64,000 nucleotides of DNA from Candidatus Hydrogenedentes bacterium ADurb.Bin170 (GTDB taxonomy: Bacteria > Hydrogenedentota > Hydrogenedentia > Hydrogenedentales > CAITNO01). The stretch lies in the NCBI GenBank assembly GCA_002070275.1, contig MWCY01000004.1, positions 1 through 64,000 on the forward strand. The letters run 5' to 3'. Of this stretch, positions 1-64,000 are shown piece after piece. A program made the position numbers and the translations under genes. Positions within the stretch are counted from its first letter, which is position 1; each line of letters opens with the position of its first letter. A model generated the notes under the pieces. It was given only the letters and a program-made list of their open reading frames with translations, did no database searches and was not told where the DNA came from.

Positions 1-372
1 GGCGTTCCTGGCTATATTCGTTCGGACAATGGCTCGGAATTTATCGCCGGGCAAATGCAGACCTGGCTCGAAAAAACCAAAGTAGGTACCCTCTACATTG
101 CCCCTGGTGCACCTTGGCAAAATGGTTACGCAGAGTCTTTTAACAGCCGCTTGCGAGACGAGTTTCTGGAAATGAATTATTTTACTTCACTAAGGGAAGC
201 GCAACAACTGACTTTGACCTGGAAGAGGTACTATAACGAAGCACGACCTCATACCTCTCTGGGGAATCGGACCCCGCAAGAGTTTGCCGAGGATTGCATG
301 GGCGCGTGTTCCGCCTCGCTACGCTCGGCTCCACAAGCCCCCATGCAATCCTGCCAGGAGGCGCAATCATGA
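1..372 (+). CDS. IS3-family transposase (ORFB, DDE integrase core), 5'-truncated by window edge
   Basis: The frame is open from base 1. It starts in the integrase core with 'RSDNGSEFI' (second catalytic Asp), followed by '[22 protein letters not shown]', which carries the catalytic Glu, and the C-terminal signature '[18 protein letters not shown]'. This pattern is typical of ORFB of the IS407/IS2 branch of the IS3 family; the protein would cut and join the element ends. The last 25 or so residues after the family's usual end are encoded by a hairpin-forming segment (291-351) and look like an added tail. The N-terminal part is outside the window, so activity cannot be judged. Confidence 0.9.
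291..351. repeat. Palindromic element inside transposase 3' end
   Basis: GGATTGCATGGG at 291-302 is repeated exactly as its complement at 340-351. The interior (GCCTCGCTACGCTCGGC near 312-328) is also nearly self-complementary, so the 61 nt can fold into one long imperfect hairpin. It encodes residues beyond the conserved transposase C-terminus, which suggests a small palindromic repeat has landed in the gene. Whether copies exist elsewhere in the genome is unknown. Confidence 0.6.
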
Positions 373-420
373 AACAACGAAACTCTCATAACGACTGGAC
401 CAAAGAATGGGGGCTTGACA

Positions 421-950
421 GATCTCTTCAGCAAAAGGATCCTGGAAAACCTCGCCGGGAGGTAGAGGAGGGGAAGGAATCTCTTTCTTTTTTGTGAAAA
501 AGGATAGCATAGTATGCTCCACGCTGCTTTCTTGACCGCTTTCCTATAATACGCTAAAGCCGATTCTATAGCAACGCTGCGAGTCAGGCCAGATAAAATC
601 TTTTTGGATAAATGCGGGGGCAGACTACGAAATATTTTCTCAGGAAGAGGTTTCTTTGAGGCTTGATCCGGACAGAATTAAAAAGACCGGTGCTTTCGAA
701 CAACTACAAATCCGACTGACGATTTTTCAGACGCCCAATCACAAAAGCAAGTCGTTCACTTTCCCGCTCTCCAGTGATGCAGGCCGTCCAAAAGAATGAC
801 TCCGCTCTTGGTTTCGATGTGTAAAGTTCTGGCACACAACTTCTGGCACACAACTTTGAACTCTCCCGTTCAAGTACGTACAATGATACTTGTCAGCGTC
901 CTTATGTTTTCCATGTATCTATTTCGTTGCGGTGAACAGGAGCGGATGTT
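421..950. other. Non-coding flank of the IS element
   Basis: No supported gene is visible in these 530 nt. The only clear structure is a 14-nt tandem duplication at 827-854. Short open frames here lack a ribosome binding site and any recognisable protein motif. The stretch may hold decayed mobile-element sequence, because it lies directly beside the IS end. Confidence 0.5.
827..854. repeat. 14-nt tandem duplication
   Basis: TTCTGGCACACAAC occurs twice head to tail (827-840 and 841-854), preceded by TGTGTAAAG. The combination TGTGTAAAGTT...CACACA resembles terminal repeats of some IS256-type elements, so it could be a relic of one. No transposase is attached, and this reading is weak. Confidence 0.6.
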
Positions 951-1598
951 ATGGCTTACAGGCAGCATGTGGAATGCCTTCAGAAAGGGGTTGACGCCTG
1001 GAACGCCTGGAGAAAAGAAACCCGGCATTCCCGCCCCGACCTGAGCGGATTGAACTTGTCCGGTCTGGATTTGCATCGGCTCGACCTTGCATTCACCAAT
1101 CTTTCTCATGCCAATCTATCCAAGGTGGACCTACGGGGTACAGATCTGACGCAATGTAATTTTTTTGGTGCCAATTTTCTAGGTGCCAAACTAGCCGGAG
1201 CTATTTTAAATAGCGCCGAATTAAGTAACGCTGATTTACTCAACGCTGACCTGCGAGATGCCTCTTTTGAAAACGCAACCTTAAACAATGTTGTCCTGCA
1301 CGAGTACAACTTTCACGGCATGAACTTTAAGAATGCCAGTTTTTTTGAGTCAGACCTGACTAAATGTGATTTTTCGACGGCAGACCTTTCGGGAGCGGTC
1401 TTATCTTCCGCTAAACTTGATCTGGTTAATTTTTATATGACAAACCTGCAAAATGCCACGATAAGCCAGTGCAGCGTTCGCATGGCAGTCTTTAAAAATG
1501 CGCTGCTTGAAGGCATTGTTGTTCATGAAACGAACCTTTTAGAGGCTAATTTATCTCTCAAAGAAAAAATGAAGTTGAAACTTCACGGAAAATTGTAA
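951..1598 (+). CDS. Pentapeptide-repeat protein
   Basis: This 215-residue protein has no signal peptide or membrane segment. After a short helical N-terminus ('VDAWNAWRKE', often seen before this fold) it is built of A(D/N)LXX-type pentapeptide repeats from about residue 27 to 200, for example 'LSGLNLSGLDLHRLDLAFTN'. Such repeats fold into a right-handed quadrilateral beta-helix. Some members mimic DNA and protect gyrase, but most have no known role, so no function is assigned. The ATG at 951 has AGGAG 8 nt upstream, which fixes the start. Base composition is more AT-rich than the genes downstream and the gene follows an IS end, so horizontal arrival is possible. Confidence 0.88.
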   Translation: MAYRQHVECLQKGVDAWNAWRKETRHSRPDLSGLNLSGLDLHRLDLAFTNLSHANLSKVDLRGTDLTQCNFFGANFLGAKLAGAILNSAELSNADLLNADLRDASFENATLNNVVLHEYNFHGMNFKNASFFESDLTKCDFSTADLSGAVLSSAKLDLVNFYMTNLQNATISQCSVRMAVFKNALLEGIVVHETNLLEANLSLKEKMKLKLHGKL

Positions 1599-1671
1599 AA
1601 TCTTTGGTTTGCTCTCAATCAATCCTTCGTTACCGTTGCTGTTCTTGTTCGACCTGCAGGAGTAATTGCAT

Positions 1672-2958
1672 ATGAAATCTGAAAACCCGACTGCACTGCC
1701 CCCTTTAACCAGACGTTCTTTCCTTCACCACGCCGCTGTCACCGGAACCATAGCAGCGGGACTCAGTGCCGGGCTTCACCGCAGAGGTTACAGCGCTAAC
1801 GAGCGTCTCGGCGTAGGTGTTATCGGTGCCGGTAACAGAGGCAACAGCCATCTTGATGCCCTCAAACATATACAGGACGAAGACAAAAGCATTGAGCTTC
1901 GTGCTGTTTGTGACGTATACAGACCCCGTATGACCAGAACAGCGGAGCGTTTCGGCATTAAAGGCTACATGAGCCATCTGGAATTGCTTGAAGATCCATC
2001 CGTTGACATTGTCACCATTGCAACTCCTGACCATATTCATGGGTATCAGGCACTTGATGCATTGCACGCCGGCAAAGGCATCTATTGCGAAAAACCGGTG
2101 ACACACTGGAGGCAGTTTGAACTCACAAAACAGCTTGCCAAAGAAGTTGCCGCATCACGGGGTGTGTTCATGTGCGGCACCCAGGGCATGTCCGACACAG
2201 CCTGGCGCCAGATTGGACAGCTTGTCCGCGAAGGACTCATCGGGCAGCCCATCCATGCGGAATGCGGGTATTTTCGGGTAGGCGACTGGGGCGAAGCGGG
2301 CATGCCCATCGATGACCCCAATGCCCGACCGGGTGCTGATCTGAACTGGGAAGCTTTTCTCGGCGATGCGCCGCAGCGCGCCTTTGATGTAAGCCGCTTC
2401 TTCCGCTGGCGCATGTACGAAGACTATGCGGGAGGTCCTTGCACGGATCTTTTCCCGCATATTCTAACTCCGGTCATGCACATGATGAATGCCGGTCTGC
2501 CGTCCGTTGCGGTGGCAACAGGAGGAAAATTCCGCTACAGCGAGCGTGAAGTGCCGGATACTTTCAATATGCTTGTCGATTTTCCTGAAAACTTCACTAT
2601 TGCCGTGCTGGGAACGCAGGGAAATGATTTTCAGGCAAGCGAGAACCGCGGTTCCGCTTCGCGAGTGCCTGTAATCCGCGGATGGGATGGAGCATTAACA
2701 GTCTCCAATGACAAAATTATCTTTACACCCGCTCATGGCTCCAATAAAGAAAAACAGCTGTTTGACATTGACCGTGGGGAAAACCTGCTGCACTTTTTCC
2801 GGGAGTTTATCGGCTGTTTCCGGAACAGCAATCCGAATACGATCAGTAATATGGAGCTGGCGTATCGGGTGCAGACGGCGCTGATCATGAGTTATCTGTC
2901 CTTGCGTGAAAGTAAGGTGGTAAAATTTGACCGCCAGACAGAATCTATCCTGCTCTAA
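1672..2958 (+). CDS. Gfo/Idh/MocA family oxidoreductase, Tat-exported
   Basis: The predicted NAD(P)-dependent sugar dehydrogenase has 428 residues. The N-terminus has a twin-arginine signal (T-R-R-S-F-L, residues 13-18, then a hydrophobic run), so the folded enzyme with its cofactor is likely exported to the periplasm. A Rossmann motif (GAGNRG, 52-57) and the family's EKP motif (140-142) are intact, and the C-terminal alpha/beta domain is full length. Related enzymes oxidise or epimerise sugars, often at C3; the substrate cannot be read from sequence. ATG 1672 has AGGAG 9 nt upstream; a TTG at 1666 is in frame but too close to that site. The gene converges on the - strand sugar operon, with a shared terminator between them. 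Confidence 0.9.
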   Translation: MKSENPTALPPLTRRSFLHHAAVTGTIAAGLSAGLHRRGYSANERLGVGVIGAGNRGNSHLDALKHIQDEDKSIELRAVCDVYRPRMTRTAERFGIKGYMSHLELLEDPSVDIVTIATPDHIHGYQALDALHAGKGIYCEKPVTHWRQFELTKQLAKEVAASRGVFMCGTQGMSDTAWRQIGQLVREGLIGQPIHAECGYFRVGDWGEAGMPIDDPNARPGADLNWEAFLGDAPQRAFDVSRFFRWRMYEDYAGGPCTDLFPHILTPVMHMMNAGLPSVAVATGGKFRYSEREVPDTFNMLVDFPENFTIAVLGTQGNDFQASENRGSASRVPVIRGWDGALTVSNDKIIFTPAHGSNKEKQLFDIDRGENLLHFFREFIGCFRNSNPNTISNMELAYRVQTALIMSYLSLRESKVVKFDRQTESILL

Positions 2959-2982
2959 GAATTGCGTACCACAGAAAAACAC

Positions 2983-3021
2983 AGCAGCCGCCAATATGAT
3001 ATTGACGGCTGCTTCTTTTTT
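2983..3021. terminator. Probable bidirectional terminator
   Basis: AGCAGCCG (2983-2990) pairs with CGGCTGCT (3006-3013). The stem extends through one mismatch into CAATAT/ATATTG. A T-rich tract follows on the + strand (3015-3020). On the - strand a TTTTT run lies 3-4 nt beyond the stem. It sits between two convergent oxidoreductase genes and can serve both. Confidence 0.8.
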
Positions 3022-3041
3022 ATTTCAGAGATGAAAACTGC

Positions 3042-4307
3042 TTACATCCGCCAGGGTTCCCGGTAGGCCCGGCTGCGCAGTCTGTTCGCTTCATCATCGT
3101 TAACAAAGGCTTCTTTCACAGGATCCCAGGTCACTTCGCGCTTTAATTTGATTGCGATGTTTGCACAATGGCAGGCGGTAATGGATCGATGTGACGTTTC
3201 AGCCGTTGACTTGGTCGGCTGTCTGCTTTTAACGCTATTGAGAAATTCACGCACATGATTATCTGCCGGATAGCCGCCGGAAAAATGACGATCGCTTGCC
3301 AGGGAAGCGGGAGATGTTTCAATGGTGTTGTCGTCTCCCGTTTCCACCCAGCCTTCAGTGCCTTCAAACCGAACGGGGCAGGATCCAAAACGCAAGCCTT
3401 TGGTAATAACAAGTTTTGCACCATTCGCATAGCGTGCTTCTATGTCGCCCAGTTCATTCATGATCCTGTAATGCACAGGAGATGTGTCATCGGCATTTAA
3501 AGCCCACTGGCACAGATCCACCGTATGGGAGCCCCATTCGGCGATGGAACTTCCCGAAAAATCACCGTGTCTCCGCCAGAATCCTGTGGTGTATTTCAGA
3601 TTGTAGGGGCGCCACGCAGCCGGACCGAGCCATAAATCCCACGCCATTTCTTCGTAAGGCGGCAGGGGTTCTTCCGGAAGAACCCCGTAGTAAATAGTGG
3701 AATCAGGCCAGGCTTTTTCGGCATACACAGTTTGTATTTCGCCCAGAGCACCCGAACGTGCCAGTTCTACGGCAAGTACAAAATTGCCGACATTACGGCG
3801 TTGGGTGCCGCACTGAAAAATCCGTCCATTGTGGCGTACCGCATCCGATACCGCCCGGCTTTCCGCAATGGTTACGCTCATCGGTTTTTCGCAGTAGATA
3901 TCTTTGCCCGCCCGGGCAGCCAAAATGGAAAGAGGGGCATGGTTATTGTCACCTGTGGCGATCATCACCGCGTCTATGTCAGGTCGGGCAATCAGTTCCC
4001 GCGCATCAATATAAGCAGCACAGTCGTCATTTCCGTAATGTTCATCGACCATTTGTTTGGCTCTGTTGCGCCTGTCTGCAAAGACATCACAAACAGCGAC
4101 GACCTTCACATCAGAATATTGAAGAAAGGCATTCAGAATGTAACGCCCTCGTCCGGCTATACCTATGGCACCTACGGTGATTTTGTCGGAAGGATTGGCA
4201 TCACCGAAGGCACGGGACATAACCAGAGGGGACACGGAAAGAGCACCAGCCGCCATTGTGGATTGGCGGAGAAAAGCGCGCCGTGTAAGTGTTTTCACTG
4301 ACTTCAT
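3042..4307 (-). CDS. Gfo/Idh/MocA family oxidoreductase, Tat-exported
   Basis: This 421-residue predicted sugar dehydrogenase starts with a twin-arginine signal (T-R-R-A-F-L-R, residues 8-14, then an alanine-rich hydrophobic stretch), which suggests export of a folded, cofactor-loaded enzyme. A Rossmann segment ('VGAIGIAGRGRY', 45-56) and EKP at 140-142 are present. It is the last gene of a - strand run, 42 nt after the HEAT-DUF1080 gene. AAAGGA precedes the ATG by 9 nt. Together with DUF1080 proteins, enzymes of this family are known to make or process 3-keto sugars; the pairing here supports that role, but the substrate is inferred only as a glycoside. The length matches the family. Confidence 0.9.
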   Translation of the reverse strand: MKSVKTLTRRAFLRQSTMAAGALSVSPLVMSRAFGDANPSDKITVGAIGIAGRGRYILNAFLQYSDVKVVAVCDVFADRRNRAKQMVDEHYGNDDCAAYIDARELIARPDIDAVMIATGDNNHAPLSILAARAGKDIYCEKPMSVTIAESRAVSDAVRHNGRIFQCGTQRRNVGNFVLAVELARSGALGEIQTVYAEKAWPDSTIYYGVLPEEPLPPYEEMAWDLWLGPAAWRPYNLKYTTGFWRRHGDFSGSSIAEWGSHTVDLCQWALNADDTSPVHYRIMNELGDIEARYANGAKLVITKGLRFGSCPVRFEGTEGWVETGDDNTIETSPASLASDRHFSGGYPADNHVREFLNSVKSRQPTKSTAETSHRSITACHCANIAIKLKREVTWDPVKEAFVNDDEANRLRSRAYREPWRM

Positions 4308-4349
4308 TATTGAGTATCCTTTATGGTAAGCATTGACGCTATTGTGTTT

Positions 4350-7163
4350 TCAGTTGGAGGCAGGTTCAAGTTTTTTAACTTTGACATCTTTAAAAAGGAC
4401 TTTCATGGGAGGCCCTTTGTGAATTTGAAAGGCGATAATACCACGCCGTTTCGCAACGGAGGAATGGTCGGTCACTTCATGCATCGTGTGCCCGTTGATT
4501 CTGGAAACAAAAGTGTCCCCTTTTACGATCACATGATATTGGTTCCAGTCGTGAGGATAGATATAGTCGCCGAGCGCTTTCTGATCGGCAAAGCGTTCTG
4601 ATTGAACTCCATCATCTGTGACCACTGACTTTTCACCACGATATGCCAGAAACTGACGACCGCCTTCCTCATAGCACAGTCCGGTGACCCAGTCTTCATT
4701 GGAGATATCAGCCTGATATCCGCGCACTCTGAACTGTTCATCCGAGAAATATTCGGAGCGGATCTGAATGCCTGAATTTGCCCACTCGCTGTCAATACGG
4801 TATTGGAACATAATCTCAAAATCTTCGAGTTCCTCGACGTTCCAGCTGAGGAAAGTATTGTGCTCGAGTTCATCCGCATTCTTTGTTTCCAGCACGATAC
4901 AGCCGTCTTCAACCCTGCAGTACTGGGGATTTCCCGACCAGCCGTCCAGTGTCTTTCCGTCAAAGATAGAAACAAATTTTCCTGTTATAAGCGGAGCCGC
5001 CCCCCCTGGGTTCATTGCTTTATTAAAAGCTTCCTCGCCCACTTTCTCTTTAATACGACCCAGCGCGGCATCGGCTTCCGCCTGAAGATCTTCTGTCTTC
5101 GCCAGAGCGGTAATGAGAGAAATAGCTTCTATATTCCCTGTTTCTCCGAGTCCGGAAAGCAGTAATTTGCGCTCTGCTGTATTTTTCGCAGCCGTTATCA
5201 GGGATTTATAGCACTCGAGTGTCTTTTCCTGAGAAATCTCTCCCAAACGGAGCAAACGAACAGCGCCGCGGAAAGCAATGCTCTGCTGAGCTGCTTCCCC
5301 GCTACCCTGGGTAAGATCAACGAGCGTATCCAGCGCCTGCACCGTAGGCCAGGCAGCCACAGCCCGTACAGCGCCGTCAACAACGCGTGGATCGCTGTTC
5401 TCCAGATATTCCTGCACCAGACTGAAGGTTGTGGGATCTCCCAGGCGACTGAGAACCTTCAGAAAAGACACCTGGGCATTGGCATCCGTGGTAGCCAGCA
5501 GATTTCCTTTGATCATTTCAAAGACTTGCAGCGGCAGCATATCTGAAGCAAGATTCATTGTCGCCCCTTCAGACACAGTTTTTTGCTTCACGACTCCGCG
5601 CTCTAAATATTCCAGATGCAGTTTTTTCACAATGTTCGGTGCCGGATCTCCATAATCGGCATTCTGTGCGATGATGGAAAAAGTGCCGTCCTGCACTGCC
5701 TGCTTCACCTTGTCGGTTACATCCGCACAGGCACCATCAGGCCAGTCACCATAGACAGCACTGCGGATTTCAATACCGGCATCTTTTTCCTGTGCTTTTC
5801 TGCAGAGAGCAACTGCTGCGTTTTCCGCCTCAGGGCGCCCTTTGTCGCCATCAAGAACAGTCAGCAGGCCCAGCAGCACAGGCACCTGATCCACATCGGC
5901 AAGTTTCGCAAGCGCCTGAAATGCCGCAGGGGCGCAGCCATCTATACGGGTATGTGCAATCAATGTGATGACAGCTTCTTTAACATCGCGCTGGGCCAGA
6001 ACTTCAATAATCTCGGGGCGTGCTGCCAGCGGCGCATTGGAAAGATAATCCACGAGCGCCGCATCCACATCTTTTCCTTTCAGCCGGCGCAGGGTCTCGG
6101 CGGCAACATTTTTTTCTGTACGTCCCTCTGCACGGGCAATCATTTCTGCCAACGGAGCAATCGACGCACTGGTGCCGTTGTTTCCAAGCGCTTTTGCCGC
6201 TTCTATACGCACCGCTTCGCTGGGACTGTGCAAAAACTGATGGAGCGTTTTTTCGGCAATTCCTTCTTCCCGTTTTCCTAAAGACTCAATCAAACGCGCC
6301 TGTACATCCTCCGCAAGAGATGGCAGTTCTTCTACGAGCTGCCCCACCAGATCACCGCTCTTCAGGCTGATTGCGGAAGCAAGCGCAACAGAACGCAAAA
6401 ACAAGTCATTGGAATAAACCATTTCCAGAATATGACTGACTGCCTTTTCGGTATCCTCTTCCAGTATCCGCATAAAAGCACCGGCACGGATTCTGTCGGG
6501 CCAGGATTTTTCCAGAAGCGATTCATAAACGCCGGCTATCGTCTCCGTATCAGACTCAGCCTCTTCCAGAGCGACGAGAAGCGCTTCGGCGGCAACAGCG
6601 GCACGCTCTCTGTTTTGATCGAGAATATGGGATTTCAAGACTTCAGTTGCTTTTTTACCGGAAATGTGTCCCAGAGCTGCAAGGGCAGCCTGAGCAAGTC
6701 CTTCCTGATCTCCTGCTGCCAGATCAGCCAATACGGAGACAGCACCTGAGTCTTTTCTCACGCCCAAAGAAGAAGCGATCCCGATCGCTTCCTTTTCCGG
6801 CGCTTTCGTTAGTGCATCGCGCAAGGCCGCAGAGGCCTCTTCTCCCGGGATCAGTTCCAGCGCAATTCGGGCGAGGTGAGACCGTTCAGGCTTAACAAGC
6901 ATCTCGGACAACACCGGGACGCTCTTCTCTGTGCCGATAACAGATAAAATTCGAACGGCACGATATAAGTCAGCCCATTCATCTGACGATTTCAGTGTGG
7001 ACAGACACTCCTCTTCCAATGCGCCTTTCGCTGTCGCATCCTGGCCGATAGCAGCGACCGCACTGTCAAAAGCCAGGTCCGGAGCGTCTTCCTGCCCATA
7101 TGCCGCAGAAAGAGAAAAGGCACACGAAAAAGCACAACACATAACGAACATACAGTACCGCAT
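4350..7163 (-). CDS. Secreted HEAT-repeat protein with C-terminal DUF1080 (3-keto-disaccharide hydrolase-type) domain
   Basis: This 937-residue protein has a Sec signal peptide (residues 1-23, ending near 'SAAYGQ'). Residues from about 60 to 720 are alpha-helical HEAT-like repeats ('AALAALGHISGKKATEVLKS', 'AVRIEAAKALGNNGTSASIA'). From about residue 729 a DUF1080 domain follows, opening with 'FVSIFDGKTLDGWSGN' and including 'NSGIQIRSEYF' and 'DWNQYHVIVKG'. DUF1080 has a concanavalin-like fold and includes hydrolases that cleave 3-keto glycosides. The HEAT array would serve as a scaffold or docking surface. The gene lies 85 nt downstream of a Gfo/Idh/MocA gene and 42 nt upstream of another. AAAGG lies 8 nt before the ATG. 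Secretion and hydrolysis are inferred from family knowledge. Confidence 0.88.
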   Translation of the reverse strand: MRYCMFVMCCAFSCAFSLSAAYGQEDAPDLAFDSAVAAIGQDATAKGALEEECLSTLKSSDEWADLYRAVRILSVIGTEKSVPVLSEMLVKPERSHLARIALELIPGEEASAALRDALTKAPEKEAIGIASSLGVRKDSGAVSVLADLAAGDQEGLAQAALAALGHISGKKATEVLKSHILDQNRERAAVAAEALLVALEEAESDTETIAGVYESLLEKSWPDRIRAGAFMRILEEDTEKAVSHILEMVYSNDLFLRSVALASAISLKSGDLVGQLVEELPSLAEDVQARLIESLGKREEGIAEKTLHQFLHSPSEAVRIEAAKALGNNGTSASIAPLAEMIARAEGRTEKNVAAETLRRLKGKDVDAALVDYLSNAPLAARPEIIEVLAQRDVKEAVITLIAHTRIDGCAPAAFQALAKLADVDQVPVLLGLLTVLDGDKGRPEAENAAVALCRKAQEKDAGIEIRSAVYGDWPDGACADVTDKVKQAVQDGTFSIIAQNADYGDPAPNIVKKLHLEYLERGVVKQKTVSEGATMNLASDMLPLQVFEMIKGNLLATTDANAQVSFLKVLSRLGDPTTFSLVQEYLENSDPRVVDGAVRAVAAWPTVQALDTLVDLTQGSGEAAQQSIAFRGAVRLLRLGEISQEKTLECYKSLITAAKNTAERKLLLSGLGETGNIEAISLITALAKTEDLQAEADAALGRIKEKVGEEAFNKAMNPGGAAPLITGKFVSIFDGKTLDGWSGNPQYCRVEDGCIVLETKNADELEHNTFLSWNVEELEDFEIMFQYRIDSEWANSGIQIRSEYFSDEQFRVRGYQADISNEDWVTGLCYEEGGRQFLAYRGEKSVVTDDGVQSERFADQKALGDYIYPHDWNQYHVIVKGDTFVSRINGHTMHEVTDHSSVAKRRGIIAFQIHKGPPMKVLFKDVKVKKLEPASN

Positions 7164-7248
7164 AGAAAAAACCTTTACGCAAAGTTGTTAAAAAAGTTGT
7201 CTCATCTATTGACGCAGAAGTCAACAACAAGGAAGCAGAACCCTGAGG

Positions 7249-8388
7249 TTAAATCTTCTCCCAGATTTCTGAAGCTGCACTGTTCAGCACTGCCTCACAG
7301 ACCTTTTGTGTTTCAACAGCATCCCTGAAAGTGGGCGGGCAAGGCTGATCCTTTTCCAGTGACTCCATGAAATCCGCTGCCTGATGGACAAAGGAATGTT
7401 CATAGCCGATCTGCAGACCGGGCACCCACCAGCGACCCATATACGGATGATCGCCGCCGTGGTCACTCACATGAATAGAACGCCATCCGCGCAGAGCGCT
7501 TTCATCACCATGATCGAAGTATTCGAGGCGATGAAGATCATGCAGATCCCAGCGGATTGAAGCATTGGCACCGTTGATTTCAAAGGTGTAGAGCGCTTTA
7601 TGGCCACGGGCATAGCGGCTTGATTCAAAAAGCCCCAGAGAGCCATTGGAAAAACGACAGAGAAAAGCACAGGCATCGTCAATACCGACAGGCGCAAGCT
7701 GCCCCGTTTCGACATGAACCCTTTGTTTTACAAAGGTCTCTGTCATCGCCGTTACTTTATCAATGGAGCCATTCAACCAGAGCGCTGTGTCGATGCAGTG
7801 GGCAAGCAGATCTCCTGTCACTCCTGAACCGGCCTCGGCAATGTTGAGGCGCCAGTTGGAAGCACCGCCCTGAGGCACGTCTTCAGAGATGCACCAATCC
7901 TGAAGGAAATTTGCTCTATAGTGATAGATACGTCCCAATTTTCCGGATTCAACAATGTGCTTTGCAAGCATGACAGCAGGAATCCGGCGATAGTTGTACC
8001 ACACAGTGTTGGCAACACCGGCTTTTTCAGCTGCCTCCGCCATCTCGATCCCGTCGGCGGTATTCATGGCAAGGGGCTTTTCACAAAGGACCATTTTTCC
8101 CTGCGCAATAGCTGCCAGTGCTATTTCTTTGTGGCGGTCATTGGGAGCGCAGATATCCACTGCGTCAATGTCATCCCGTTCAAGCAGCTTCCGCCAGTCC
8201 GTTTCCGTCGATGCAAACCCCCACTGGGCGGCAAAGGCATTAACCTTATCCTGATTCCGCCCGCAGGCTGCCTGAAGCACCGGTTTATATTTCAGTTCGG
8301 GGAAAAAATCGGGAACCCTCTTGAATGCGTTTGTATGAGCGCGTCCCATAAAGCCGTAGCCAATCATGCCCAGACGAATCTGTGTCAT
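7249..8388 (-). CDS. Gfo/Idh/MocA family oxidoreductase (cytoplasmic)
   Basis: This predicted NAD(P)-dependent sugar dehydrogenase has 379 residues and, unlike its two neighbours of the same family, no export signal. A Rossmann motif (GYGFMG, 10-15) and the EKP motif (103-105) are intact, and the middle shows the long loop and C-terminal sheet of the family. The frame is open further upstream, but the ATG at 8388 has AGGAAAGG 8 nt before it and avoids overlap with the preceding gene, so it is chosen. It is third in an operon behind a cupin isomerase-like and a TIM-barrel isomerase-like gene (46-nt gap). A step in cytoplasmic breakdown of an oxidised sugar is likely; the substrate is unknown. 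Confidence 0.9.
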
Positions 8389-8434
8389 ATCCTGTACCTT
8401 TCCTCTTTTATGAGCGGATGTGTTTCTGTTAAGT

Positions 8435-9487
8435 TCATTCCTGCCAGCCATGTGCATTACGGACAGCAATCATTGCGCTGAGGATGCTGTTCCAGGTTGC
8501 AGGATTCAGCAGAGTCTCATTGGGAAACATGCAGCCGTCCCAGCACAGATGCCGAATTTTTTTCTTCAGATTTCCTTGATTGTCACGGAGCCAGAATCCG
8601 GCATATTTAACAATATCAAGTTTCCCATTCGGATCTTCAGGCAGGCAATGCCGCCCAGTCTTATCATGCGTTCCGGAGCCGAAGACGGTTGCATCATTCT
8701 GCGCCACATGAAAATCCAGCGTCCAGGGGCGCAAGGCGGCACACAAAGACTTGTAGGCAAGATCAAAAGCGGATTCATCATTCCATTGAAAATCAGGAGG
8801 AAGCAGAGCATCTTCGGGCGCATTGGCACCTAACAGATACAGCAGCGTATGCGCCATATCAGCCTGAAATCCAAACTGTCCTTTTCTGTCCACCATTTCA
8901 AGGAGCTGTGACATGCGCCGCCAGCTGTGCATACCGCCCCAGCATACTTCACCTTCGGCCACCAGAATTTCTCCATGATCAGCGGCGATATCAGCGGCCT
9001 CACTGAAAGTTCTGGCAATTTTTTTCTGATTACCTTCCGGATCCTGCGCCCAGCTTTCTACAGAGACAGCCGAATCAATGCGCACCGCACCATCCGGCCG
9101 AATACCCAGCTCTCTCAGCTTTGCACCGATGCGGCACGCTTTGCGCACCTGCTCAAGAAAGCGGGGCCGCCCTTTTTCCTCATCCATGGCGGAACCGCCG
9201 CCCGCATCCACCCAGACAGGCGCGACCAGACTTCCCACCTGAAGACCAAGACCATGAATCTTGTCTGCCAGCGCCTTAATGCCGTCATCAGCAATGTCGA
9301 TGCTGATATGCGGATCTGCAAGAAAAAGATCAATCCCGTCAAACTTGATGCCATCCACTTCGGCGGCAGCTGTCAGATTCAGCATGGTATCCAGATCAAT
9401 GGGAGGCTCGCTGCCCGGGCCTTTCCCTACCAAACCGGGCCATGCTGCGTTATGTAACTTGGGGAAATTATTGCTCTGATTTGTCAT
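8435..9487 (-). CDS. TIM-barrel sugar isomerase/epimerase-like protein
   Basis: The 350-residue cytoplasmic protein matches the xylose isomerase-like TIM-barrel (AP endonuclease 2) superfamily. Candidate metal ligands at strand ends are the Glu in '[10 protein letters not shown]', Asp and His in 'QADMAHTLL', and His in 'LDFHVAQND'. Members isomerise or epimerise free, keto or phosphorylated sugars; the exact reaction is not readable. The start at 9487 is firm: GAGGAGG lies 8 nt upstream, while a longer frame to 9544 would run into the preceding gene. The gene begins 22 nt after the cupin gene ends and is followed 46 nt later by an oxidoreductase, so the three are almost certainly co-transcribed. 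Confidence 0.82.
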
Positions 9488-9509
9488 TGTTTGATCCTCC
9501 TCTTTTATA

Positions 9510-10733
9510 TCAGTCGAGCGGGACAGGCATATTGGTATGCGCATCCGGACCGAAATGTTTCAACATGACAATGGGATCTGATTTGCTCGGATTGGTTATG
9601 GTTACACCTTCGCGTGCGGCCGCTTCAGAAACAAAATATTCGTCATAGGTCAGCTGACCGTAGCGGATAAGCGCCGGCGATTCAATGTCCCAAATACCAA
9701 GCGTGCCATGTCCCTGAACAACATACAGGCCATAAGCACCGCCATCTTTGATGGTGACCGTTGCGCCCGGCAGCACGGTCAGCTCTTTGGCACTGAATTC
9801 TTTTGATAAATAGCAAATCCAGTTTTCCTGATAGCCTGCAGCACGCATTTCCGCGGGGTCATCAACAGGCACAGGTTTCATAAAATGCTTTTGCCTGAAA
9901 AGCGGATCTGTATTCTGCTCCCAGTCAATCACTTCCAGCAGATACTCGTGGTTTCCGATTTCCTCTTCCGGCGAATCTTTCCACAGAAGGTCTTCGGACA
10001 GCACCTGATCATGTACGACAGACTCATACATTGCAAAAACATCTGATGCTTTCTGAGGCTCGTAGGTGCAAAGACTGCCCGGCGCATGCAGCACTCCGGG
10101 CGGCACGTTCCAGCCTGTTCCCGGCGTCAGCACATAGGCTGCGGAAAGATCGGTAATGCGATTTTCTCCTTTTGTAAAAGCACGCAGTGCATCAAGCACT
10201 TCCTCTTTTGTCACACCGGGAGCAAGCCCGAAAAAGGTATAGGGAAAATCGCCTCCGTGATTATTCAGCTGCGGCGGAAAGTAATACGCCTCAGGCTTTC
10301 CACGTGCGCCAACCCGGGCAGCATGATCATCATCATGGTGAATGTGGAAAGGAAGGGCTCCCTGATTATCAAAAAACTTGGAGTACATGGGCCACGCCTG
10401 ATATTTAGCCCAGAGTTTTCCGATAATAGCGTCTTTCAATTCTTCAATGGCATCACGAAGCAGGAAGAGTTCTGTTTTGCCGCCATCTTCAAAAGCGATG
10501 TGACTCAATCCTTCATTCTTGCTGGTGAGCGGGCCGTTATCAGCAGGCGTTGTGGAAGAAAACCAGCGTTCGTCAATACCGCCCCTTTCCCCTCCCAGAG
10601 CATAGTAGTCATGGGGATGCAGTTTAATCCGCCGTCCAGGCACACAAAAAACACGAGGCACCCAGGTCGGGGTAAGGCGCAGCACGCCTTGCCCCTGCTC
10701 CATAGCTCTTTCTGCAATGGCTTTCACTGACAT
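9510..10733 (-). CDS. Cupin-type protein, mannose-6-phosphate isomerase-like
   Basis: The cytoplasmic protein has 407 residues. It carries cupin-like segments with histidine-rich metal-site candidates ('[15 protein letters not shown]' and '[12 protein letters not shown]') and a C-terminal second barrel ('[20 protein letters not shown]'). The pattern resembles class I mannose-6-phosphate isomerases, but it is longer than a bare cupin and the substrate is not assignable. It is first gene of the - strand sugar operon. The ATG at 10733 has AAGGAG 7 nt upstream; a TTG two codons earlier is in frame but worse placed. With the TIM-barrel and oxidoreductase genes it would interconvert keto and aldo forms of the sugar that the pathway handles. 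Confidence 0.78.
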
Positions 10734-10904
10734 GATCAAACTCCTTTAACTTGACATGAGATCCATACAGATTACTTAAAACACGATGTTGTAGACGCAC
10801 GACAAAAACGCTTTTCTCAGCCTGTCTCTAATCTTCTTATTTTAAGCCATCCGGATGCAAATTATTTTAATTATCCTTTTCTTTTTTTTCTATTTAAAAA
10901 TCTG

Positions 10905-10942
10905 TACAATAACTCTCAGGTATTCTGACCCATTTAAAATGG
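10905..10942 (+). promoter_or_regulatory. Candidate promoter and operator upstream of DUF1080 gene
   Basis: A TACAAT hexamer (10905-10910) is a fair -10 box, though no convincing -35 is visible in the T-rich stretch before it. A dyad CCATTT-A-AAATGG follows at 10930-10942, roughly over the expected transcription start and in the spacer between the divergent sugar operon and the DUF1080 gene. That position would suit a repressor site. This is inference from position and symmetry only. Confidence 0.35.
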
Positions 10943-11029
10943 ATCTGTCCGGAAGTACAAAATGGTCTGCTTTTTCCCCAAAACGGTATGGATCCAATCT
11001 CCCCAACCTAAACGATGGAGCTCAAATTC

Positions 11030-11884
11030 ATGAAAACACGTTTATTTCTCCCCTTTATCCTGTTTCTTCTCCTGCTCACCGGTACCCCCTTTGCGTCCGC
11101 ACAGTTTGAAACTCCAGTCATTAAAGAATGGGTTGTCAAAGAAACAAACGACAATGGTGAAGTGGAAGAAGTGGAGTACATGTCATTGGACGGTGTGCTC
11201 GTACATGAAACAGACCCCGCACTGGCACCGCAGCCCCCTGTCGTGCAACCCGGTGCTGTGACCGGCATGCCTCCCTCTGATGCTATTGTTCTGTTTAATG
11301 GGAAAAACACTGACGGCTGGTCTGCCGATGATGGCAGCCCGAGCCAATGGATCGTGAAAGACGGTGCCCTTCAGCCTGTGGAAGATTCCGGTGTCATCCG
11401 TACCGTACAGGAATTTGGTTCCTGCCAGCTCCATGTTGAGTGGGCCACCCCCGCTACTGTTGAGGGTGACGGACAGGGACGCGGAAACAGCGGCGTATTC
11501 CTCATGGGTCAATATGAAATTCAAATTCTGGATTCTTATGACAACACGACTTACCCCGACGGACAGGCAGGCGCTCTCTACGGCCGAAGCGCTCCGCTTG
11601 TAAATGCCTGCCGAAAGCCGGGCGAATGGCAATCCTACGATATCATTTTCCACCGCCCTGTTTTTGACGCCAGCGGCAACGTTGTCAAGCGGGCAACATT
11701 TACCATTCTCCACAATGGTGTCCTGATTCAGGATCATCTGGAACTCTCCGGCGGCACGCTCTGGAAAAGCAAGCACTCCGTTGTTCCTTATGAGGCACAT
11801 GGCGACAAAGGACCGATAACGCTGCAGGATCACGGCAATCCTGTCAGTTTCCGCAACATTTGGGTGAGAGAACTGGCAGACTGA
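11030..11884 (+). CDS. Secreted DUF1080 (3-keto-disaccharide hydrolase-type) protein
   Basis: This 284-residue protein has a Sec signal peptide (residues 1-24, 'FASA' before the likely cut), a linker of about 65 residues, and a DUF1080 domain beginning at 'AIVLFNGKNTDGWSADDGSP'. Family hallmarks are present: 'RGNSGVFLMGQYEIQILDSY' and the terminal 'DHGNPVSFRNIWVREL'. The domain has a concanavalin-like beta-sandwich and includes hydrolases that cleave 3-keto glycosides. The gene is divergent from the sugar operon and stands alone, with a terminator directly behind it. The ATG at 11030 is chosen over 11015 because GGAG lies 9 nt upstream. It probably acts in the periplasm after the Tat-exported oxidoreductases; this order is inference. 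Confidence 0.88.
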   Translation: MKTRLFLPFILFLLLLTGTPFASAQFETPVIKEWVVKETNDNGEVEEVEYMSLDGVLVHETDPALAPQPPVVQPGAVTGMPPSDAIVLFNGKNTDGWSADDGSPSQWIVKDGALQPVEDSGVIRTVQEFGSCQLHVEWATPATVEGDGQGRGNSGVFLMGQYEIQILDSYDNTTYPDGQAGALYGRSAPLVNACRKPGEWQSYDIIFHRPVFDASGNVVKRATFTILHNGVLIQDHLELSGGTLWKSKHSVVPYEAHGDKGPITLQDHGNPVSFRNIWVRELAD

Positions 11885-11921
11885 TCCTTAGCAATATCTC
11901 CGCTTTCTGTTCCCTATACAC

Positions 11922-11959
11922 GGCAGACCATTCAAGTTACTTTATGGTCTGCCTTTTTT
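11922..11959 (+). terminator. Rho-independent terminator of DUF1080 gene
   Basis: GGCAGACCAT (11922-11931) pairs perfectly with ATGGTCTGCC (11944-11953), followed by TTTTTT. It begins about 40 nt after the DUF1080 stop codon. Confidence 0.92.
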
Positions 11960-11969
11960 ATGCCCTCTC

Positions 11970-11998
11970 TTGCCTGTTCAGTGCTCATGGGGTACACT
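11970..11998 (+). promoter_or_regulatory. Candidate sigma-70 promoter of glpK
   Basis: TTGCCT (11970-11975) and TACACT (11993-11998) are separated by 17 nt; each box matches four of six consensus bases. The site lies between the DUF1080 terminator and the glpK start, about 60 nt upstream of the ATG. Confidence 0.5.
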
Positions 11999-12059
11999 AT
12001 AGGCGTGCGTTAAATCTGTTCACGAACCGGGCTCACCCGTTGAAAGCAGGAATAAACGT

Positions 12060-13538
<1,479 letters not shown>

Positions 13539-13579
13539 GAAAATATCCCGTCTCCTGCGTCCTTGTACCGGAAAAGAAA

Positions 13580-15235
13580 TTATTGCCTTTTCCCTTCTGT
13601 GGCAAGTTCCTTTATCTCTTCAGGCGAAAGGCAGGTGTCATAAAGATGCAGATCACGCATCCACCCGTTAAAATAATCGCCGGGACCTGCACCTATGAGT
13701 AAAGAGACATCCGGACTGCTCTGCAGTGCAGAGGCCGATGCGTTTTCACTGGAAGCGACGCAATCACCGTCCACATAAAGTTTCAGAGCAGCGCCCTGAC
13801 GGGTTGCGGCAATATGCCGCCAGCCGGAAGGCAGCGACCGGTTCCAGGAAGTGCAGGTGCCCGTGCTCATACTATAGATATTTCCGGACGGCAGTGTACC
13901 GCAGAAAAGCTTTCCGTCATAAAGAGCCATGGACCAGGTGCGCCTGTATCTGCCTTCAGCCGTGTCCAGCTGATCACTCACTTTTGTCCAGATATCCTTG
14001 CCGTCATAGCGATACACGCAGGAACTTGGAAGGGTTCCTGTGTACAGTTTCCCGTTATAAACCATCATGCCCATGGTTTCAAGCTCTTCCCCTGTACGCC
14101 CGGCAGCAAGCCAGGTGTCCCCTTCCAGACGATAGACATAAGCCAGTGGCCAGGTGGAAAGGTACAGCTGTCCGCCATACACTGCAAAAGAATAATCCTG
14201 ATGAATAGGCGGATCCAGCGATGCGCCCCGATAAGACCACTCCTTTCCGTCAAACAGAAAGGGACCGCCCGGCGCATCATAAGACACCATGTAGAGTCCA
14301 CCGTTAAAAACGGAAGGATTCAGGACGCGTCTTCCCGGATTGCCTAAATAACGCCATGTTGTGCCTCCCTCATACCGATACAGACCAAACCCTTCTTTTT
14401 TTAATGTGGTTGCATGCAACGCACCCTGATACACAGCCAGACCTCCCAGCGTACCCGCTTCACCCGTTTCCTCATTGGCAAGCTGTCCGCAGAACTCCCA
14501 GGAAGTGCCGCCCAGATATCGGTAGACCTTTCCGCTTCTCTCTTCATTGGCAGATGCCTCCAGTGAAGAGCCGGTCGTGTCATACCATCCTGCACCTGCA
14601 AAGAGATTTCCTTCATGGACGGTGAGTGCCATTACTGCGTTGCTTGCATCCGGAGATCCGCAATCAATCCATCTTGTGCCACCATCGTAACAATACACGT
14701 GTCCTGCATCTCCTGAACCCGGTTCACAGGTGGCAGCATACAATTTACCTTCAAGCACGGCAAAGCCAAAAATAAAAATCGCTTTTCCGGGTCTTCCGCA
14801 AAATTCCCAGACAGGTTCCGTCCCCTGATCGATCCCACAGAAAAGATTCCTGTGATTGGGCGAGGAATTACAGACTCCGGAATAATCAGCAACGCCGAGT
14901 GTAAAGCCGGTTCGTGTCTCAGGATCAAATTGGCTGAGCAAATCACCGACGGCATCGTCAAGAGTCGCTTCAGTATATATGTACATGGCGACGGTGAACT
15001 CTTTCTGCAGCAGATCGCTAAGAAGATGGGAGGGAATCTCAAGATAAGCATCAATACCGTTAAAACGGGCGGCTTGTGTTCCATCCGGAGCCGGAGTGTC
15101 GAAGACGACACCCTGATTATGCGGATGCAGTGCTCCGCCGGAAGAGTCGTTAACATCTTTTTCAAGAGGCCAGTGGCCGGTCACAGACGCGCAAACTGCG
15201 GAGCAGCAAAGGCAGAACATCAGAACAATACGCAT
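13580..15235 (-). CDS. Secreted LamG-like protein with inserted beta-propeller repeats
   Basis: This 551-residue protein has a Sec signal peptide (about residues 1-16). Residues 18-115 form the first half of a concanavalin/LamG domain ('GHWPLEKDVNDSSGG', 'ARFNGIDAYLEIP', 'FTVAMYIYTEA'). The second half appears only at 469-545 ('WRHIAATRQGAALKLYVDGD', 'FNGWMRDLHLYD'). Between them, residues 150-460 carry about seven repeats of the type 'LAVYNGKLYAGT...VYRYDGGTxWxYxG', as expected for a beta-propeller. The propeller therefore seems to be inserted into a loop of the LamG sandwich. Cysteines recur in the repeats. A role in binding extracellular glycans or proteins is plausible; no catalytic motif was seen. 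It is a single gene, 21 nt upstream of rodA on the same strand being the next gene upstream. Confidence 0.8.
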   Translation of the reverse strand: MRIVLMFCLCCSAVCASVTGHWPLEKDVNDSSGGALHPHNQGVVFDTPAPDGTQAARFNGIDAYLEIPSHLLSDLLQKEFTVAMYIYTEATLDDAVGDLLSQFDPETRTGFTLGVADYSGVCNSSPNHRNLFCGIDQGTEPVWEFCGRPGKAIFIFGFAVLEGKLYAATCEPGSGDAGHVYCYDGGTRWIDCGSPDASNAVMALTVHEGNLFAGAGWYDTTGSSLEASANEERSGKVYRYLGGTSWEFCGQLANEETGEAGTLGGLAVYQGALHATTLKKEGFGLYRYEGGTTWRYLGNPGRRVLNPSVFNGGLYMVSYDAPGGPFLFDGKEWSYRGASLDPPIHQDYSFAVYGGQLYLSTWPLAYVYRLEGDTWLAAGRTGEELETMGMMVYNGKLYTGTLPSSCVYRYDGKDIWTKVSDQLDTAEGRYRRTWSMALYDGKLFCGTLPSGNIYSMSTGTCTSWNRSLPSGWRHIAATRQGAALKLYVDGDCVASSENASASALQSSPDVSLLIGAGPGDYFNGWMRDLHLYDTCLSPEEIKELATEGKRQ

Positions 15236-15256
15236 ACAATCCTCCTGAATCTGTGA

Positions 15257-16498
15257 TTACCCTTTACGCCGGTAGACTTCGACATTTGCGATGGAAGTGG
15301 GCATATTCTGCTGTTCCACCTCTTTTTTGCGCAAGGGAACATTGAGCAGTATCCCTATACCTGCCATAACCGTCATGTAAAAACTGCCACCATAACTGAG
15401 AAAGGGTAAAGGGATTCCGGTGACCGGTAAAAGCCCGGTTGTGATAGCAATGTTTACAAAAATATGAAAAGCGAGCACCGTCACCACACCAACAGCCAGC
15501 AGCGTACCCTGCATGTCGTATGCGTCCCGCGCAAACATCAGGCCGCGAAAAAGCATAATTGCAAAAAGAGCAATAACCATCACTCCGCCAACAAACCCAA
15601 ATTCTTCCGCCAGCAAAGAAAAAATAAAGTCAGTATGATGCTCGGGCAGATATTTGAGTTTAGTCTGCGTGCCACGCAAATATCCTTTTCCGGAAATACC
15701 GCCACTTCCGATGGTTATTTTGCTTTGGTACGTATGCCAGCCTGTACCACGGTAATCGTATTCGGGATGCAGAAATGCGTAAATACGTTTTTTCTGATAA
15801 TGCTTCAAACCCAGCGTCGTCTGTGTTTCTTTTTCAACCGACGGATCAAAGTCTTTCATTTCCAACCACAGTACCGGAACGAGCATGGATCCCAGCAAAA
15901 GGACTAAAACCAAATGCACTTTTCGGCATCCTGCCACGTAAAGCATTGCAAATACAAGAGGTGCCAGAGAAGCGGCAGTTCCCAGATTAGGCTGCTTAAG
16001 GATGAGTGCCATGGGAATACCCACAAGAAGAAAAGTAACGACAAACCACCCCAGTTTCCTGATTTTCTCTCCGATTTTTGTAAGATACCAGGTCAGAAAG
16101 AAAATCATGATAATTTTTGAAAATTCAGACGGCTGCAGTCTGAAAAGCCCCAGATTGATCCAGCGTTCACTTCCTTTGGCTTCGGTACCGAAAAAAAGCA
16201 CTACGAGCAGAAGCGCTATTGATCCAAGATAAAACAACGGCGCCCAGTTGACCAGAAAGCGATAATCGATGCTTACAAAAAAGATGGTTACAACAACGCC
16301 GCTGCAGAAAAAGAGGATCATACGGTAAAGATAAACAGTGCTGGCACTGCGGGCAACGCTGTACATAAGGATCCATCCGATCACCGCCAGCGCAAGCACA
16401 TTCAAAATAAGCCAGATATCAACACGCATCACATTTGTAAAGTTCAGCAGCCTGACACTCACATTCTGATGACTTATAAATCTTCGCAATGAAGGCAT
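15257..16498 (-). CDS. rodA: Rod-shape peptidoglycan polymerase RodA (SEDS family)
   Basis: RodA polymerises lipid II into glycan strands for cell elongation, working with the transpeptidase PBP2. The 413 residues contain about ten membrane segments and the SEDS signature near the C-terminus ('TGIPLPFLSYGGSFYMTV'). 'RWINLGLFRLQPSEFSKI' is the conserved loop with the essential Asp-type region of this family. The gene begins 5 nt after mrdA ends, with AGGAAA inside the mrdA stop region, so the two are translationally close. A second in-frame ATG at codon 24 (MRVDIW) would also give a plausible start. It is the last gene of the mreB-mreC-mreD-mrdA-rodA operon. Confidence 0.95.
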   Translation of the reverse strand: MPSLRRFISHQNVSVRLLNFTNVMRVDIWLILNVLALAVIGWILMYSVARSASTVYLYRMILFFCSGVVVTIFFVSIDYRFLVNWAPLFYLGSIALLLVVLFFGTEAKGSERWINLGLFRLQPSEFSKIIMIFFLTWYLTKIGEKIRKLGWFVVTFLLVGIPMALILKQPNLGTAASLAPLVFAMLYVAGCRKVHLVLVLLLGSMLVPVLWLEMKDFDPSVEKETQTTLGLKHYQKKRIYAFLHPEYDYRGTGWHTYQSKITIGSGGISGKGYLRGTQTKLKYLPEHHTDFIFSLLAEEFGFVGGVMVIALFAIMLFRGLMFARDAYDMQGTLLAVGVVTVLAFHIFVNIAITTGLLPVTGIPLPFLSYGGSFYMTVMAGIGILLNVPLRKKEVEQQNMPTSIANVEVYRRKG

Positions 16499-16503
16499 GA
16501 GAG

Positions 16504-18435
16504 CTAGTTTCCTGCTGTTATCGTGTAAGAGGGCTTGGTCGCTGCATGATTATAAAAATACTCTATAACATCCCGGGCAACTGGTGCGGCAACCGAGCCA
16601 CCCGCATGTCCATGTTCAATAAGAACAGTAACAGCGATACGGGGGGTTCTATCCAGCACCCCTGCTGTAAACCAGGCATGGTGCCGTAAAGGATAGGGGA
16701 TATCTTCGGTTTTCTTGTATTTTGACAAAAAAGACAGGGAAGCCACTTGCGCCGTTCCTGTTTTTCCAATGATGTCCATACCGTCAATATAAGCCCGGGT
16801 ACCAGTGCCTGTTGGAGCAGGTTTTTTACGCTCCACGCACATCCGTAAACCTTCGGTTACCGTCTTGATCGTATTATCGCTAAAGAGTTTTTCCGAGCGC
16901 TTCGGTCCCGCTTCCTGGCGCAGAAAAGGCTGTACACGATAACCGCCGTTCACAATGCACGCCATCATCACTGTAACCTGCAGCGGTGTGGTGGTACAGC
17001 TGCCCTGCCCTATGCTGAGATTAACGGTCTCTCCTGGATACCACTGTTTTTCCCAGGCAGGCTTGTCTGCGTGCATAGCTGCTTTCCACTCTCTTCCCGG
17101 GATGAGTCCGGCAGATTCTCCTGCGATATCGATACCGGTCGGCACACCCAGTCCCATCAACTTGGAATATGCAACAATCCGATCCACTTCAAGTCGTCTG
17201 CCCAGTGAATAAAAAAAGACGTCACAGGAAAAGGCCAGGGACTCCACAACATTGAGCGACCCATGCCCGTGGCGGTTCCAGCAATTCCAACGACGGCCTT
17301 TTCCGTCAATGGCATAGCTCCCGCTGCAATGAAAACGCGTACTTGCATTGATCAGATTTTCTTCCAGCCCGGCAGCCGCAAGCATAATCTTGAACACAGA
17401 CCCCGGAGGATATACTTCTCTGAAAGCGCGATGGGTCATCCTGTTGGGTTTTTGTCCGGATAAAAGTGCAAGTCTTTCTTCGGTTGCACCTCTGTTTACA
17501 AAGACGCTTGGATCATAACCGGGAGCGCTCGCAAGCGCCAGAACGGCACCGGTATCCGCATCCAGCACTACAATACTGCCCTGTTCCCCCTGCAATAGCG
17601 CATCGCACTTGCGCTGCAGATCTATGTCCAGAGTTAAATTGAGGGCTTCACCGGAGCGCGCAGGGACAGGCGGTGCCTCCAGATTCAGCAGGTGACCGAT
17701 TGTGTCACGCCGCGCAATCATGGGCCGGCCCGCTTTGTCTGTCCGCAGCTGAGGCTGTCCCGAGGCGTATTTTGTGACAAGCATGTACCCGTCCTGCCCA
17801 TGCAGCAGTGATTCGTAGAAAAGTTCGATTCCGCCTTTCCCAATCAGATCTCCCTGAAAATACCCTAGCTCCTGGCGCTGGTCCAGCTCCGCCTGGTTAA
17901 TCTCCCCAAGATACCCCATAATTTGGCCGGCTGTTTCCCCAAGCAGATAACGCCGCTGAGGATGCACAATTGTAGTGACACCTGGCAGCAGATGCTGATT
18001 CTCTTCAACGCGGATCTGGTCAACCCGGGAGATGTCTCTTTTTACCAGAATTTGAGAGAAGGGAAGTTTTGCCGATGCCGTTATCTTTTTATCCAGCTCC
18101 TGCCGGTCAACATTCAACCAGGTTTCAAGCCGTTCACATACTGTATCCAGAGCATCAGCAGGGCATTCGCCCGGAATAATAATCACATCAACCCGGGCAC
18201 GATTATCTGCCATCACCTCTCCATCCCGGGCATAGATAATTCCTCTATCGGCGGCAAGACGCTTTTGCCAGATTCGGTTGCTTTCCGCCAGTTTTGAAAA
18301 CTCATTTAAAGAGAGCACCTGCAGGCGCCACAATTGAACGCCCAATAATAAAAGAGCGGCCGCAATCGCAAACCCAATCTGCTGAACCCGACGTTCGATT
18401 CCCGGGTAGCGTTCCTGCTCGCGATTGTCCGTCAT
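16504..18435 (-). CDS. mrdA: Penicillin-binding protein 2 (elongation-specific transpeptidase)
   Basis: The 643-residue class B penicillin-binding protein crosslinks peptidoglycan during elongation. It has one N-terminal membrane anchor (about 18-38), a dimerisation domain and a C-terminal transpeptidase domain. The active-site serine lies in S-V-F-K (346-349). The second motif is S-C-D (403-405), as usual for PBP2, and the K-T-G-T motif follows in 'MDIIGKTGTAQVASL'. Its start overlaps the mreD stop by 4 nt (ATGA), which implies coupled translation. It pairs with RodA, encoded immediately downstream. Confidence 0.95.
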   Translation of the reverse strand: MTDNREQERYPGIERRVQQIGFAIAAALLLLGVQLWRLQVLSLNEFSKLAESNRIWQKRLAADRGIIYARDGEVMADNRARVDVIIIPGECPADALDTVCERLETWLNVDRQELDKKITASAKLPFSQILVKRDISRVDQIRVEENQHLLPGVTTIVHPQRRYLLGETAGQIMGYLGEINQAELDQRQELGYFQGDLIGKGGIELFYESLLHGQDGYMLVTKYASGQPQLRTDKAGRPMIARRDTIGHLLNLEAPPVPARSGEALNLTLDIDLQRKCDALLQGEQGSIVVLDADTGAVLALASAPGYDPSVFVNRGATEERLALLSGQKPNRMTHRAFREVYPPGSVFKIMLAAAGLEENLINASTRFHCSGSYAIDGKGRRWNCWNRHGHGSLNVVESLAFSCDVFFYSLGRRLEVDRIVAYSKLMGLGVPTGIDIAGESAGLIPGREWKAAMHADKPAWEKQWYPGETVNLSIGQGSCTTTPLQVTVMMACIVNGGYRVQPFLRQEAGPKRSEKLFSDNTIKTVTEGLRMCVERKKPAPTGTGTRAYIDGMDIIGKTGTAQVASLSFLSKYKKTEDIPYPLRHHAWFTAGVLDRTPRIAVTVLIEHGHAGGSVAAPVARDVIEYFYNHAATKPSYTITAGN

Positions 18436-18965
18436 GACTGAAGTCCCCCTCCCATGTAGTCACGTCTGTGGAAGATCCGATCCAGTGTGAGAAAAACAAG
18501 AGGGGTGATGATGGCGGAATAAAAAGCAGTAGGAATAAAATTGGTAATGAGCGGTTGGATCATGCCACTTTGTGGTCGCTGCATATATTGAATGGAGGCG
18601 TAGAGAATTCCCCAGCCCGTCCCTGCAGCGAAGACGGCGCCCGCCTTGATCGCCGCATGCTCTGTAATCAGCCGGGTGGACAGTCTGCCCAGTATATAGC
18701 CCATGACTACATAGCACAAGACGTAATGACCCAGGGTTGTACCTACGGCGACATCAAGATAAAGCCCGCCCAGGAGCCCGGTAAACATTGCCCACTCTTC
18801 ACCGTATGCGATGGCAAAATAGACCAGCACAACAAGAATAATATCCGGAGACACTTCCTGCAGCTTTAACAGATTGGGCCAGTTGGTCTGGATCATGGCG
18901 GCAAGGAGTGTGCAGAAACACCACAAAAAAAAGACACGACTTTTATAAACACGCTGCCTTATCAT
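18432..18965 (-). CDS. mreD: Rod shape-determining protein MreD
   Basis: This 177-residue polytopic inner-membrane protein has about five hydrophobic helices, as expected for MreD, which joins MreC and the PBP2-RodA pair in the elongasome. Sequence conservation in this family is low; the call rests on length, topology and strict position between mreC and mrdA. It overlaps both neighbours by 4 nt (ATGA junctions). Confidence 0.9.
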   Translation of the reverse strand: MIRQRVYKSRVFFLWCFCTLLAAMIQTNWPNLLKLQEVSPDIILVVLVYFAIAYGEEWAMFTGLLGGLYLDVAVGTTLGHYVLCYVVMGYILGRLSTRLITEHAAIKAGAVFAAGTGWGILYASIQYMQRPQSGMIQPLITNFIPTAFYSAIITPLVFLTLDRIFHRRDYMGGGLQS

Positions 18966-19906
18966 GGGGCATATCTCTCCTGAAGGCTCCGCTGATCAGG
19001 CATTTCGGGGGCTTTTGAAATAAACGGAACATCCGTCCCGGAAAGAGAGGCAGGCGGTCCGGCGATGTATTCGGACGCTTCCAATGCTCTGAGAATCACC
19101 AGTACTTCATCCAGCTGATAGGGATTGACTACCGGCTCTATGGATGCGCTTTTCCATAATCCGCCGCCCCCGCGAAGGCTGACTATTTTCCCTACAGGCA
19201 ACCCGGCTGGAAACAGGCTCTCCGGGCTGGATACAACCTGATCACCGATCCGGACTTCTTCTTTCATATCTATATATTCCATGGAGCACAACTGATTAAA
19301 ATCGCTGCCGCTCGCATGGACGACCCCATCATAGGCACGCAATCGATTCCGGAGCACCATAGCACCGACCCGGCAGTCCACATGATGCAGTGTGGCAACA
19401 ATAGAGGTGAAATCAGCGACTTCTGTAATAATCCCAACGATTCCCTCCGCAGTAATTACCCCCATTGACACCTGAAAACCCTGCATACTCCCCCCTTCAA
19501 TGCGAAGCATGCCTTTATAATTTTCCAATACAGCGGCCGGCTGAAGCGACAGCCCCGGCTCCTGCTGCTGAAAAGCAAGCAGCCGTCTCAGGCGCTGGTT
19601 TTCACGGTCAAGCTCCTTGATACGCGCCGTCCTGGCCCGCAGAGAAGCCACCTCCAGTTGAAGCGCCTCATTTTCTTTCTGAATGCTCTTTGGATCGGCA
19701 AAGACTTTGTAGGTACTTTCGACACCTGTCACCGTTGCATAACGCAGTTTGAGAAAGGGATAGGCGCTGAGATTAACAAAACGGGAAAGCCCCATGTGAA
19801 TAAAAGAGCTGTCCGCCCCCGTAATGAGCGAAAACAAAGACAGTGTCACAAGGACAACTAAGATGAGCTGGGGACGATATTCCGCCAGAAGTCTTCCCGG
19901 ATTCAT
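18962..19906 (-). CDS. mreC: Rod shape-determining protein MreC
   Basis: MreC is a bitopic protein that links cytoplasmic MreB to the periplasmic synthases. The 314 residues show one N-terminal membrane segment (about 14-30), a coiled-coil of about residues 75-112 ('ENEALQLEVASLRARTARIK'), and a C-terminal beta-barrel region ('MGVITAEGIVGIITEVADFT', 'VGDQVVSSPESLFPAGLPVG'). GAAGG lies about 9 nt before the ATG. It starts 58 nt after mreB ends and overlaps mreD by 4 nt. Confidence 0.95.
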   Translation of the reverse strand: MNPGRLLAEYRPQLILVVLVTLSLFSLITGADSSFIHMGLSRFVNLSAYPFLKLRYATVTGVESTYKVFADPKSIQKENEALQLEVASLRARTARIKELDRENQRLRRLLAFQQQEPGLSLQPAAVLENYKGMLRIEGGSMQGFQVSMGVITAEGIVGIITEVADFTSIVATLHHVDCRVGAMVLRNRLRAYDGVVHASGSDFNQLCSMEYIDMKEEVRIGDQVVSSPESLFPAGLPVGKIVSLRGGGGLWKSASIEPVVNPYQLDEVLVILRALEASEYIAGPPASLSGTDVPFISKAPEMPDQRSLQERYAP

Positions 19907-19964
19907 AAGCCGTTGCCTTCCCGAAGGAGAGCCTCTTCATGCGCCAGAGATCGTATTTGCACCT

Positions 19965-21008
<1,044 letters not shown>

Positions 21009-21103
21009 CTAGCGGATGCCCCTCATTTGCCTTTGGAAGCGGTGTTTATGAAAAAGGGAAGGTATCGCCGTTCTGCCCACTGAAAAGCAGTCATACCCGC
21101 CTT

Positions 21104-21133
21104 ATTATAGCAGAAAAAAGGAAGAAATCCCAA
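21104..21133 (-). promoter_or_regulatory. Promoter of the mreBCD-mrdA-rodA operon
   Basis: Read on the - strand, TTGGGA (21133-21128) and a perfect TATAAT (21109-21104) are separated by 18 nt, about 110 nt upstream of the mreB start. Confidence 0.6.
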
Positions 21134-21477
21134 GTCCCGGTTGTTTCCATATATGTATTGAGAAAGTTTAACTCATCAGCTGAAAGTCAAAAAAATAAAC
21201 TGTTACAGCAGTATTTTTTAAAAGACTTTCCGGCATGTGTTCGGTGCTAAAACCAGCCCATGCGCCCCGGCTGAAAAGGTGATAATAGTGTTATTATGAA
21301 AAAACCGCCTCAAACCACTCAGTTTTGATGTTGGCCGGACCTCTTTTCCCGGATGCGGTATAAAAATGGATTTTACTACCGGTGTTTTGGGATAATAGGG
21401 TCATGTGTAAGGGGTGTTCATTAGATGTTACTGGATACCCGTGTATATGAAAAGAAACATTTTAAGGAGTTGATACC
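21134..21477. other. Long spacer between mreB and ferredoxin genes
   Basis: No gene was seen in these 344 nt. The stretch is AT-rich at its mreB end. GATAAT at 21391-21396 could be a -10 box for the ferredoxin gene, but no clear -35 box accompanies it. No riboswitch or tRNA-like fold was recognised. Confidence 0.4.
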
Positions 21478-21651
21478 ATGGGCGTAAATGTAAACGTTGA
21501 TACCTGCGACGGCTGCGCTGAATGCGTGGACACTTGTCCGACTGAATCCATCGTAATCGAAAACGAAAAAGCGGTAGTGGACAATGACACCTGCATCGAC
21601 TGCGCTGCGTGTGTTGATGCCTGCCCCACCGATTCACTTTCCATGGAATAG
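21478..21651 (+). CDS. 2[4Fe-4S] ferredoxin
   Basis: This is a 57-residue clostridial-type ferredoxin. Two cluster motifs of the form CxxCxxCxxxCP are visible: Cys10, 13, 16, 20 and Cys39, 42, 45, 49. The protein is acidic and internally duplicated, as usual. It would carry low-potential electrons in the cytoplasm for anaerobic metabolism. AAGGAG lies 8 nt before the ATG, so this short gene is well supported. It stands alone, with a long non-coding leader upstream and trkA 184 nt downstream; no partner oxidoreductase is adjacent. Confidence 0.96.
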   Translation: MGVNVNVDTCDGCAECVDTCPTESIVIENEKAVVDNDTCIDCAACVDACPTDSLSME

Positions 21652-21835
21652 TGTTCCGGACACACCTTATCTGAAAATACACTGGCGATATGGATACTTC
21701 TTAAAGATCTGTGTCGCTAGTGTTCTTTTAGGTAACAATTTTTAAAAATCTCTTTTCATTTGTTTTTCGTCCCGGTGAAGTCGTGTACTCTTATAAAAAC
21801 TCTTAAACGTGTCGGAAAGCAGTCTGGAGCATGTC

Positions 21836-23185
21836 ATGAACATATTTATTCTGGGCGGTGGTCGCGTCGGATATCATCTGGCACTGCTGCTCAGTGAAGA
21901 GGTGTATGAGGTAACGGTCATTGAAAATGATCCGGAGCGTCAGGAATATATCGATCAGATGCTGAATGCTCAGGTTATTCTCGGCGATGGCTCATCTGCC
22001 CTGTTCCTGCAATCTCTGGATGTTGGCGAAGCCGATCTTTTTGTCGCCTGCACCGGTCACGATGAGACCAACCTGCTTGCTGCAGCTGCCGCAAAAGGTC
22101 TCGGGGCACGCCAGGCTGTCGCCCGGGTGGAAAAAGCCCCGTACATGGTTGAAAGTTACATGTACGACCAATTGCTGAATATTGATTACATACTCAGCCC
22201 CGATGCGTTAGTGGCGCAGGAAATTTCCAACTACATACTCAACCCCGGCGTTTTAGTTTCAGAAGAATTTTCTCACGGGCACATCTTGCTGAGGCAAGTA
22301 CAGGTTTCGCCGGACGCTCCCGCTGCGGGTCATTTATTAAGTGAGATTCTGAAGCCGGGCAGCGGCACCCTGGTTGGAGTGATTGAACGTCAAGGAAAAG
22401 TCTTTGTGCCGGACGGCACCACCCGTATTCTGTCAGGTGACAAAGCCACTTTGCTGAGCAAACGAGAAAAACTTTCAGATGCGCTGAGTAAATTTCAGGG
22501 CCGTGTTTCGGCTATCCAGCGCGTGGCAATTATGGGCGCAGGAACTATTGGGCTCTGGATCGCCCATGCTCTTGAAAGCACAGTGGCTGAGGTAAAACTC
22601 TTCGAACGGAACAGCATCCGCGCTCTTGCCGTTGCCGGAGAATTCAGAAAACGCAACATTCAGGTAATCAACCGTGATGCAACTACCCGCGACTCTATGG
22701 AGCAGGAGCATCTTGAAACTTTCGATCTTTTTATTGCCACCACAGAAGATGACGAGCGTAATATTGTAGCCGGTGTACTGGCACGGGAAGTCGGTGTATC
22801 GCGTGTGGCAGCAGTAATTCATCATCCGGATTTTGCGCCCCTCGCCGAAAAACTGGGAGTTACTCTTGCCGTTACACCACGAAGTGTTGTGGCAAATAGT
22901 GTGTTGAAGATTGTTCGTCAGAAGACAATTGCCGCTTCAACGACCCTGAATGAAGGAGAGGCGGAAATTCTGGAAATTTCCATCAGCGCAACAAGTCCTC
23001 TGAAAAATCTCCTTCTGAAAGACTCTAAAGGAAAACTGCCGCCGGGCGTACTCATCGCAACGGTGATGCGCGGCAACGAAGCCTTTATACCGGATGGCAC
23101 TACAATGATCCAGGAAGATGATTCTTTGGTGCTGATTGCCACCACTGAAAACATACACGAAATACAAAAACTTTTTCACCGCTAA
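21836..23185 (+). CDS. trkA: Trk K+ uptake regulatory protein TrkA
   Basis: TrkA is the cytoplasmic nucleotide-binding gating ring of the TrkH K+ channel. The 449 residues contain two tandem RCK units: a first Rossmann motif 'ILGGGRVGYHLAL' at 5-17, a C-terminal subdomain, then a second motif 'IMGAGTIGLWIAHALE' from about 228 and a second C-terminal subdomain ending near 445. ATG 21836 has GGAG 6 nt upstream; a GTG at 21809 is in frame but lacks a ribosome site. TrkH follows 155 nt downstream. RCK C-terminal subdomains bind c-di-AMP in some bacteria, and a c-di-AMP phosphodiesterase gene (pgpH) lies in this window. Confidence 0.95.
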   Translation: MNIFILGGGRVGYHLALLLSEEVYEVTVIENDPERQEYIDQMLNAQVILGDGSSALFLQSLDVGEADLFVACTGHDETNLLAAAAAKGLGARQAVARVEKAPYMVESYMYDQLLNIDYILSPDALVAQEISNYILNPGVLVSEEFSHGHILLRQVQVSPDAPAAGHLLSEILKPGSGTLVGVIERQGKVFVPDGTTRILSGDKATLLSKREKLSDALSKFQGRVSAIQRVAIMGAGTIGLWIAHALESTVAEVKLFERNSIRALAVAGEFRKRNIQVINRDATTRDSMEQEHLETFDLFIATTEDDERNIVAGVLAREVGVSRVAAVIHHPDFAPLAEKLGVTLAVTPRSVVANSVLKIVRQKTIAASTTLNEGEAEILEISISATSPLKNLLLKDSKGKLPPGVLIATVMRGNEAFIPDGTTMIQEDDSLVLIATTENIHEIQKLFHR

Positions 23186-23340
23186 GAGTGATCTTCTCGG
23201 CAACATCTTAACAGCCCTTGTATAGCCTGTCTTTTTCGGCGTTCCCGCCCGCCATTTTTCAGTACTTCCGCCTCTCTTTCAAGTATAATGCCATAGAAGC
23301 CGGATCATTGATCTGACTTTCACAGGAATGAACAGATCTC

Positions 23341-24831
23341 ATGAATTATCTTGCACTGTTAAAAAACATGGGGCTTTTCTGCCTGGTCGCCACCGGAATG
23401 TTTGTGCCGGCTGTTCTCTGCGCTTTCATTTATCGGGAAGACCAGATGCTTCCTGCTTTTTTCTTTTCAATGATGCTGACATTCAGCCTGGGCGGACTGC
23501 TCTACTTGGTTGGGAAAAAATCAAATGACCGGCTTTTTCACCGTGAGACATTGGCGCTTGTGGGCCTTGGCTGGCTTATAGGGGCCGTTTTCGGAGGTCT
23601 CCCCTACTATTTCTCAGGGCATCTGACTTTTGAAGACGCCTGTTTTGAAAGCATGTCGGGTTTTACAACCACAGGAGCGACCATTCTCGTCGCTATAGAA
23701 GGACTGCCCCGGAGCCTTCTTTTCTGGCGCGATTTTACCCACTGGCTCGGCGGGCTTGGAATCGTACTGCTCCTCCTGATCGTACTGCCCTTCCTGGGCG
23801 CCGGAGGAAAACTGCTCTTCCGTTCAGAAGTGCCCGGAATCGTTAAAAGTGGATTGCGACCGAGAATCAAAGACTCGGCATTGATTCTTCTGAAGCTGTA
23901 TTGCGGTATGACTGTAGTCATGACCCTGATTCTCTGTCTTCTTGGGATGAATCTTTTTGATGCCCTCACCCACACTTTCGGCGCCCTGTCCACGGGTGGC
24001 TTTTCCCCTTATCAGGCAAGCGTCGCCCACTTCAACAGTTTTGCCATCGAGATGGCACTCGTCGCCTTTATGCTGATTTCCGCAACCAATTTCGGAACAC
24101 TGCATCAAATTATTCACCGACAGCACAAGAAAGCATTTGCGAGCCCGGAATGGCGGATTTTTCTGCTCATCGTTACCGCTTCCACACTCCTGATAACCGT
24201 TAATCTTTATCAGGCTGAACTCAACGGACAGACCATTATCCGGCCGGAGCATCGCGGCATTCTTCCTCAGGGCATTGAGCTGATGCGGATGGCGCTGTTT
24301 CAGGTCGCTTCCATCATCACTACAACCGGCTTCTGCACAGAGGATTTTAATCTCTGGCCACCTCTGTCGCAGGGAATCCTGATCGCTATCATGTTTATTG
24401 GCGGCTGTTCTGGCTCCACAGCGGGCGGGCTGAAAGTAATCCGGATTATTCTTTTCTTAAAAATGGCCTACTGGCAGATCGAAAGAAGTTTCAAACCCAA
24501 GAACGTCCACTCCCTCCGTGTTGAAGAAACAGTTATACAACCGGATATGCAGCAGTCTATCTTTGCTTTTTTCTTCATTTACATGGCTATCGCCGCCCTC
24601 AGCACCCTTTATCTGTCTGGACTTGGCCTGTCCTTGGTCACCTCGTTCACTGCCGTCGCCGCGTGTCTGAACAATGTGGGACCGGGACTGGAGCTCGTGG
24701 GCGCTACAGGCAATTACGGCTTTTTGCCTGTGTCTGCCAAATGGCTGCTCTTTTTCCTGATGGGTATGGGCCGCCTGGAACTTTATGCTATTCTGGTCTT
24801 GTTTGTCCCCTCCTTCTGGAAGCATTCATAA
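23341..24831 (+). CDS. trkH: Trk K+ transporter membrane subunit TrkH/TrkG
   Basis: The 496-residue K+ channel-like transporter subunit has about ten or more membrane helices with four pore-loop repeats. Selectivity-filter regions include 'ESMSGFTTTGATIL', 'FGALSTGGFSPYQ', 'ASIITTTGFCTEDF' and 'FTAVAACLNNVGPGLELVG'. The stretch 'GGCSGSTAGGLKVIR' is a TrkH hallmark. It partners with TrkA, encoded just upstream. TATAAT at 23284-23289 could provide a separate promoter. The ribosome site (AGGA) is 13 nt from the ATG, longer than usual. Confidence 0.95.
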   Translation: MNYLALLKNMGLFCLVATGMFVPAVLCAFIYREDQMLPAFFFSMMLTFSLGGLLYLVGKKSNDRLFHRETLALVGLGWLIGAVFGGLPYYFSGHLTFEDACFESMSGFTTTGATILVAIEGLPRSLLFWRDFTHWLGGLGIVLLLLIVLPFLGAGGKLLFRSEVPGIVKSGLRPRIKDSALILLKLYCGMTVVMTLILCLLGMNLFDALTHTFGALSTGGFSPYQASVAHFNSFAIEMALVAFMLISATNFGTLHQIIHRQHKKAFASPEWRIFLLIVTASTLLITVNLYQAELNGQTIIRPEHRGILPQGIELMRMALFQVASIITTTGFCTEDFNLWPPLSQGILIAIMFIGGCSGSTAGGLKVIRIILFLKMAYWQIERSFKPKNVHSLRVEETVIQPDMQQSIFAFFFIYMAIAALSTLYLSGLGLSLVTSFTAVAACLNNVGPGLELVGATGNYGFLPVSAKWLLFFLMGMGRLELYAILVLFVPSFWKHS

Positions 24832-24863
24832 ACAGCCGACTGATATAAACCGGGAAGTTTCTT

Positions 24864-25973
24864 TTGCGCCCCATGCCTGGTAAACCGCTGAAGCCGTACA
24901 CACCTCTTGATCACTTATGCCCTTTTTTTACCCGTTTTCCTCTGTCCTTTCCGCTGAACATTCTGGAAAATACATACCCGCCCAAACGAGTTTTTGACCC
25001 TTTCTGCGGATGCGGAACAACTCTTCTGGCAGCCTCTGTTACCGGACATTTTGTCAGTGGAATGGATATACATCCAGTAGCCTGTGCTGTCTCCAGAGCA
25101 AAACTTGCCTCTGCCACGGCCGAAGAGGTCATAGCAAAAGCAGAACAGATTTTAGAAACAACGCCCGTGAATACTCAGAATAAGCAGAACGGCTTCTGGA
25201 ATCTTTGTTTTCATTCTTCCGTATATGAAGGGCTGCTGCGCCTGCGTGAACGCTATCTTCAGGGTAACCTGGATCAGGCGGAAGCCAGACTCTATGGAAT
25301 TGTTCTGGGTATTCTGCATGGCCCTCTTCAAAAGGGTAAGTACCTATCCAATGACATGCCTGCCACTTTTGCACCGCCACAGGATTTGCTGTCTGCTCAT
25401 TGGCAAGCACGTGGCTCAAAACCGCCTCCGTATTCTCTTCAGAGACTTATCGCTGAAAAAGCACGGCAGTTACCAATACTGGATGCCGCATCCGGGTCAG
25501 GTGTCGTGCAGGAGAACAGTTTTCTCCGTGCAGAAGCCCCTGCAGCTGAAAACAAATTCGATCTGATAATTACCTCTCCCCCTTATTACGGGCTGCCGAA
25601 TAAAAACTGCGGCCTGTGGCTTCGTTCCTGGCTGCTGGGCGACGATGAAGCAAGTGCTTCACAAAGCCAGGAATTGCATCATCAGTCCCTCACGGACTAT
25701 ATAAATGATCTCGGGGAGGTGTGGAAAAAAGCGGCATCATTCTGCAGGCCCGGAGCATCCCTCTATCTCCATTTCGGAAAAGTGCATGGATCCGGTGCCT
25801 ACTCTTCGCTGGATGTGCTTCATGAGTCCGTGAAACGCGCCTCCACAGGCTGGACAGTCAGAAGTATTGATGCCGTAACAACAGCGGCAAAATTCATGGC
25901 TCGCCGTAACTTTGCCAGCCCGTCTCCCCCGCCGGAAGATGAATGGCGTATTCAGATGCTTCTGAATAATTAA
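24864..25973 (+). CDS. DNA methylase-like protein (N4/N6 type), orphan
   Basis: This 369-residue protein has an AdoMet-binding motif early ('VFDPFCGCGTTLLAA', about residues 48-62) and the catalytic SPPY motif in 'FDLIITSPPYYGLPNK' (about 232-247). That order (motif I before IV) and the SPPY signature fit amino-methyltransferases acting on DNA, or an RNA methylase relative. No restriction enzyme or specificity subunit is adjacent, so it is an orphan. The start is uncertain: TTG 24864 sits 6 nt after GGGAAG, while ATG 24873 is 15 nt from it. The end overlaps the last 4 nt of the convergent membrane-protein gene. Confidence 0.75.
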   Translation: MRPMPGKPLKPYTPLDHLCPFFTRFPLSFPLNILENTYPPKRVFDPFCGCGTTLLAASVTGHFVSGMDIHPVACAVSRAKLASATAEEVIAKAEQILETTPVNTQNKQNGFWNLCFHSSVYEGLLRLRERYLQGNLDQAEARLYGIVLGILHGPLQKGKYLSNDMPATFAPPQDLLSAHWQARGSKPPPYSLQRLIAEKARQLPILDAASGSGVVQENSFLRAEAPAAENKFDLIITSPPYYGLPNKNCGLWLRSWLLGDDEASASQSQELHHQSLTDYINDLGEVWKKAASFCRPGASLYLHFGKVHGSGAYSSLDVLHESVKRASTGWTVRSIDAVTTAAKFMARRNFASPSPPPEDEWRIQMLLNN

Positions 25974-27301
25974 AAAACAGGCCCGAAGAGCAGCCGGCAA
26001 GTCCACTCATGGCTGGCACCCCAGGGCGCCTGAAAGCATTCCCAGGCAGAATAGGCGGAAACAACAAAAAGCGGCACGAGCAGAAAAGCGCACTTCCAGT
26101 TTCTGACACCAGAAACGGCAGGCAGTGACAGAAGGAGGAGAACAGGGATCGCGCCATTATACCAGCGAAAGCCGTAGGCTGCCCCGCCATAATTGTTGGT
26201 AAAGAGCACATAATAAACCGAGAGGACAAGAAAAGCGGTGAGAAGAGCAAAATAAGGAAGGGACAGCAGATTCTGCGGTTCTCTGATCTTTTTATAAACA
26301 CCGGGAAAAGCAAGCAGCGTAATCGGGAAAAGGAGAAAAACGCCGAACCGCCCGAAGGTCATATGAAAAAGATAGACAAACCAGAATTCATTCAGCCCGT
26401 CCACGCCGATAGGATTTCGCCAGTAGGAATTTCGAAAGGTGTACATGGAAGTCTGAGTCTGCACAGGCAACGGATTTCCGGTAATCACCACCATAAGCGC
26501 AAAATGAAGAAGCAATAAGGGAAGTGCACCGGCTCCTGCCCAAAATACACTTTGCTTCGGAAAACGCTGCAGCAGGAGAAGACCAAGTACCGCCGGGAAA
26601 ATAGTAACAGGCATATCCATGACGAAAACAAAAGCGCAGGCAAATCCGAAAAGGAAAAAACGCCAGGCACTCGGCAGCAGCCGGGCAGTATAAAGCCCGA
26701 TACCCAGATAGAGGCAAACCATCACTCCAGCTGCTGCCGGCGTGTGGTTGTTGAGCTGGCAGGCAAAACCGGTTAAGGGGCTTGCCAGACCAAGCGCCAG
26801 AATCAGAAAAGCGACATGAAAACGATTGGGCAAAAACAGACGGAGCAGCAGAGCAAAGCACAGAACCCCAATGATATGTGGCAGCTTCATGAGCGTGAAA
26901 ATCATAATGCGCAGCACATGTCGCAGTTGATCCGTGTTGGTCAGTTCCCAGCCGAAAAGCCGGTGTAACGCTCCATATTCTCCAGCCATCAGCAGCGGAA
27001 GCACCGGCGGCTTGCTTGAGAGATAGTGGCCGTCATGGCGCTGAACTTTATCAACAGTCTTGTTTTCAAAAGGATTGGGATCTTCACTGAGAGGGCGGTC
27101 TATATGCCAGACACCATCATGTATCAAAGCATACACAGTAGCAAGCCTGCTGTTTACGGTTTCTCCCACGACAATACCGGGCCCTCCCCCAAAAAGCGGC
27201 AGCAGAACCAGAAGCAACGCAAGCACAACCGGCATTTCATGCAGCCAGTTTTTACCCTGCACGCCAATTGCTGCCTCGTCTTTCCCGGGCACTTCAGTCA
27301 T
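25970..27301 (-). CDS. Polytopic membrane protein of unknown function
   Basis: This 443-residue protein has about ten to eleven predicted membrane helices and a polar loop after the first helix ('HIDRPLSEDPNPFENKTVDK', about 73-92) that would face the periplasm. The arrangement resembles GT-C type glycosyltransferases or mannosyltransferase-like membrane proteins, but no decisive motif was recognised and no function is assigned. AGAGAG lies 6 nt before the ATG. It begins 21 nt after the end of a lipoprotein gene on the same strand, so the two are probably co-transcribed. Confidence 0.75.
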   Translation of the reverse strand: MTEVPGKDEAAIGVQGKNWLHEMPVVLALLLVLLPLFGGGPGIVVGETVNSRLATVYALIHDGVWHIDRPLSEDPNPFENKTVDKVQRHDGHYLSSKPPVLPLLMAGEYGALHRLFGWELTNTDQLRHVLRIMIFTLMKLPHIIGVLCFALLLRLFLPNRFHVAFLILALGLASPLTGFACQLNNHTPAAAGVMVCLYLGIGLYTARLLPSAWRFFLFGFACAFVFVMDMPVTIFPAVLGLLLLQRFPKQSVFWAGAGALPLLLLHFALMVVITGNPLPVQTQTSMYTFRNSYWRNPIGVDGLNEFWFVYLFHMTFGRFGVFLLFPITLLAFPGVYKKIREPQNLLSLPYFALLTAFLVLSVYYVLFTNNYGGAAYGFRWYNGAIPVLLLLSLPAVSGVRNWKCAFLLVPLFVVSAYSAWECFQAPWGASHEWTCRLLFGPVF

Positions 27302-27322
27302 GCTATTCTCTCTTTCAGCCGG

Positions 27323-27931
27323 TTATTCTTCCCCTCGGATGCGATTCCACAGCCTGCCGAACCATCCGGGCCGCTGCTCTTCCGGCAACACTCTTTCCAG
27401 TTCCTCCCGTTTGGGAATCCATTCGCCGTTTACCTGTTCTTCCGTGGTTTTTGCATCAAAAATAGCACCGATGCGTGTCCATCTGCCATTATGCAATTCA
27501 TAAACCATTTTTTCAACCCCGGTATCCCGGACAAACTCATGGTCTTCCCGCGCCAGATTTTTCTTTCGGTGCATTTTCGTCGAAAAACGAACCTTTTCAA
27601 TGGTGACCTCTGCCATTAATGGCCGGGTTTTTGATTCAAGTTCTCTATAAGCAATGTCAAAGGCATCAGGGCCGTTAAAATACACTGAGTATTCTTTCAA
27701 ATAATAAGGACGGCGGTACACCACGGGCACCTGCGCCGCATCATTGTACGTTTTGCTCGTTTGGATATGATTTTTAATAAGCAGCTCCAACTCTTTTTTT
27801 GCGCCCTCCTCGGCACTGCTGAACCCGCTGGTCTCCGTCGAAATCCCGGATTGATTTCTGTCCCGTGCGCATCCGGAGGTGAGAGGGATAAGCAGCAGCA
27901 CAAGCATCGACATTCTGAGAAATAGCTTCAT
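27323..27931 (-). CDS. Predicted lipoprotein
   Basis: The 202-residue protein has a short charged N-terminus, a hydrophobic stretch and a lipobox L-T-S-G-C with the lipidated Cys at 21. The mature part is charged, with a central segment of beta character ('RRPYYLKEYSVYFNGPD', 'LMAEVTIEKVRFSTKMHRKK') and a basic C-terminus. No known family was recognised. It lies between a Ser/Thr kinase gene (179 nt upstream) and a polytopic membrane protein (21 nt downstream), all on the - strand. Confidence 0.8.
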   Translation of the reverse strand: MKLFLRMSMLVLLLIPLTSGCARDRNQSGISTETSGFSSAEEGAKKELELLIKNHIQTSKTYNDAAQVPVVYRRPYYLKEYSVYFNGPDAFDIAYRELESKTRPLMAEVTIEKVRFSTKMHRKKNLAREDHEFVRDTGVEKMVYELHNGRWTRIGAIFDAKTTEEQVNGEWIPKREELERVLPEEQRPGWFGRLWNRIRGEE

Positions 27932-27990
27932 AATTCTTTACCCTTTGTTGGTATGTCCATGGGCTTGCATCGGTCAGGCAGGTAAAATAC

Positions 27991-28010
27991 ACTCCACTCC
28001 ACTCCACTCC
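27991..28010. repeat. ACTCC x4 microsatellite
   Basis: Four perfect head-to-tail copies of ACTCC lie in the spacer between the kinase and lipoprotein genes. On the - strand they read GGAGT repeats, about 60 nt before the lipoprotein start. Slippage here could alter spacing, but no coding frame is involved. Confidence 0.85.
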
Positions 28011-28110
28011 CACAACAGAGAACACCCAAAAGACCGGTTTCATTTCTTTTCCGGTTCTTTATCTGATTTTAGGAGATGCGTTTCGTTATCTCTTTTCCAG
28101 GAAGCCAAAT

Positions 28111-29967
28111 TTACCGGTCAGAAACGCGCTCCATTAATCGGGCAACCAGAGGCCGTCCGGCGCACTTGGGATCTGTATCCTCCAAACGTACGGCCTGGCT
28201 TGTTATGCTCACAACTAAAAAACGATCCAGCAGAAGGTCACCCACGGCTACGGTGGCTGTTTCTTCAGGAATATAAGGGTTATTCAAACGAAATTCAGCT
28301 GTGCCCGCAGTGCTGTCAAAACGGGTGAGGACAAACTTGAAATAAACGGCTTCTCTGGTCATTCTGTCCGCGAATTCGACCATACGCGATCCACCATCTA
28401 TCTGCGCCGCCTGAGCAGCTTCCAGCGATGCCTCATTCAGTTTATCCATGCTGAAAGGTCGCGCGTATGCCCGTGCTTCAATAGTCTCTACAAAATAATC
28501 CCGCACTGCTTCAAGCAAGGCACGCCCTTCCGGCGTCTTATTTTTCTTGTAAGCATTCGATACATCTATCAGGACTTGAAATTTATCTGCCGCTGCCAGC
28601 AGTCGCTCTGCCTGCTCCCCGGGATCTACCTGCATTGTCTCCTGAGCAACGATTCCCAAGTTTTCGGAAATTTCCCACACCCGATTTCGCACAACAAATA
28701 AAGCGATGACCAACACAAGTACAGCGAAGCCGATCAGTAGAAACTTGTACTGCTGAAAAAAGGACTGTTCAACGGCTTTCTTTTTTCTTATAGTTGACGG
28801 CGATCTTGGCGAATCTGTCTCAAAATAAGCCGGAAGTCCACTTGCAGACTCTTCTGCGGGCGTCTTTATTCTGGAAGACAGACCGGAATCTTTTTCTGCA
28901 TCGCTTGCGGAGTCACCGCCTTGATCACGCAGAAAAGATTCCATTGCCGATGCCAGAATACTGGTCGTCAAATTAGAGGCTCCGGTATCTGCTTTCGAAA
29001 AATGACTGGACTGGATCCCCGGAGTGGAGTTATCTATCAGGCTGTCATTCAATGAGATAAGAGCATCTCTCAAGTCGCCCGGATTTTGAAAGCGCTGTTC
29101 TCTATCCGGGTCAAGACAACGAAAGATAATCACCTCGAGTTCGACAGGAATATGATTATAATCCTGTGAAATCGAATGCCGCATACCGGTTGGAAGGGTT
29201 CCGGTCAACAGCTCGTACAGAACAACCCCGAGACTATAAATATCTGCCCGGCCATCCACATCCGGGGCATTATGAATTTGCTCCGGCGCCATATAATAAG
29301 GCGTGCCCACAATAACCCCCGCATGACTTTCAAAGCGGTTGTCTTTCAGTTTGGATATACCGAAATCCATCAATTTGATATGGTTATTTCTCGTGACCAT
29401 GATGTTATCGGGCTTAATATCCCGATGAACCATATAGCGGTGCGCGTATTTTAAGGCGTTGCACAACTGAGAAATAATGTAGATGCTCTGGCGGATAGAC
29501 ATATGAGAATCTTTACCGCGTTTATCCAGAATTGACCGCAGCGAACTGCCATCCACATATTCCATGGAAATAAATATGGTTTTTTCAGCATGGCCTATAT
29601 CATGAATACGCACAATATTGGGGTGCGCTATTTTTCTGGAAATGCGCACTTCATTCATGAAACGTTCAACAACCTGCTTGTCTGCGACAAATTCCGGAAG
29701 CAGCACTTTTAAAGCCACTTCTTCGTCCAGCACCTTGTCATGAACTTTGTATACTGCCCCCATGCCGCCACGACCGATCAGGTCATGCACTTCGTACCTG
29801 CCTGCTATCAAATCCCCCCTTTTGTAGTCCATGCTGTTTTCTGCATCGGACGATAATTCATGCGGAGTCGTACCGCTGCCGGAGAGAATCAAGGCGCCAC
29901 AATGATGACACCGCTCGGCTTCTTCGGCATTTTCAGTAAAGCAAACAGGACAAATAGTTTTGGACAT
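28111..29967 (-). CDS. Membrane-bound Ser/Thr protein kinase with N-terminal zinc ribbon
   Basis: The 618-residue Hanks-type kinase starts with a zinc ribbon (C-P-V-C at 6-9 and C-H-H-C at 20-23). The kinase domain spans about 58-305: glycine loop 'GRGGMG' (65-70), the ATP lysine in 'VALKV' (K87), catalytic loop 'HRDIKPDN' (181-188), 'DFG' (201-203) and an APE motif. A low-complexity linker leads to a single membrane helix (about 408-426) and a C-terminal domain of about 190 residues that would lie outside the cytoplasm and may sense a signal. ATG 29967 has AAGGG 5 nt upstream; the GTG just before it is less likely. No cognate phosphatase is adjacent. Confidence 0.93.
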   Translation of the reverse strand: MSKTICPVCFTENAEEAERCHHCGALILSGSGTTPHELSSDAENSMDYKRGDLIAGRYEVHDLIGRGGMGAVYKVHDKVLDEEVALKVLLPEFVADKQVVERFMNEVRISRKIAHPNIVRIHDIGHAEKTIFISMEYVDGSSLRSILDKRGKDSHMSIRQSIYIISQLCNALKYAHRYMVHRDIKPDNIMVTRNNHIKLMDFGISKLKDNRFESHAGVIVGTPYYMAPEQIHNAPDVDGRADIYSLGVVLYELLTGTLPTGMRHSISQDYNHIPVELEVIIFRCLDPDREQRFQNPGDLRDALISLNDSLIDNSTPGIQSSHFSKADTGASNLTTSILASAMESFLRDQGGDSASDAEKDSGLSSRIKTPAEESASGLPAYFETDSPRSPSTIRKKKAVEQSFFQQYKFLLIGFAVLVLVIALFVVRNRVWEISENLGIVAQETMQVDPGEQAERLLAAADKFQVLIDVSNAYKKNKTPEGRALLEAVRDYFVETIEARAYARPFSMDKLNEASLEAAQAAQIDGGSRMVEFADRMTREAVYFKFVLTRFDSTAGTAEFRLNNPYIPEETATVAVGDLLLDRFLVVSITSQAVRLEDTDPKCAGRPLVARLMERVSDR

Positions 29968-30053
29968 CACAGCCCTTTACTTCCCATGCTTCAATTCCAG
30001 GCATCATGGCGATGCTTCTTTTACTTCCTCAGTTTTTTCATCGTTTAATTGGC

Positions 30054-30083
30054 TTTATACAAATAATATTAGCACATCTTCAA
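30054..30083 (-). promoter_or_regulatory. Promoter of the Ser/Thr kinase gene
   Basis: On the - strand TTGAAG (30083-30078) and TATAAA (30059-30054) are spaced by 18 nt, about 85 nt upstream of the kinase start. The rest of the 309-nt spacer to the + strand dehydrogenase gene shows no gene. Confidence 0.6.
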
Positions 30084-30276
30084 GTCGGGCTGAAAATTTT
30101 TTTCTGCTATTTTTCTTTTGAACCCGAAACAGCCTGAAACAAGCCGAAAATAGCCGCCCTTTACGAAAGAAGCCAGGCTTCAAATTTTGTTTAATCAATC
30201 GATGAAATGCATAATGGCGCAAAGAAAATTATCACTTCTGCTTCAAAATGATCAAATCACCATAAGGGTTCAACAA

Positions 30277-31227
30277 ATGAAAGCCTTGTACTTTGACGGT
30301 TCTCTCTCAATCAAGGAAATGCCTGATCCAGTTCCTGCACGTGGAGAGGCTCTTATTCAGGTGCTGGCGGCCGGTATCTGCAACACCGACCTGGAAATTA
30401 CACAAGGTTACATGGGTTTCAATGGAATTTTGGGGCATGAATTTATCGGTCTGGTGGTGGAATGTGACAACCCTTTTTTACGGGGAAAACGCGTTGTCGG
30501 TGAAATCAACTGCCCCTGCAGAAACTGTCGCTATTGCCGGATGGAAATGACCAGACACTGTGTTGAAAGAACTGTTCTCGGTATTCAAGGACGGCATGGC
30601 GCTTTCGCCGAATATCTATGCCTTCCCGAAGAAAATCTGCATCTGGTACCGGATTCCATTCAGGATGAAACCGCTACATTCACCGAACCGCTGGCGGCGG
30701 CTTTCAGAATTGTCGAACAGCTCTCCCCCTCTTCGGAAGATAAAATTCTTGTATTGGGTGATGGAAAGCTGGCACAGCTGATCACCCAGACATTGTGGCT
30801 TTATTCAAAGAATACCATTTGTCTTGGAAAGCATCCGTGGAAGATGGAATTGCTGAGAAACTTCGGAATCACTGCCGTTCCTTTTGAAAAATATAAGGGA
30901 GAATCGGCTGACATTGTAGTGGAAGCCACGGGAAAATCCGATGGACTGACGCATGCCTTGCAGCTAATCCGCCCCGAAGGCTCTGTAATCCTGAAAACGA
31001 CCTGTTATGAAGGCTCCCCGCTCAGCTCGGTCAGTGCGGTCGTGAATGAAGTGAAGATTCTAGGGTCCCGGTGCGGCCCGTTCCGCCCTGCTCTGGAAGC
31101 GCTGGCACTGGGAACAGTAGAAGTACGCCCTATGATCAGTGAAGCCTACGCACTTTCGGACGGCGTCCGGGCTTTCAGTCGTGCGAAATGTCCGGATGTT
31201 ATGAAAGTACTGCTTCATATGAGATAA
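30277..31227 (+). CDS. Zinc-dependent alcohol dehydrogenase family protein
   Basis: This 316-residue medium-chain dehydrogenase acts on an alcohol or polyol with NAD(P). The catalytic zinc ligands are in 'GICNTDLEI' and 'GHEFIG', and four cysteines for a structural zinc occur in 'CPCRNCRYC...C'. The cofactor half contains 'ILVLGDGKLAQLITQ', where the usual GxGxxG is altered to GDGKLA. The longest frame begins at 30187, but ATG 30277 has AAGGG 8 nt upstream and starts the family's normal N-terminus ('MKALYFDG'). It is shorter than typical 340-residue relatives. It is followed by rnhB after 101 nt. Confidence 0.88.
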   Translation: MKALYFDGSLSIKEMPDPVPARGEALIQVLAAGICNTDLEITQGYMGFNGILGHEFIGLVVECDNPFLRGKRVVGEINCPCRNCRYCRMEMTRHCVERTVLGIQGRHGAFAEYLCLPEENLHLVPDSIQDETATFTEPLAAAFRIVEQLSPSSEDKILVLGDGKLAQLITQTLWLYSKNTICLGKHPWKMELLRNFGITAVPFEKYKGESADIVVEATGKSDGLTHALQLIRPEGSVILKTTCYEGSPLSSVSAVVNEVKILGSRCGPFRPALEALALGTVEVRPMISEAYALSDGVRAFSRAKCPDVMKVLLHMR

Positions 31228-31328
31228 AAAGGCAGGGTCATCGGCAGACAGCCTTCCTTGTGCGCCCTTTCCTCTTTCGCCCGGTTTAAATTGCATATCT
31301 CCGGGCAAATCAGATACAGTGTTGGTTC

Positions 31329-32060
31329 ATGGAACCATATCCGGATTTAACATCTTTTTTAGCAACTCTTTCCAGCGATACAGCCCCTTCAGAACGTGAA
31401 CGGCTCACAGCGATGCTGTCAATCGAAGATGCGCTTTGGCAGCAGGGTTTTTCCCATATCGCCGGAGTAGATGAAGCCGGGCGTGGTCCTCTGGCCGGTC
31501 CTATCGTGGCAGCAGCGGTTATATTGAAGTCTCCTGTCTGCGGGCTGAATGATTCAAAACGCTTAACGGAAAGAAAGCGAGCACAACTCTATGAGGAAAT
31601 TATGAGAGGCGGTCATATTGTTTCCGTATCGACAATCCCGTCAAAACAAATAGACCTCTTCGGCATTCAGGCAGCAAATCAGTCTGCTATGCGGCAGGCT
31701 GTAACGGCATTATCAGTCTCTCCTGATTTTGTTCTGGTAGACGGCTATAAACTGTCCGGCTTTCAGCAGCCCGCCATGCAGGTAATTAAAGGCGATGCAC
31801 GTTCCTTGAGTATTGCAGCGGCCAGCATTGTGGCGAAAGTTACCCGTGACAGATTTATGCTTGAGATAGACGAGTGCTACCCGGGCTACGGCTTTGCCCG
31901 GCACAAAGGCTATGGAACCCGACAGCATCTGGAAGCCATAAAACGGCTGGGTGCCTGCCCGGAACATCGCCAAAGTTTTGCACCTTTTACAGACAACGCT
32001 TCTTCGGAAAAGACTTTTTTGGATTTCACAACGAATCCTGGCCGGCAGGATTCTGAATAA
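31329..32060 (+). CDS. rnhB: Ribonuclease HII
   Basis: RNase HII nicks RNA in RNA-DNA hybrids and removes misincorporated ribonucleotides. The 243 residues include the acidic active-site motif 'AGVDEAGRGPLAGP' (Asp48, Glu49), 'FVLVDGYKL' with the third Asp, and 'MLEIDECYPGYGFARHKGYG' with the fourth. An N-terminal extension of about 40 residues precedes the catalytic core; no strong ribosome site marks ATG 31329, so the start could be the Met at codon 29. The TPR gene follows 60 nt downstream. Confidence 0.96.
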   Translation: MEPYPDLTSFLATLSSDTAPSERERLTAMLSIEDALWQQGFSHIAGVDEAGRGPLAGPIVAAAVILKSPVCGLNDSKRLTERKRAQLYEEIMRGGHIVSVSTIPSKQIDLFGIQAANQSAMRQAVTALSVSPDFVLVDGYKLSGFQQPAMQVIKGDARSLSIAAASIVAKVTRDRFMLEIDECYPGYGFARHKGYGTRQHLEAIKRLGACPEHRQSFAPFTDNASSEKTFLDFTTNPGRQDSE

Positions 32061-32120
32061 CACAAACTTTTTCGCCTGTTCAGGCATAGAAACGGACACT
32101 GAAGAGAGCCATCAGCCCTT

Positions 32121-33824
32121 ATGACGCCCAGAAAATATTTATATAACGCCTGTTTATTCCTGCTGCTTCTCTTCAGTACCGGATGTGCTCATTTCCCAGG
32201 ACAGAGCAACAGAGTATACTGGGGGAAAGTTGTGCCGATCAGACCGCAAGGCAAAGCTTACGCTCATCACATAGCGGGAGTCTTGTATGAACGGCAGGGC
32301 AAGTTCGCCGAGGCGCTGGAGTCCTGGAAAAGTGTTCTTGCCTTTGCCCCGGAAGCCCATGCTCCCCGGCTCAGAATGATCCGGCTTTATCTCACGCAAG
32401 GTGACTTAAACCAGGCTATTGCAACAGGTGAAGAGGTTCTGCGTTATTCGCCGGAGGTTGTTGAATTTTGGGTTATTCAGGGAGAAATGAAGCAGGCAGC
32501 AGGAGATTTTGACGGTGCACGGGACTGCTTCGAAAAAGCCATAGCCCTGAAGCCCGACAATATGCTCGGATACAGCGCCCTGGCTGATCTGTATGAAAAA
32601 ACCAATGATCTTGTAGCTGCCATCGAACTTTATGAAAAGCTGATACAAAACAGTCCGGACAGTGCTGCTTTATATTTTCAATTGGGGATGAATCTGACAA
32701 AGATCAATGATAATGCGGGAGCATACGCTGCCTTCACCCGGGTACTTGAATTGGAGCCCCTCGTGACCCAGGCACGCCTAATGCAAGCTATTCACCTTTC
32801 CAATCTTCACAGGTTTAACGAAAGCAAAGATGCTTTTTATCTTTATTTGGCGGAGCGGCCCAACGACATACAGGCCTTGCAGTATCTCGTCGGAACAATG
32901 CTCCATTTGCGCCGGATGGAAGAAGCCCGTTCTATCATGCACCGCCTGCTGGAGAATCAGGAAGCGGGTGCGAAAAATGTTCTGCAATGGGCTCTTGTCC
33001 AGGGGCTGGAAATGAATTTTTCCGGCGCTGCGCAATCTGCTCTTGAAGGCAATGCCCCTTTCCTTGCCAGTTGTTACGGCCGTCTGGCAAATGCGGCACC
33101 CAACGAATATAGCGGTCAGGATAAAGTGTTTTTGTCTTTGGAAGAAATAGAACTGGAATGCAGCCGCATCGAGGACGCTCTTATTTCCCTGCAGGCACCT
33201 CCTCAGCTTGCAGATGCGCTTTGTTCACAGATGGCCTTCTTTCAGGAATCTCCTTCTATCGGCAGATTCACTGCATTTCTCCAGGCGCGCCTTCTTCTTT
33301 ATTTGAAACGCCCCCGCGAAGCTCTTGACCTTCTTAATCAGATTCAGGCGGACGGCGAAGCGCAGAAATTTGTTCTGTACCATCAGGCAATCGCCAGTGA
33401 AGCCCTCAAGGATATGGAAAGTACAGAAAAACACCTGCTTGCCTATCTTCTTTTGGATTCGCAAAATGCGACCATGCTGAATTTTCTCGGGTATTTATAT
33501 GCCGAAGAAAATCGCAATCTGGGCAAGGCGCTGAAACTGCTTACGCTGGCACTGAGCCTTTCCCCCGACGATCCTTTTTATCTGGATAGTCTGGGATGGA
33601 TCCACTACCGACTGGGCAACTTTGATCAGGCGGCAGAACTGGTCAGGAAAGCCATTTACGGCATGGAGACAGACGACGCTGTCCTTCGCAGGCATCTGGG
33701 TGATATTTATGAGGCTCAGGGAAATACACAGGCAGCGCTGGAGCAATGGCGTCGCGCTCTGCGTCTGGATCCGGCGCAGGACGATCTGCGAAAAAAGATG
33801 GAACACTATCAGCCCGCGAATTAA
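32121..33824 (+). CDS. TPR-repeat lipoprotein
   Basis: This 567-residue protein has a lipoprotein signal (hydrophobic run followed by 'FSTGCAHF', Cys at 22). The rest is tetratricopeptide repeats, clear at about 50-290 ('AEALESWKSVLAFAPEAHAP', 'DCFEKAIALKPDNMLGYSAL') and again at 410-560 ('RALRLDPAQDDLRKKME'). TPRs form helical scaffolds for protein binding; in outer-membrane lipoproteins they often serve in envelope assembly or secretion. No partner is adjacent to define the role. Confidence 0.9.
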   Translation: MTPRKYLYNACLFLLLLFSTGCAHFPGQSNRVYWGKVVPIRPQGKAYAHHIAGVLYERQGKFAEALESWKSVLAFAPEAHAPRLRMIRLYLTQGDLNQAIATGEEVLRYSPEVVEFWVIQGEMKQAAGDFDGARDCFEKAIALKPDNMLGYSALADLYEKTNDLVAAIELYEKLIQNSPDSAALYFQLGMNLTKINDNAGAYAAFTRVLELEPLVTQARLMQAIHLSNLHRFNESKDAFYLYLAERPNDIQALQYLVGTMLHLRRMEEARSIMHRLLENQEAGAKNVLQWALVQGLEMNFSGAAQSALEGNAPFLASCYGRLANAAPNEYSGQDKVFLSLEEIELECSRIEDALISLQAPPQLADALCSQMAFFQESPSIGRFTAFLQARLLLYLKRPREALDLLNQIQADGEAQKFVLYHQAIASEALKDMESTEKHLLAYLLLDSQNATMLNFLGYLYAEENRNLGKALKLLTLALSLSPDDPFYLDSLGWIHYRLGNFDQAAELVRKAIYGMETDDAVLRRHLGDIYEAQGNTQAALEQWRRALRLDPAQDDLRKKMEHYQPAN

Positions 33825-33899
33825 TCAAAAGGGCTGAGACAGACAGCGACTTTTCCTGAGTTCCGCCGGAAGATCTCCAACGAAGCAGACAATCTGCCG

Positions 33900-36293
33900 C
33901 TACTTTGAAATGATTTTGTTCCGCAGAGCCGCAAGCTGCTCTGCCAATGCCGTATTGATCAGGCTGCCTTCGTGTAGTCCTTCCTTCTGCTGCTTCGGGG
34001 CTCTCTGGCTGTCTTTGGGTGCTCTACGTTTTGTCCGGTCACCGCGTCCGCGCTCCCGCTGATCCCAAGGCTCTTTGGGGAATCGTCCTGCTCCGGTTGG
34101 ACGTGTTAACGGCAGTTTTGCAACGTTTCGAATCGTAAGTCCTATTTTGCCTTTAGAAGGTTCCACTTCTTTCACCTGGACTTTAATAACTTCGCCTGTG
34201 AGGATCGAGGTTTTCAATGCTTTGATATCCAGCCGCGGCATTTCAGAGCGATGCAGCAGCCCCTCCTCAGGAAGCCCGAGGGAAACAAAGACTCCGAAAT
34301 CTGTCACATTGGTGATGAGTCCTTCCAGCACCATGCCCGGCTCCAAATCCTCTATGGAATCCAGCGTCACAAAGCTTGCAGGCGCTTTGAATTTCTTTCT
34401 TGAATCTCTGCCGATACGTCCCAGATCGTAGCAGATATCTTCCAGAGTCATCACACCGATGATACCGTCAACAAAGTCTTCCAGCCTGACGCTGTTCAAA
34501 GGTTCAGTGTTCTGGGTCAGTTCGGCAACAGACAGTGAAAGTGATGCAGCCAGTTTTTCGACAGTACCATACGCCTCCGGATGAATGGATGAGGCGTCCA
34601 GGATTTGTTCGCCTCCGATAATTCTCAAAAATCCGGCGCACTGCTGGAAGATTTTGTTGTCCAAGCCCGGCACTTCCATCAGCTGCGTTCTGTTGGTGAA
34701 GCCGCCTCTTTCTTCGCGTGTTTTTACAATTGCCTGTGCCAGTCCGAACTGAAGCCCGCTGATATACCGAAGCATTTCCACAGTGGATTTATTTACGTCA
34801 AGACCGTTGCGGTTCACCGTGGATTCAATGGTTCTGTTAATGCTCGCCAGAAGCCGCCGCCTGTTTACGCCAAAAGCAATTTTGCCTGGAACGAGCAGAA
34901 TCGGATCCATTTTGATCAACTCTTTTAAAGGATCCTGATGTCTCCGGGCAATGGAAACCGCAGCACGGACAGACTCTTTCAACCCGGGCAGTTCTTCGGC
35001 AGCCAGAGGTGACGATGCATAAGCCGCCAATCCTGCATCAGACACCAGTGTGGCATAACTTTGCCGGTGCCCTTTTTTCTTGAGATAGGCCTGTATAAGC
35101 CGCAGCAGGCTTCTGCCTCCCGGCCCGCTGCTTACGGCAATCCCGGCAGCGGGCGCTTTGTGCAGAAGTGCTTCCAGCGCTGCTTCAGCATCTGCATGCA
35201 AGACATCTTCATTGGGACTCTCAACCTGACGATCTTCGAGAAGGGCACCGCTTTCATCGACGAGCACGAAAGAATACTCGCCCGGAGATAAAGAGCACAC
35301 GGCAATAACAGGCACTTCCCCTGCCGGTGCGGCAAGAAGTGTATTACGCACCTGCTCGCGGCATGCCTCAATAACGGCATCCTCCGCATTCCGGCGCGCC
35401 TGTGCAATGACCTCGACTTCCAGAGACGGGCGGAGCAATCTTCGGTAAGCATCGTTCACAGCACCTGTCAACTCAACGGCATATGCGCTTTCTTTGTCAT
35501 TGACAAAGCGGTTGATAATACCGGCAAGCATCTTTTCATCATCGATCACGAGTTCAACCCGCAAAGCAGCTTCCCACTCACCTCTTAAGATGGTCAGGAG
35601 TTTCTCAGCATCGAGTTCCGCCAAAAGAACATTCAGATCTTTGTAGGCGTCATATTTTGATTTCTTTTCTGCCTCGGCACGGGTGGGATGCACAAGCAGG
35701 CGTCCCTCTTCCGCCAGTGCTTTACGAAGCTCTTTGCGCACATCCACATTCATGGCTATGCATTCTGCGAGAATATGCTTTGCCCCTTCCAGTGCTTCTT
35801 CGACGGAATAGATCTTCTGGTCGGCAGAAACAAAAGACTGCGCATACATTTCGGGAGGCGGCAATGAGGGCGCCTGTGCCCAGACGTAATTAGCAAGTGG
35901 CAGCAGTCCTTTCGCCACAGCTGTGGCTGCATGATTGTTCCGCTGCTTTTTATATGGAAGACTCAGATCTTCGAGTACGATCATGTCATCGCACGCATCA
36001 ATGGCAGCCTGAATTTCTTCAGAGACGACTTGTTTTTCTTCCTGCCCCGGATCCGGTTTTTCCAGACTGTGCAGCAGAGATTTCTTTTTGGAGTACAGCT
36101 GGGTATAGTACTTATTGCGATCTGAAATACGCTCCAGTTTACTTTCGCTTAAACCGCCCGTGACATCCTTCCGGTACCGCATAATAAAGGACACCGTGGC
36201 GCCTGCATTCAGAAGTGATATTGCAGACTCCACCTGTTCCGGGGTAACGTTCTCGTCTGATGCAATAAGGTCGATATATCGTTTCTCAATCAT
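33900..36293 (-). CDS. tex: Tex-family S1 RNA-binding transcription accessory protein
   Basis: The 797-residue cytoplasmic nucleic-acid-binding protein has the Tex domain order: N-terminal helical Tex domain, YqgF-like RNase H fold in the middle ('AGIAVSSGPGGRSLLRLIQ'), helix-hairpin-helix motifs ('VNRNGLDVNKSTVEMLRYIS', 'LMEVPGLDNKIFQQCAGFLR'), and a C-terminal S1 domain ('GMVLEGLITNVTDFGVFVSL'). A basic low-complexity tail with 'RERGRGDRTKRR' follows. Tex is linked to transcription and RNA quality control. ATG 36293 has GGAG 6 nt upstream; the ATG four codons earlier lacks one. It lies downstream of argS on the same strand. Confidence 0.93.
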   Translation of the reverse strand: MIEKRYIDLIASDENVTPEQVESAISLLNAGATVSFIMRYRKDVTGGLSESKLERISDRNKYYTQLYSKKKSLLHSLEKPDPGQEEKQVVSEEIQAAIDACDDMIVLEDLSLPYKKQRNNHAATAVAKGLLPLANYVWAQAPSLPPPEMYAQSFVSADQKIYSVEEALEGAKHILAECIAMNVDVRKELRKALAEEGRLLVHPTRAEAEKKSKYDAYKDLNVLLAELDAEKLLTILRGEWEAALRVELVIDDEKMLAGIINRFVNDKESAYAVELTGAVNDAYRRLLRPSLEVEVIAQARRNAEDAVIEACREQVRNTLLAAPAGEVPVIAVCSLSPGEYSFVLVDESGALLEDRQVESPNEDVLHADAEAALEALLHKAPAAGIAVSSGPGGRSLLRLIQAYLKKKGHRQSYATLVSDAGLAAYASSPLAAEELPGLKESVRAAVSIARRHQDPLKELIKMDPILLVPGKIAFGVNRRRLLASINRTIESTVNRNGLDVNKSTVEMLRYISGLQFGLAQAIVKTREERGGFTNRTQLMEVPGLDNKIFQQCAGFLRIIGGEQILDASSIHPEAYGTVEKLAASLSLSVAELTQNTEPLNSVRLEDFVDGIIGVMTLEDICYDLGRIGRDSRKKFKAPASFVTLDSIEDLEPGMVLEGLITNVTDFGVFVSLGLPEEGLLHRSEMPRLDIKALKTSILTGEVIKVQVKEVEPSKGKIGLTIRNVAKLPLTRPTGAGRFPKEPWDQRERGRGDRTKRRAPKDSQRAPKQQKEGLHEGSLINTALAEQLAALRNKIISK

Positions 36294-36474
36294 GACAGAC
36301 TCCATAAAGGCCGATGACAGAACACCTGGCTGCTTTGCAGTTCTGACATTGGTTCATCGTATTCTGTTTCAGCCCGGTGTTTCTGGAATAAAGACAATGC
36401 ATGAAAGTTTAGCAAATTGCCGTATTTTAAGCAATATACAGTTCAGCTGTGCCGCCAGCGTGCACCATAAAGGC

Positions 36475-38172
36475 CTACATGCGTTCGGGGGTTTCAATGC
36501 CCAGCAGAGCAAGGCCGTTAGACAAGGTCTGCAGTACAAGAGCACATAAAAGGATTCTGGATTCCTGCTGCACCTCTGTTTTTGCGGTCAGGACAGGACA
36601 CTGATGATAAAAGGTGGTGAATACATGGGCCAGATCAATCAGATAATTTCCAATTCCGGCGCAGCTTCGCAGCAGCAATGCCTCTTTTACAATATCAGGA
36701 AAATCGGCGACTTTCAGCACTAGTCTCCACTCACCTTCTTCATCAAAGGCAAAGGCACAGGAGCTCAGATCAGGAAGCGCCTGATCCCATTTTCTCAGAA
36801 TGGAACGAATGCGGGCACAACAATACTGGATGTAGGGGCCTGTATCCCCCTGAAAAGACAACGCCGTCTCCATATCGAATACAACATTTTTACTCGGCTT
36901 CACCCGGAGCACGGCAAAACGGATGGCAGCAACAGCAACCTGCCTGGCAATATCCTCTCTTTCCGCTCCCGCCAAATCGGGAAACTGTTCGGTGACTTTT
37001 TCCAAAGCGATCGCTTCAGCCTGATCCAGAACAGAGGTGAGCAGAACCACCTTGCCGCTTCTCGTACTCATCTTCCCTTCTTTAAGAAGGATGTAAGAGT
37101 AATAGATGGTCTCTGGAGCCGGATATCCGGCAGCTTCAAGAATCAAGGCAAGCTGCTGTGCATAGAGTTTATGATCCTCTCCCAGAACCATTAAATTATA
37201 ATCAGCGCCCTTCTCCTGTTTTTCAATGGAATAAATTAAATCCCGACACCCATACATGGACGAGCCATTGGCACGGCGCAGCACAAAAAAACGCCCTTCC
37301 TCCAGAGGATACCCAAGTTTGGACAGATCGACGACCAGACGCGCCTCTTCATCGGTAAAAAGCGCCCCTTTGCTTTGCAGTGCTTTTTCGATCACCGAAA
37401 GCCGCGGATCGTTCACATAGTTCGACTCATGATCAAAGAAATCGTATTGAGCACCTATCCGCTGCAGTACAGCAAGTTGCCCCTTTAAACACATCTCCGT
37501 TATATCGAAAAAACGTTTCCGTATCTCTTCGTCGCCGGACTCAATACGGGCAAGCAGTTCGTAGCCCCGAGCTGCAAATTCCGGATCTGCCTCGGCACGG
37601 ACATTGGCTTTCACATAGATCTCAAGAATTTCATCAAAAGTAGGGTTGTCCAGTTCTTCCATCATCAGCACAAGCAGTGCGATCTGCCTGCCCATGTCAT
37701 TCACATAATAATGGACATCAACATCATAATCTTCAAAACGAAGCAGGCGAACCAGGCTGTCCCCTATCATGGCACAGCGCCCCCTGCCCACATGAGGGCT
37801 GGCATTGGGATTAATACTCGTATGCTCTATAAGAACTTTTTTACCGGCGCCACTCGCATTGCTTCCCCATTTTTCCTTTTTTGCAAATGCACGGGAGAAA
37901 AGCTGTTTCGCAAAATAATCACGCTTAAGAATAAGATTCAAATACGGTCCTGCTAGCGAAACAGATTCCGCTATTGCAGAAAAATCCACGCTGTCTGCCA
38001 CCTCTTTGGCTAAAACGACGGGAGGCTTGCGAAGCTTTTTAGCAAGTTGAAACATAGGCACAGAGACATCGCCCAGTTCCGGAGACGGTGGTACTGTACA
38101 TTGTATGTCTGCATCTTCAACATCCGGGAATCCGGAAACAATTAGTCGGGCAATCATTTCTTGCAAAATCAA
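36475..38172 (-). CDS. argS: Arginyl-tRNA synthetase
   Basis: This class I synthetase charges tRNA-Arg. The HIGH motif reads 'NASPHVGRGR' and the KMSKS-like motif 'GKMSTRSGKV'. The C-terminal helical domain ends in the usual 'PERM'. The start is uncertain. No ATG with a ribosome site fits; a TTG at 38172 has GGAG 8 nt upstream and gives a family-like N-terminus of 565 residues. ATG 38157 (5 codons later) and a GTG at 38232 (overlapping the parvulin gene) are alternatives. It follows the parvulin gene by 46 nt and precedes tex. Confidence 0.94.
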   Translation of the reverse strand: MILQEMIARLIVSGFPDVEDADIQCTVPPSPELGDVSVPMFQLAKKLRKPPVVLAKEVADSVDFSAIAESVSLAGPYLNLILKRDYFAKQLFSRAFAKKEKWGSNASGAGKKVLIEHTSINPNASPHVGRGRCAMIGDSLVRLLRFEDYDVDVHYYVNDMGRQIALLVLMMEELDNPTFDEILEIYVKANVRAEADPEFAARGYELLARIESGDEEIRKRFFDITEMCLKGQLAVLQRIGAQYDFFDHESNYVNDPRLSVIEKALQSKGALFTDEEARLVVDLSKLGYPLEEGRFFVLRRANGSSMYGCRDLIYSIEKQEKGADYNLMVLGEDHKLYAQQLALILEAAGYPAPETIYYSYILLKEGKMSTRSGKVVLLTSVLDQAEAIALEKVTEQFPDLAGAEREDIARQVAVAAIRFAVLRVKPSKNVVFDMETALSFQGDTGPYIQYCCARIRSILRKWDQALPDLSSCAFAFDEEGEWRLVLKVADFPDIVKEALLLRSCAGIGNYLIDLAHVFTTFYHQCPVLTAKTEVQQESRILLCALVLQTLSNGLALLGIETPERM

Positions 38173-38213
38173 AGCATCTTCTCCAGTTAAAAGTTGAACA
38201 GCATGCAGAAATA

Positions 38214-38226
38214 CCCCTTCAAGGGG
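38214..38226. other. Short palindrome over the parvulin stop codon
   Basis: CCCCTTCAAGGGG (+ strand) is a perfect 6-bp dyad around one base. It covers the stop codon of the parvulin gene and sits about 42 nt before the argS start. No T-tract follows, so it may act as a weak transcript hairpin rather than a terminator. Confidence 0.5.
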
Positions 38227-38770
38227 CAACACCTTTGGCGGCTTCCTCTTTCATTTTCTCAAGGGCACGCTTCTCCAACTCTTTTTCGTAAAGGTCAGCT
38301 CCGGCAATGTATCTTTCCTCTATCTGCACGAGATGAAAACCAAAATTGGTAAGGATCACATCACTGATAGCCCCGATATTGCCTGTCCAGCAATATTCAT
38401 CAAAAGGCGCTGCGTAAATCCCTTTAGGTGCCCATCCCAAATCACCGCCCCTTTTTGCAGACGCAGTGTCATCCGAATACTTTCGCGCCAGCTTATCAAA
38501 ACTTTCTCCTGCCTCGAGCCGTTTTTTCAGCTCAAGGATACGGTCGTGCGCCTTCCCGCGGTCAACCGGATCGGCCGGGTCAAACGAAACCAGAATATGG
38601 CGCACATGAACGCTGGTCGTCAAAGGCTTGGTGGTTCTCCCGGAGTATAAAAAAAACATCATGGCAACAATCAGAATCCCCACCCCAAGCCAGATGAGTT
38701 TCGTATAGTCTCTGGGGTCTTCCGCAACAGTTTCTTCGTTCCAGTTTTTGAGTTTCTCTTGTATATCCAT
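38219..38770 (-). CDS. Membrane-anchored parvulin-type peptidyl-prolyl isomerase
   Basis: This 183-residue protein has one N-terminal membrane helix (about 26-43) and then a PpiC-type parvulin domain ('VHVRHILVSF', 'LARKYSDDTASAKRGGDLGW', 'ILTNFGFHLVQIEER'). It would help fold exported proteins at the periplasmic face of the inner membrane. ATG 38770 has GGAG 6 nt upstream; earlier in-frame ATGs are too close to it. It is part of the trxB-gspF-like-parvulin-argS gene run and complements the larger PpiD-like protein further upstream. Confidence 0.9.
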   Translation of the reverse strand: MDIQEKLKNWNEETVAEDPRDYTKLIWLGVGILIVAMMFFLYSGRTTKPLTTSVHVRHILVSFDPADPVDRGKAHDRILELKKRLEAGESFDKLARKYSDDTASAKRGGDLGWAPKGIYAAPFDEYCWTGNIGAISDVILTNFGFHLVQIEERYIAGADLYEKELEKRALEKMKEEAAKGVAP

Positions 38771-38810
38771 CATACACTCCATTCAGTCCCGGTACCTCGG
38801 CAGTGATCTG

Positions 38811-39854
38811 TCAAAGGTCAAGCATGGATCCATACAATCTCCCGTAAAACGAAATTACAATATAGCCGATCACGGCTCCGACTACCAGGGTTATAAGAAC
38901 CTGCATGACCCGCATTCCCACTTTAAGCGCACTGCTCGCTTCTGCCAGATGGTATTCAGACAGCTTTTTGCACGTCGCTTCGAGCTCACCGGATAATTCA
39001 CCCACACCGACCATTTCATGGTCAACACGGGTAAAACTTTTACAGCGTGCAAAAGCTTCCGCAAGTGTTTTTCCTTGAACAATAAAAGGAATCGCCTGAA
39101 GCAGATCGCGTTCCATAATGCGATTCAATGTCAATGCGGCACTTCTGCTTATGCATTGTTTTATTTCGATACCGGCGCCCAGCAAAAGAGCAAAACATTG
39201 AAAAAAACGGGCCATGGAAAATTTTCTGGAAATCTGGTTTATTGGCCAGACATGATTTTTTACAATAGAAATTCCAGAATCGAGCATCCCGAAACGCTTC
39301 AGGATGAAAATCACTGCAATCACTGCCAGTGCGATCAGATGGCTTTTTATCTGAAAAGAAGCATAGGAAGACAGGTAATCCGCAAATACGATGCGTCCTC
39401 TTGACGGATCCAGAATGGTTTTCATGATATTCAGGGCAAAAGTGCCCAGATACCAGGCGCTCAGCAGCTGCAAACCGGGATAGACCATGGCAACTTTTGC
39501 CGCCCGGGCGATCTTTGCCATTTCTTCATAATGATCCGCGAGTTCATTAAGCAGCGCACCCAGTTTTCCTCCCGTTTCGCCTGCTGCGAGCACCACAATA
39601 AACAGATCCGGAAAGGTTGCTTCCTGCGCGCGTGCAGCATCGGCAAGGGTGGCGCCGTTGCGAATCAGCTCCGCCATGGTAAGCAACGCACGCCGTGCAC
39701 GTATTGACGCACCGCGGTCTACAACAAGTTGCAATGCGGAAATAATAGGAAGCCCGGCGTTGTAAGCGGTGCTTAACTGCCGACACACTACAGCCATCTC
39801 ACGGATGGACAGTTTTGAAGAAAAAAGCACGGTCATAAGAGGAGACTTTTTCAA
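38811..39854 (-). CDS. Type II secretion/type IV pilus inner-membrane protein (GspF/PilC family)
   Basis: The 347-residue protein has the two tandem T2SSF domains of this family, each a helical bundle ('FCRQL'-like segment 'VCRQLSTAYNAGLPIISALQ' in the first, 'FFQCFALLLGAGIEIKQCIS' in the second). Three membrane helices are visible near 130, 175 and 325. Such proteins form the inner-membrane platform driven by GspE/PilB ATPases. No other secretion or pilus gene lies nearby; it sits between trxB (26 nt) and a parvulin gene (40 nt). Length is somewhat short of the usual 400. Confidence 0.88.
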   Translation of the reverse strand: MKKSPLMTVLFSSKLSIREMAVVCRQLSTAYNAGLPIISALQLVVDRGASIRARRALLTMAELIRNGATLADAARAQEATFPDLFIVVLAAGETGGKLGALLNELADHYEEMAKIARAAKVAMVYPGLQLLSAWYLGTFALNIMKTILDPSRGRIVFADYLSSYASFQIKSHLIALAVIAVIFILKRFGMLDSGISIVKNHVWPINQISRKFSMARFFQCFALLLGAGIEIKQCISRSAALTLNRIMERDLLQAIPFIVQGKTLAEAFARCKSFTRVDHEMVGVGELSGELEATCKKLSEYHLAEASSALKVGMRVMQVLITLVVGAVIGYIVISFYGRLYGSMLDL

Positions 39855-39880
39855 GCCGTCAGAAGAAAAGAGAAAAGAAA

Positions 39881-40831
39881 TCAGTCAATTTGCTGTGCTT
39901 CAAGCCATCGCGTGCAATCCAGAGCAGCCATGCAACCGCTGCCTGCTGCCGTGATTGCCTGCCTGTAGATCCGGTCCTGCACATCACCACAGGCAAAGAC
40001 CCCTTCGCAATTGGTGTAAGAGCTGTCTGGTCGGGTAACGAGATAGCCTGCGTCGTCCATATCGAGCACTCCCGCGAACAAGTCTGTATTCGGTTTATGC
40101 CCGATAGCTGCAAAATATCCGACACACGCCAGTGTACGTTCTTCGCCACTTTGCGTGTCTTTCAGCACAACAGCGGACACCCCTTTTTCATCATCGCCAA
40201 GAATATCTGTTACAACAGAATTCCATTCAACTGTGATTTTGGGATGGCTGATCACACGATCACTCATGATCTTACTGGCACGAAAAGAGTCTCTCCGATG
40301 GATAACATGCACGCGCCCGGCGAAATTGGCAAGAAACAAGGCCTCTTCCGCTGCTGTATCTCCACCCCCGACCACAACGACTACATTGTTGCGGAATCGG
40401 GGAAGTGCCCCGTCACAGGTAGCGCAGGCAGAAACACCGTTATTCAGAAAGCGTTTTTCTGCATCCAGCCCGAGATATTTCGCTGTGGCACCTGTCGCCA
40501 CAATCACAGCATGGCTGCTGATTTCTGTCTCTCCGCAGAAAAGGCGCAAAGGCCTGTCGGCGAAATTCACACGTGTTACTGTTTTATATTCAAACCGCGC
40601 ACCAAAACGTTCCGCCTGTTTTTTCAGGTCAGCCATCAGTTCAGCGCCGGAAATTCCTTCCGGGTAACCTGGAAAATTTTCCACTTCCGTTGTGGTCATC
40701 AATTGACCGCCCGGAAGAATATCCTGACTGAATTCACCTTCCAGCACCACCGGTGACAGATCAGCCCGGGCAGTGTACAGCGCTGCTGTACAGGCTGCGG
40801 GACCGCCTCCGATAATCACAACTTTTTCCAT
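39881..40831 (-). CDS. trxB: Thioredoxin reductase
   Basis: TrxB transfers electrons from NADPH through FAD to thioredoxin. The 316 residues contain the FAD motif 'VIIGGGPAACTAALYTARA', a redox-active C-A-T-C pair (Cys136, Cys139), the NADPH motif 'VVVGGGDTAAEEALFL' and the second FAD motif 'GVFACGDVQDRIYRQAITAA'. Length matches the low-molecular-weight family. It begins 109 nt after the PpiD-like gene on the same strand and leads a run of closely spaced genes down to argS. Confidence 0.96.
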   Translation of the reverse strand: MEKVVIIGGGPAACTAALYTARADLSPVVLEGEFSQDILPGGQLMTTTEVENFPGYPEGISGAELMADLKKQAERFGARFEYKTVTRVNFADRPLRLFCGETEISSHAVIVATGATAKYLGLDAEKRFLNNGVSACATCDGALPRFRNNVVVVVGGGDTAAEEALFLANFAGRVHVIHRRDSFRASKIMSDRVISHPKITVEWNSVVTDILGDDEKGVSAVVLKDTQSGEERTLACVGYFAAIGHKPNTDLFAGVLDMDDAGYLVTRPDSSYTNCEGVFACGDVQDRIYRQAITAAGSGCMAALDCTRWLEAQQID

Positions 40832-40940
40832 TATCCTTACTCCTTGTTACAGAACGCCACCTCCAGGCACCTGGCAACACCCAAGTCCGGGAAAAAATCA
40901 GCTCGTCGGCGTATGCTCGGCATTCTGCAGACTTTACAGC

Positions 40941-42917
40941 CTACTTATCTTCTTCTGATCCTGATGCATCGGCAGTTTCGGCTGCTGCTGCAGCGTCCGC
41001 TCCGGCACTCTCGCCGGGCGACGAGTCTGCTGCTGAAGCGGCGGCATCCACAGGTGCAGTCTCTTTCTCAGGCTCCCGCTCTTCAATCGCATATTTTCCC
41101 CGGCTCAGCACACGATCCAACACATCGTTATTCTGCTTGTATGCCACGCTGGCAAGCATTCTTTCTCTGAGATCTTTCATGAAATCGGACATGATTTCAT
41201 ACTCGGCATTTTGGGCGAGCCGCGCTTCAATGTTTTTCAATTCATCCGAAAGAGCGGCTAATTCCTCTTCAGTTGGCTCTGTTTTTTCGACGAGCTCAAA
41301 GAACCAGGCATCGCCAAAAAAGCCCTTGATCGGACCGGCTATATCGCCGGGCAGGGCATCCTGCAAAGCAGCAACAATCTCATTGGCCTGCACATAGATC
41401 TTCTGCTGGAATAACGTATCCTTACGGGTAAAGGCCTCAGGTGTCTCTCCGGTCTCCTGAACTATGTCAGGAAATGCGCCTGCCAGGCTGTCAATTTTTA
41501 ATTTGCTTTCTTTAATCTGTTTGGCATACTCATCTATCCGTGCCAAATAAGCTTCAGAGCGTTTTTCCTGAGCAATGAAATTATCTCTGGCATCCTGTTC
41601 GACTTCCGCAAACTCAGGAATTGTACCGGGTGCCGTCTCAATGATGTGCGTAATAAACAAGTTATCCCGACCCTTGAGGACTGTCCAGGGAGTATCTTTC
41701 TGGGCAATCACTTGCGAGCGGAATGTAAACAAATCATTCATGGACAGAGGTTCTATTTCCGTACTGGTACGCCCGAAGAAGGAAGTCTGCTGCAGGGACA
41801 AACCGGCCGCTGCTGCTGCGGACGCAGCATCTTCGCCATCCTGAATTTTTTTAGCAATTTCGCCAAGTGCCTTTTCACGAATAGCAGCTTCTTCAGGAGT
41901 CATCATGGCAGGAACTACAATCTGCCTTCCGTGCACTTCTTTTTCTTCCGTATCGGGGTTGATTCGTATTTCTTCGTTTTTGAAAATATGGTACCCCAGC
42001 GGTCCCCATACAGGGTCGCTCACTGCTCCCGGTTCCAAGGCGTACAGAGCCTTCATATAGGGCGCTGCGTCCGGATTTACAGGACTCCACCCCAGATCGC
42101 TGCTGTCTTCCTCATCCTGCCCGGAATATTCTTTGGCAACAGCGACAAAATCTTCACCAGCCCGAATGCGTGCAACAAGTTCATTTGCCTGCTCCGGCAC
42201 ATCCGGAGTCAGAGAATAGGCTATAAATTCAGCCTTGTACTGTTCCGGCAGTCTGTATGCCTCCGGATTTTCGTCATAGTGCTTGCGCGCATCATCGTCG
42301 GACACCGCCACTTGCGGCTCAATTTTTGCGAACTTAACTTTAATTTTGATGTTATCGGATTTCAGCTCATTTTGTGCTTTTGCGGCGATTATCCGGTGTG
42401 CAGGCGCAGACACAGCGGAAAGATACATCTGGCGACCCACTACTTCTTCAAGTTCGTCGTAAATCTCGTTCCACCGTTCAACACTGGCTATCCATTCATT
42501 CCATATCTCATGGTTGAAAACACCGTTTTCATCCTGAAACATCCCCCATTGCTGCATCTGCTTTTCCAGAACCCGTTTGTCAACTGAAAAATTGCGCTGA
42601 GCTGCCCGGATTCTGAGCAGGGAGGCATCCACAAGCTGTTCAAGTACTGCCTGCGCCGTGCCGTCTTTATCGAGATCGGTGTAGGAAGGACGATCACCGC
42701 CCTGGCGGCTTCTTGCTTGCGCCGCAGCATCCAGCCCGCGCCTGAACTCCGATTCTTTAATGGGAACGCCGCCGACCTGCGCCAGCACCGCACTGTCGGC
42801 AGCCTGATTGCCGTGGGGCGATGTCGGTTTACCCCACATAAAAACAAAGGGTATGCCGATAAAAATAAAAATAAAAAAGAAAATTAACCGCCGATGTTTA
42901 CGCATCCAATCTTGCAT
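40941..42917 (-). CDS. PpiD/SurA-like periplasmic folding chaperone
   Basis: This 658-residue protein has a short basic N-terminus and one membrane helix ('LIFFFIFIFIGIPFVFMW', about 11-28), then an N-terminal chaperone domain and a PpiC parvulin-like domain around 205-325 ('FVAVAKEYSGQDEEDSSDLGW', 'DPVWGPLGYHIFKNEE'). A second, divergent repeat follows ('FAEVEQDARDNFIAQEKR'). The C-terminus is an alanine- and acidic-rich tail. This layout is that of PpiD, which assists exported proteins at the translocon exit. ATG 42917 has GGAG 8 nt upstream; the longer frame to 42983 lacks one. Confidence 0.88.
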   Translation of the reverse strand: MQDWMRKHRRLIFFFIFIFIGIPFVFMWGKPTSPHGNQAADSAVLAQVGGVPIKESEFRRGLDAAAQARSRQGGDRPSYTDLDKDGTAQAVLEQLVDASLLRIRAAQRNFSVDKRVLEKQMQQWGMFQDENGVFNHEIWNEWIASVERWNEIYDELEEVVGRQMYLSAVSAPAHRIIAAKAQNELKSDNIKIKVKFAKIEPQVAVSDDDARKHYDENPEAYRLPEQYKAEFIAYSLTPDVPEQANELVARIRAGEDFVAVAKEYSGQDEEDSSDLGWSPVNPDAAPYMKALYALEPGAVSDPVWGPLGYHIFKNEEIRINPDTEEKEVHGRQIVVPAMMTPEEAAIREKALGEIAKKIQDGEDAASAAAAAGLSLQQTSFFGRTSTEIEPLSMNDLFTFRSQVIAQKDTPWTVLKGRDNLFITHIIETAPGTIPEFAEVEQDARDNFIAQEKRSEAYLARIDEYAKQIKESKLKIDSLAGAFPDIVQETGETPEAFTRKDTLFQQKIYVQANEIVAALQDALPGDIAGPIKGFFGDAWFFELVEKTEPTEEELAALSDELKNIEARLAQNAEYEIMSDFMKDLRERMLASVAYKQNNDVLDRVLSRGKYAIEEREPEKETAPVDAAASAADSSPGESAGADAAAAAETADASGSEEDK

Positions 42918-43020
42918 GCCGGATTCTCCGATCCTGTAGTGTGCACAAAACGGGAAAAAAAAGAAAATACAGCGGAATGACAAAGAGAAGTCAGGGAAAC
43001 TTCTTACCGCTGCTGTCTTT

Positions 43021-43050
43021 AATGTAGCATATTTACTGTTGACACCTCAA
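43021..43050 (-). promoter_or_regulatory. Candidate promoter of the ppiD-like gene
   Basis: On the - strand TTGAGG (43050-43045) and TACATT (43026-43021) are spaced by 18 nt. The site overlaps a divergent + strand promoter whose -35 box is at 43039-43044. Confidence 0.45.
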
Positions 43051-43068
43051 CTGAGAACGGCTTAAAAA
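43039..43068 (+). promoter_or_regulatory. Candidate promoter of the UDP-glucose dehydrogenase-like gene
   Basis: A perfect TTGACA (43039-43044) is followed after 18 nt by TAAAAA (43063-43068), about 155 nt upstream of the start codon. The remaining leader (43069-43222) holds no gene. Confidence 0.5.
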
Positions 43069-43222
43069 TAGGCTGAAATTCCCTACAACGGAAAAAGGCG
43101 ATGCTTCGCCGTCCTTCTCACTCCGTTGCGAATCCTTCCTTTATACTGTTACCATATCCGGAAGTATCAGGCAGAAGTGCGCAGCGCCGTCCGGGTGCAT
43201 TTTTTCAATATCGGAGTTTTAT

Positions 43223-44524
43223 ATGAAAATAACTATTCTAGGCTGCGGATATCAGGGACTGGTTACAGGAACCTGCTTTGCTGAAAATGGACATTCGGTC
43301 GTTTGCCTTGACAAGAATCCGGCTGTAATCAATCAGTTGCAGGCGGGAAAACTCCCGATCCATGAACCGGGTCTGGAAGAGCTGATCATCCGAAATCTTG
43401 AAGAGGAGCGTTTGAGCTTTACAACAGATCTGTCGGCAGCGCTAGACGGCAGCCTCATGGTGTTTCTGTGTGTGGGCAGCCCTGCCGACCGGTTGGGGCA
43501 GGTGGACTTAAGCAATGTCCTGAGCGTTACCGAAGAGATTGCGAAAAAACGCACTGGTTATCAAATTATTGTCAACAAAAGCACCTGTCCTCCGGGCACA
43601 GCCAAAAAGATCGAAGAGATCTGGAAAATCAGACAGGCCGGGGACGTGGTGGTCAATCCTGATTTTATGAAAGAAGGCTCCGCTGTCGATGACTTCCTGC
43701 GCCCTGACCGCATTATTGTAGGATGCCGGGATGTCCGTGTTCAGGAAATGATGCGCGAACTGTACAGCCCTTTTTTGAGGACAGGCAAACCGTTTCTGGC
43801 AATGAGTCCGGAAAGCGCAGAGATGGCAAAATACGCAACCAACGCCATGCTGGCATCCCGCATCTCGCTCATGAACCAGCTGGCTGATTTATGCGAAGCA
43901 TACGACTGTGACATTGCGGACATACGGGAGGCGGTCGGTATGGACAGCCGCATCGGGCCTACTTTTCTTTTTCCCGGTATTGGCTTTGGCGGTTCAGGGC
44001 TTCCCCGCGATGTGGCGGTATGCGAACGACTCGCCCGGGAAGCGGGGCTGGAGCACGACTTACTGACCGCCATCAGCGCAGTAAACAACCGGCGGCGACA
44101 ACAATTTCTTGCAAAGATACTGGACTATTACGGCTCAAAAATAAGCAGCAAACGCCTTGCTCTTTGGGGTGTCAGTTTCAAGGCAAGAACTGATGATATC
44201 CGGGACGCACCTTCTCTGGATATTATTGAAGGATTGTGTGCCGCCGGTGCGGAAGTCGTCGTCTATGACCCGGTGGCGGGACAAAAAGTATCGGCGCGCT
44301 ACGGAAACCGCATTCAAATGGCGCCCAAGTATTACAGCGCCCTTGAAAATGCGGACGGCCTGGTTATTCTGACGGAATGGAACGAGTTCAGGCGCCCCGA
44401 TTATGCCCGCATGGCTTCGCTTCTGCGGGAGCCTGTTATCTTTGACGGGAGAAATCTGTACACGCCGGTCGTTATGCAAGAACATGGATTTAAATATTTC
44501 AGCATAGGCAGAAAATCCGTATAA
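43223..44524 (+). CDS. UDP-glucose/GDP-mannose dehydrogenase family protein lacking catalytic Cys
   Basis: This 433-residue protein has the three domains of UDP-sugar 6-dehydrogenases: NAD-binding Rossmann ('KITILGCGYQGLVTGTCFAE'), central helical domain and UDP-binding C-terminal domain. Retained are 'STCPPGT', 'EMAKYATNAMLASRISLMNQ' with the conserved Lys203 and Asn207, and Asp263. Two key positions differ. The catalytic-cysteine loop GGSCFPKD reads G-G-S-G-L-P-R-D, so Gly259 replaces Cys. The glutamate of NPEFLREG is Asp147 in 'NPDFMKEG'. Family enzymes oxidise C6 twice through a Cys thioester, so the normal reaction looks blocked. The next gene, an acyl-CoA synthetase, begins 233 nt later. 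Confidence 0.85.
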   Translation: MKITILGCGYQGLVTGTCFAENGHSVVCLDKNPAVINQLQAGKLPIHEPGLEELIIRNLEEERLSFTTDLSAALDGSLMVFLCVGSPADRLGQVDLSNVLSVTEEIAKKRTGYQIIVNKSTCPPGTAKKIEEIWKIRQAGDVVVNPDFMKEGSAVDDFLRPDRIIVGCRDVRVQEMMRELYSPFLRTGKPFLAMSPESAEMAKYATNAMLASRISLMNQLADLCEAYDCDIADIREAVGMDSRIGPTFLFPGIGFGGSGLPRDVAVCERLAREAGLEHDLLTAISAVNNRRRQQFLAKILDYYGSKISSKRLALWGVSFKARTDDIRDAPSLDIIEGLCAAGAEVVVYDPVAGQKVSARYGNRIQMAPKYYSALENADGLVILTEWNEFRRPDYARMASLLREPVIFDGRNLYTPVVMQEHGFKYFSIGRKSV

Positions 44525-44638
44525 TTATACGGCTGTTCCGCAGAAATCCCGTTGTGCCGGGCGAAGGTCGGTATTTTCTGCGTACCTGCAAGCACAGCAT
44601 TTTTCGGTGGGCGTATAAGTGGTATCTGATACACAAAT

Positions 44639-44677
44639 AAAGAAAGGACACAGCCGGACACACGGCACCCTTTCTTT
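44639..44677. other. Hairpin in the ugd-like/acyl-CoA synthetase spacer
   Basis: AAAGAAAGG (44639-44647) pairs with CCTTTCTTT (44669-44677), with an inner GCCG/CGGC stem. No T-tract follows, so termination is not certain; it may be a weak terminator or RNA structure in the 233-nt spacer. Confidence 0.45.
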
Positions 44678-44757
44678 CGTTGAGGCAATCCCCGTTAATT
44701 TGCCTTGCAAGCGGGAGGCGTGATAGTCTCATTCCACGCCAAAATTAAGGTAACTGT

Positions 44758-46335
44758 ATGGCTGAAACTAAAAGATTTCTATGGCAGTGCGTCGAGCACT
44801 GGGCGTCTGTCAAGGGAGATGCAGAAGCCCTGGTGTTTGAAGACACGCGCCTCAGCTGGGCAGAGCTGGCCCGTCAAGTGGATCAGGCTGCCCGGGCATT
44901 TCTCGCTTTAGGAGTAGGTCGCGGCGACTGTGTGGCGTGTATTTCTTCTGCCCGCCCTGAATTTGTGATATCTTTTTTAGCCGCATCAAAAATCTCCGCC
45001 CTCTGGACAGGCATATCGCCCCGATATACCGTAGGAGAAATGGGCCGTATCCTCAGAGGATGCCGCCCGACTGTACTGATCACGCAGGAACGCTATCACA
45101 ACACAAACCTGCTTGAGCGGGCTTTTACCTTCAATTTCGAACTGGCAAGCATTGAGCACATTATCCTGATTGATGGAGAGCATGGCGATGCGCCGTCTTT
45201 TCATACAATCCTGAAAAAAGACTATTCAGATACTGCATCCCTTTATGAAGAACGTCTGGCTGCGGCCTCTCCTGGTGACAATGCGCTGCTTATGTACACT
45301 TCCGGTTCTTCCGGTAATCCTAAAGGCGTACTCCACACCCATTCAAGTGTCATCAGCAATGTTTCACAGCAGCACACACTGTACAACATTCATAAAAACA
45401 GCAGGATCCTGCTTCATTTTCCAATCAACCATGTGGCAGCTGATGTTGAAATCAGCTACTGTGCTCTTTTTGCAGGCGCCACAATAGTCATGCAGCCGGA
45501 CTTTAACGCAAAAGCAAGCCTGGAGATCATCGAAAAAGAAAATATCACGGTACTGGGACAGGTTCCGGCCATGTATATCCTGCAGTTACGGGAACCGTCC
45601 TTTCATTTAACCAGATGGGATTCTGTGGAAACCTTCGTCTGGGGCGGCTCCCCTGCTTCCAAAGAGATGCTGGAGGCGTTGCACCGCATCTGCAGCCGGA
45701 CAGGTGCCATTCTGGTGACCGGATACGGTTCCACAGAATTGTGCGGTTTTGTCACGGCGACGCAAAAAAAAGCGCCTTTCCCCGTTTCAGACCAGTCTAC
45801 CGGGCCTGTCTATCCTAATTGTGAATTACGGATAGTTGACGAGCAGCGCAACCCACTCCCGCCAGGTCAGATTGGCGAAATCGCTGTTCGCGGCCCTGTT
45901 GTTATGAAAGGGTATCTGAACGAGCCGATTCAGACAGCGGCAGTTCTCGATGCTGCGGGCTGGTACTATACCCATGATTTAGGCAGTCTTGATAAGGAAG
46001 GCAATCTGACGCTGCATGGGCGGCGCACCGACATGATTAAAACAGGCGGAGAAAATATTTTTCCATTTGAAATTGAGTTGACTCTGGAATCGCATCCGCA
46101 AATACTTTTCGCCGCCATTACCGCCGTGCCGGATGATGTATTCACCGAAGTGTGCCATGCCCATGTGATGACTGTTCCAGGATCAAAGTTAACGGAGATG
46201 CAGCTGCTCAGCTGGTGCCGGGATCATCTCGCCCACTTCAAAATTCCGCAGCGTGTCTTTTTTTACGCAACCTTGCCACTGCTCCCCAATGGCAAAGTGG
46301 ACAAGTTAAAACTTGTAGAAATAAACCCGCTCTAA
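44758..46335 (+). CDS. AMP-dependent acyl-CoA synthetase/ligase
   Basis: The 525-residue adenylate-forming enzyme would activate a carboxylic acid with ATP and transfer it to CoA. Motifs in order: phosphate loop 'TSGSSGNPKGVLHTHSS' (181-197), 'GYGSTE' (322-327), the ribose Asp in 'YYTHDLG' (Asp407), 'GRRTDMIKTGGENIFPFEIE' (421-440) and the catalytic lysine in 'NGKVDK' (Lys513). The pattern resembles long-chain or aryl acid-CoA ligases; the acid cannot be named. TAAGG lies 7 nt before the ATG. Neighbours give no clear pathway: an altered UDP-sugar dehydrogenase upstream and a run of exported proteins downstream. Confidence 0.93.
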   Translation: MAETKRFLWQCVEHWASVKGDAEALVFEDTRLSWAELARQVDQAARAFLALGVGRGDCVACISSARPEFVISFLAASKISALWTGISPRYTVGEMGRILRGCRPTVLITQERYHNTNLLERAFTFNFELASIEHIILIDGEHGDAPSFHTILKKDYSDTASLYEERLAAASPGDNALLMYTSGSSGNPKGVLHTHSSVISNVSQQHTLYNIHKNSRILLHFPINHVAADVEISYCALFAGATIVMQPDFNAKASLEIIEKENITVLGQVPAMYILQLREPSFHLTRWDSVETFVWGGSPASKEMLEALHRICSRTGAILVTGYGSTELCGFVTATQKKAPFPVSDQSTGPVYPNCELRIVDEQRNPLPPGQIGEIAVRGPVVMKGYLNEPIQTAAVLDAAGWYYTHDLGSLDKEGNLTLHGRRTDMIKTGGENIFPFEIELTLESHPQILFAAITAVPDDVFTEVCHAHVMTVPGSKLTEMQLLSWCRDHLAHFKIPQRVFFYATLPLLPNGKVDKLKLVEINPL

Positions 46336-46384
46336 AGATTTTTTTAAGGAAAAGGGACTGTTGATTCCCCATAAAGGAGATCTT

Positions 46385-47563
46385 ATGAAACGCCAAATGT
46401 TTTTGAGTCTTGTGTTCGTCTGTGCTGTCGCCTTATATGGTCATGCAGCCACTTTTCAGGAAGATGTGGATTTTCTGAAGCAATACCTGGATGTAATTGT
46501 ACTCAAAAGTCCGGACGGGCAGGCACAGGTTGCTGTGGTGCCCGCTTATCAGGGCCGGGTCATGACCAGTACGGCATCCGGTGCCAACGGCCCAAGTTTC
46601 GGCTGGATTAACAGAGAACTGATTGCATCAAAAAAATTTGAGCCCCATATCAATGCCTTCGGCGGAGAAGATCGTTTCTGGCTCGGTCCTGAAGGCGGGC
46701 AGTTCTCCATCTTCTTTGAAGCCGGTGCCCCTTTCGATCTTGAGCACTGGCAAACGCCACCTGTCATTGATACGGTTGCTTATGCGGTTGTCGAGCAAAG
46801 CGATTCAGAAGTGGCTTTTGAGCACCGCGCAACCATCACAAACCGTTCGGGCAGCTCCTTTGATGTAAAGATACGGCGTGTCATCCGTCTGGCGGAAAGC
46901 CTGACGGACGAGGCGCAAAGTGTTGCTTTTGAATCGGAAAACACCATCACCAATCTGGGAGATTCAGCGTGGAACGAAGAGACAGGGATGCTGTCCATCT
47001 GGATTCTTGGCATGTTCAGTCCCTCTCCGGACGCCACGATTGTCATTCCTTTCCGGGAAGGAAGTGACGAAGCTCTTGGCGCCAAGGTCAATGACAAATA
47101 TTTTGGCAAAGTGCCTGAAGATCGACTCGTCCAGAGAGACAACGTTCTGTTTTTCAGCGCAGATGGCACCATGCGGAGTAAAATCGGAATCAGCCCCAAG
47201 CGTGCAACGGAGTGGCTCGGCAGTTATGACAGCGGCTTGCAGGCGCTGACATTGGTTCAGTACACACTGCCGGGTGACACAGATAAATACGTAAACTCCA
47301 TGTGGGAACTTCAGGAAGAGCCCTTTTCGGGTGATGCCATCAATGCTTACAATGACGGTCCGCCTGCGCCGGGGAAAAAGCCGATGGGACCCTTTTATGA
47401 ATTGGAAAGTTCTTCTCCGGCCGCATCCCTGCAGCCGGGCGAGTCCCTGACTCATATACATCGCACACAGCACCTGATCGGACCGAAAGAGGCGCTCGAG
47501 CCTCTCGCTGTCAAATATCTGAGTGCAAAACTTGATGATATTTCCTCCGCACTGCCCCGATAA
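46385..47563 (+). CDS. Secreted DUF6786-like protein
   Basis: This 392-residue protein has a Sec signal peptide (about 1-20, 'GHAATF'). The mature part is beta-rich ('VVPAYQGRVMTSTASG', 'FWLGPEGGQFSIFFEAGAP', 'ESLTHIHRTQHLIG') and resembles the DUF6786 family, which has a fold like that of aldose-epimerase/galactose-mutarotase proteins. The role is unknown; a carbohydrate-linked function is inferred from fold and neighbours only. ATG 46385 has AAAGGAG 5 nt upstream; the frame extends to a TTG at 46361 that lacks a ribosome site. It is the first of three exported-protein genes in a row. Confidence 0.75.
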   Translation: MKRQMFLSLVFVCAVALYGHAATFQEDVDFLKQYLDVIVLKSPDGQAQVAVVPAYQGRVMTSTASGANGPSFGWINRELIASKKFEPHINAFGGEDRFWLGPEGGQFSIFFEAGAPFDLEHWQTPPVIDTVAYAVVEQSDSEVAFEHRATITNRSGSSFDVKIRRVIRLAESLTDEAQSVAFESENTITNLGDSAWNEETGMLSIWILGMFSPSPDATIVIPFREGSDEALGAKVNDKYFGKVPEDRLVQRDNVLFFSADGTMRSKIGISPKRATEWLGSYDSGLQALTLVQYTLPGDTDKYVNSMWELQEEPFSGDAINAYNDGPPAPGKKPMGPFYELESSSPAASLQPGESLTHIHRTQHLIGPKEALEPLAVKYLSAKLDDISSALPR

Positions 47564-47683
47564 ATAACTGCCTGTTTTCACTGATACAAAGATACGACTG
47601 CGTTAACATAAGCCGGAGTCGATACGTTCTTACACAGAATCCCGGCTGTGCTGTACCTGCACTGTCTCACAAGGATACATTCT

Positions 47684-50257
47684 ATGCCAACCGCCAGATC
47701 CCTCCGTTTTGCCATTCTGCCGCTGCTGTTTCTCTCCGGAGTGCTCTGTGCATCAGCGCTGCCCGCCACCGCAGACACCGCAGCTTCTCTGGAAGAAATC
47801 TGGTTTGACAGTTGGACAGTGGAAAAATCCAATACAGTCACCATTGATCTGCCGGTTTTGCCGTCAGTTCCGGCAGCAGACAATATAGATTTGGGTATCA
47901 GCATTGCTGCGACTGTGCCGTATCAGAAAACCGCCGTGATTCTCCAAGTGCGCGATGTGCAAAATAATCTTGCGCAACGCCTCGAGTCCATTGCTGATCT
48001 TCGCCAGGGTCTGAATGATTTTCGTTTCGAATGGAGCGGCTTGTCTTTAACACCCGGGCGCTATACGTTGTCAATTCAAGTCGACTATTCAGATGCATTT
48101 CCTCCTTTATCCGCTCACACCTGCATGCGTCGTATCAGCAGTGAAGCCTGGCAGCAGAAACTGGCACAGTCCATTGAAACGCTAAGCAAACTGGAGCAGC
48201 AAAGCACAGCACTGTCTGAGGGTATTGCCAAAAAGCAGCGTCAGGCACAGGTAACTGCACCGTACCTCAACTTGGGCGTCCAAACAGCACACCGTGCCAT
48301 AGAAGCAGCGAAGGATGCCTTGCAGCAAAGCAACTGGTCAGTGGTTTCCCGAAATATGGAGTATTTGGAAACAGCACTTCCATCCTTACAGGCAGCCCTC
48401 GTTTTCAGCACCCAGCGACCCGAGCTGTGCATGACAGAAACCACGGATCATCTGACGTGCGAATTGCGGCAAGGCGGGTTCTATTGCTCTGATAAGGCAC
48501 TTTTTCTCTTCGGCCTGGGGCTTCCCAATCCTGAAACCACCACGGAAGAACAGGCATTTTTAGAAAATCAGGCGGCACTGCTCTCGCGGTACAACCTTAA
48601 TTTTTTAGTGCTGAATTGCCCCATTACGCTGGACAAATCACAAATCGCTTCTTTACTGGATCGCGCTGCCTCTGCTGCTGAGCACGAGCAACTGTTCTGG
48701 GCACTGCAGTTTCAGCAGGATGAAGATGTTGAAAAGCTAATGGATGTACAACCGGCAATCATAAACCCGGGTTTTGTAAACCTTGCTCATGTCGACTTTA
48801 ACAAGGCATACAGAGATCAATTGCTTGCAGCCATGCCTCATCTCCAGAATCGATCCGGCCGCATAGCCGCTGTCAGTCTTGCCGACAATCCGCGCTTCCA
48901 TTACGATGGCGAAGAAGTGCGGCAGGCATTCATTAACACCATTAAAGAAAAGCATCCGGATCGGATGACGCTGAACCGGCTGTGGCATGCCAAACTTGCT
49001 TCTTATGATGAAATCAGTATCTGGGAGAATCCCAAAGAGCACAGCTACCATAACCAGCGCGCCTACCAATATGAATGGCAGACCTTTCACCGTTCCCTGA
49101 TTGCTGATTTTTTCTCGCAGTTCAAGCAGTCACTGTCCTCTCTGGCGCCGAAAATCCCCCTGACGCTGACCCAACCCGACACTGCATTTTTGCCGGGAGA
49201 AACCCGAAGCACAGCAGGAAGATCCGATATGTCGGAGATTATGGATCTTCAGGCATGCACAGTTCGCTTTGAGCCCGGTGACGGGGTCTATGCACTGAAC
49301 TATCCAATTCCCAACGCCTATCTGACTTTGATGCGCTCCTACCAGCCGGACAAAGCGCTGCTTCCTTTAAAAGGCGATATCGATGTCAGCACAATAAAAG
49401 AGTCGGAAATGCGGGTGCGTATTGTCACCGCTGCCCTCTGGGAGTCCGTCATATCGGGGGCCTCGGGCTTTGTCCTCGCTCATGACTCATCCGTTTTTGA
49501 TTACCCCGATGCTTTCGAAGCCTTTGTCAGAAGCACAATGGATATTAACAGGCTGGGAAATATTGTAGTCGCATTTCAACAGGACACGCCTGAAATCGGC
49601 ATTCTTTTCAGTGAAGCTGCCAAAATCATGGACGACGGTGTTCCTCATCTGGAGTCTGCCCGTTTTGCCTTTGAAGGCTCTTCCTTTTCGGGATATCCCA
49701 TTCATTACCTGACAGAGGGTCAAATCTTAAAAGGCGGTCTGGATAAACTTAAAGTTTTGATCATGCCGGAAACAATGGCAATATCAGATGAAGCCTTTCT
49801 GAAGATTGATGCCTATGTGGAAGCAGGCGGAATGGTCGCCCGGGTGGGCACGCCTATTCCTTATAACGAAAGCGGCATATCCCGAAATGATGTAATCCGC
49901 ACAAGCCCCAATACCGTACTGGTGCGGGGAATGAATCTTCCGACTGAGTACCTGCATGCCATGGATGCGGTGCTGGATCGGGGAAAGCTCCCGCTGATTC
50001 CCCGCCCGATCAATGCCCACGGTTATCCGCTTGAAGGGGTGCGTTCCCGCTATGTCCGTATTCAAAACCAGGAGTATCTTTACATCATAAATTTGCGTCG
50101 TGCTCCGGTAGGCGTCCACATCACAGGCGCATCGGAAGGCGGTCGCGATTTAATTCTTGCCCGCGATGTGGAATTTCCCCGCGAGATGGAACCGCTTGAA
50201 GTCATGCTGGTTCAGCTCGACTCTCCCGCTCCCGCCGATCTTTCAGTACAAGAATAA
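47684..50257 (+). CDS. Secreted GH42-like (beta-galactosidase fold) protein without canonical catalytic residues
   Basis: This 857-residue protein has a Sec signal peptide (about 1-31), a beta domain, a short helical region (about 155-235) and then a TIM-barrel region resembling glycoside hydrolase family 42. The match is clear at 'FINTIKEKHPDRMTLNRLWH' and 'DEISIWENP'. A trimerisation-type Rossmann domain follows ('KVLIMPETMAISDEAFLKID', about 690-710). The acid/base position, D-N-E in active enzymes, reads D-N-P (401-403). The nucleophile position near 'LLPLKGDID' (559-567) has no Glu. It may be a non-catalytic sugar-binding relative or use other residues. ATG 47684 has AAGGA 8 nt upstream; an earlier in-frame start does not. 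Confidence 0.7.
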   Translation: MPTARSLRFAILPLLFLSGVLCASALPATADTAASLEEIWFDSWTVEKSNTVTIDLPVLPSVPAADNIDLGISIAATVPYQKTAVILQVRDVQNNLAQRLESIADLRQGLNDFRFEWSGLSLTPGRYTLSIQVDYSDAFPPLSAHTCMRRISSEAWQQKLAQSIETLSKLEQQSTALSEGIAKKQRQAQVTAPYLNLGVQTAHRAIEAAKDALQQSNWSVVSRNMEYLETALPSLQAALVFSTQRPELCMTETTDHLTCELRQGGFYCSDKALFLFGLGLPNPETTTEEQAFLENQAALLSRYNLNFLVLNCPITLDKSQIASLLDRAASAAEHEQLFWALQFQQDEDVEKLMDVQPAIINPGFVNLAHVDFNKAYRDQLLAAMPHLQNRSGRIAAVSLADNPRFHYDGEEVRQAFINTIKEKHPDRMTLNRLWHAKLASYDEISIWENPKEHSYHNQRAYQYEWQTFHRSLIADFFSQFKQSLSSLAPKIPLTLTQPDTAFLPGETRSTAGRSDMSEIMDLQACTVRFEPGDGVYALNYPIPNAYLTLMRSYQPDKALLPLKGDIDVSTIKESEMRVRIVTAALWESVISGASGFVLAHDSSVFDYPDAFEAFVRSTMDINRLGNIVVAFQQDTPEIGILFSEAAKIMDDGVPHLESARFAFEGSSFSGYPIHYLTEGQILKGGLDKLKVLIMPETMAISDEAFLKIDAYVEAGGMVARVGTPIPYNESGISRNDVIRTSPNTVLVRGMNLPTEYLHAMDAVLDRGKLPLIPRPINAHGYPLEGVRSRYVRIQNQEYLYIINLRRAPVGVHITGASEGGRDLILARDVEFPREMEPLEVMLVQLDSPAPADLSVQE

Positions 50258-50328
50258 TCGCTTCGGGGCAGCCAGCGAGGAACGTTTTTCTCTTTACTGC
50301 GTGAACCACTTTAAAAAAGGAACGAATC

Positions 50329-51381
50329 TTGCGAAAGAATTCATTTTTTCTTCCTTCGCGGACAGTTATTGCTGGATGCCTTTTTCTTTCACTCCTTCTC
50401 CCCTGCCTTCCGGATGTTACCGCTTCCGTTTATGCCGAGCTGATTGAAGGAGAACCGGAGCTGCATGCGCTTCCCGAAGCTCCTGCTCTACCGCCGGACA
50501 TCCATTCAGAAAGTGATTTGTATATTGCAGCGGCAAAAGGTGAAATTACGCTTCTGAACCCTCAGGGTCCTGTTCCTGTCCCGGGAAACGTACTGGAAAA
50601 GAAAGATATTGAATACGGGAATGTAAACGGGCGTGCACTGCTTCTGGATCTTTACCTTCCCCGTGATCAGGACGCCGATATTCCCGGCATCCTTTTTATT
50701 CATGGCGGAGGCTGGGCAAGCGGCAATCGGAGTGATTATAAATACTACACAGTCCGTCTGGCACAAATGGGGTATGCGGTTGCAACCATTTCTTACCGCT
50801 TTGTTTCAGAGGCATCTTTTCCTGCATGCGTGGAAGACGCCAAATGTGCAGTCCGCTGGATGCGCGCCCATGCGAAAGAATATCGGATCTGCCCGGATAC
50901 CATTGCTGTTGCCGGCGGTTCTGCCGGAGGACATCTTGCCATGATGACAGGGTATTCTTCAGATATTGAGGCTTTGGAAGGGACAGGCGGCTATCCGGAA
51001 TTCAGCAGTGCTGTACAGGCTGTCATCAACCTTTACGGTCCCACTGATCTGACACCGGTTGAATTTCATGATCATCCTACGTTGAAAGCTTTTTTCGGAG
51101 GGAAAACTTTCAACGAGGCGCCTGAAAGTTACGCCCTCGCCTCGCCAATTCGCCATCTGGACAAAAGCGATCCACCAACGCTGGTGATTCACGGCACTGA
51201 TGACTCAATTGTGCCAGTAGCTCAGGCCGATCTGCTGGTCGCTCGACTGGAAGCACTTGAAATCCCTCACGAGTATCTTCGTTTGGAGGGTTATCCCCAC
51301 ACATTGGATATCATTCAGGAAGTCAATCAGTGTGTGCGCTGGCATATGTATCGTTTTCTGGAGAAATATTTAAAGAAGTAA
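50329..51381 (+). CDS. Secreted alpha/beta-hydrolase (esterase, BD-FAE/hormone-sensitive lipase type)
   Basis: This 350-residue protein has a Sec signal or N-terminal anchor (about 5-32). The hydrolase domain has the oxyanion loop 'HGGGWASGN', the nucleophile Ser in G-G-S-A-G-G, the acid in 'HGTDDSIVPV' and His in 'GYPHTLD'. These are the hallmarks of esterases that remove acetyl or aryl groups from polysaccharides. The start is a TTG at 50329 with AAGGAA about 6 nt upstream. It is last of three adjacent genes for exported proteins, after a GH42-like protein, and a carbohydrate-deacylating role is inferred from this context. Confidence 0.9.
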   Translation: MRKNSFFLPSRTVIAGCLFLSLLLPCLPDVTASVYAELIEGEPELHALPEAPALPPDIHSESDLYIAAAKGEITLLNPQGPVPVPGNVLEKKDIEYGNVNGRALLLDLYLPRDQDADIPGILFIHGGGWASGNRSDYKYYTVRLAQMGYAVATISYRFVSEASFPACVEDAKCAVRWMRAHAKEYRICPDTIAVAGGSAGGHLAMMTGYSSDIEALEGTGGYPEFSSAVQAVINLYGPTDLTPVEFHDHPTLKAFFGGKTFNEAPESYALASPIRHLDKSDPPTLVIHGTDDSIVPVAQADLLVARLEALEIPHEYLRLEGYPHTLDIIQEVNQCVRWHMYRFLEKYLKK

Positions 51382-51444
51382 GGGGTGGCAGAGGCACGTC
51401 TCCGCGATGGTGTTTGAGTACCCTGCCTGATCTGCCCGGGCCCT

Positions 51445-52674
51445 TTACATGACAGCACACCGCCCTGTGAGAGTCTCCATGAAAGCAGCAATCCGCATAT
51501 TCATCTGCTCATCCGACCAGGTACGCGAATCGTTCATGTCCGCTTCAAGCATAAGAGTCGGTACTCCATGCTTTTCCTCCATACGCCGGGCAAGTTCATA
51601 CTGCCCAAAAGAGTAAGCGCGACAGCTGCGGTTGGAATGCATCACAAAACCATCCAGGCTGAAATCCTTTACCATACGCGTCAACTCTTTTTCACGGAAG
51701 TCCAGCCCGTGGTTTATGTATCCTCCAATATAAGTGGAGGCATAGGTAAGCAGGTGATCATTCGGATCCTGAATAGGCCCCCGGTAAGAAAAATTTTCTG
51801 TATAAGTGGACACAACGAGCGCTGCGTCAAATTCTGCAAATTTTCTGGACAGCTGGTTCATCTGATGCCAGATCGCCAGATTGTCCCATCCCAGGCGGAA
51901 GCGTTCCACCGGAACAGCCCCTATTCCCTGTTCAATCCGTTCCCGAAGTTCCGCCTCAAGCTCACGGTAATAATCCAGGCATAATTGCGTGCCGCGGAGC
52001 GTTACGATCGGTGCCATGTGTATAAAGGTATCAAAAGAATTCATTGGCGCGGGCTTGTGTGCCAGCATGCCCTGTATGCTACGCCACAAATCGGCGGCCT
52101 CACCTGACAAAGCTACCACTTCATCAAAACGGTCGTAATCAAAGGACTTGCCCGTCACCTCTTCAATGGTACCGATATAACCCTTCAACTGGTCTTTCAG
52201 ATAAGATACTACATGCGCCGCATCTTCTTTTTCATACTGATACGGGACATCCAGAAGCACCAGAGGCACATCAAAATGGCGCTGCAGTTCCTGATACCAT
52301 TTGGTGACGGTTCCGCAGATATTGTTGCAGCAAACCAGAAGATCCGGTTTGGGCAGGCCGCCAATCGGACTGGTACCGGTCAGGATGGCGCCTATATCTG
52401 TCCGGGCATAGGAACACAGGTCTCTTGAAAAACCAGCCTCCTCCGCAGCGGAACAAAGGGTATTGGCAAGACGTGACGCACCGCACATGGCAGCATGGTT
52501 TTCGGGATAGAGCGGTGTTATGTCAGCGGCATACAGGAACTCTACGGGAGCACCGCTTGTTATCCAAGCCATTTTCTGTCCTGACCCCTCCGCCATTTTT
52601 GCGCCCATGTAATACATGGTCATCACTTCTTTCATGCGGGAGTAGGACTTTAAGCGCGGAAGTTCTATCGTCAT
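51445..52674 (-). CDS. 2-hydroxyacyl-CoA dehydratase/benzoyl-CoA reductase subunit family protein
   Basis: The 409-residue cytoplasmic protein matches the HgdB/FldB/BcrC-type subunit family (PF06050), whose members bind a [4Fe-4S] cluster and are activated by an ATP-dependent electron injector. Cysteine-bearing segments suited to cluster binding are 'VCCNNICGTVTKWYQELQRH' (about 113-133) and 'MHSNRSCRAYSFGQYELARR'. Known relatives dehydrate (R)-2-hydroxyacyl-CoAs or reduce aromatic rings under anoxic conditions. AAAGGAG lies 7 nt before the ATG. Neither the second subunit nor the activase is adjacent, so it is isolated and the substrate is unknown. Confidence 0.88.
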   Translation of the reverse strand: MTIELPRLKSYSRMKEVMTMYYMGAKMAEGSGQKMAWITSGAPVEFLYAADITPLYPENHAAMCGASRLANTLCSAAEEAGFSRDLCSYARTDIGAILTGTSPIGGLPKPDLLVCCNNICGTVTKWYQELQRHFDVPLVLLDVPYQYEKEDAAHVVSYLKDQLKGYIGTIEEVTGKSFDYDRFDEVVALSGEAADLWRSIQGMLAHKPAPMNSFDTFIHMAPIVTLRGTQLCLDYYRELEAELRERIEQGIGAVPVERFRLGWDNLAIWHQMNQLSRKFAEFDAALVVSTYTENFSYRGPIQDPNDHLLTYASTYIGGYINHGLDFREKELTRMVKDFSLDGFVMHSNRSCRAYSFGQYELARRMEEKHGVPTLMLEADMNDSRTWSDEQMNMRIAAFMETLTGRCAVM

Positions 52675-52797
52675 GAGAAGACTCCTTTTATTGCTTCAGC
52701 TCAAATGGCATGACTGAATTAAAATCTAGGATACGTTGTTTGCAACTGCAAATCAACTTGTTTTCAACGGCGGTCCTTCTCAGGCATGGAGTACAGA

Positions 52798-52827
52798 TTG
52801 GCTCCTGCGGGCTGTTCACGTTATAAT
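52798..52827 (+). promoter_or_regulatory. Promoter of the phoH-rlmN operon
   Basis: TTGGCT (52798-52803) and a perfect TATAAT (52822-52827) are separated by 18 nt. The -10 box lies about 40 nt before the ACG start proposed for phoH. Confidence 0.6.
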
Positions 52828-52868
52828 AGAGTTAAATCCGACTTCTTACTGCGTCGAAAGGATATTCT

Positions 52869-53855
52869 ACGAACCCTATTTGCGAAATAGAACTGAACAG
52901 CCAATCCGAATCATTGGCACTGCTGGGACATAATGGTGCCATCAGAAAATTAGTTCAGACACATTTCAATGTGCGTATTGTGGATCGGGGGGCGAAAGTC
53001 ACGATTTTAGGTGAACAAAATGCCGCGCGATCCGCACATGAGCTGCTGTCCGGCATGCTGGATGCCGTGAGAAAAGGCTATTCTCTTACGTTGAAAGATT
53101 TCGAATATGCGTTGACCGCATCTCCCGACACGGCAGGGACCACAACAGGAGAACTTCTCTCTGCGAAGCCGGCAGGCATTCGCCCGGATGTGAAAGTACG
53201 ACCGCGAACAGATGGGCAGCGACTTTATCTGGATACGATTTACGCTCAGGACATCACATTAGTAACCGGCCCGGCAGGTACTGGAAAGACCTTTCTTGCC
53301 ATGGCTGTTGCTGTGTCCGCACTGTTAAACCGGCAGGTAAGGCGCCTTGTCCTTACACGTCCAGCCGTAGAGGCCGGAGAACGATTGGGCTTTCTTCCCG
53401 GCGATCTCACTCAGAAAGTCAATCCGTATCTCAGACCTTTATATGATGCTCTTTACAGCATGGTTGATATGGATCGGATCGGCCGCCTGATTGACCAGGA
53501 GGCCATTGAAGTGGCACCACTGGCTTTTATGCGCGGACGTACTTTGGATAATGCATTTGTTATTCTTGATGAAGCTCAAAACACAACGCCTGAGCAAATG
53601 ATGATGTTTTTAACCAGGTTGGGTCAGTCGTCCAAAATGGTGGTAACGGGCGACGTGACGCAGATTGACCTGCCCCGCGGCTTTAAATCCGGGCTCATTG
53701 ATGCACAGGAGACGCTGCAGGGCATAGACGGTATTGGCATGGTTGCCTTAACCCGCAGTGACGTAATTCGTAATCCGCTGGTGCAAAAAGTGGTCTCAGC
53801 TTATGAGGCACGGCAATTGCAGAATAAAGCGCGCTTCGAAGAAAAAATCGAATGA
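52869..53855 (+). CDS. phoH: PhoH-family ATPase, apparent ACG start
   Basis: The 328-residue PhoH-like P-loop ATPase has Walker A 'GPAGTGKTFLAMAV' and Walker B 'NAFVILDEAQNTT', plus the family motifs 'RPAVEAGERLGFLPGD' and 'GDVTQIDLP'. Its function is thought to lie in RNA metabolism; the gene commonly precedes pgpH and ybeY, as here. No ATG, GTG or TTG gives a full-length N-terminus. The family-like sequence 'CEIELNSQSESLALLG' extends upstream of the first TTG (52914) to an in-frame TAA at 52833. AAAGGA (52857-52862) lies 6 nt before ACG (52869), so that codon is chosen. ATT 52878 is an alternative. Confidence 0.85.
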   Translation, partial: TNPICEIELNSQSESLALLGHNGAIRKLVQTHFNVRIVDRGAKVTILGEQNAARSAHELLSGMLDAVRKGYSLTLKDFEYALTASPDTAGTTTGELLSAKPAGIRPDVKVRPRTDGQRLYLDTIYAQDITLVTGPAGTGKTFLAMAVAVSALLNRQVRRLVLTRPAVEAGERLGFLPGDLTQKVNPYLRPLYDALYSMVDMDRIGRLIDQEAIEVAPLAFMRGRTLDNAFVILDEAQNTTPEQMMMFLTRLGQSSKMVVTGDVTQIDLPRGFKSGLIDAQETLQGIDGIGMVALTRSDVIRNPLVQKVVSAYEARQLQNKARFEEKIE

Positions 53856-53934
53856 GGCTTCAGATTCATCATTGATGCCCTCTTTCCCATTGGGCCTTTC
53901 CCTCAACTATCACCAAACAGCACTGTAGAACATT

Positions 53935-56451
53935 ATGGCTTTCTCCAGCAACATCAACACCCCAACCGGCCTCAGCACAGGGGCGGATTCGGTCATTTTT
54001 AACGTTCACAACGGGCAGGATCACACTGAAAAACGAATCTTTCAGGTGCCGCTCCGTCAGATCGCCTTTGTGCTGGCTGTATTCGTGCTTTCGATTGCGG
54101 CGCTGACCCGGGAATCGCCCCGCGACCGTATCTCCCCTGAAGACCTCAAATCCACAGTGGCGCAGCGTGAAATTCGCGCTATGTTTTATTTTGAGTCCAC
54201 CGACATCAAAAAAACACAGGAAGCCCGGGATCTGGAAGCCATGAAAGTGCCTGTGCACTATCGCATCCACAATGAAGCAGCAGAAGAACAAATCCGGCTC
54301 CTTCAATACAGACTGGAAATGATTCGTGAACAATGCAGCCTGGTGCCCGAGAAACTGCATGCTGCCCTGCAACGCTCGGAGCCTGCGCAAACTCCTGAAT
54401 CAGTCCTCCAGCGTGAGGTCACTGCTTATGCGACCCGTCTCAAAGAAGAAACTGCGTGGGAAAGTTTTCCGGAGCCGGACCTGCTCGCCCTTTGGCTGAC
54501 CCCGGACAAGGTAAATTTAACAAGTGCTCCGGGCGCTGATCTTTCCGCACCGCGTGACCCGACAGCGCTGCAGCCGGAATTTACTTTTGAACAGAGCAAT
54601 AAAATGGGCGCCATGGCTCTCTCTTCTTTGCGATTTGTCCTTTTTACAGGCATCCGGCACAGCGTGTCTTCAAACATAGATCTGGCACGGCATATCGTCA
54701 TTCTTCGTGACAGGAACCTGCCCGAACTTCCCATTACAACCGACACCAGTTTTGGCGAAGTACCTGACCTTGCTAAAGCAGCAACGCTGCTGAATCAGCG
54801 GCTTACTGAATCTGCCAAAACGCTTGCCAGCGAAATGGGGATGCCGGAAGCGTGGGCCCGTATCCACGATGCCTCACAAGCCCTGGTTGAGCCTCTCCTT
54901 ATTGCTACGCTGCAGGAAGACAGGCAATCCACTGAAAACGCACGTGCTGTTGCCATGGAATCGGTAGCACCCGTTCTAAAAGAGATCGAGGCAGGCGAAA
55001 TTATTCAGGATGCAGGAAAACGTTGGACGGAGCAGTCCCGTATCGATGCGCAATCCTACATGCATGTTCTGTCCGATGAACAGCATCCCTACAAAAAAAT
55101 CCTGAATACCCTTACAGCGCATTTTATTCTGGTGCTTCTTGTCTTTTGGGCATTATACAAACGCCTTCATTTTCAAGTGGACCAGCGCGGTCTGTCATCG
55201 AGAACCGTTTTCAATCTTTCGCTGCTGATCTTATGTGGCACTTTAATCATCGGGCGAATCAGCTCTTACTTTGAACCGTCGGGCTATGTATTGCCGGTGG
55301 CGGCAGGCGGCATTCTTTTTGCCATTCTGGCAGGCCCGCAGCGGGCGGCCTTTTTCGGCGTACTTCTTGCCGCAATGATTTCCGCCCAGTACCAGTATAA
55401 TTGGCGGCTGCTGCTGGTGCAGGGTGCCATGATTATTGCCGGGGCTTTCAGCATTTACAAGGTTCGCAAAAGAAATGATATGACCGCTGCCGCTCTGATC
55501 GCCACTTTTGTGGGGCTGTTATGTGCAGGCGCTGGTCTGCTTGCTTCAGATCTTCTCTTTGGAGAGATCTTCATGCGCCGCAGTTTTCTGATACTGCTGA
55601 ATGGCGGCTTATGCGTTCTGGTGGTGCCTGCACTGCTGCCCTGGCTGGAACGTCTGTTTGATATTACCACCGATATGCAGCTTCTTGAGTACAGCGATCT
55701 CAACAATGAGCTGCTGCGTAAACTCGCTATCGCGGCACCCGCCTCCTATGCACACAGTCTCCTGCTGGGACAGATCGCCGAAGCCGCTGCCGACGCCATA
55801 GGCGCCAACGGGCTTCAGGCCCGGGTATGCGCCTACTATCACGACATAGGCAAGCGGCATAAACCCGAGCACTTTACAGAAAACCAGGGCGGCCGGAAAA
55901 ACATCCACGACAATATGCCGCCGGAAATCAGTGCGCGTATGATTCGGCAGCATGTTATAGAAGGTGCACGGGAAGCCCGGGAGCACAATCTTCCGAAGCC
56001 CGTGATCGACGGCATTCTCGAGCATCACGGCACCTGCAGAATCAGTTTTTTTTATGATTTGGCGCAAAAAACAAACCCCGGAGAAATTATCGCGGACGAT
56101 GAATTCCGTTACCCGGGCCCAAAACCGCAATGTCCGGAAACGGCTATCCTCATGATTTGCGATGCATCAGAATCAGGAGCCCGCTCTATTCCCAATCCGA
56201 CACAGGAAAAAGTGCGCCAGTTTGTTGACACAATAATTAAGGCACGGGCTGAAGACAATCAGTTTGACAACTGCGACCTTACCCTCAAGCAGCTGCGCAT
56301 CATCAGGGACGTGGTCGCCCGCTCCATTTTCAACGCAATGCATACACGCATCGCCTATCCGGGACAAAACGCTCACAAAAAAGAAGAACCGCAGCCCTTG
56401 CAGGACAATACCTCTCAGAAAAACAGTCAGGAGGCGTCCGTACCCACATGA
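53935..56451 (+). CDS. pgpH: 7TM-HD domain cyclic-di-AMP phosphodiesterase, PgpH family
   Basis: This 838-residue membrane protein has an N-terminal helix (about 44-60), a large extracytoplasmic domain to about residue 380, seven membrane helices (about 390-560) and a cytoplasmic HD domain (about 600-790). The HD metal motif is His636-Asp637 in 'YYHDIGKRHK', with additional His in 'YAHSLLLG', 'ILEHHGTCR' and 'IHDNMPPE'. Characterised relatives degrade cyclic di-AMP. It lies between phoH and ybeY in their usual order; the stop overlaps the ybeY start by 4 nt. c-di-AMP controls K+ uptake in many bacteria, which fits the trkA/trkH genes in the window, though the link is inferred. Confidence 0.92.
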   Translation: MAFSSNINTPTGLSTGADSVIFNVHNGQDHTEKRIFQVPLRQIAFVLAVFVLSIAALTRESPRDRISPEDLKSTVAQREIRAMFYFESTDIKKTQEARDLEAMKVPVHYRIHNEAAEEQIRLLQYRLEMIREQCSLVPEKLHAALQRSEPAQTPESVLQREVTAYATRLKEETAWESFPEPDLLALWLTPDKVNLTSAPGADLSAPRDPTALQPEFTFEQSNKMGAMALSSLRFVLFTGIRHSVSSNIDLARHIVILRDRNLPELPITTDTSFGEVPDLAKAATLLNQRLTESAKTLASEMGMPEAWARIHDASQALVEPLLIATLQEDRQSTENARAVAMESVAPVLKEIEAGEIIQDAGKRWTEQSRIDAQSYMHVLSDEQHPYKKILNTLTAHFILVLLVFWALYKRLHFQVDQRGLSSRTVFNLSLLILCGTLIIGRISSYFEPSGYVLPVAAGGILFAILAGPQRAAFFGVLLAAMISAQYQYNWRLLLVQGAMIIAGAFSIYKVRKRNDMTAAALIATFVGLLCAGAGLLASDLLFGEIFMRRSFLILLNGGLCVLVVPALLPWLERLFDITTDMQLLEYSDLNNELLRKLAIAAPASYAHSLLLGQIAEAAADAIGANGLQARVCAYYHDIGKRHKPEHFTENQGGRKNIHDNMPPEISARMIRQHVIEGAREAREHNLPKPVIDGILEHHGTCRISFFYDLAQKTNPGEIIADDEFRYPGPKPQCPETAILMICDASESGARSIPNPTQEKVRQFVDTIIKARAEDNQFDNCDLTLKQLRIIRDVVARSIFNAMHTRIAYPGQNAHKKEEPQPLQDNTSQKNSQEASVPT

Positions 56452-56903
56452 TCACACTTGATATCAAAAACGAATCGACTGTACACCGGATTATTCAAAA
56501 AAAGACATTGCTGCGCCTTCTGGAATGTATTGTGACAGGTGAAGGCATTAAAGATCCTCTGGAAGTCAGCGTGCTTTTCTGCGATGATGCATTTATGACT
56601 TCTCTGAACAAACAGTACAGAAATGTCGCTTCAACGACAGATGTGCTTGCTTTTCCCATGGATGCGCAAATCCCGTCGGATAGTGTCCGGGTGCTCGGCG
56701 ATATCGTTGTTTCCATGGATGTGCTGCGAACCCGGTGCAAGGACGTCCGGGAAGCAATGAGACAGGAACTGCTGCTTCTGGTATGCCATGGCATGCTGCA
56801 CCTGCTCGGATACGATCATGATACACCGGAAAAACGTACACTGATGCAGCAAAAGCAGGCGCTGTATCTTGAACTGCCTTTCGATACTGTTTGGCATTCA
56901 TGA
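56448..56903 (+). CDS. ybeY: Endoribonuclease YbeY (rRNA maturation)
   Basis: YbeY is a zinc endoribonuclease for 16S rRNA 3' end processing and ribosome quality control. The 151 residues end in the signature H-G-M-L-H-L-L-G-Y-D-H, with zinc ligands His114, His118 and His124. Its ATG overlaps the pgpH stop (ATGA), so the two are translationally coupled. Confidence 0.96.
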   Translation: MITLDIKNESTVHRIIQKKTLLRLLECIVTGEGIKDPLEVSVLFCDDAFMTSLNKQYRNVASTTDVLAFPMDAQIPSDSVRVLGDIVVSMDVLRTRCKDVREAMRQELLLLVCHGMLHLLGYDHDTPEKRTLMQQKQALYLELPFDTVWHS

Positions 56904-56909
56904 TATAAT
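56881..56909 (+). promoter_or_regulatory. Possible internal promoter before the first CorC gene
   Basis: TCGATA (56881-56886) and a perfect TATAAT (56904-56909) are spaced by 17 nt, overlapping the end of ybeY. It could give separate expression of the CorC-type genes. The -35 match is partial (4 of 6). Confidence 0.4.
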
Positions 56910-56936
56910 AGGTATTCTCTGGATTAACAGAACAAT

Positions 56937-58430
56937 ATGCAGGAACAGGAGCACAGTATTTCCTTGGATGACGATACCAGCGGGGACCCTCCGCGAATAG
57001 CAAGACTTGGGTTCACAGGCCGGAGTGCCTTTCAGGCTTTTGTTCTGATCTTTTCCCTTCTCCTCTTCTGCAGTTTGGCTACCAGAGCCAATGGTGCAGC
57101 AGATACCGGCGGGACAGGGCACTTCTCTCATCCCTGGCATGAAATTATTACTCCTTCGGTAATATTTGCCAGTTTTTTCCTGATACTCTGCTCTTTCTTC
57201 TTTTCCTCCTGCGAGGCCTCTTTTCTGTCTCTAAGCAAAGTGCAGCTGCGTGCCCTTCGGGAAACAGGCAGCTGGATTCACGGCCTGACCGCTCAGTTGC
57301 TGGACAAGCCTGCCAGCCTGCTTACCACCATCCTGATGGGAAATACCATCGTGAATGTGCTGCTAAGTATCACCTTTGCAGGCCCGATGACCGCTGTTCT
57401 GCAGAAGAGCTTCCTTCTTTCCGGGACTTCTGCTTATTTGTTGACGGTCGCTGTAACTACTGCCATTCTGCTTTTCTTCTGTGAAAGTCTGCCCAAAATG
57501 CTCGCAGTGGCTCATCCACGAACCTTTGCCATTGCCGCCGCCGTACCGATTTATTGCGTGGAAATGCTCATGACGCCTTTTCGGCTCTTCTCCATGAGCC
57601 TGGTCGGATATCTTTTTAAAGTAACCCGCCTCAGTCAGGTGCCGCCCGCTGTTTTTCTCACGGATGAGGAATTTAAAATCCTTCTCTCTGAAGGAGAGGC
57701 TGCCGGTGCTATTGAAGAAGATGAGCGGCAGATGATTCAGGGAATTCTTGAATTTCAGGATGTGACACTACGGGAAATTCTTTCTCCCCGGCCGGACATT
57801 GTCGCTATCCGGGAATCAGCCACAGTACGCGAGGCGCTTGCCATCGTACGGGAACACGAATATTCACGCATGCCCGTTTATAAAGACAGTCTCGATCGCA
57901 TTTGCGGCATTTTGTACGCCAAAGATCTGCTCCCTGTCACAGAAGACGGAGAGCAGGACAGCCCGGTCACCCAATATATGCGCCGGGCACACTTTGTCCC
58001 GGAAACCATGACCGTGGCAGATTTTGTATCCATGGCTCAGAGGCTTCATATTCATATTGCCATCGTTGTGGATGAGTACGGCGGTACGGAAGGCCTGGTA
58101 ACGCTGCAGGATGCACTGAGAGAAGTGGTGGGCGATATTGGCGAAGAGGACGACGTGGAGCCTCCTTTGTGCGTTGACGGTCCGGATAATTCAAAGCTGA
58201 TCGCCGGCAATTTCCCTCTGTCCGACTTTGCCGAAATGATGGGGCTTACATTGAAAAATGAAGAGCACACCACCCTTGGCGGGTTCCTTCAATCTCAATC
58301 TGAAACAATTCTTGCTGTCGGAGATCATATCGCCTATGAGGGATTATGCTTCCGTGTTGAAGAAATCGATAAGAAGCGCATCACGCTTGTACGGGTGATG
58401 CATGAACCCTGCACTGCGCCGGAAGAATAG
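56937..58430 (+). CDS. CNNM/CBS-domain protein, CorC/HlyC family
   Basis: The 497-residue membrane protein has a charged N-terminal extension, about four membrane helices (CNNM domain, about 75-240), two CBS domains (about 275-400; 'LSPRPDIVAIRESATVREAL', 'VVDEYGGTEGLVTLQDALRE') and a C-terminal CorC/HlyC domain (about 420-490). Members are Mg2+/Co2+ transport or efflux regulators; their specificity is not predicted here. It is followed by a second gene of the same family after 9 nt. The ribosome site before ATG 56937 is weak. Confidence 0.92.
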   Translation: MQEQEHSISLDDDTSGDPPRIARLGFTGRSAFQAFVLIFSLLLFCSLATRANGAADTGGTGHFSHPWHEIITPSVIFASFFLILCSFFFSSCEASFLSLSKVQLRALRETGSWIHGLTAQLLDKPASLLTTILMGNTIVNVLLSITFAGPMTAVLQKSFLLSGTSAYLLTVAVTTAILLFFCESLPKMLAVAHPRTFAIAAAVPIYCVEMLMTPFRLFSMSLVGYLFKVTRLSQVPPAVFLTDEEFKILLSEGEAAGAIEEDERQMIQGILEFQDVTLREILSPRPDIVAIRESATVREALAIVREHEYSRMPVYKDSLDRICGILYAKDLLPVTEDGEQDSPVTQYMRRAHFVPETMTVADFVSMAQRLHIHIAIVVDEYGGTEGLVTLQDALREVVGDIGEEDDVEPPLCVDGPDNSKLIAGNFPLSDFAEMMGLTLKNEEHTTLGGFLQSQSETILAVGDHIAYEGLCFRVEEIDKKRITLVRVMHEPCTAPEE

Positions 58431-58439
58431 TCGGGCCCT

Positions 58440-59681
58440 ATGGATATTTTTATTTTCCTAATGTGTGTACTTGGATCCTTTTTTTTCGCTGCCTACGAGA
58501 CCTGTTTCTATTCTGCGAATCTGATCAGAATCCGACACCTGGCTGAAAAGGAGAATAACAAAACAGCGGTACGGCTGCTGGCTCATTACAAAGATCCGGG
58601 ACGACTGATCACACTGATGCTGGTAGGCACCAATCTTGTCCTCGTTATCGGCACTATTTCTCTCAGCCGGGCAGTCGGTGCCGGATGGACAACATTGATC
58701 GCTACCCCGGTTTATCTTTTTGTCGGAGAAATTGTCCCGAAAAGTATCGCCCGGCACTTTCCTATGCAGATGGTACTGCCTCTTTTTCCGCTTGTCACTT
58801 TTTTTGATCGTCTGCTGGCGCCGATCACCTGGCCCATCGTCCAACTCTCTAAATTGGTGCTCAAAATGCTGGGCCGGGAAGGTGAGCACATGAAGCCGCT
58901 GGCGGGATCCAGAGAAGACGTGCGCATTCTGGTAGATGAAAGTCATGATCAGGGTGCGCTTGACCCCGAAGAGCATGAGATGATCCATTCAGTCATCGCC
59001 CTGCAGAACCAGAGTGCCAAGGAAGTCATGGTGCCGCGCATGCAAATGCTTGCCTTGCCCGAGTCTGCTACACGTCATGAATTAACTGCTTTTTTCATCG
59101 AAAGCGGCAGAACACGCCTGCCCGTGTATGCGGATACTGTTGACCAGATTGTCGGCGTTGTCAATGCCTTTGACCTGATTAAAGACACAAGAACCGATCG
59201 TCAGGACATCGCCCGTTTTATTAAACCTATCATCCATGTGCCGGACACAATGAAATTGGACGACGTGCTGAAAGTGATGCGGGATGCCCGTCAATCTGTT
59301 GCCATTGTAACCGATGAGCACGGGGGTACTGATGGACTGATAACGCTGGAAGATATACTTGAACAGATATTCGGCGAAATCCATGATGAATACGACCTGG
59401 CGCCGACACAACTCAAAAAAATCGGACCCGACGCCTATTTTGTTGACGCACAGATGCCATTGGAGGCGTTTTGCGAAGCGCTGCATATTCCGCTGATAGA
59501 AAACGGGGTAGAAACAGTGGGCGGCTGGGTAACCCGTCTTGCCGGATGTATACCTGAGCGGGGGCAGGTCATTCCCTGGGAGAACCATACAATCATTATT
59601 CTTGAGGGTGCTCCCAACTATATCTCCAGTATCCGGCTGGAATTGAATCAGGAGAAAGCACCCGAACATGACCAAGCATAA
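58440..59681 (+). CDS. CNNM/CBS-domain protein, CorC/HlyC family (second copy)
   Basis: This 413-residue paralogue of the preceding gene lacks its N-terminal extension. It has about three to four membrane helices, two CBS domains ('VMVPRMQMLALPESATRHEL', 'VTDEHGGTDGLITLEDILEQ') and a C-terminal CorC/HlyC domain. The tandem pair probably works together or as a heteromer in divalent cation handling. It overlaps the next gene (lipoprotein) by 14 nt. Confidence 0.92.
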   Translation: MDIFIFLMCVLGSFFFAAYETCFYSANLIRIRHLAEKENNKTAVRLLAHYKDPGRLITLMLVGTNLVLVIGTISLSRAVGAGWTTLIATPVYLFVGEIVPKSIARHFPMQMVLPLFPLVTFFDRLLAPITWPIVQLSKLVLKMLGREGEHMKPLAGSREDVRILVDESHDQGALDPEEHEMIHSVIALQNQSAKEVMVPRMQMLALPESATRHELTAFFIESGRTRLPVYADTVDQIVGVVNAFDLIKDTRTDRQDIARFIKPIIHVPDTMKLDDVLKVMRDARQSVAIVTDEHGGTDGLITLEDILEQIFGEIHDEYDLAPTQLKKIGPDAYFVDAQMPLEAFCEALHIPLIENGVETVGGWVTRLAGCIPERGQVIPWENHTIIILEGAPNYISSIRLELNQEKAPEHDQA

Positions 59682-60633
59682 CGCCTGCTTTACCCGATAT
59701 GCGCTTCGTCCCGTTCGGCCGTTTCTCACGGTCTGTAAGCCTTCTGCCCTTCTTTGGCTGTTGCCTGCTGTTCTTTTAGTATCTCTCACAGGCTGCGTCC
59801 ATCTGGGAACGCCTTTTGAACCCGTCGAACTTCCTGCCGGTGCCCCCTCCGTTCGGGATGTCCTTGCGAGTCTGACTGAAAATGAGGCCCGGCTTCATAA
59901 TTTCAAAGCGACCGGAACCATTATGGTTAAACTCCCGGAAATGGAGGGGATACAGGTTTCCCGGGAAAGCGTTGTGTCTTTCGCCGCCCCGGATTCCCTC
60001 TATGTCCTTGGAAGAAGGTACGGAACCCGTATACTCAACCTCATTTATGATAAAGACTCTTTCCTCATAGAATTTCCCACGCGGCGCGAATATTACTACC
60101 GCCCATCGGAAGAAAGCCTGGGTTCCGTTACCACTGCTGATATTGTGCGGGAAATGTTTCAGCCTGAAGACTGGAAACAATTGAATCCACGCCTGATTCA
60201 AATGACCGCATATGACGAAGAAAAGCAAACAGCCACCCTTGTACTCTGGGAAGGAAGCGGCGTTGCCTTAAGGCATAAACGAACACTTAAACTGCAGGGT
60301 GCGCCCTGGGTCGTGCTGGAGAATATTCTCTATAATGAATCAGGTGTTCCCGTCGCCCGAACAAACAAAAGCCACTATTACAACAACAATGACCTACACT
60401 ATCCTACTCAGATAGAGTGCACTTTCCCGCAGGAAGATGTGTGGATGCGCTTCATCATGAGAAAAGTTGAAACCAACTGCGAGATTGATCCAGCACTCTT
60501 TGATATCCCTGCCAAGCTGTCGGACCTTATATACAAAAAACATAAGCAGGTGGATCTGTTCCGAAGCGACATTACTTCCCTTGACGATCTTTCTGCAGGT
60601 ACGGCGGAAGAAAACCAGGATCCGGTGCCATGA
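59668..60633 (+). CDS. LolA/LolB-fold (DUF4292-like) lipoprotein
   Basis: The 321-residue protein has a long basic N-terminus, a hydrophobic segment and a lipobox in 'SLTGCVHLGT' (Cys at 43). The mature part shows an alternating beta pattern ('NFKATGTIMVKLPEMEGIQV', 'TRILNLIYDKDSFLIEFPTR') like the open beta-barrel of LolA/LolB and DUF4292 proteins that carry lipoproteins or lipids in the envelope. Function is not assigned beyond this fold. It overlaps the upstream CorC gene by 14 nt and the rlmN gene by 4 nt, so it is an integral member of the operon. Confidence 0.75.
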   Translation: MTKHNACFTRYALRPVRPFLTVCKPSALLWLLPAVLLVSLTGCVHLGTPFEPVELPAGAPSVRDVLASLTENEARLHNFKATGTIMVKLPEMEGIQVSRESVVSFAAPDSLYVLGRRYGTRILNLIYDKDSFLIEFPTRREYYYRPSEESLGSVTTADIVREMFQPEDWKQLNPRLIQMTAYDEEKQTATLVLWEGSGVALRHKRTLKLQGAPWVVLENILYNESGVPVARTNKSHYYNNNDLHYPTQIECTFPQEDVWMRFIMRKVETNCEIDPALFDIPAKLSDLIYKKHKQVDLFRSDITSLDDLSAGTAEENQDPVP

Positions 60634-61691
60634 CCGCCGCTTTCGAAGCCTTTCATCTGACAGGCTCCACACCTGAAGAAATGGCAGAACTGCTTTCGGA
60701 GCCACCCCGTCTGGGGCGCCAGATTTTCACCTGGATTCATCGGAAGCGTGTTTTTAACTGCAGCGCCATGACTGATCTTCCCCTCCAGTTAAGAAACCGT
60801 CTCAATGCTCAGGAAACTCTTTTTGCGCTGAAAGTGATAGAAAAAAAGCAGTCAAAGCAAAACGGAACCTGCAAACTTCTGCTGGAATGTGGGGACGGCG
60901 AGCTCATTGAATCTGTGCTGCTCAGGCACAAAGACCGACTGACCTTCTGCCTGTCATCGCAGGCCGGATGTGCGTTAAATTGCTCGTTTTGCGCCACAGG
61001 CCAGTCCGGATTCCGGCGCAGCCTCTCCGCTGCAGAAATGGTTGAGCAGGCGCTTCATCTCGCCTGTGCAGGAAATTTGCAGTCGAACAGCACACCTAAT
61101 CTTGTGTACATGGGCATGGGCGAACCCTTTCAAAACTATGATGCCGTAATGAAAAGTATCGCCCTGCTGATGAATCCGCTGGGGATGGGTATCGGAGCCC
61201 GGAAAATCACTATTTCCACCGCAGGCGATATACCGGGAATAGACCGACTGGCTGAAGAACCCCGCCAACTGCGACTAAGCGTTTCTCTTCATGCCGCACA
61301 TGATGATCTGCGTTCCGCACTGGTTCCTTTAAATAAAAAATACCCGCTTCAAGATTTGCACGATGCTTTGCAGCGGTACCAGAACCGTCGGGGAAGGCAG
61401 ATCACCATTGAATGGACACTTTTGGAGAATACGAATGACTCTCCGGAAGAGGCGCTCCGCCTGGTTTCATTTCTAAAAGGGTTGGATGCGGTCGTGAATG
61501 TAATTCCGTGGAACCCGGTATCCGGGTTGCCGTTTACTCCCTCTCCCCAAAAAAGGCAGGACAGGTTTATGAGCGTGCTGGAACATGCCGGAATTACAGC
61601 GACCTTGCGCCAGGAAAGAGGGGGCGACATTGATGCGGCATGCGGGCAATTGCGTATGCGCCGTAACCGTTCGTTTCGCGAGAAAAGTTAA
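60630..61691 (+). CDS. rlmN: 23S rRNA (adenine-2503-C2)-methyltransferase RlmN
   Basis: This radical SAM enzyme methylates C2 of A2503 in 23S rRNA (and A37 in some tRNAs). The 353 residues contain the CxxxCxxC cluster motif as Cys114, Cys118, Cys121 in 'CALNCSFCATGQ', the SAM-binding 'YMGMGEPFQNYD', and the C-terminal methylated cysteine Cys338 in 'DIDAACGQL'. It is the last gene of the phoH operon and overlaps the lipoprotein stop by 4 nt. The 210-nt spacer behind it is AT-rich and holds the nrfH promoter. Confidence 0.97.
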   Translation: MTAAFEAFHLTGSTPEEMAELLSEPPRLGRQIFTWIHRKRVFNCSAMTDLPLQLRNRLNAQETLFALKVIEKKQSKQNGTCKLLLECGDGELIESVLLRHKDRLTFCLSSQAGCALNCSFCATGQSGFRRSLSAAEMVEQALHLACAGNLQSNSTPNLVYMGMGEPFQNYDAVMKSIALLMNPLGMGIGARKITISTAGDIPGIDRLAEEPRQLRLSVSLHAAHDDLRSALVPLNKKYPLQDLHDALQRYQNRRGRQITIEWTLLENTNDSPEEALRLVSFLKGLDAVVNVIPWNPVSGLPFTPSPQKRQDRFMSVLEHAGITATLRQERGGDIDAACGQLRMRRNRSFREKS

Positions 61692-61828
61692 TACGCTATT
61701 ATTTGCTGGAATGAATGCTTTCCCCGCCCGCAAAGCAAATAAGATGATCGTTATGCTTGGATAAAAACATATCGTTTCAACTGCATATTTTATACACCGC
61801 ATATACATTTTTACTCTTAACAACAGAT

Positions 61829-61858
61829 TTGCTTTGTTTATTCCATTTTATATATTAT
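61829..61858 (+). promoter_or_regulatory. Candidate promoter of nrfHA
   Basis: TTGCTT (61829-61834) is followed after 18 nt by TATTAT (61853-61858), in an AT-rich stretch about 45 nt before the nrfH start. An imperfect dyad ATTAT...ATAAT follows directly and could bind a regulator. No recognisable FNR-type palindrome was found. Confidence 0.4.
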
Positions 61859-61901
61859 CTGTAAGGTAATAATAACTTAAGTCTGAGTGGAGACGGACAC
61901 C

Positions 61902-62381
61902 GTGGCTGACTTTCTTCAACATACCTGGCTGAGGCGGCTTTTTTACGCATCCCTGTTTTTCGGCATTTCTTCGGGTCTTGGTCTCGGAGTAGGAACTTAC
62001 ACGTTCTTTTATGCCAAAGGCTTATCCTACATGAACGATGATGCGGAAACATGCGCCAATTGCCATGTGATGAAGGAGTACTACGACGGTTGGGTTAAAT
62101 CCAGTCACAAGGCTGTTGCCGTCTGTAATGACTGCCATACTCCCCATAATTTTTTTGGAAAATACTGGGTAAAAGCGATGAATGGCATGCATCATTCCTA
62201 TGCTTTTACCACCGGGTTCTTCCCCGACAACATTCAAATCAGACCAGGGAACCGTCAGGTGACCGAGGGCGCATGCCGTTATTGTCACAGCAAAATCGTT
62301 GAGGAAGTGGATCGTTTCGGACACGGGCCTCAGGCTTTGGACTGCATTAGATGCCACACTTCTGTGGGTCATTTAAAATAG
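61902..62381 (+). CDS. nrfH: Cytochrome c nitrite reductase small subunit NrfH (tetrahaem)
   Basis: NrfH is the membrane-anchored quinol dehydrogenase that feeds electrons to NrfA. The 159 residues have one N-terminal helix (about 12-36) and four CXXCH haem motifs beginning at Cys51, Cys75, Cys125 and Cys148. Met57 in 'CANCHVM' matches the unusual axial ligand known for haem 1. The start is a GTG at 61902 with GGAG 9 nt upstream; a GTG at 61887 is in frame but lacks such a site. It precedes nrfA by 46 nt. Confidence 0.95.
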   Translation: MADFLQHTWLRRLFYASLFFGISSGLGLGVGTYTFFYAKGLSYMNDDAETCANCHVMKEYYDGWVKSSHKAVAVCNDCHTPHNFFGKYWVKAMNGMHHSYAFTTGFFPDNIQIRPGNRQVTEGACRYCHSKIVEEVDRFGHGPQALDCIRCHTSVGHLK

Positions 62382-62427
62382 TATCATTGGTTTATGTAGT
62401 TTTTATCGGGAAAGGAATCACAGCGTT

Positions 62428-63888
62428 ATGAGCTCCAGCAACAGGTCCGATTATTCCGCAGCATTGCCGTGGCGGCGTATTCTGATTGTTATTATTGTTA
62501 CCGGTGCACTGGCTGCAGGGGCGACTCTGGGAGTCACCGGGCTCCTCATCAACATCTTCCAACGCCAGCAGGAAGCGAAGAACCCCTTCATGCGTGTCGT
62601 TGAAGTGACCGATGAAACAACCGATCCTGCGCAATGGGGCATGAATTTCCCCATGCAGTATGATCAGTATAAGCAGACTGTTGATATGGAGCGCACTAAT
62701 TTCGGCGGCAGTGAAGCGGTACCCCACACTCCTACCGATGAAGATCCCCGCACAGTGACAGCCAAGAGCAAACTGGAAACAATCCCTCTTCTCAAACGCC
62801 TTTGGGCAGGCTATGCCTTTTCCATCGACTACAGGGAAAAGCGCGGTCATGCCTATATGCTTGATGACCAGACCTTCACGCAGCGCCAGAAAGTGCAGCA
62901 GTACGGAAACTGCATGAACTGCCATGCCTCCATGTATACAGTGTATAAAGAGATTGGCAATGGCGATCTTCAGGCCGGTTTTGAAAAAATCAACCCCATG
63001 AAGTATCAGGATGCCCGAAAACTGGTAGAACATCCTGTGGCCTGTATTGATTGCCACGACCCGGAAACCATGCAGCTTCGCATTACCCGCCCGTCTTTCA
63101 TGACCGGCATCCGTGCCGCAAAACTTGCGGAAGAAGGTATTGCCGATTATGACGTGAACACCATGGCAACGCGCCAGGAAATGCGCACTTTTGTATGTGC
63201 CCAATGCCACGTCGAATACTATTTTGCTCCGGATGAAAGCCGCCGCCTCACCTTCCCCTGGTATAAAGGCCGCCGGGCAGATCAGATTCTCGACTATTAC
63301 AGTGAAATCGGCTTTACAGACTGGACACACAAAGAAACCGGCGCCCAGATGCTCAAGGCACAGCACCCGGAATTTGAAATGTGGAGCCAGGGCACCCATT
63401 CGGCAGCAGGGGTCGCTTGTGCAGATTGCCATATGCCTTACATGCGTCAGGGCGGCCTGAAGATCAGTGATCACCATGTACGCAGCCCGCTGTTGAACAT
63501 CAATAACTCCTGCCAGACATGCCATAAAGTATCGGAAGAAGAACTCCTGCAGCGGGTAAACCGCATTCAGGAACGCACTGTGGAAATGTGCAATATGGCT
63601 CTTGAGGGGCTTGCCACCTTCATCGACGATCTCGTAGAAGCAAAAGATGGTGGTCTGGCTGAAGCGCAATTGCATGAGGCCTATCAGTGCCAGCGCGGTG
63701 CCAGCTTCCTTATCGACATTGTACAGTCTGAAAACTCTCACGGATTCCATGCTCCCCAGGAATCAGCCCGTCTTCTTTTTAAAGCAATGGATTATCTGCG
63801 CCGCGGTGAAATCGCGCTGCAGGCAAAAGAAATAGCAGCAAAGGAAGAAGCCCCCTCATCTTTGGAAGCAACAGAGACCGCTTCTTGA
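62428..63888 (+). CDS. nrfA: Ammonia-forming cytochrome c nitrite reductase NrfA with CXXCH haem 1
   Basis: NrfA reduces nitrite to ammonium with six electrons in the periplasm. The 486 residues have one N-terminal hydrophobic segment (about 17-43) and five CXXCH motifs beginning at Cys162, Cys206, Cys257, Cys331 and Cys362. In classical NrfA haem 1, the catalytic one, is bound by CXXCK; here it reads 'CMNCH', as in some known CXXCH-type NrfAs. Landmark residues are present: Tyr264 in 'CAQCHVEYYF' and His313 in 'QHPEFEMW'. It forms the NrfHA complex with the upstream gene. A strong terminator follows. Confidence 0.95.
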   Translation: MSSSNRSDYSAALPWRRILIVIIVTGALAAGATLGVTGLLINIFQRQQEAKNPFMRVVEVTDETTDPAQWGMNFPMQYDQYKQTVDMERTNFGGSEAVPHTPTDEDPRTVTAKSKLETIPLLKRLWAGYAFSIDYREKRGHAYMLDDQTFTQRQKVQQYGNCMNCHASMYTVYKEIGNGDLQAGFEKINPMKYQDARKLVEHPVACIDCHDPETMQLRITRPSFMTGIRAAKLAEEGIADYDVNTMATRQEMRTFVCAQCHVEYYFAPDESRRLTFPWYKGRRADQILDYYSEIGFTDWTHKETGAQMLKAQHPEFEMWSQGTHSAAGVACADCHMPYMRQGGLKISDHHVRSPLLNINNSCQTCHKVSEEELLQRVNRIQERTVEMCNMALEGLATFIDDLVEAKDGGLAEAQLHEAYQCQRGASFLIDIVQSENSHGFHAPQESARLLFKAMDYLRRGEIALQAKEIAAKEEAPSSLEATETAS

Positions 63889-63925
63889 GCGCCCGACCAA
63901 AATAGTACCTGTGTAAAAAGAACAT

Positions 63926-63960
63926 GCCTCCTGCCGTACAGATGCGGCAGGAGGCTTTTT
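63926..63960 (+). terminator. Rho-independent terminator of nrfHA
   Basis: GCCTCCTGCCG (63926-63936) pairs perfectly with CGGCAGGAGGC (63945-63955) across an 8-nt loop, followed by TTTTT. It lies 37 nt behind the nrfA stop. Confidence 0.96.
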
Positions 63961-64000
63961 AAATCCTGCATTGTCGACTGTCATTATCGCAACTACAGTA

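Follow-up and report, generated by a model that had tools for sequence, protein, structure and literature searches.

In UDP-glucose 6-dehydrogenase the first oxidation is begun by an Asp-bound water while a Lys stabilises the charge, and the aldehyde is then trapped by a Cys, giving a thioester that is subsequently hydrolysed (PMC3184952, PMC4794789). A survey of 229 members of the family recognised 18 invariant residues, among which are this Cys and a Glu (PMC4794789). Both positions have been changed in laboratory mutants (Cys276 to Ala or Ser, and Glu161, human numbering), and the Cys276Ala enzyme oxidised the aldehyde but was unable to go from UDP-glucose to the product (PMC3184952). Literature searches found no description of a Cys-less member of the UDP-sugar dehydrogenase family.

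The window, by which we mean the whole stretch of 64,000 nucleotides analysed here, belongs to a member of Candidatus Hydrogenedentota and contains, at 43223..44524 (+ strand), a gene encoding a Cys-free NDP-sugar dehydrogenase of 433 aa with the three domains of UDPG_MGDP_dh proteins.

A dehydrogenase with an altered active site

The window protein scored above the curated cut-offs of PF03721, PF00984 and PF03720 (UDPG/GDP-mannose dehydrogenase superfamily) and exceeded that of TIGR03026; with the TuaD equivalog NF047673 it reached 423.5 bits, below the curated cut-off of 700. Alignment with UDP-glucose dehydrogenases of solved structure, including the Burkholderia cepacia enzyme, covered its whole length. 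The likeness to the TuaD/BceC type (PDB 2y0c-2y0e from Burkholderia cepacia; TuaD from Bacillus) comprises the three-domain fold, the UDP contacts, the Rossmann motif and the Lys, Asn and Asp of the first oxidation. Unlike that type, the window protein has no catalytic Cys, has Asp in place of Glu, and carries Gln11 and Gln219.

The active-site loop reads GFGGSGLPRD, and the position of the catalytic Cys is taken by Gly259 (codon GGG, 43997..43999, + strand), so that the nucleophilic Cys of the canonical GGxC loop is missing here, as it is in all 34 orthologues described below. The Pro-Glu pair of canonical enzymes (SpUGDH 140-141) is replaced by Pro146-Asp147 within NPDFMKEG; Asp147 (codon GAT, 43661..43663, +) stands where the family has an invariant Glu (SpUGDH Glu141, human Glu161). 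SpUGDH Lys204, Asn208, Asp264 and Lys320 have their counterparts in Lys203 (the conserved catalytic Lys, 43829..43831, +), Asn207 (43841..43843, +), Asp263 (the conserved general base, human Asp280, 44009..44011, +) and Lys320. When the 18 invariant positions of the survey (PMC4794789) were transferred to the window protein by motif, 15 were retained and the changes fell on Glu141, Cys260 and Thr83 of the S. pyogenes enzyme, the last being a conservative replacement by Ser86. Moreover, the Rossmann motif is altered from GYVG to GYQG at position 11 (Gln11 of GxGYQG, 43253..43255, +; Val in the Cys-bearing relatives) and Gln219 (43877..43879, +) replaces a Glu of these relatives. A preliminary description of the window had pointed out the replacement of Cys by Gly259 in GGSGLPRD and of Glu by Asp147, together with the retention of Lys203, Asn207 and Asp263. 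Reading of the ORF confirmed all of these, the Gly being repeated in 14 of 14 relatives and the Asp in every one of the 34 Cys-free orthologues.

In an AlphaFold model built from 9 sequences the active-site region had a pLDDT below 50, and the model forms no part of the argument.

A single clade without the catalytic Cys

The 14 relatives from public genomes, all with Gly at 259 and Asp in NPDF, are without exception named Candidatus Hydrogenedentota, Hydrogenedentes or Hydrogenedens. Among 68 genomes of the phylum, drafts that are mostly metagenome-derived and in which pattern searches miss unusual codon contexts, nearly all encode one orthologue of the window protein (group 1, 52-85% identity). 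Some also have a second, canonical set (group 2, about 40-50% identity), which always keeps Cys and Glu. Within group 1 the Cys is absent from 34 of 34 orthologues in 34 genomes (Gly in 25, Trp in 4, His in 2, Tyr in 2 and Ser in 1), and all of them have exchanged Glu for Asp. This combination of NPDF with a residue other than Cys at 259 characterises families f1, f2, f3, f5, f7, f8, f9 and f10, and families f4 and f11 retain the GGSC loop and NPEF, with the exception of genome G044 (GGSALPRC).

A tree from which the active-site loop, the NPDF stretch, the STxPxG loop and positions 11 and 219 had been removed placed the 34 Cys-less proteins in a single clade within group 1 (bootstrap 99, SH-aLRT 95). 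The sister is formed by the Cys/Glu-bearing orthologues of the same phylum (GGSCLPKD, NPEF), which show about 53-61% identity to the window protein and, unlike it, retain both residues. Parsimony required one Glu/Asp change and two Cys/not-Cys changes, the second of which concerns G044 only. Since there is a single clade and so few changes, the loss of Cys must be old and residue 259 diversified afterwards. The Cys loss is thus an old, selectively maintained trait of many species in one little-known phylum and not an error.

The preliminary description had proposed a distinct subfamily, and asked whether homologues with Gly at this position group together; they fall, with the other Cys-free proteins, in the 34-member clade. 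The single change from Glu to Asp, the co-fixed Gln11 and Gln219, the changed neighbourhood (see below) and the purifying selection also uphold that proposal. The term paralogue was inexact, as in many genomes this is the sole enzyme of its type and the others are of the GGHC kind (WecC/WbpA-like).

Two other members of group 1 deserve mention. The orthologue of G044 (L093, 7583, - strand) represents a separate loss of Cys, with Arg at the position of Lys203 and Cys at that of Asp263, and makes a better candidate for a true pseudoenzyme. Family f5 (L097, L098, L101 and L091) has Trp at the catalytic Cys position and Ala at that of Asn207, a state kept in four species.

A DNA motif search for the Gly motif in about 318 sampled genomes outside the phylum gave zero matches, and matches to the NPDF pattern outside it (G323, G353) lay in unrelated frames. 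The match in contig 48 of G035 (L038) was a chance frame. The readable matches in viral contigs were also chance frames and a profile scan gave no relatives, which argues against a viral origin. Plasmid spread was likewise rejected, the top plasmid matches being ordinary Burkholderia-type enzymes with about 45% identity.

Within the clade Asp147 and Gln11 are found in 34 of 34 proteins and Gln219 in 33. Asp263 is equally constant (34/34), as are the UDP contacts Arg243, Lys320 and Arg410 (34/34 each); Lys203 occurs in 33 and Tyr10 in 32 of the 34. Positions 258, 259 and 86 drift, and so does Asn207, kept in the window protein and gone from most members with Trp, His, Tyr or Ser at 259. dN/dS was about 0.03 to 0.15 in the five pairs compared, Trp and His members among them, and dS approached saturation where the two sequences were more distant. 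Because Lys203, Asp263, Arg243, Lys320 and Arg410 are conserved and dN/dS is low, we consider that the protein is maintained. The fixed new state at 11 and 147 beside the conserved Lys and Asp points to a site that is altered but probably working, and not to decay.

Could another Cys have taken over? Cys83 and mostly Cys122 are common to the window protein and the Cys-bearing orthologues; Cys122 is present in 79% of the clade and in 92% of those relatives, and its role as replacement nucleophile is therefore unsupported. Cys267, one helical turn past Asp263, is found in 97% of the clade against 52% and 0% in the relatives.

Gene neighbourhood and supply of UDP-glucuronate

Across much of the Cys-free clade the dehydrogenase has as neighbour an AMP-dependent acyl-CoA synthetase-like ligase, located in the window at 44758..46335 (+ strand). 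Directly downstream of this ligase the window encodes a DUF6786 protein (46361-47563), which is conserved in the sister genome. A MaoC-type double-hotdog protein made up of FAS1_DH and MaoC domains is often paired with an AMP-ligase in the phylum, and the pair is followed in several families by a CgeB-like glycosyltransferase. The whole module can be seen at L158:9350-13757 and homologous loci, the MaoC/ligase pair being widespread in the phylum. Of the 26 Cys-free genomes with a MaoC gene, 24 carry it on one contig with the dehydrogenase, either directly downstream or one gene away (in some, a DASS-type transporter), and usually together with an AMP-ligase. In all 14 Cys-bearing genomes with both genes these are on different contigs (Fisher p 5e-9, in a test that ignores shared ancestry and contig breaks), and a UXS gene adjoins some of the Cys-bearing orthologues. 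This arrangement is not obligatory: the MaoC gene is absent from the window's genome and its sister, the genus keeping the ligase alone, and genus g2 keeps the dehydrogenase with neither.

A search for the canonical Cys-type Ugd loop pattern, which can miss unusual codon contexts, left 21 of the 34 Cys-free genomes without a match. An orthologue of UDP-glucuronate decarboxylase, close to human UXS1, is encoded in 18 of these 21; its motifs are intact in the species examined and it is under purifying selection in the window's genus. The other readable family members in 20 such genomes are all of the GGHC type, like WecC, WbpA and CalS8. This suggests that UDP-glucuronate is still made by something in the 18 genomes that keep the decarboxylase: either by the Cys-less enzyme or by a GGHC enzyme, unless the decarboxylase receives its substrate in some other way.

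The window's own genome does contain a short-type Ugd with Cys (GGYCLPKD) at L203:3045-4538, on contig C110 of 4840 bp, fused to an N-terminal HTH domain and adjoining an SDR epimerase-like gene. A Cys-motif search gave no match to it in the sister genome G013. It could be a recent acquisition or C110 could be a stray contig.

Possible activities of the Cys-free enzyme

The clade retains the residues of the first oxidation and those of the thioester part are absent. The two positions concerned are those of the Cys276 and Glu161 mutants (PMC3184952), but the combination seen here arose in nature, is fixed throughout a clade and comes with additional fixed changes. As the first part of the site is kept and the second is missing, and given the behaviour of Cys276Ala, we are inclined to think, with a probability of roughly 0.4, that the gene encodes an active UDP-sugar C6 oxidoreductase which does without the Cys and acts at the aldehyde level. 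What has been observed is the sequence, the clade, its conservation and the neighbourhood; activity, substrate, two-electron stop and pathway are what we infer. The enzyme would bind a UDP-hexose and NAD, and hydride would be moved at C6 by the residues of the first oxidation, Lys203 and Asp263, the latter together with a water. The thioester route (the Cys nucleophile and its Glu) would have been dismantled and the pocket rebuilt with Gly259, Asp147 and Gln11. The chemistry would most likely be two-electron and reversible, between the UDP-sugar alcohol and the 6-aldehyde or its hydrate, and the MaoC-type hydratase-like gene and the AMP-ligase that lie nearby in most of the clade would suggest that the product enters a pathway other than the ordinary supply of UDP-glucuronate. 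Against this reading, the 18 genomes with a decarboxylase and no match to the canonical motif suggest that something still makes UDP-glucuronate, and the neighbourhood is not obligatory, as the window's genome, its sister and genus g2 show. In addition, Asn207 is missing from most of the Trp, His, Tyr and Ser members, and the reaction may therefore differ within the clade.

The main rival to the aldehyde-level reading, ranked above a pseudoenzyme and then a different substrate, is full formation of UDP-glucuronate, possible although we think it doubtful. The aldehyde would hydrate in an enlarged pocket and a second NAD would oxidise the gem-diol. Histidinol dehydrogenase, a non-covalent four-electron dehydrogenase, offers a comparison for such a route. 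The retained decarboxylases and the GGHC character of the remaining enzymes speak for it, and so does the oxidation of the aldehyde by Cys276Ala, but the failure of that mutant to proceed from UDP-glucose does not, the CalS8-related GGHC-type enzyme might itself supply UDP-glucuronate, and Trp259 with Ala207 in family f5 leave little room for the mechanism. That a natural lineage carries out the full four-electron oxidation with no thioester, and that in many Hydrogenedentota the UDP-glucuronate for UDP-xylose synthesis comes from this enzyme alone, seems rather unlikely. The expectation of the preliminary description, that a protein without the Cys would go no further than the aldehyde, carry out a different step or have no activity, may not hold, given the Cys276Ala result and the kept decarboxylase.

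Inactivity is disfavoured by the fixed Lys203 and Asp263 and the low dN/dS. A non-catalytic protein binding UDP-sugar and NAD, with a regulatory or scaffold role, is unlikely to be what this gene encodes: family-invariant residues have been lost, and three positions and Asn207 drift as described, but Asp263 and Lys203 stay fixed even where Asn207 is gone, the entire UDP and NAD site is kept, and many genomes have no close Cys-bearing partner. Still less probable is that the enzyme, though NAD-linked, has a different substrate; it might then act, for example, on a UDP-sugar at some other carbon, or on a hydroxyacyl group that is linked to CoA/ACP and comes from the MaoC/ligase neighbours. The neighbourhood has indeed moved from sugar genes (UXS, in some Cys-bearing relatives) to the MaoC/AMP-ligase/glycosyltransferase module, but the UDP-contacting Arg243, Lys320 and Arg410 are universal in the clade and some lineages are entirely devoid of the MaoC/ligase module. 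A decaying pseudogene, or the sequencing or assembly error at 43997-43999 that the preliminary description had named among its refutations, would fit a draft assembly of 164 contigs but has a negligible chance of being correct, given the same substitutions in 14 relatives and 34 orthologues, the low dN/dS and a GGG codon differing at two positions from TGT and TGC, which no one-base error explains.

The Cys-free clade is a variant of a known family which either runs the reaction without Cys or uses the enzyme for something else. A stable natural clade in which both Cys and Glu are gone offers a ready-made test of whether the thioester route is indispensable; what it may bring to light is an enzyme of UDP-sugar aldehydes or a four-electron dehydrogenase that needs no Cys. 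The clade also advises caution, as not every member of the family should be annotated as UDP-glucose 6-dehydrogenase.
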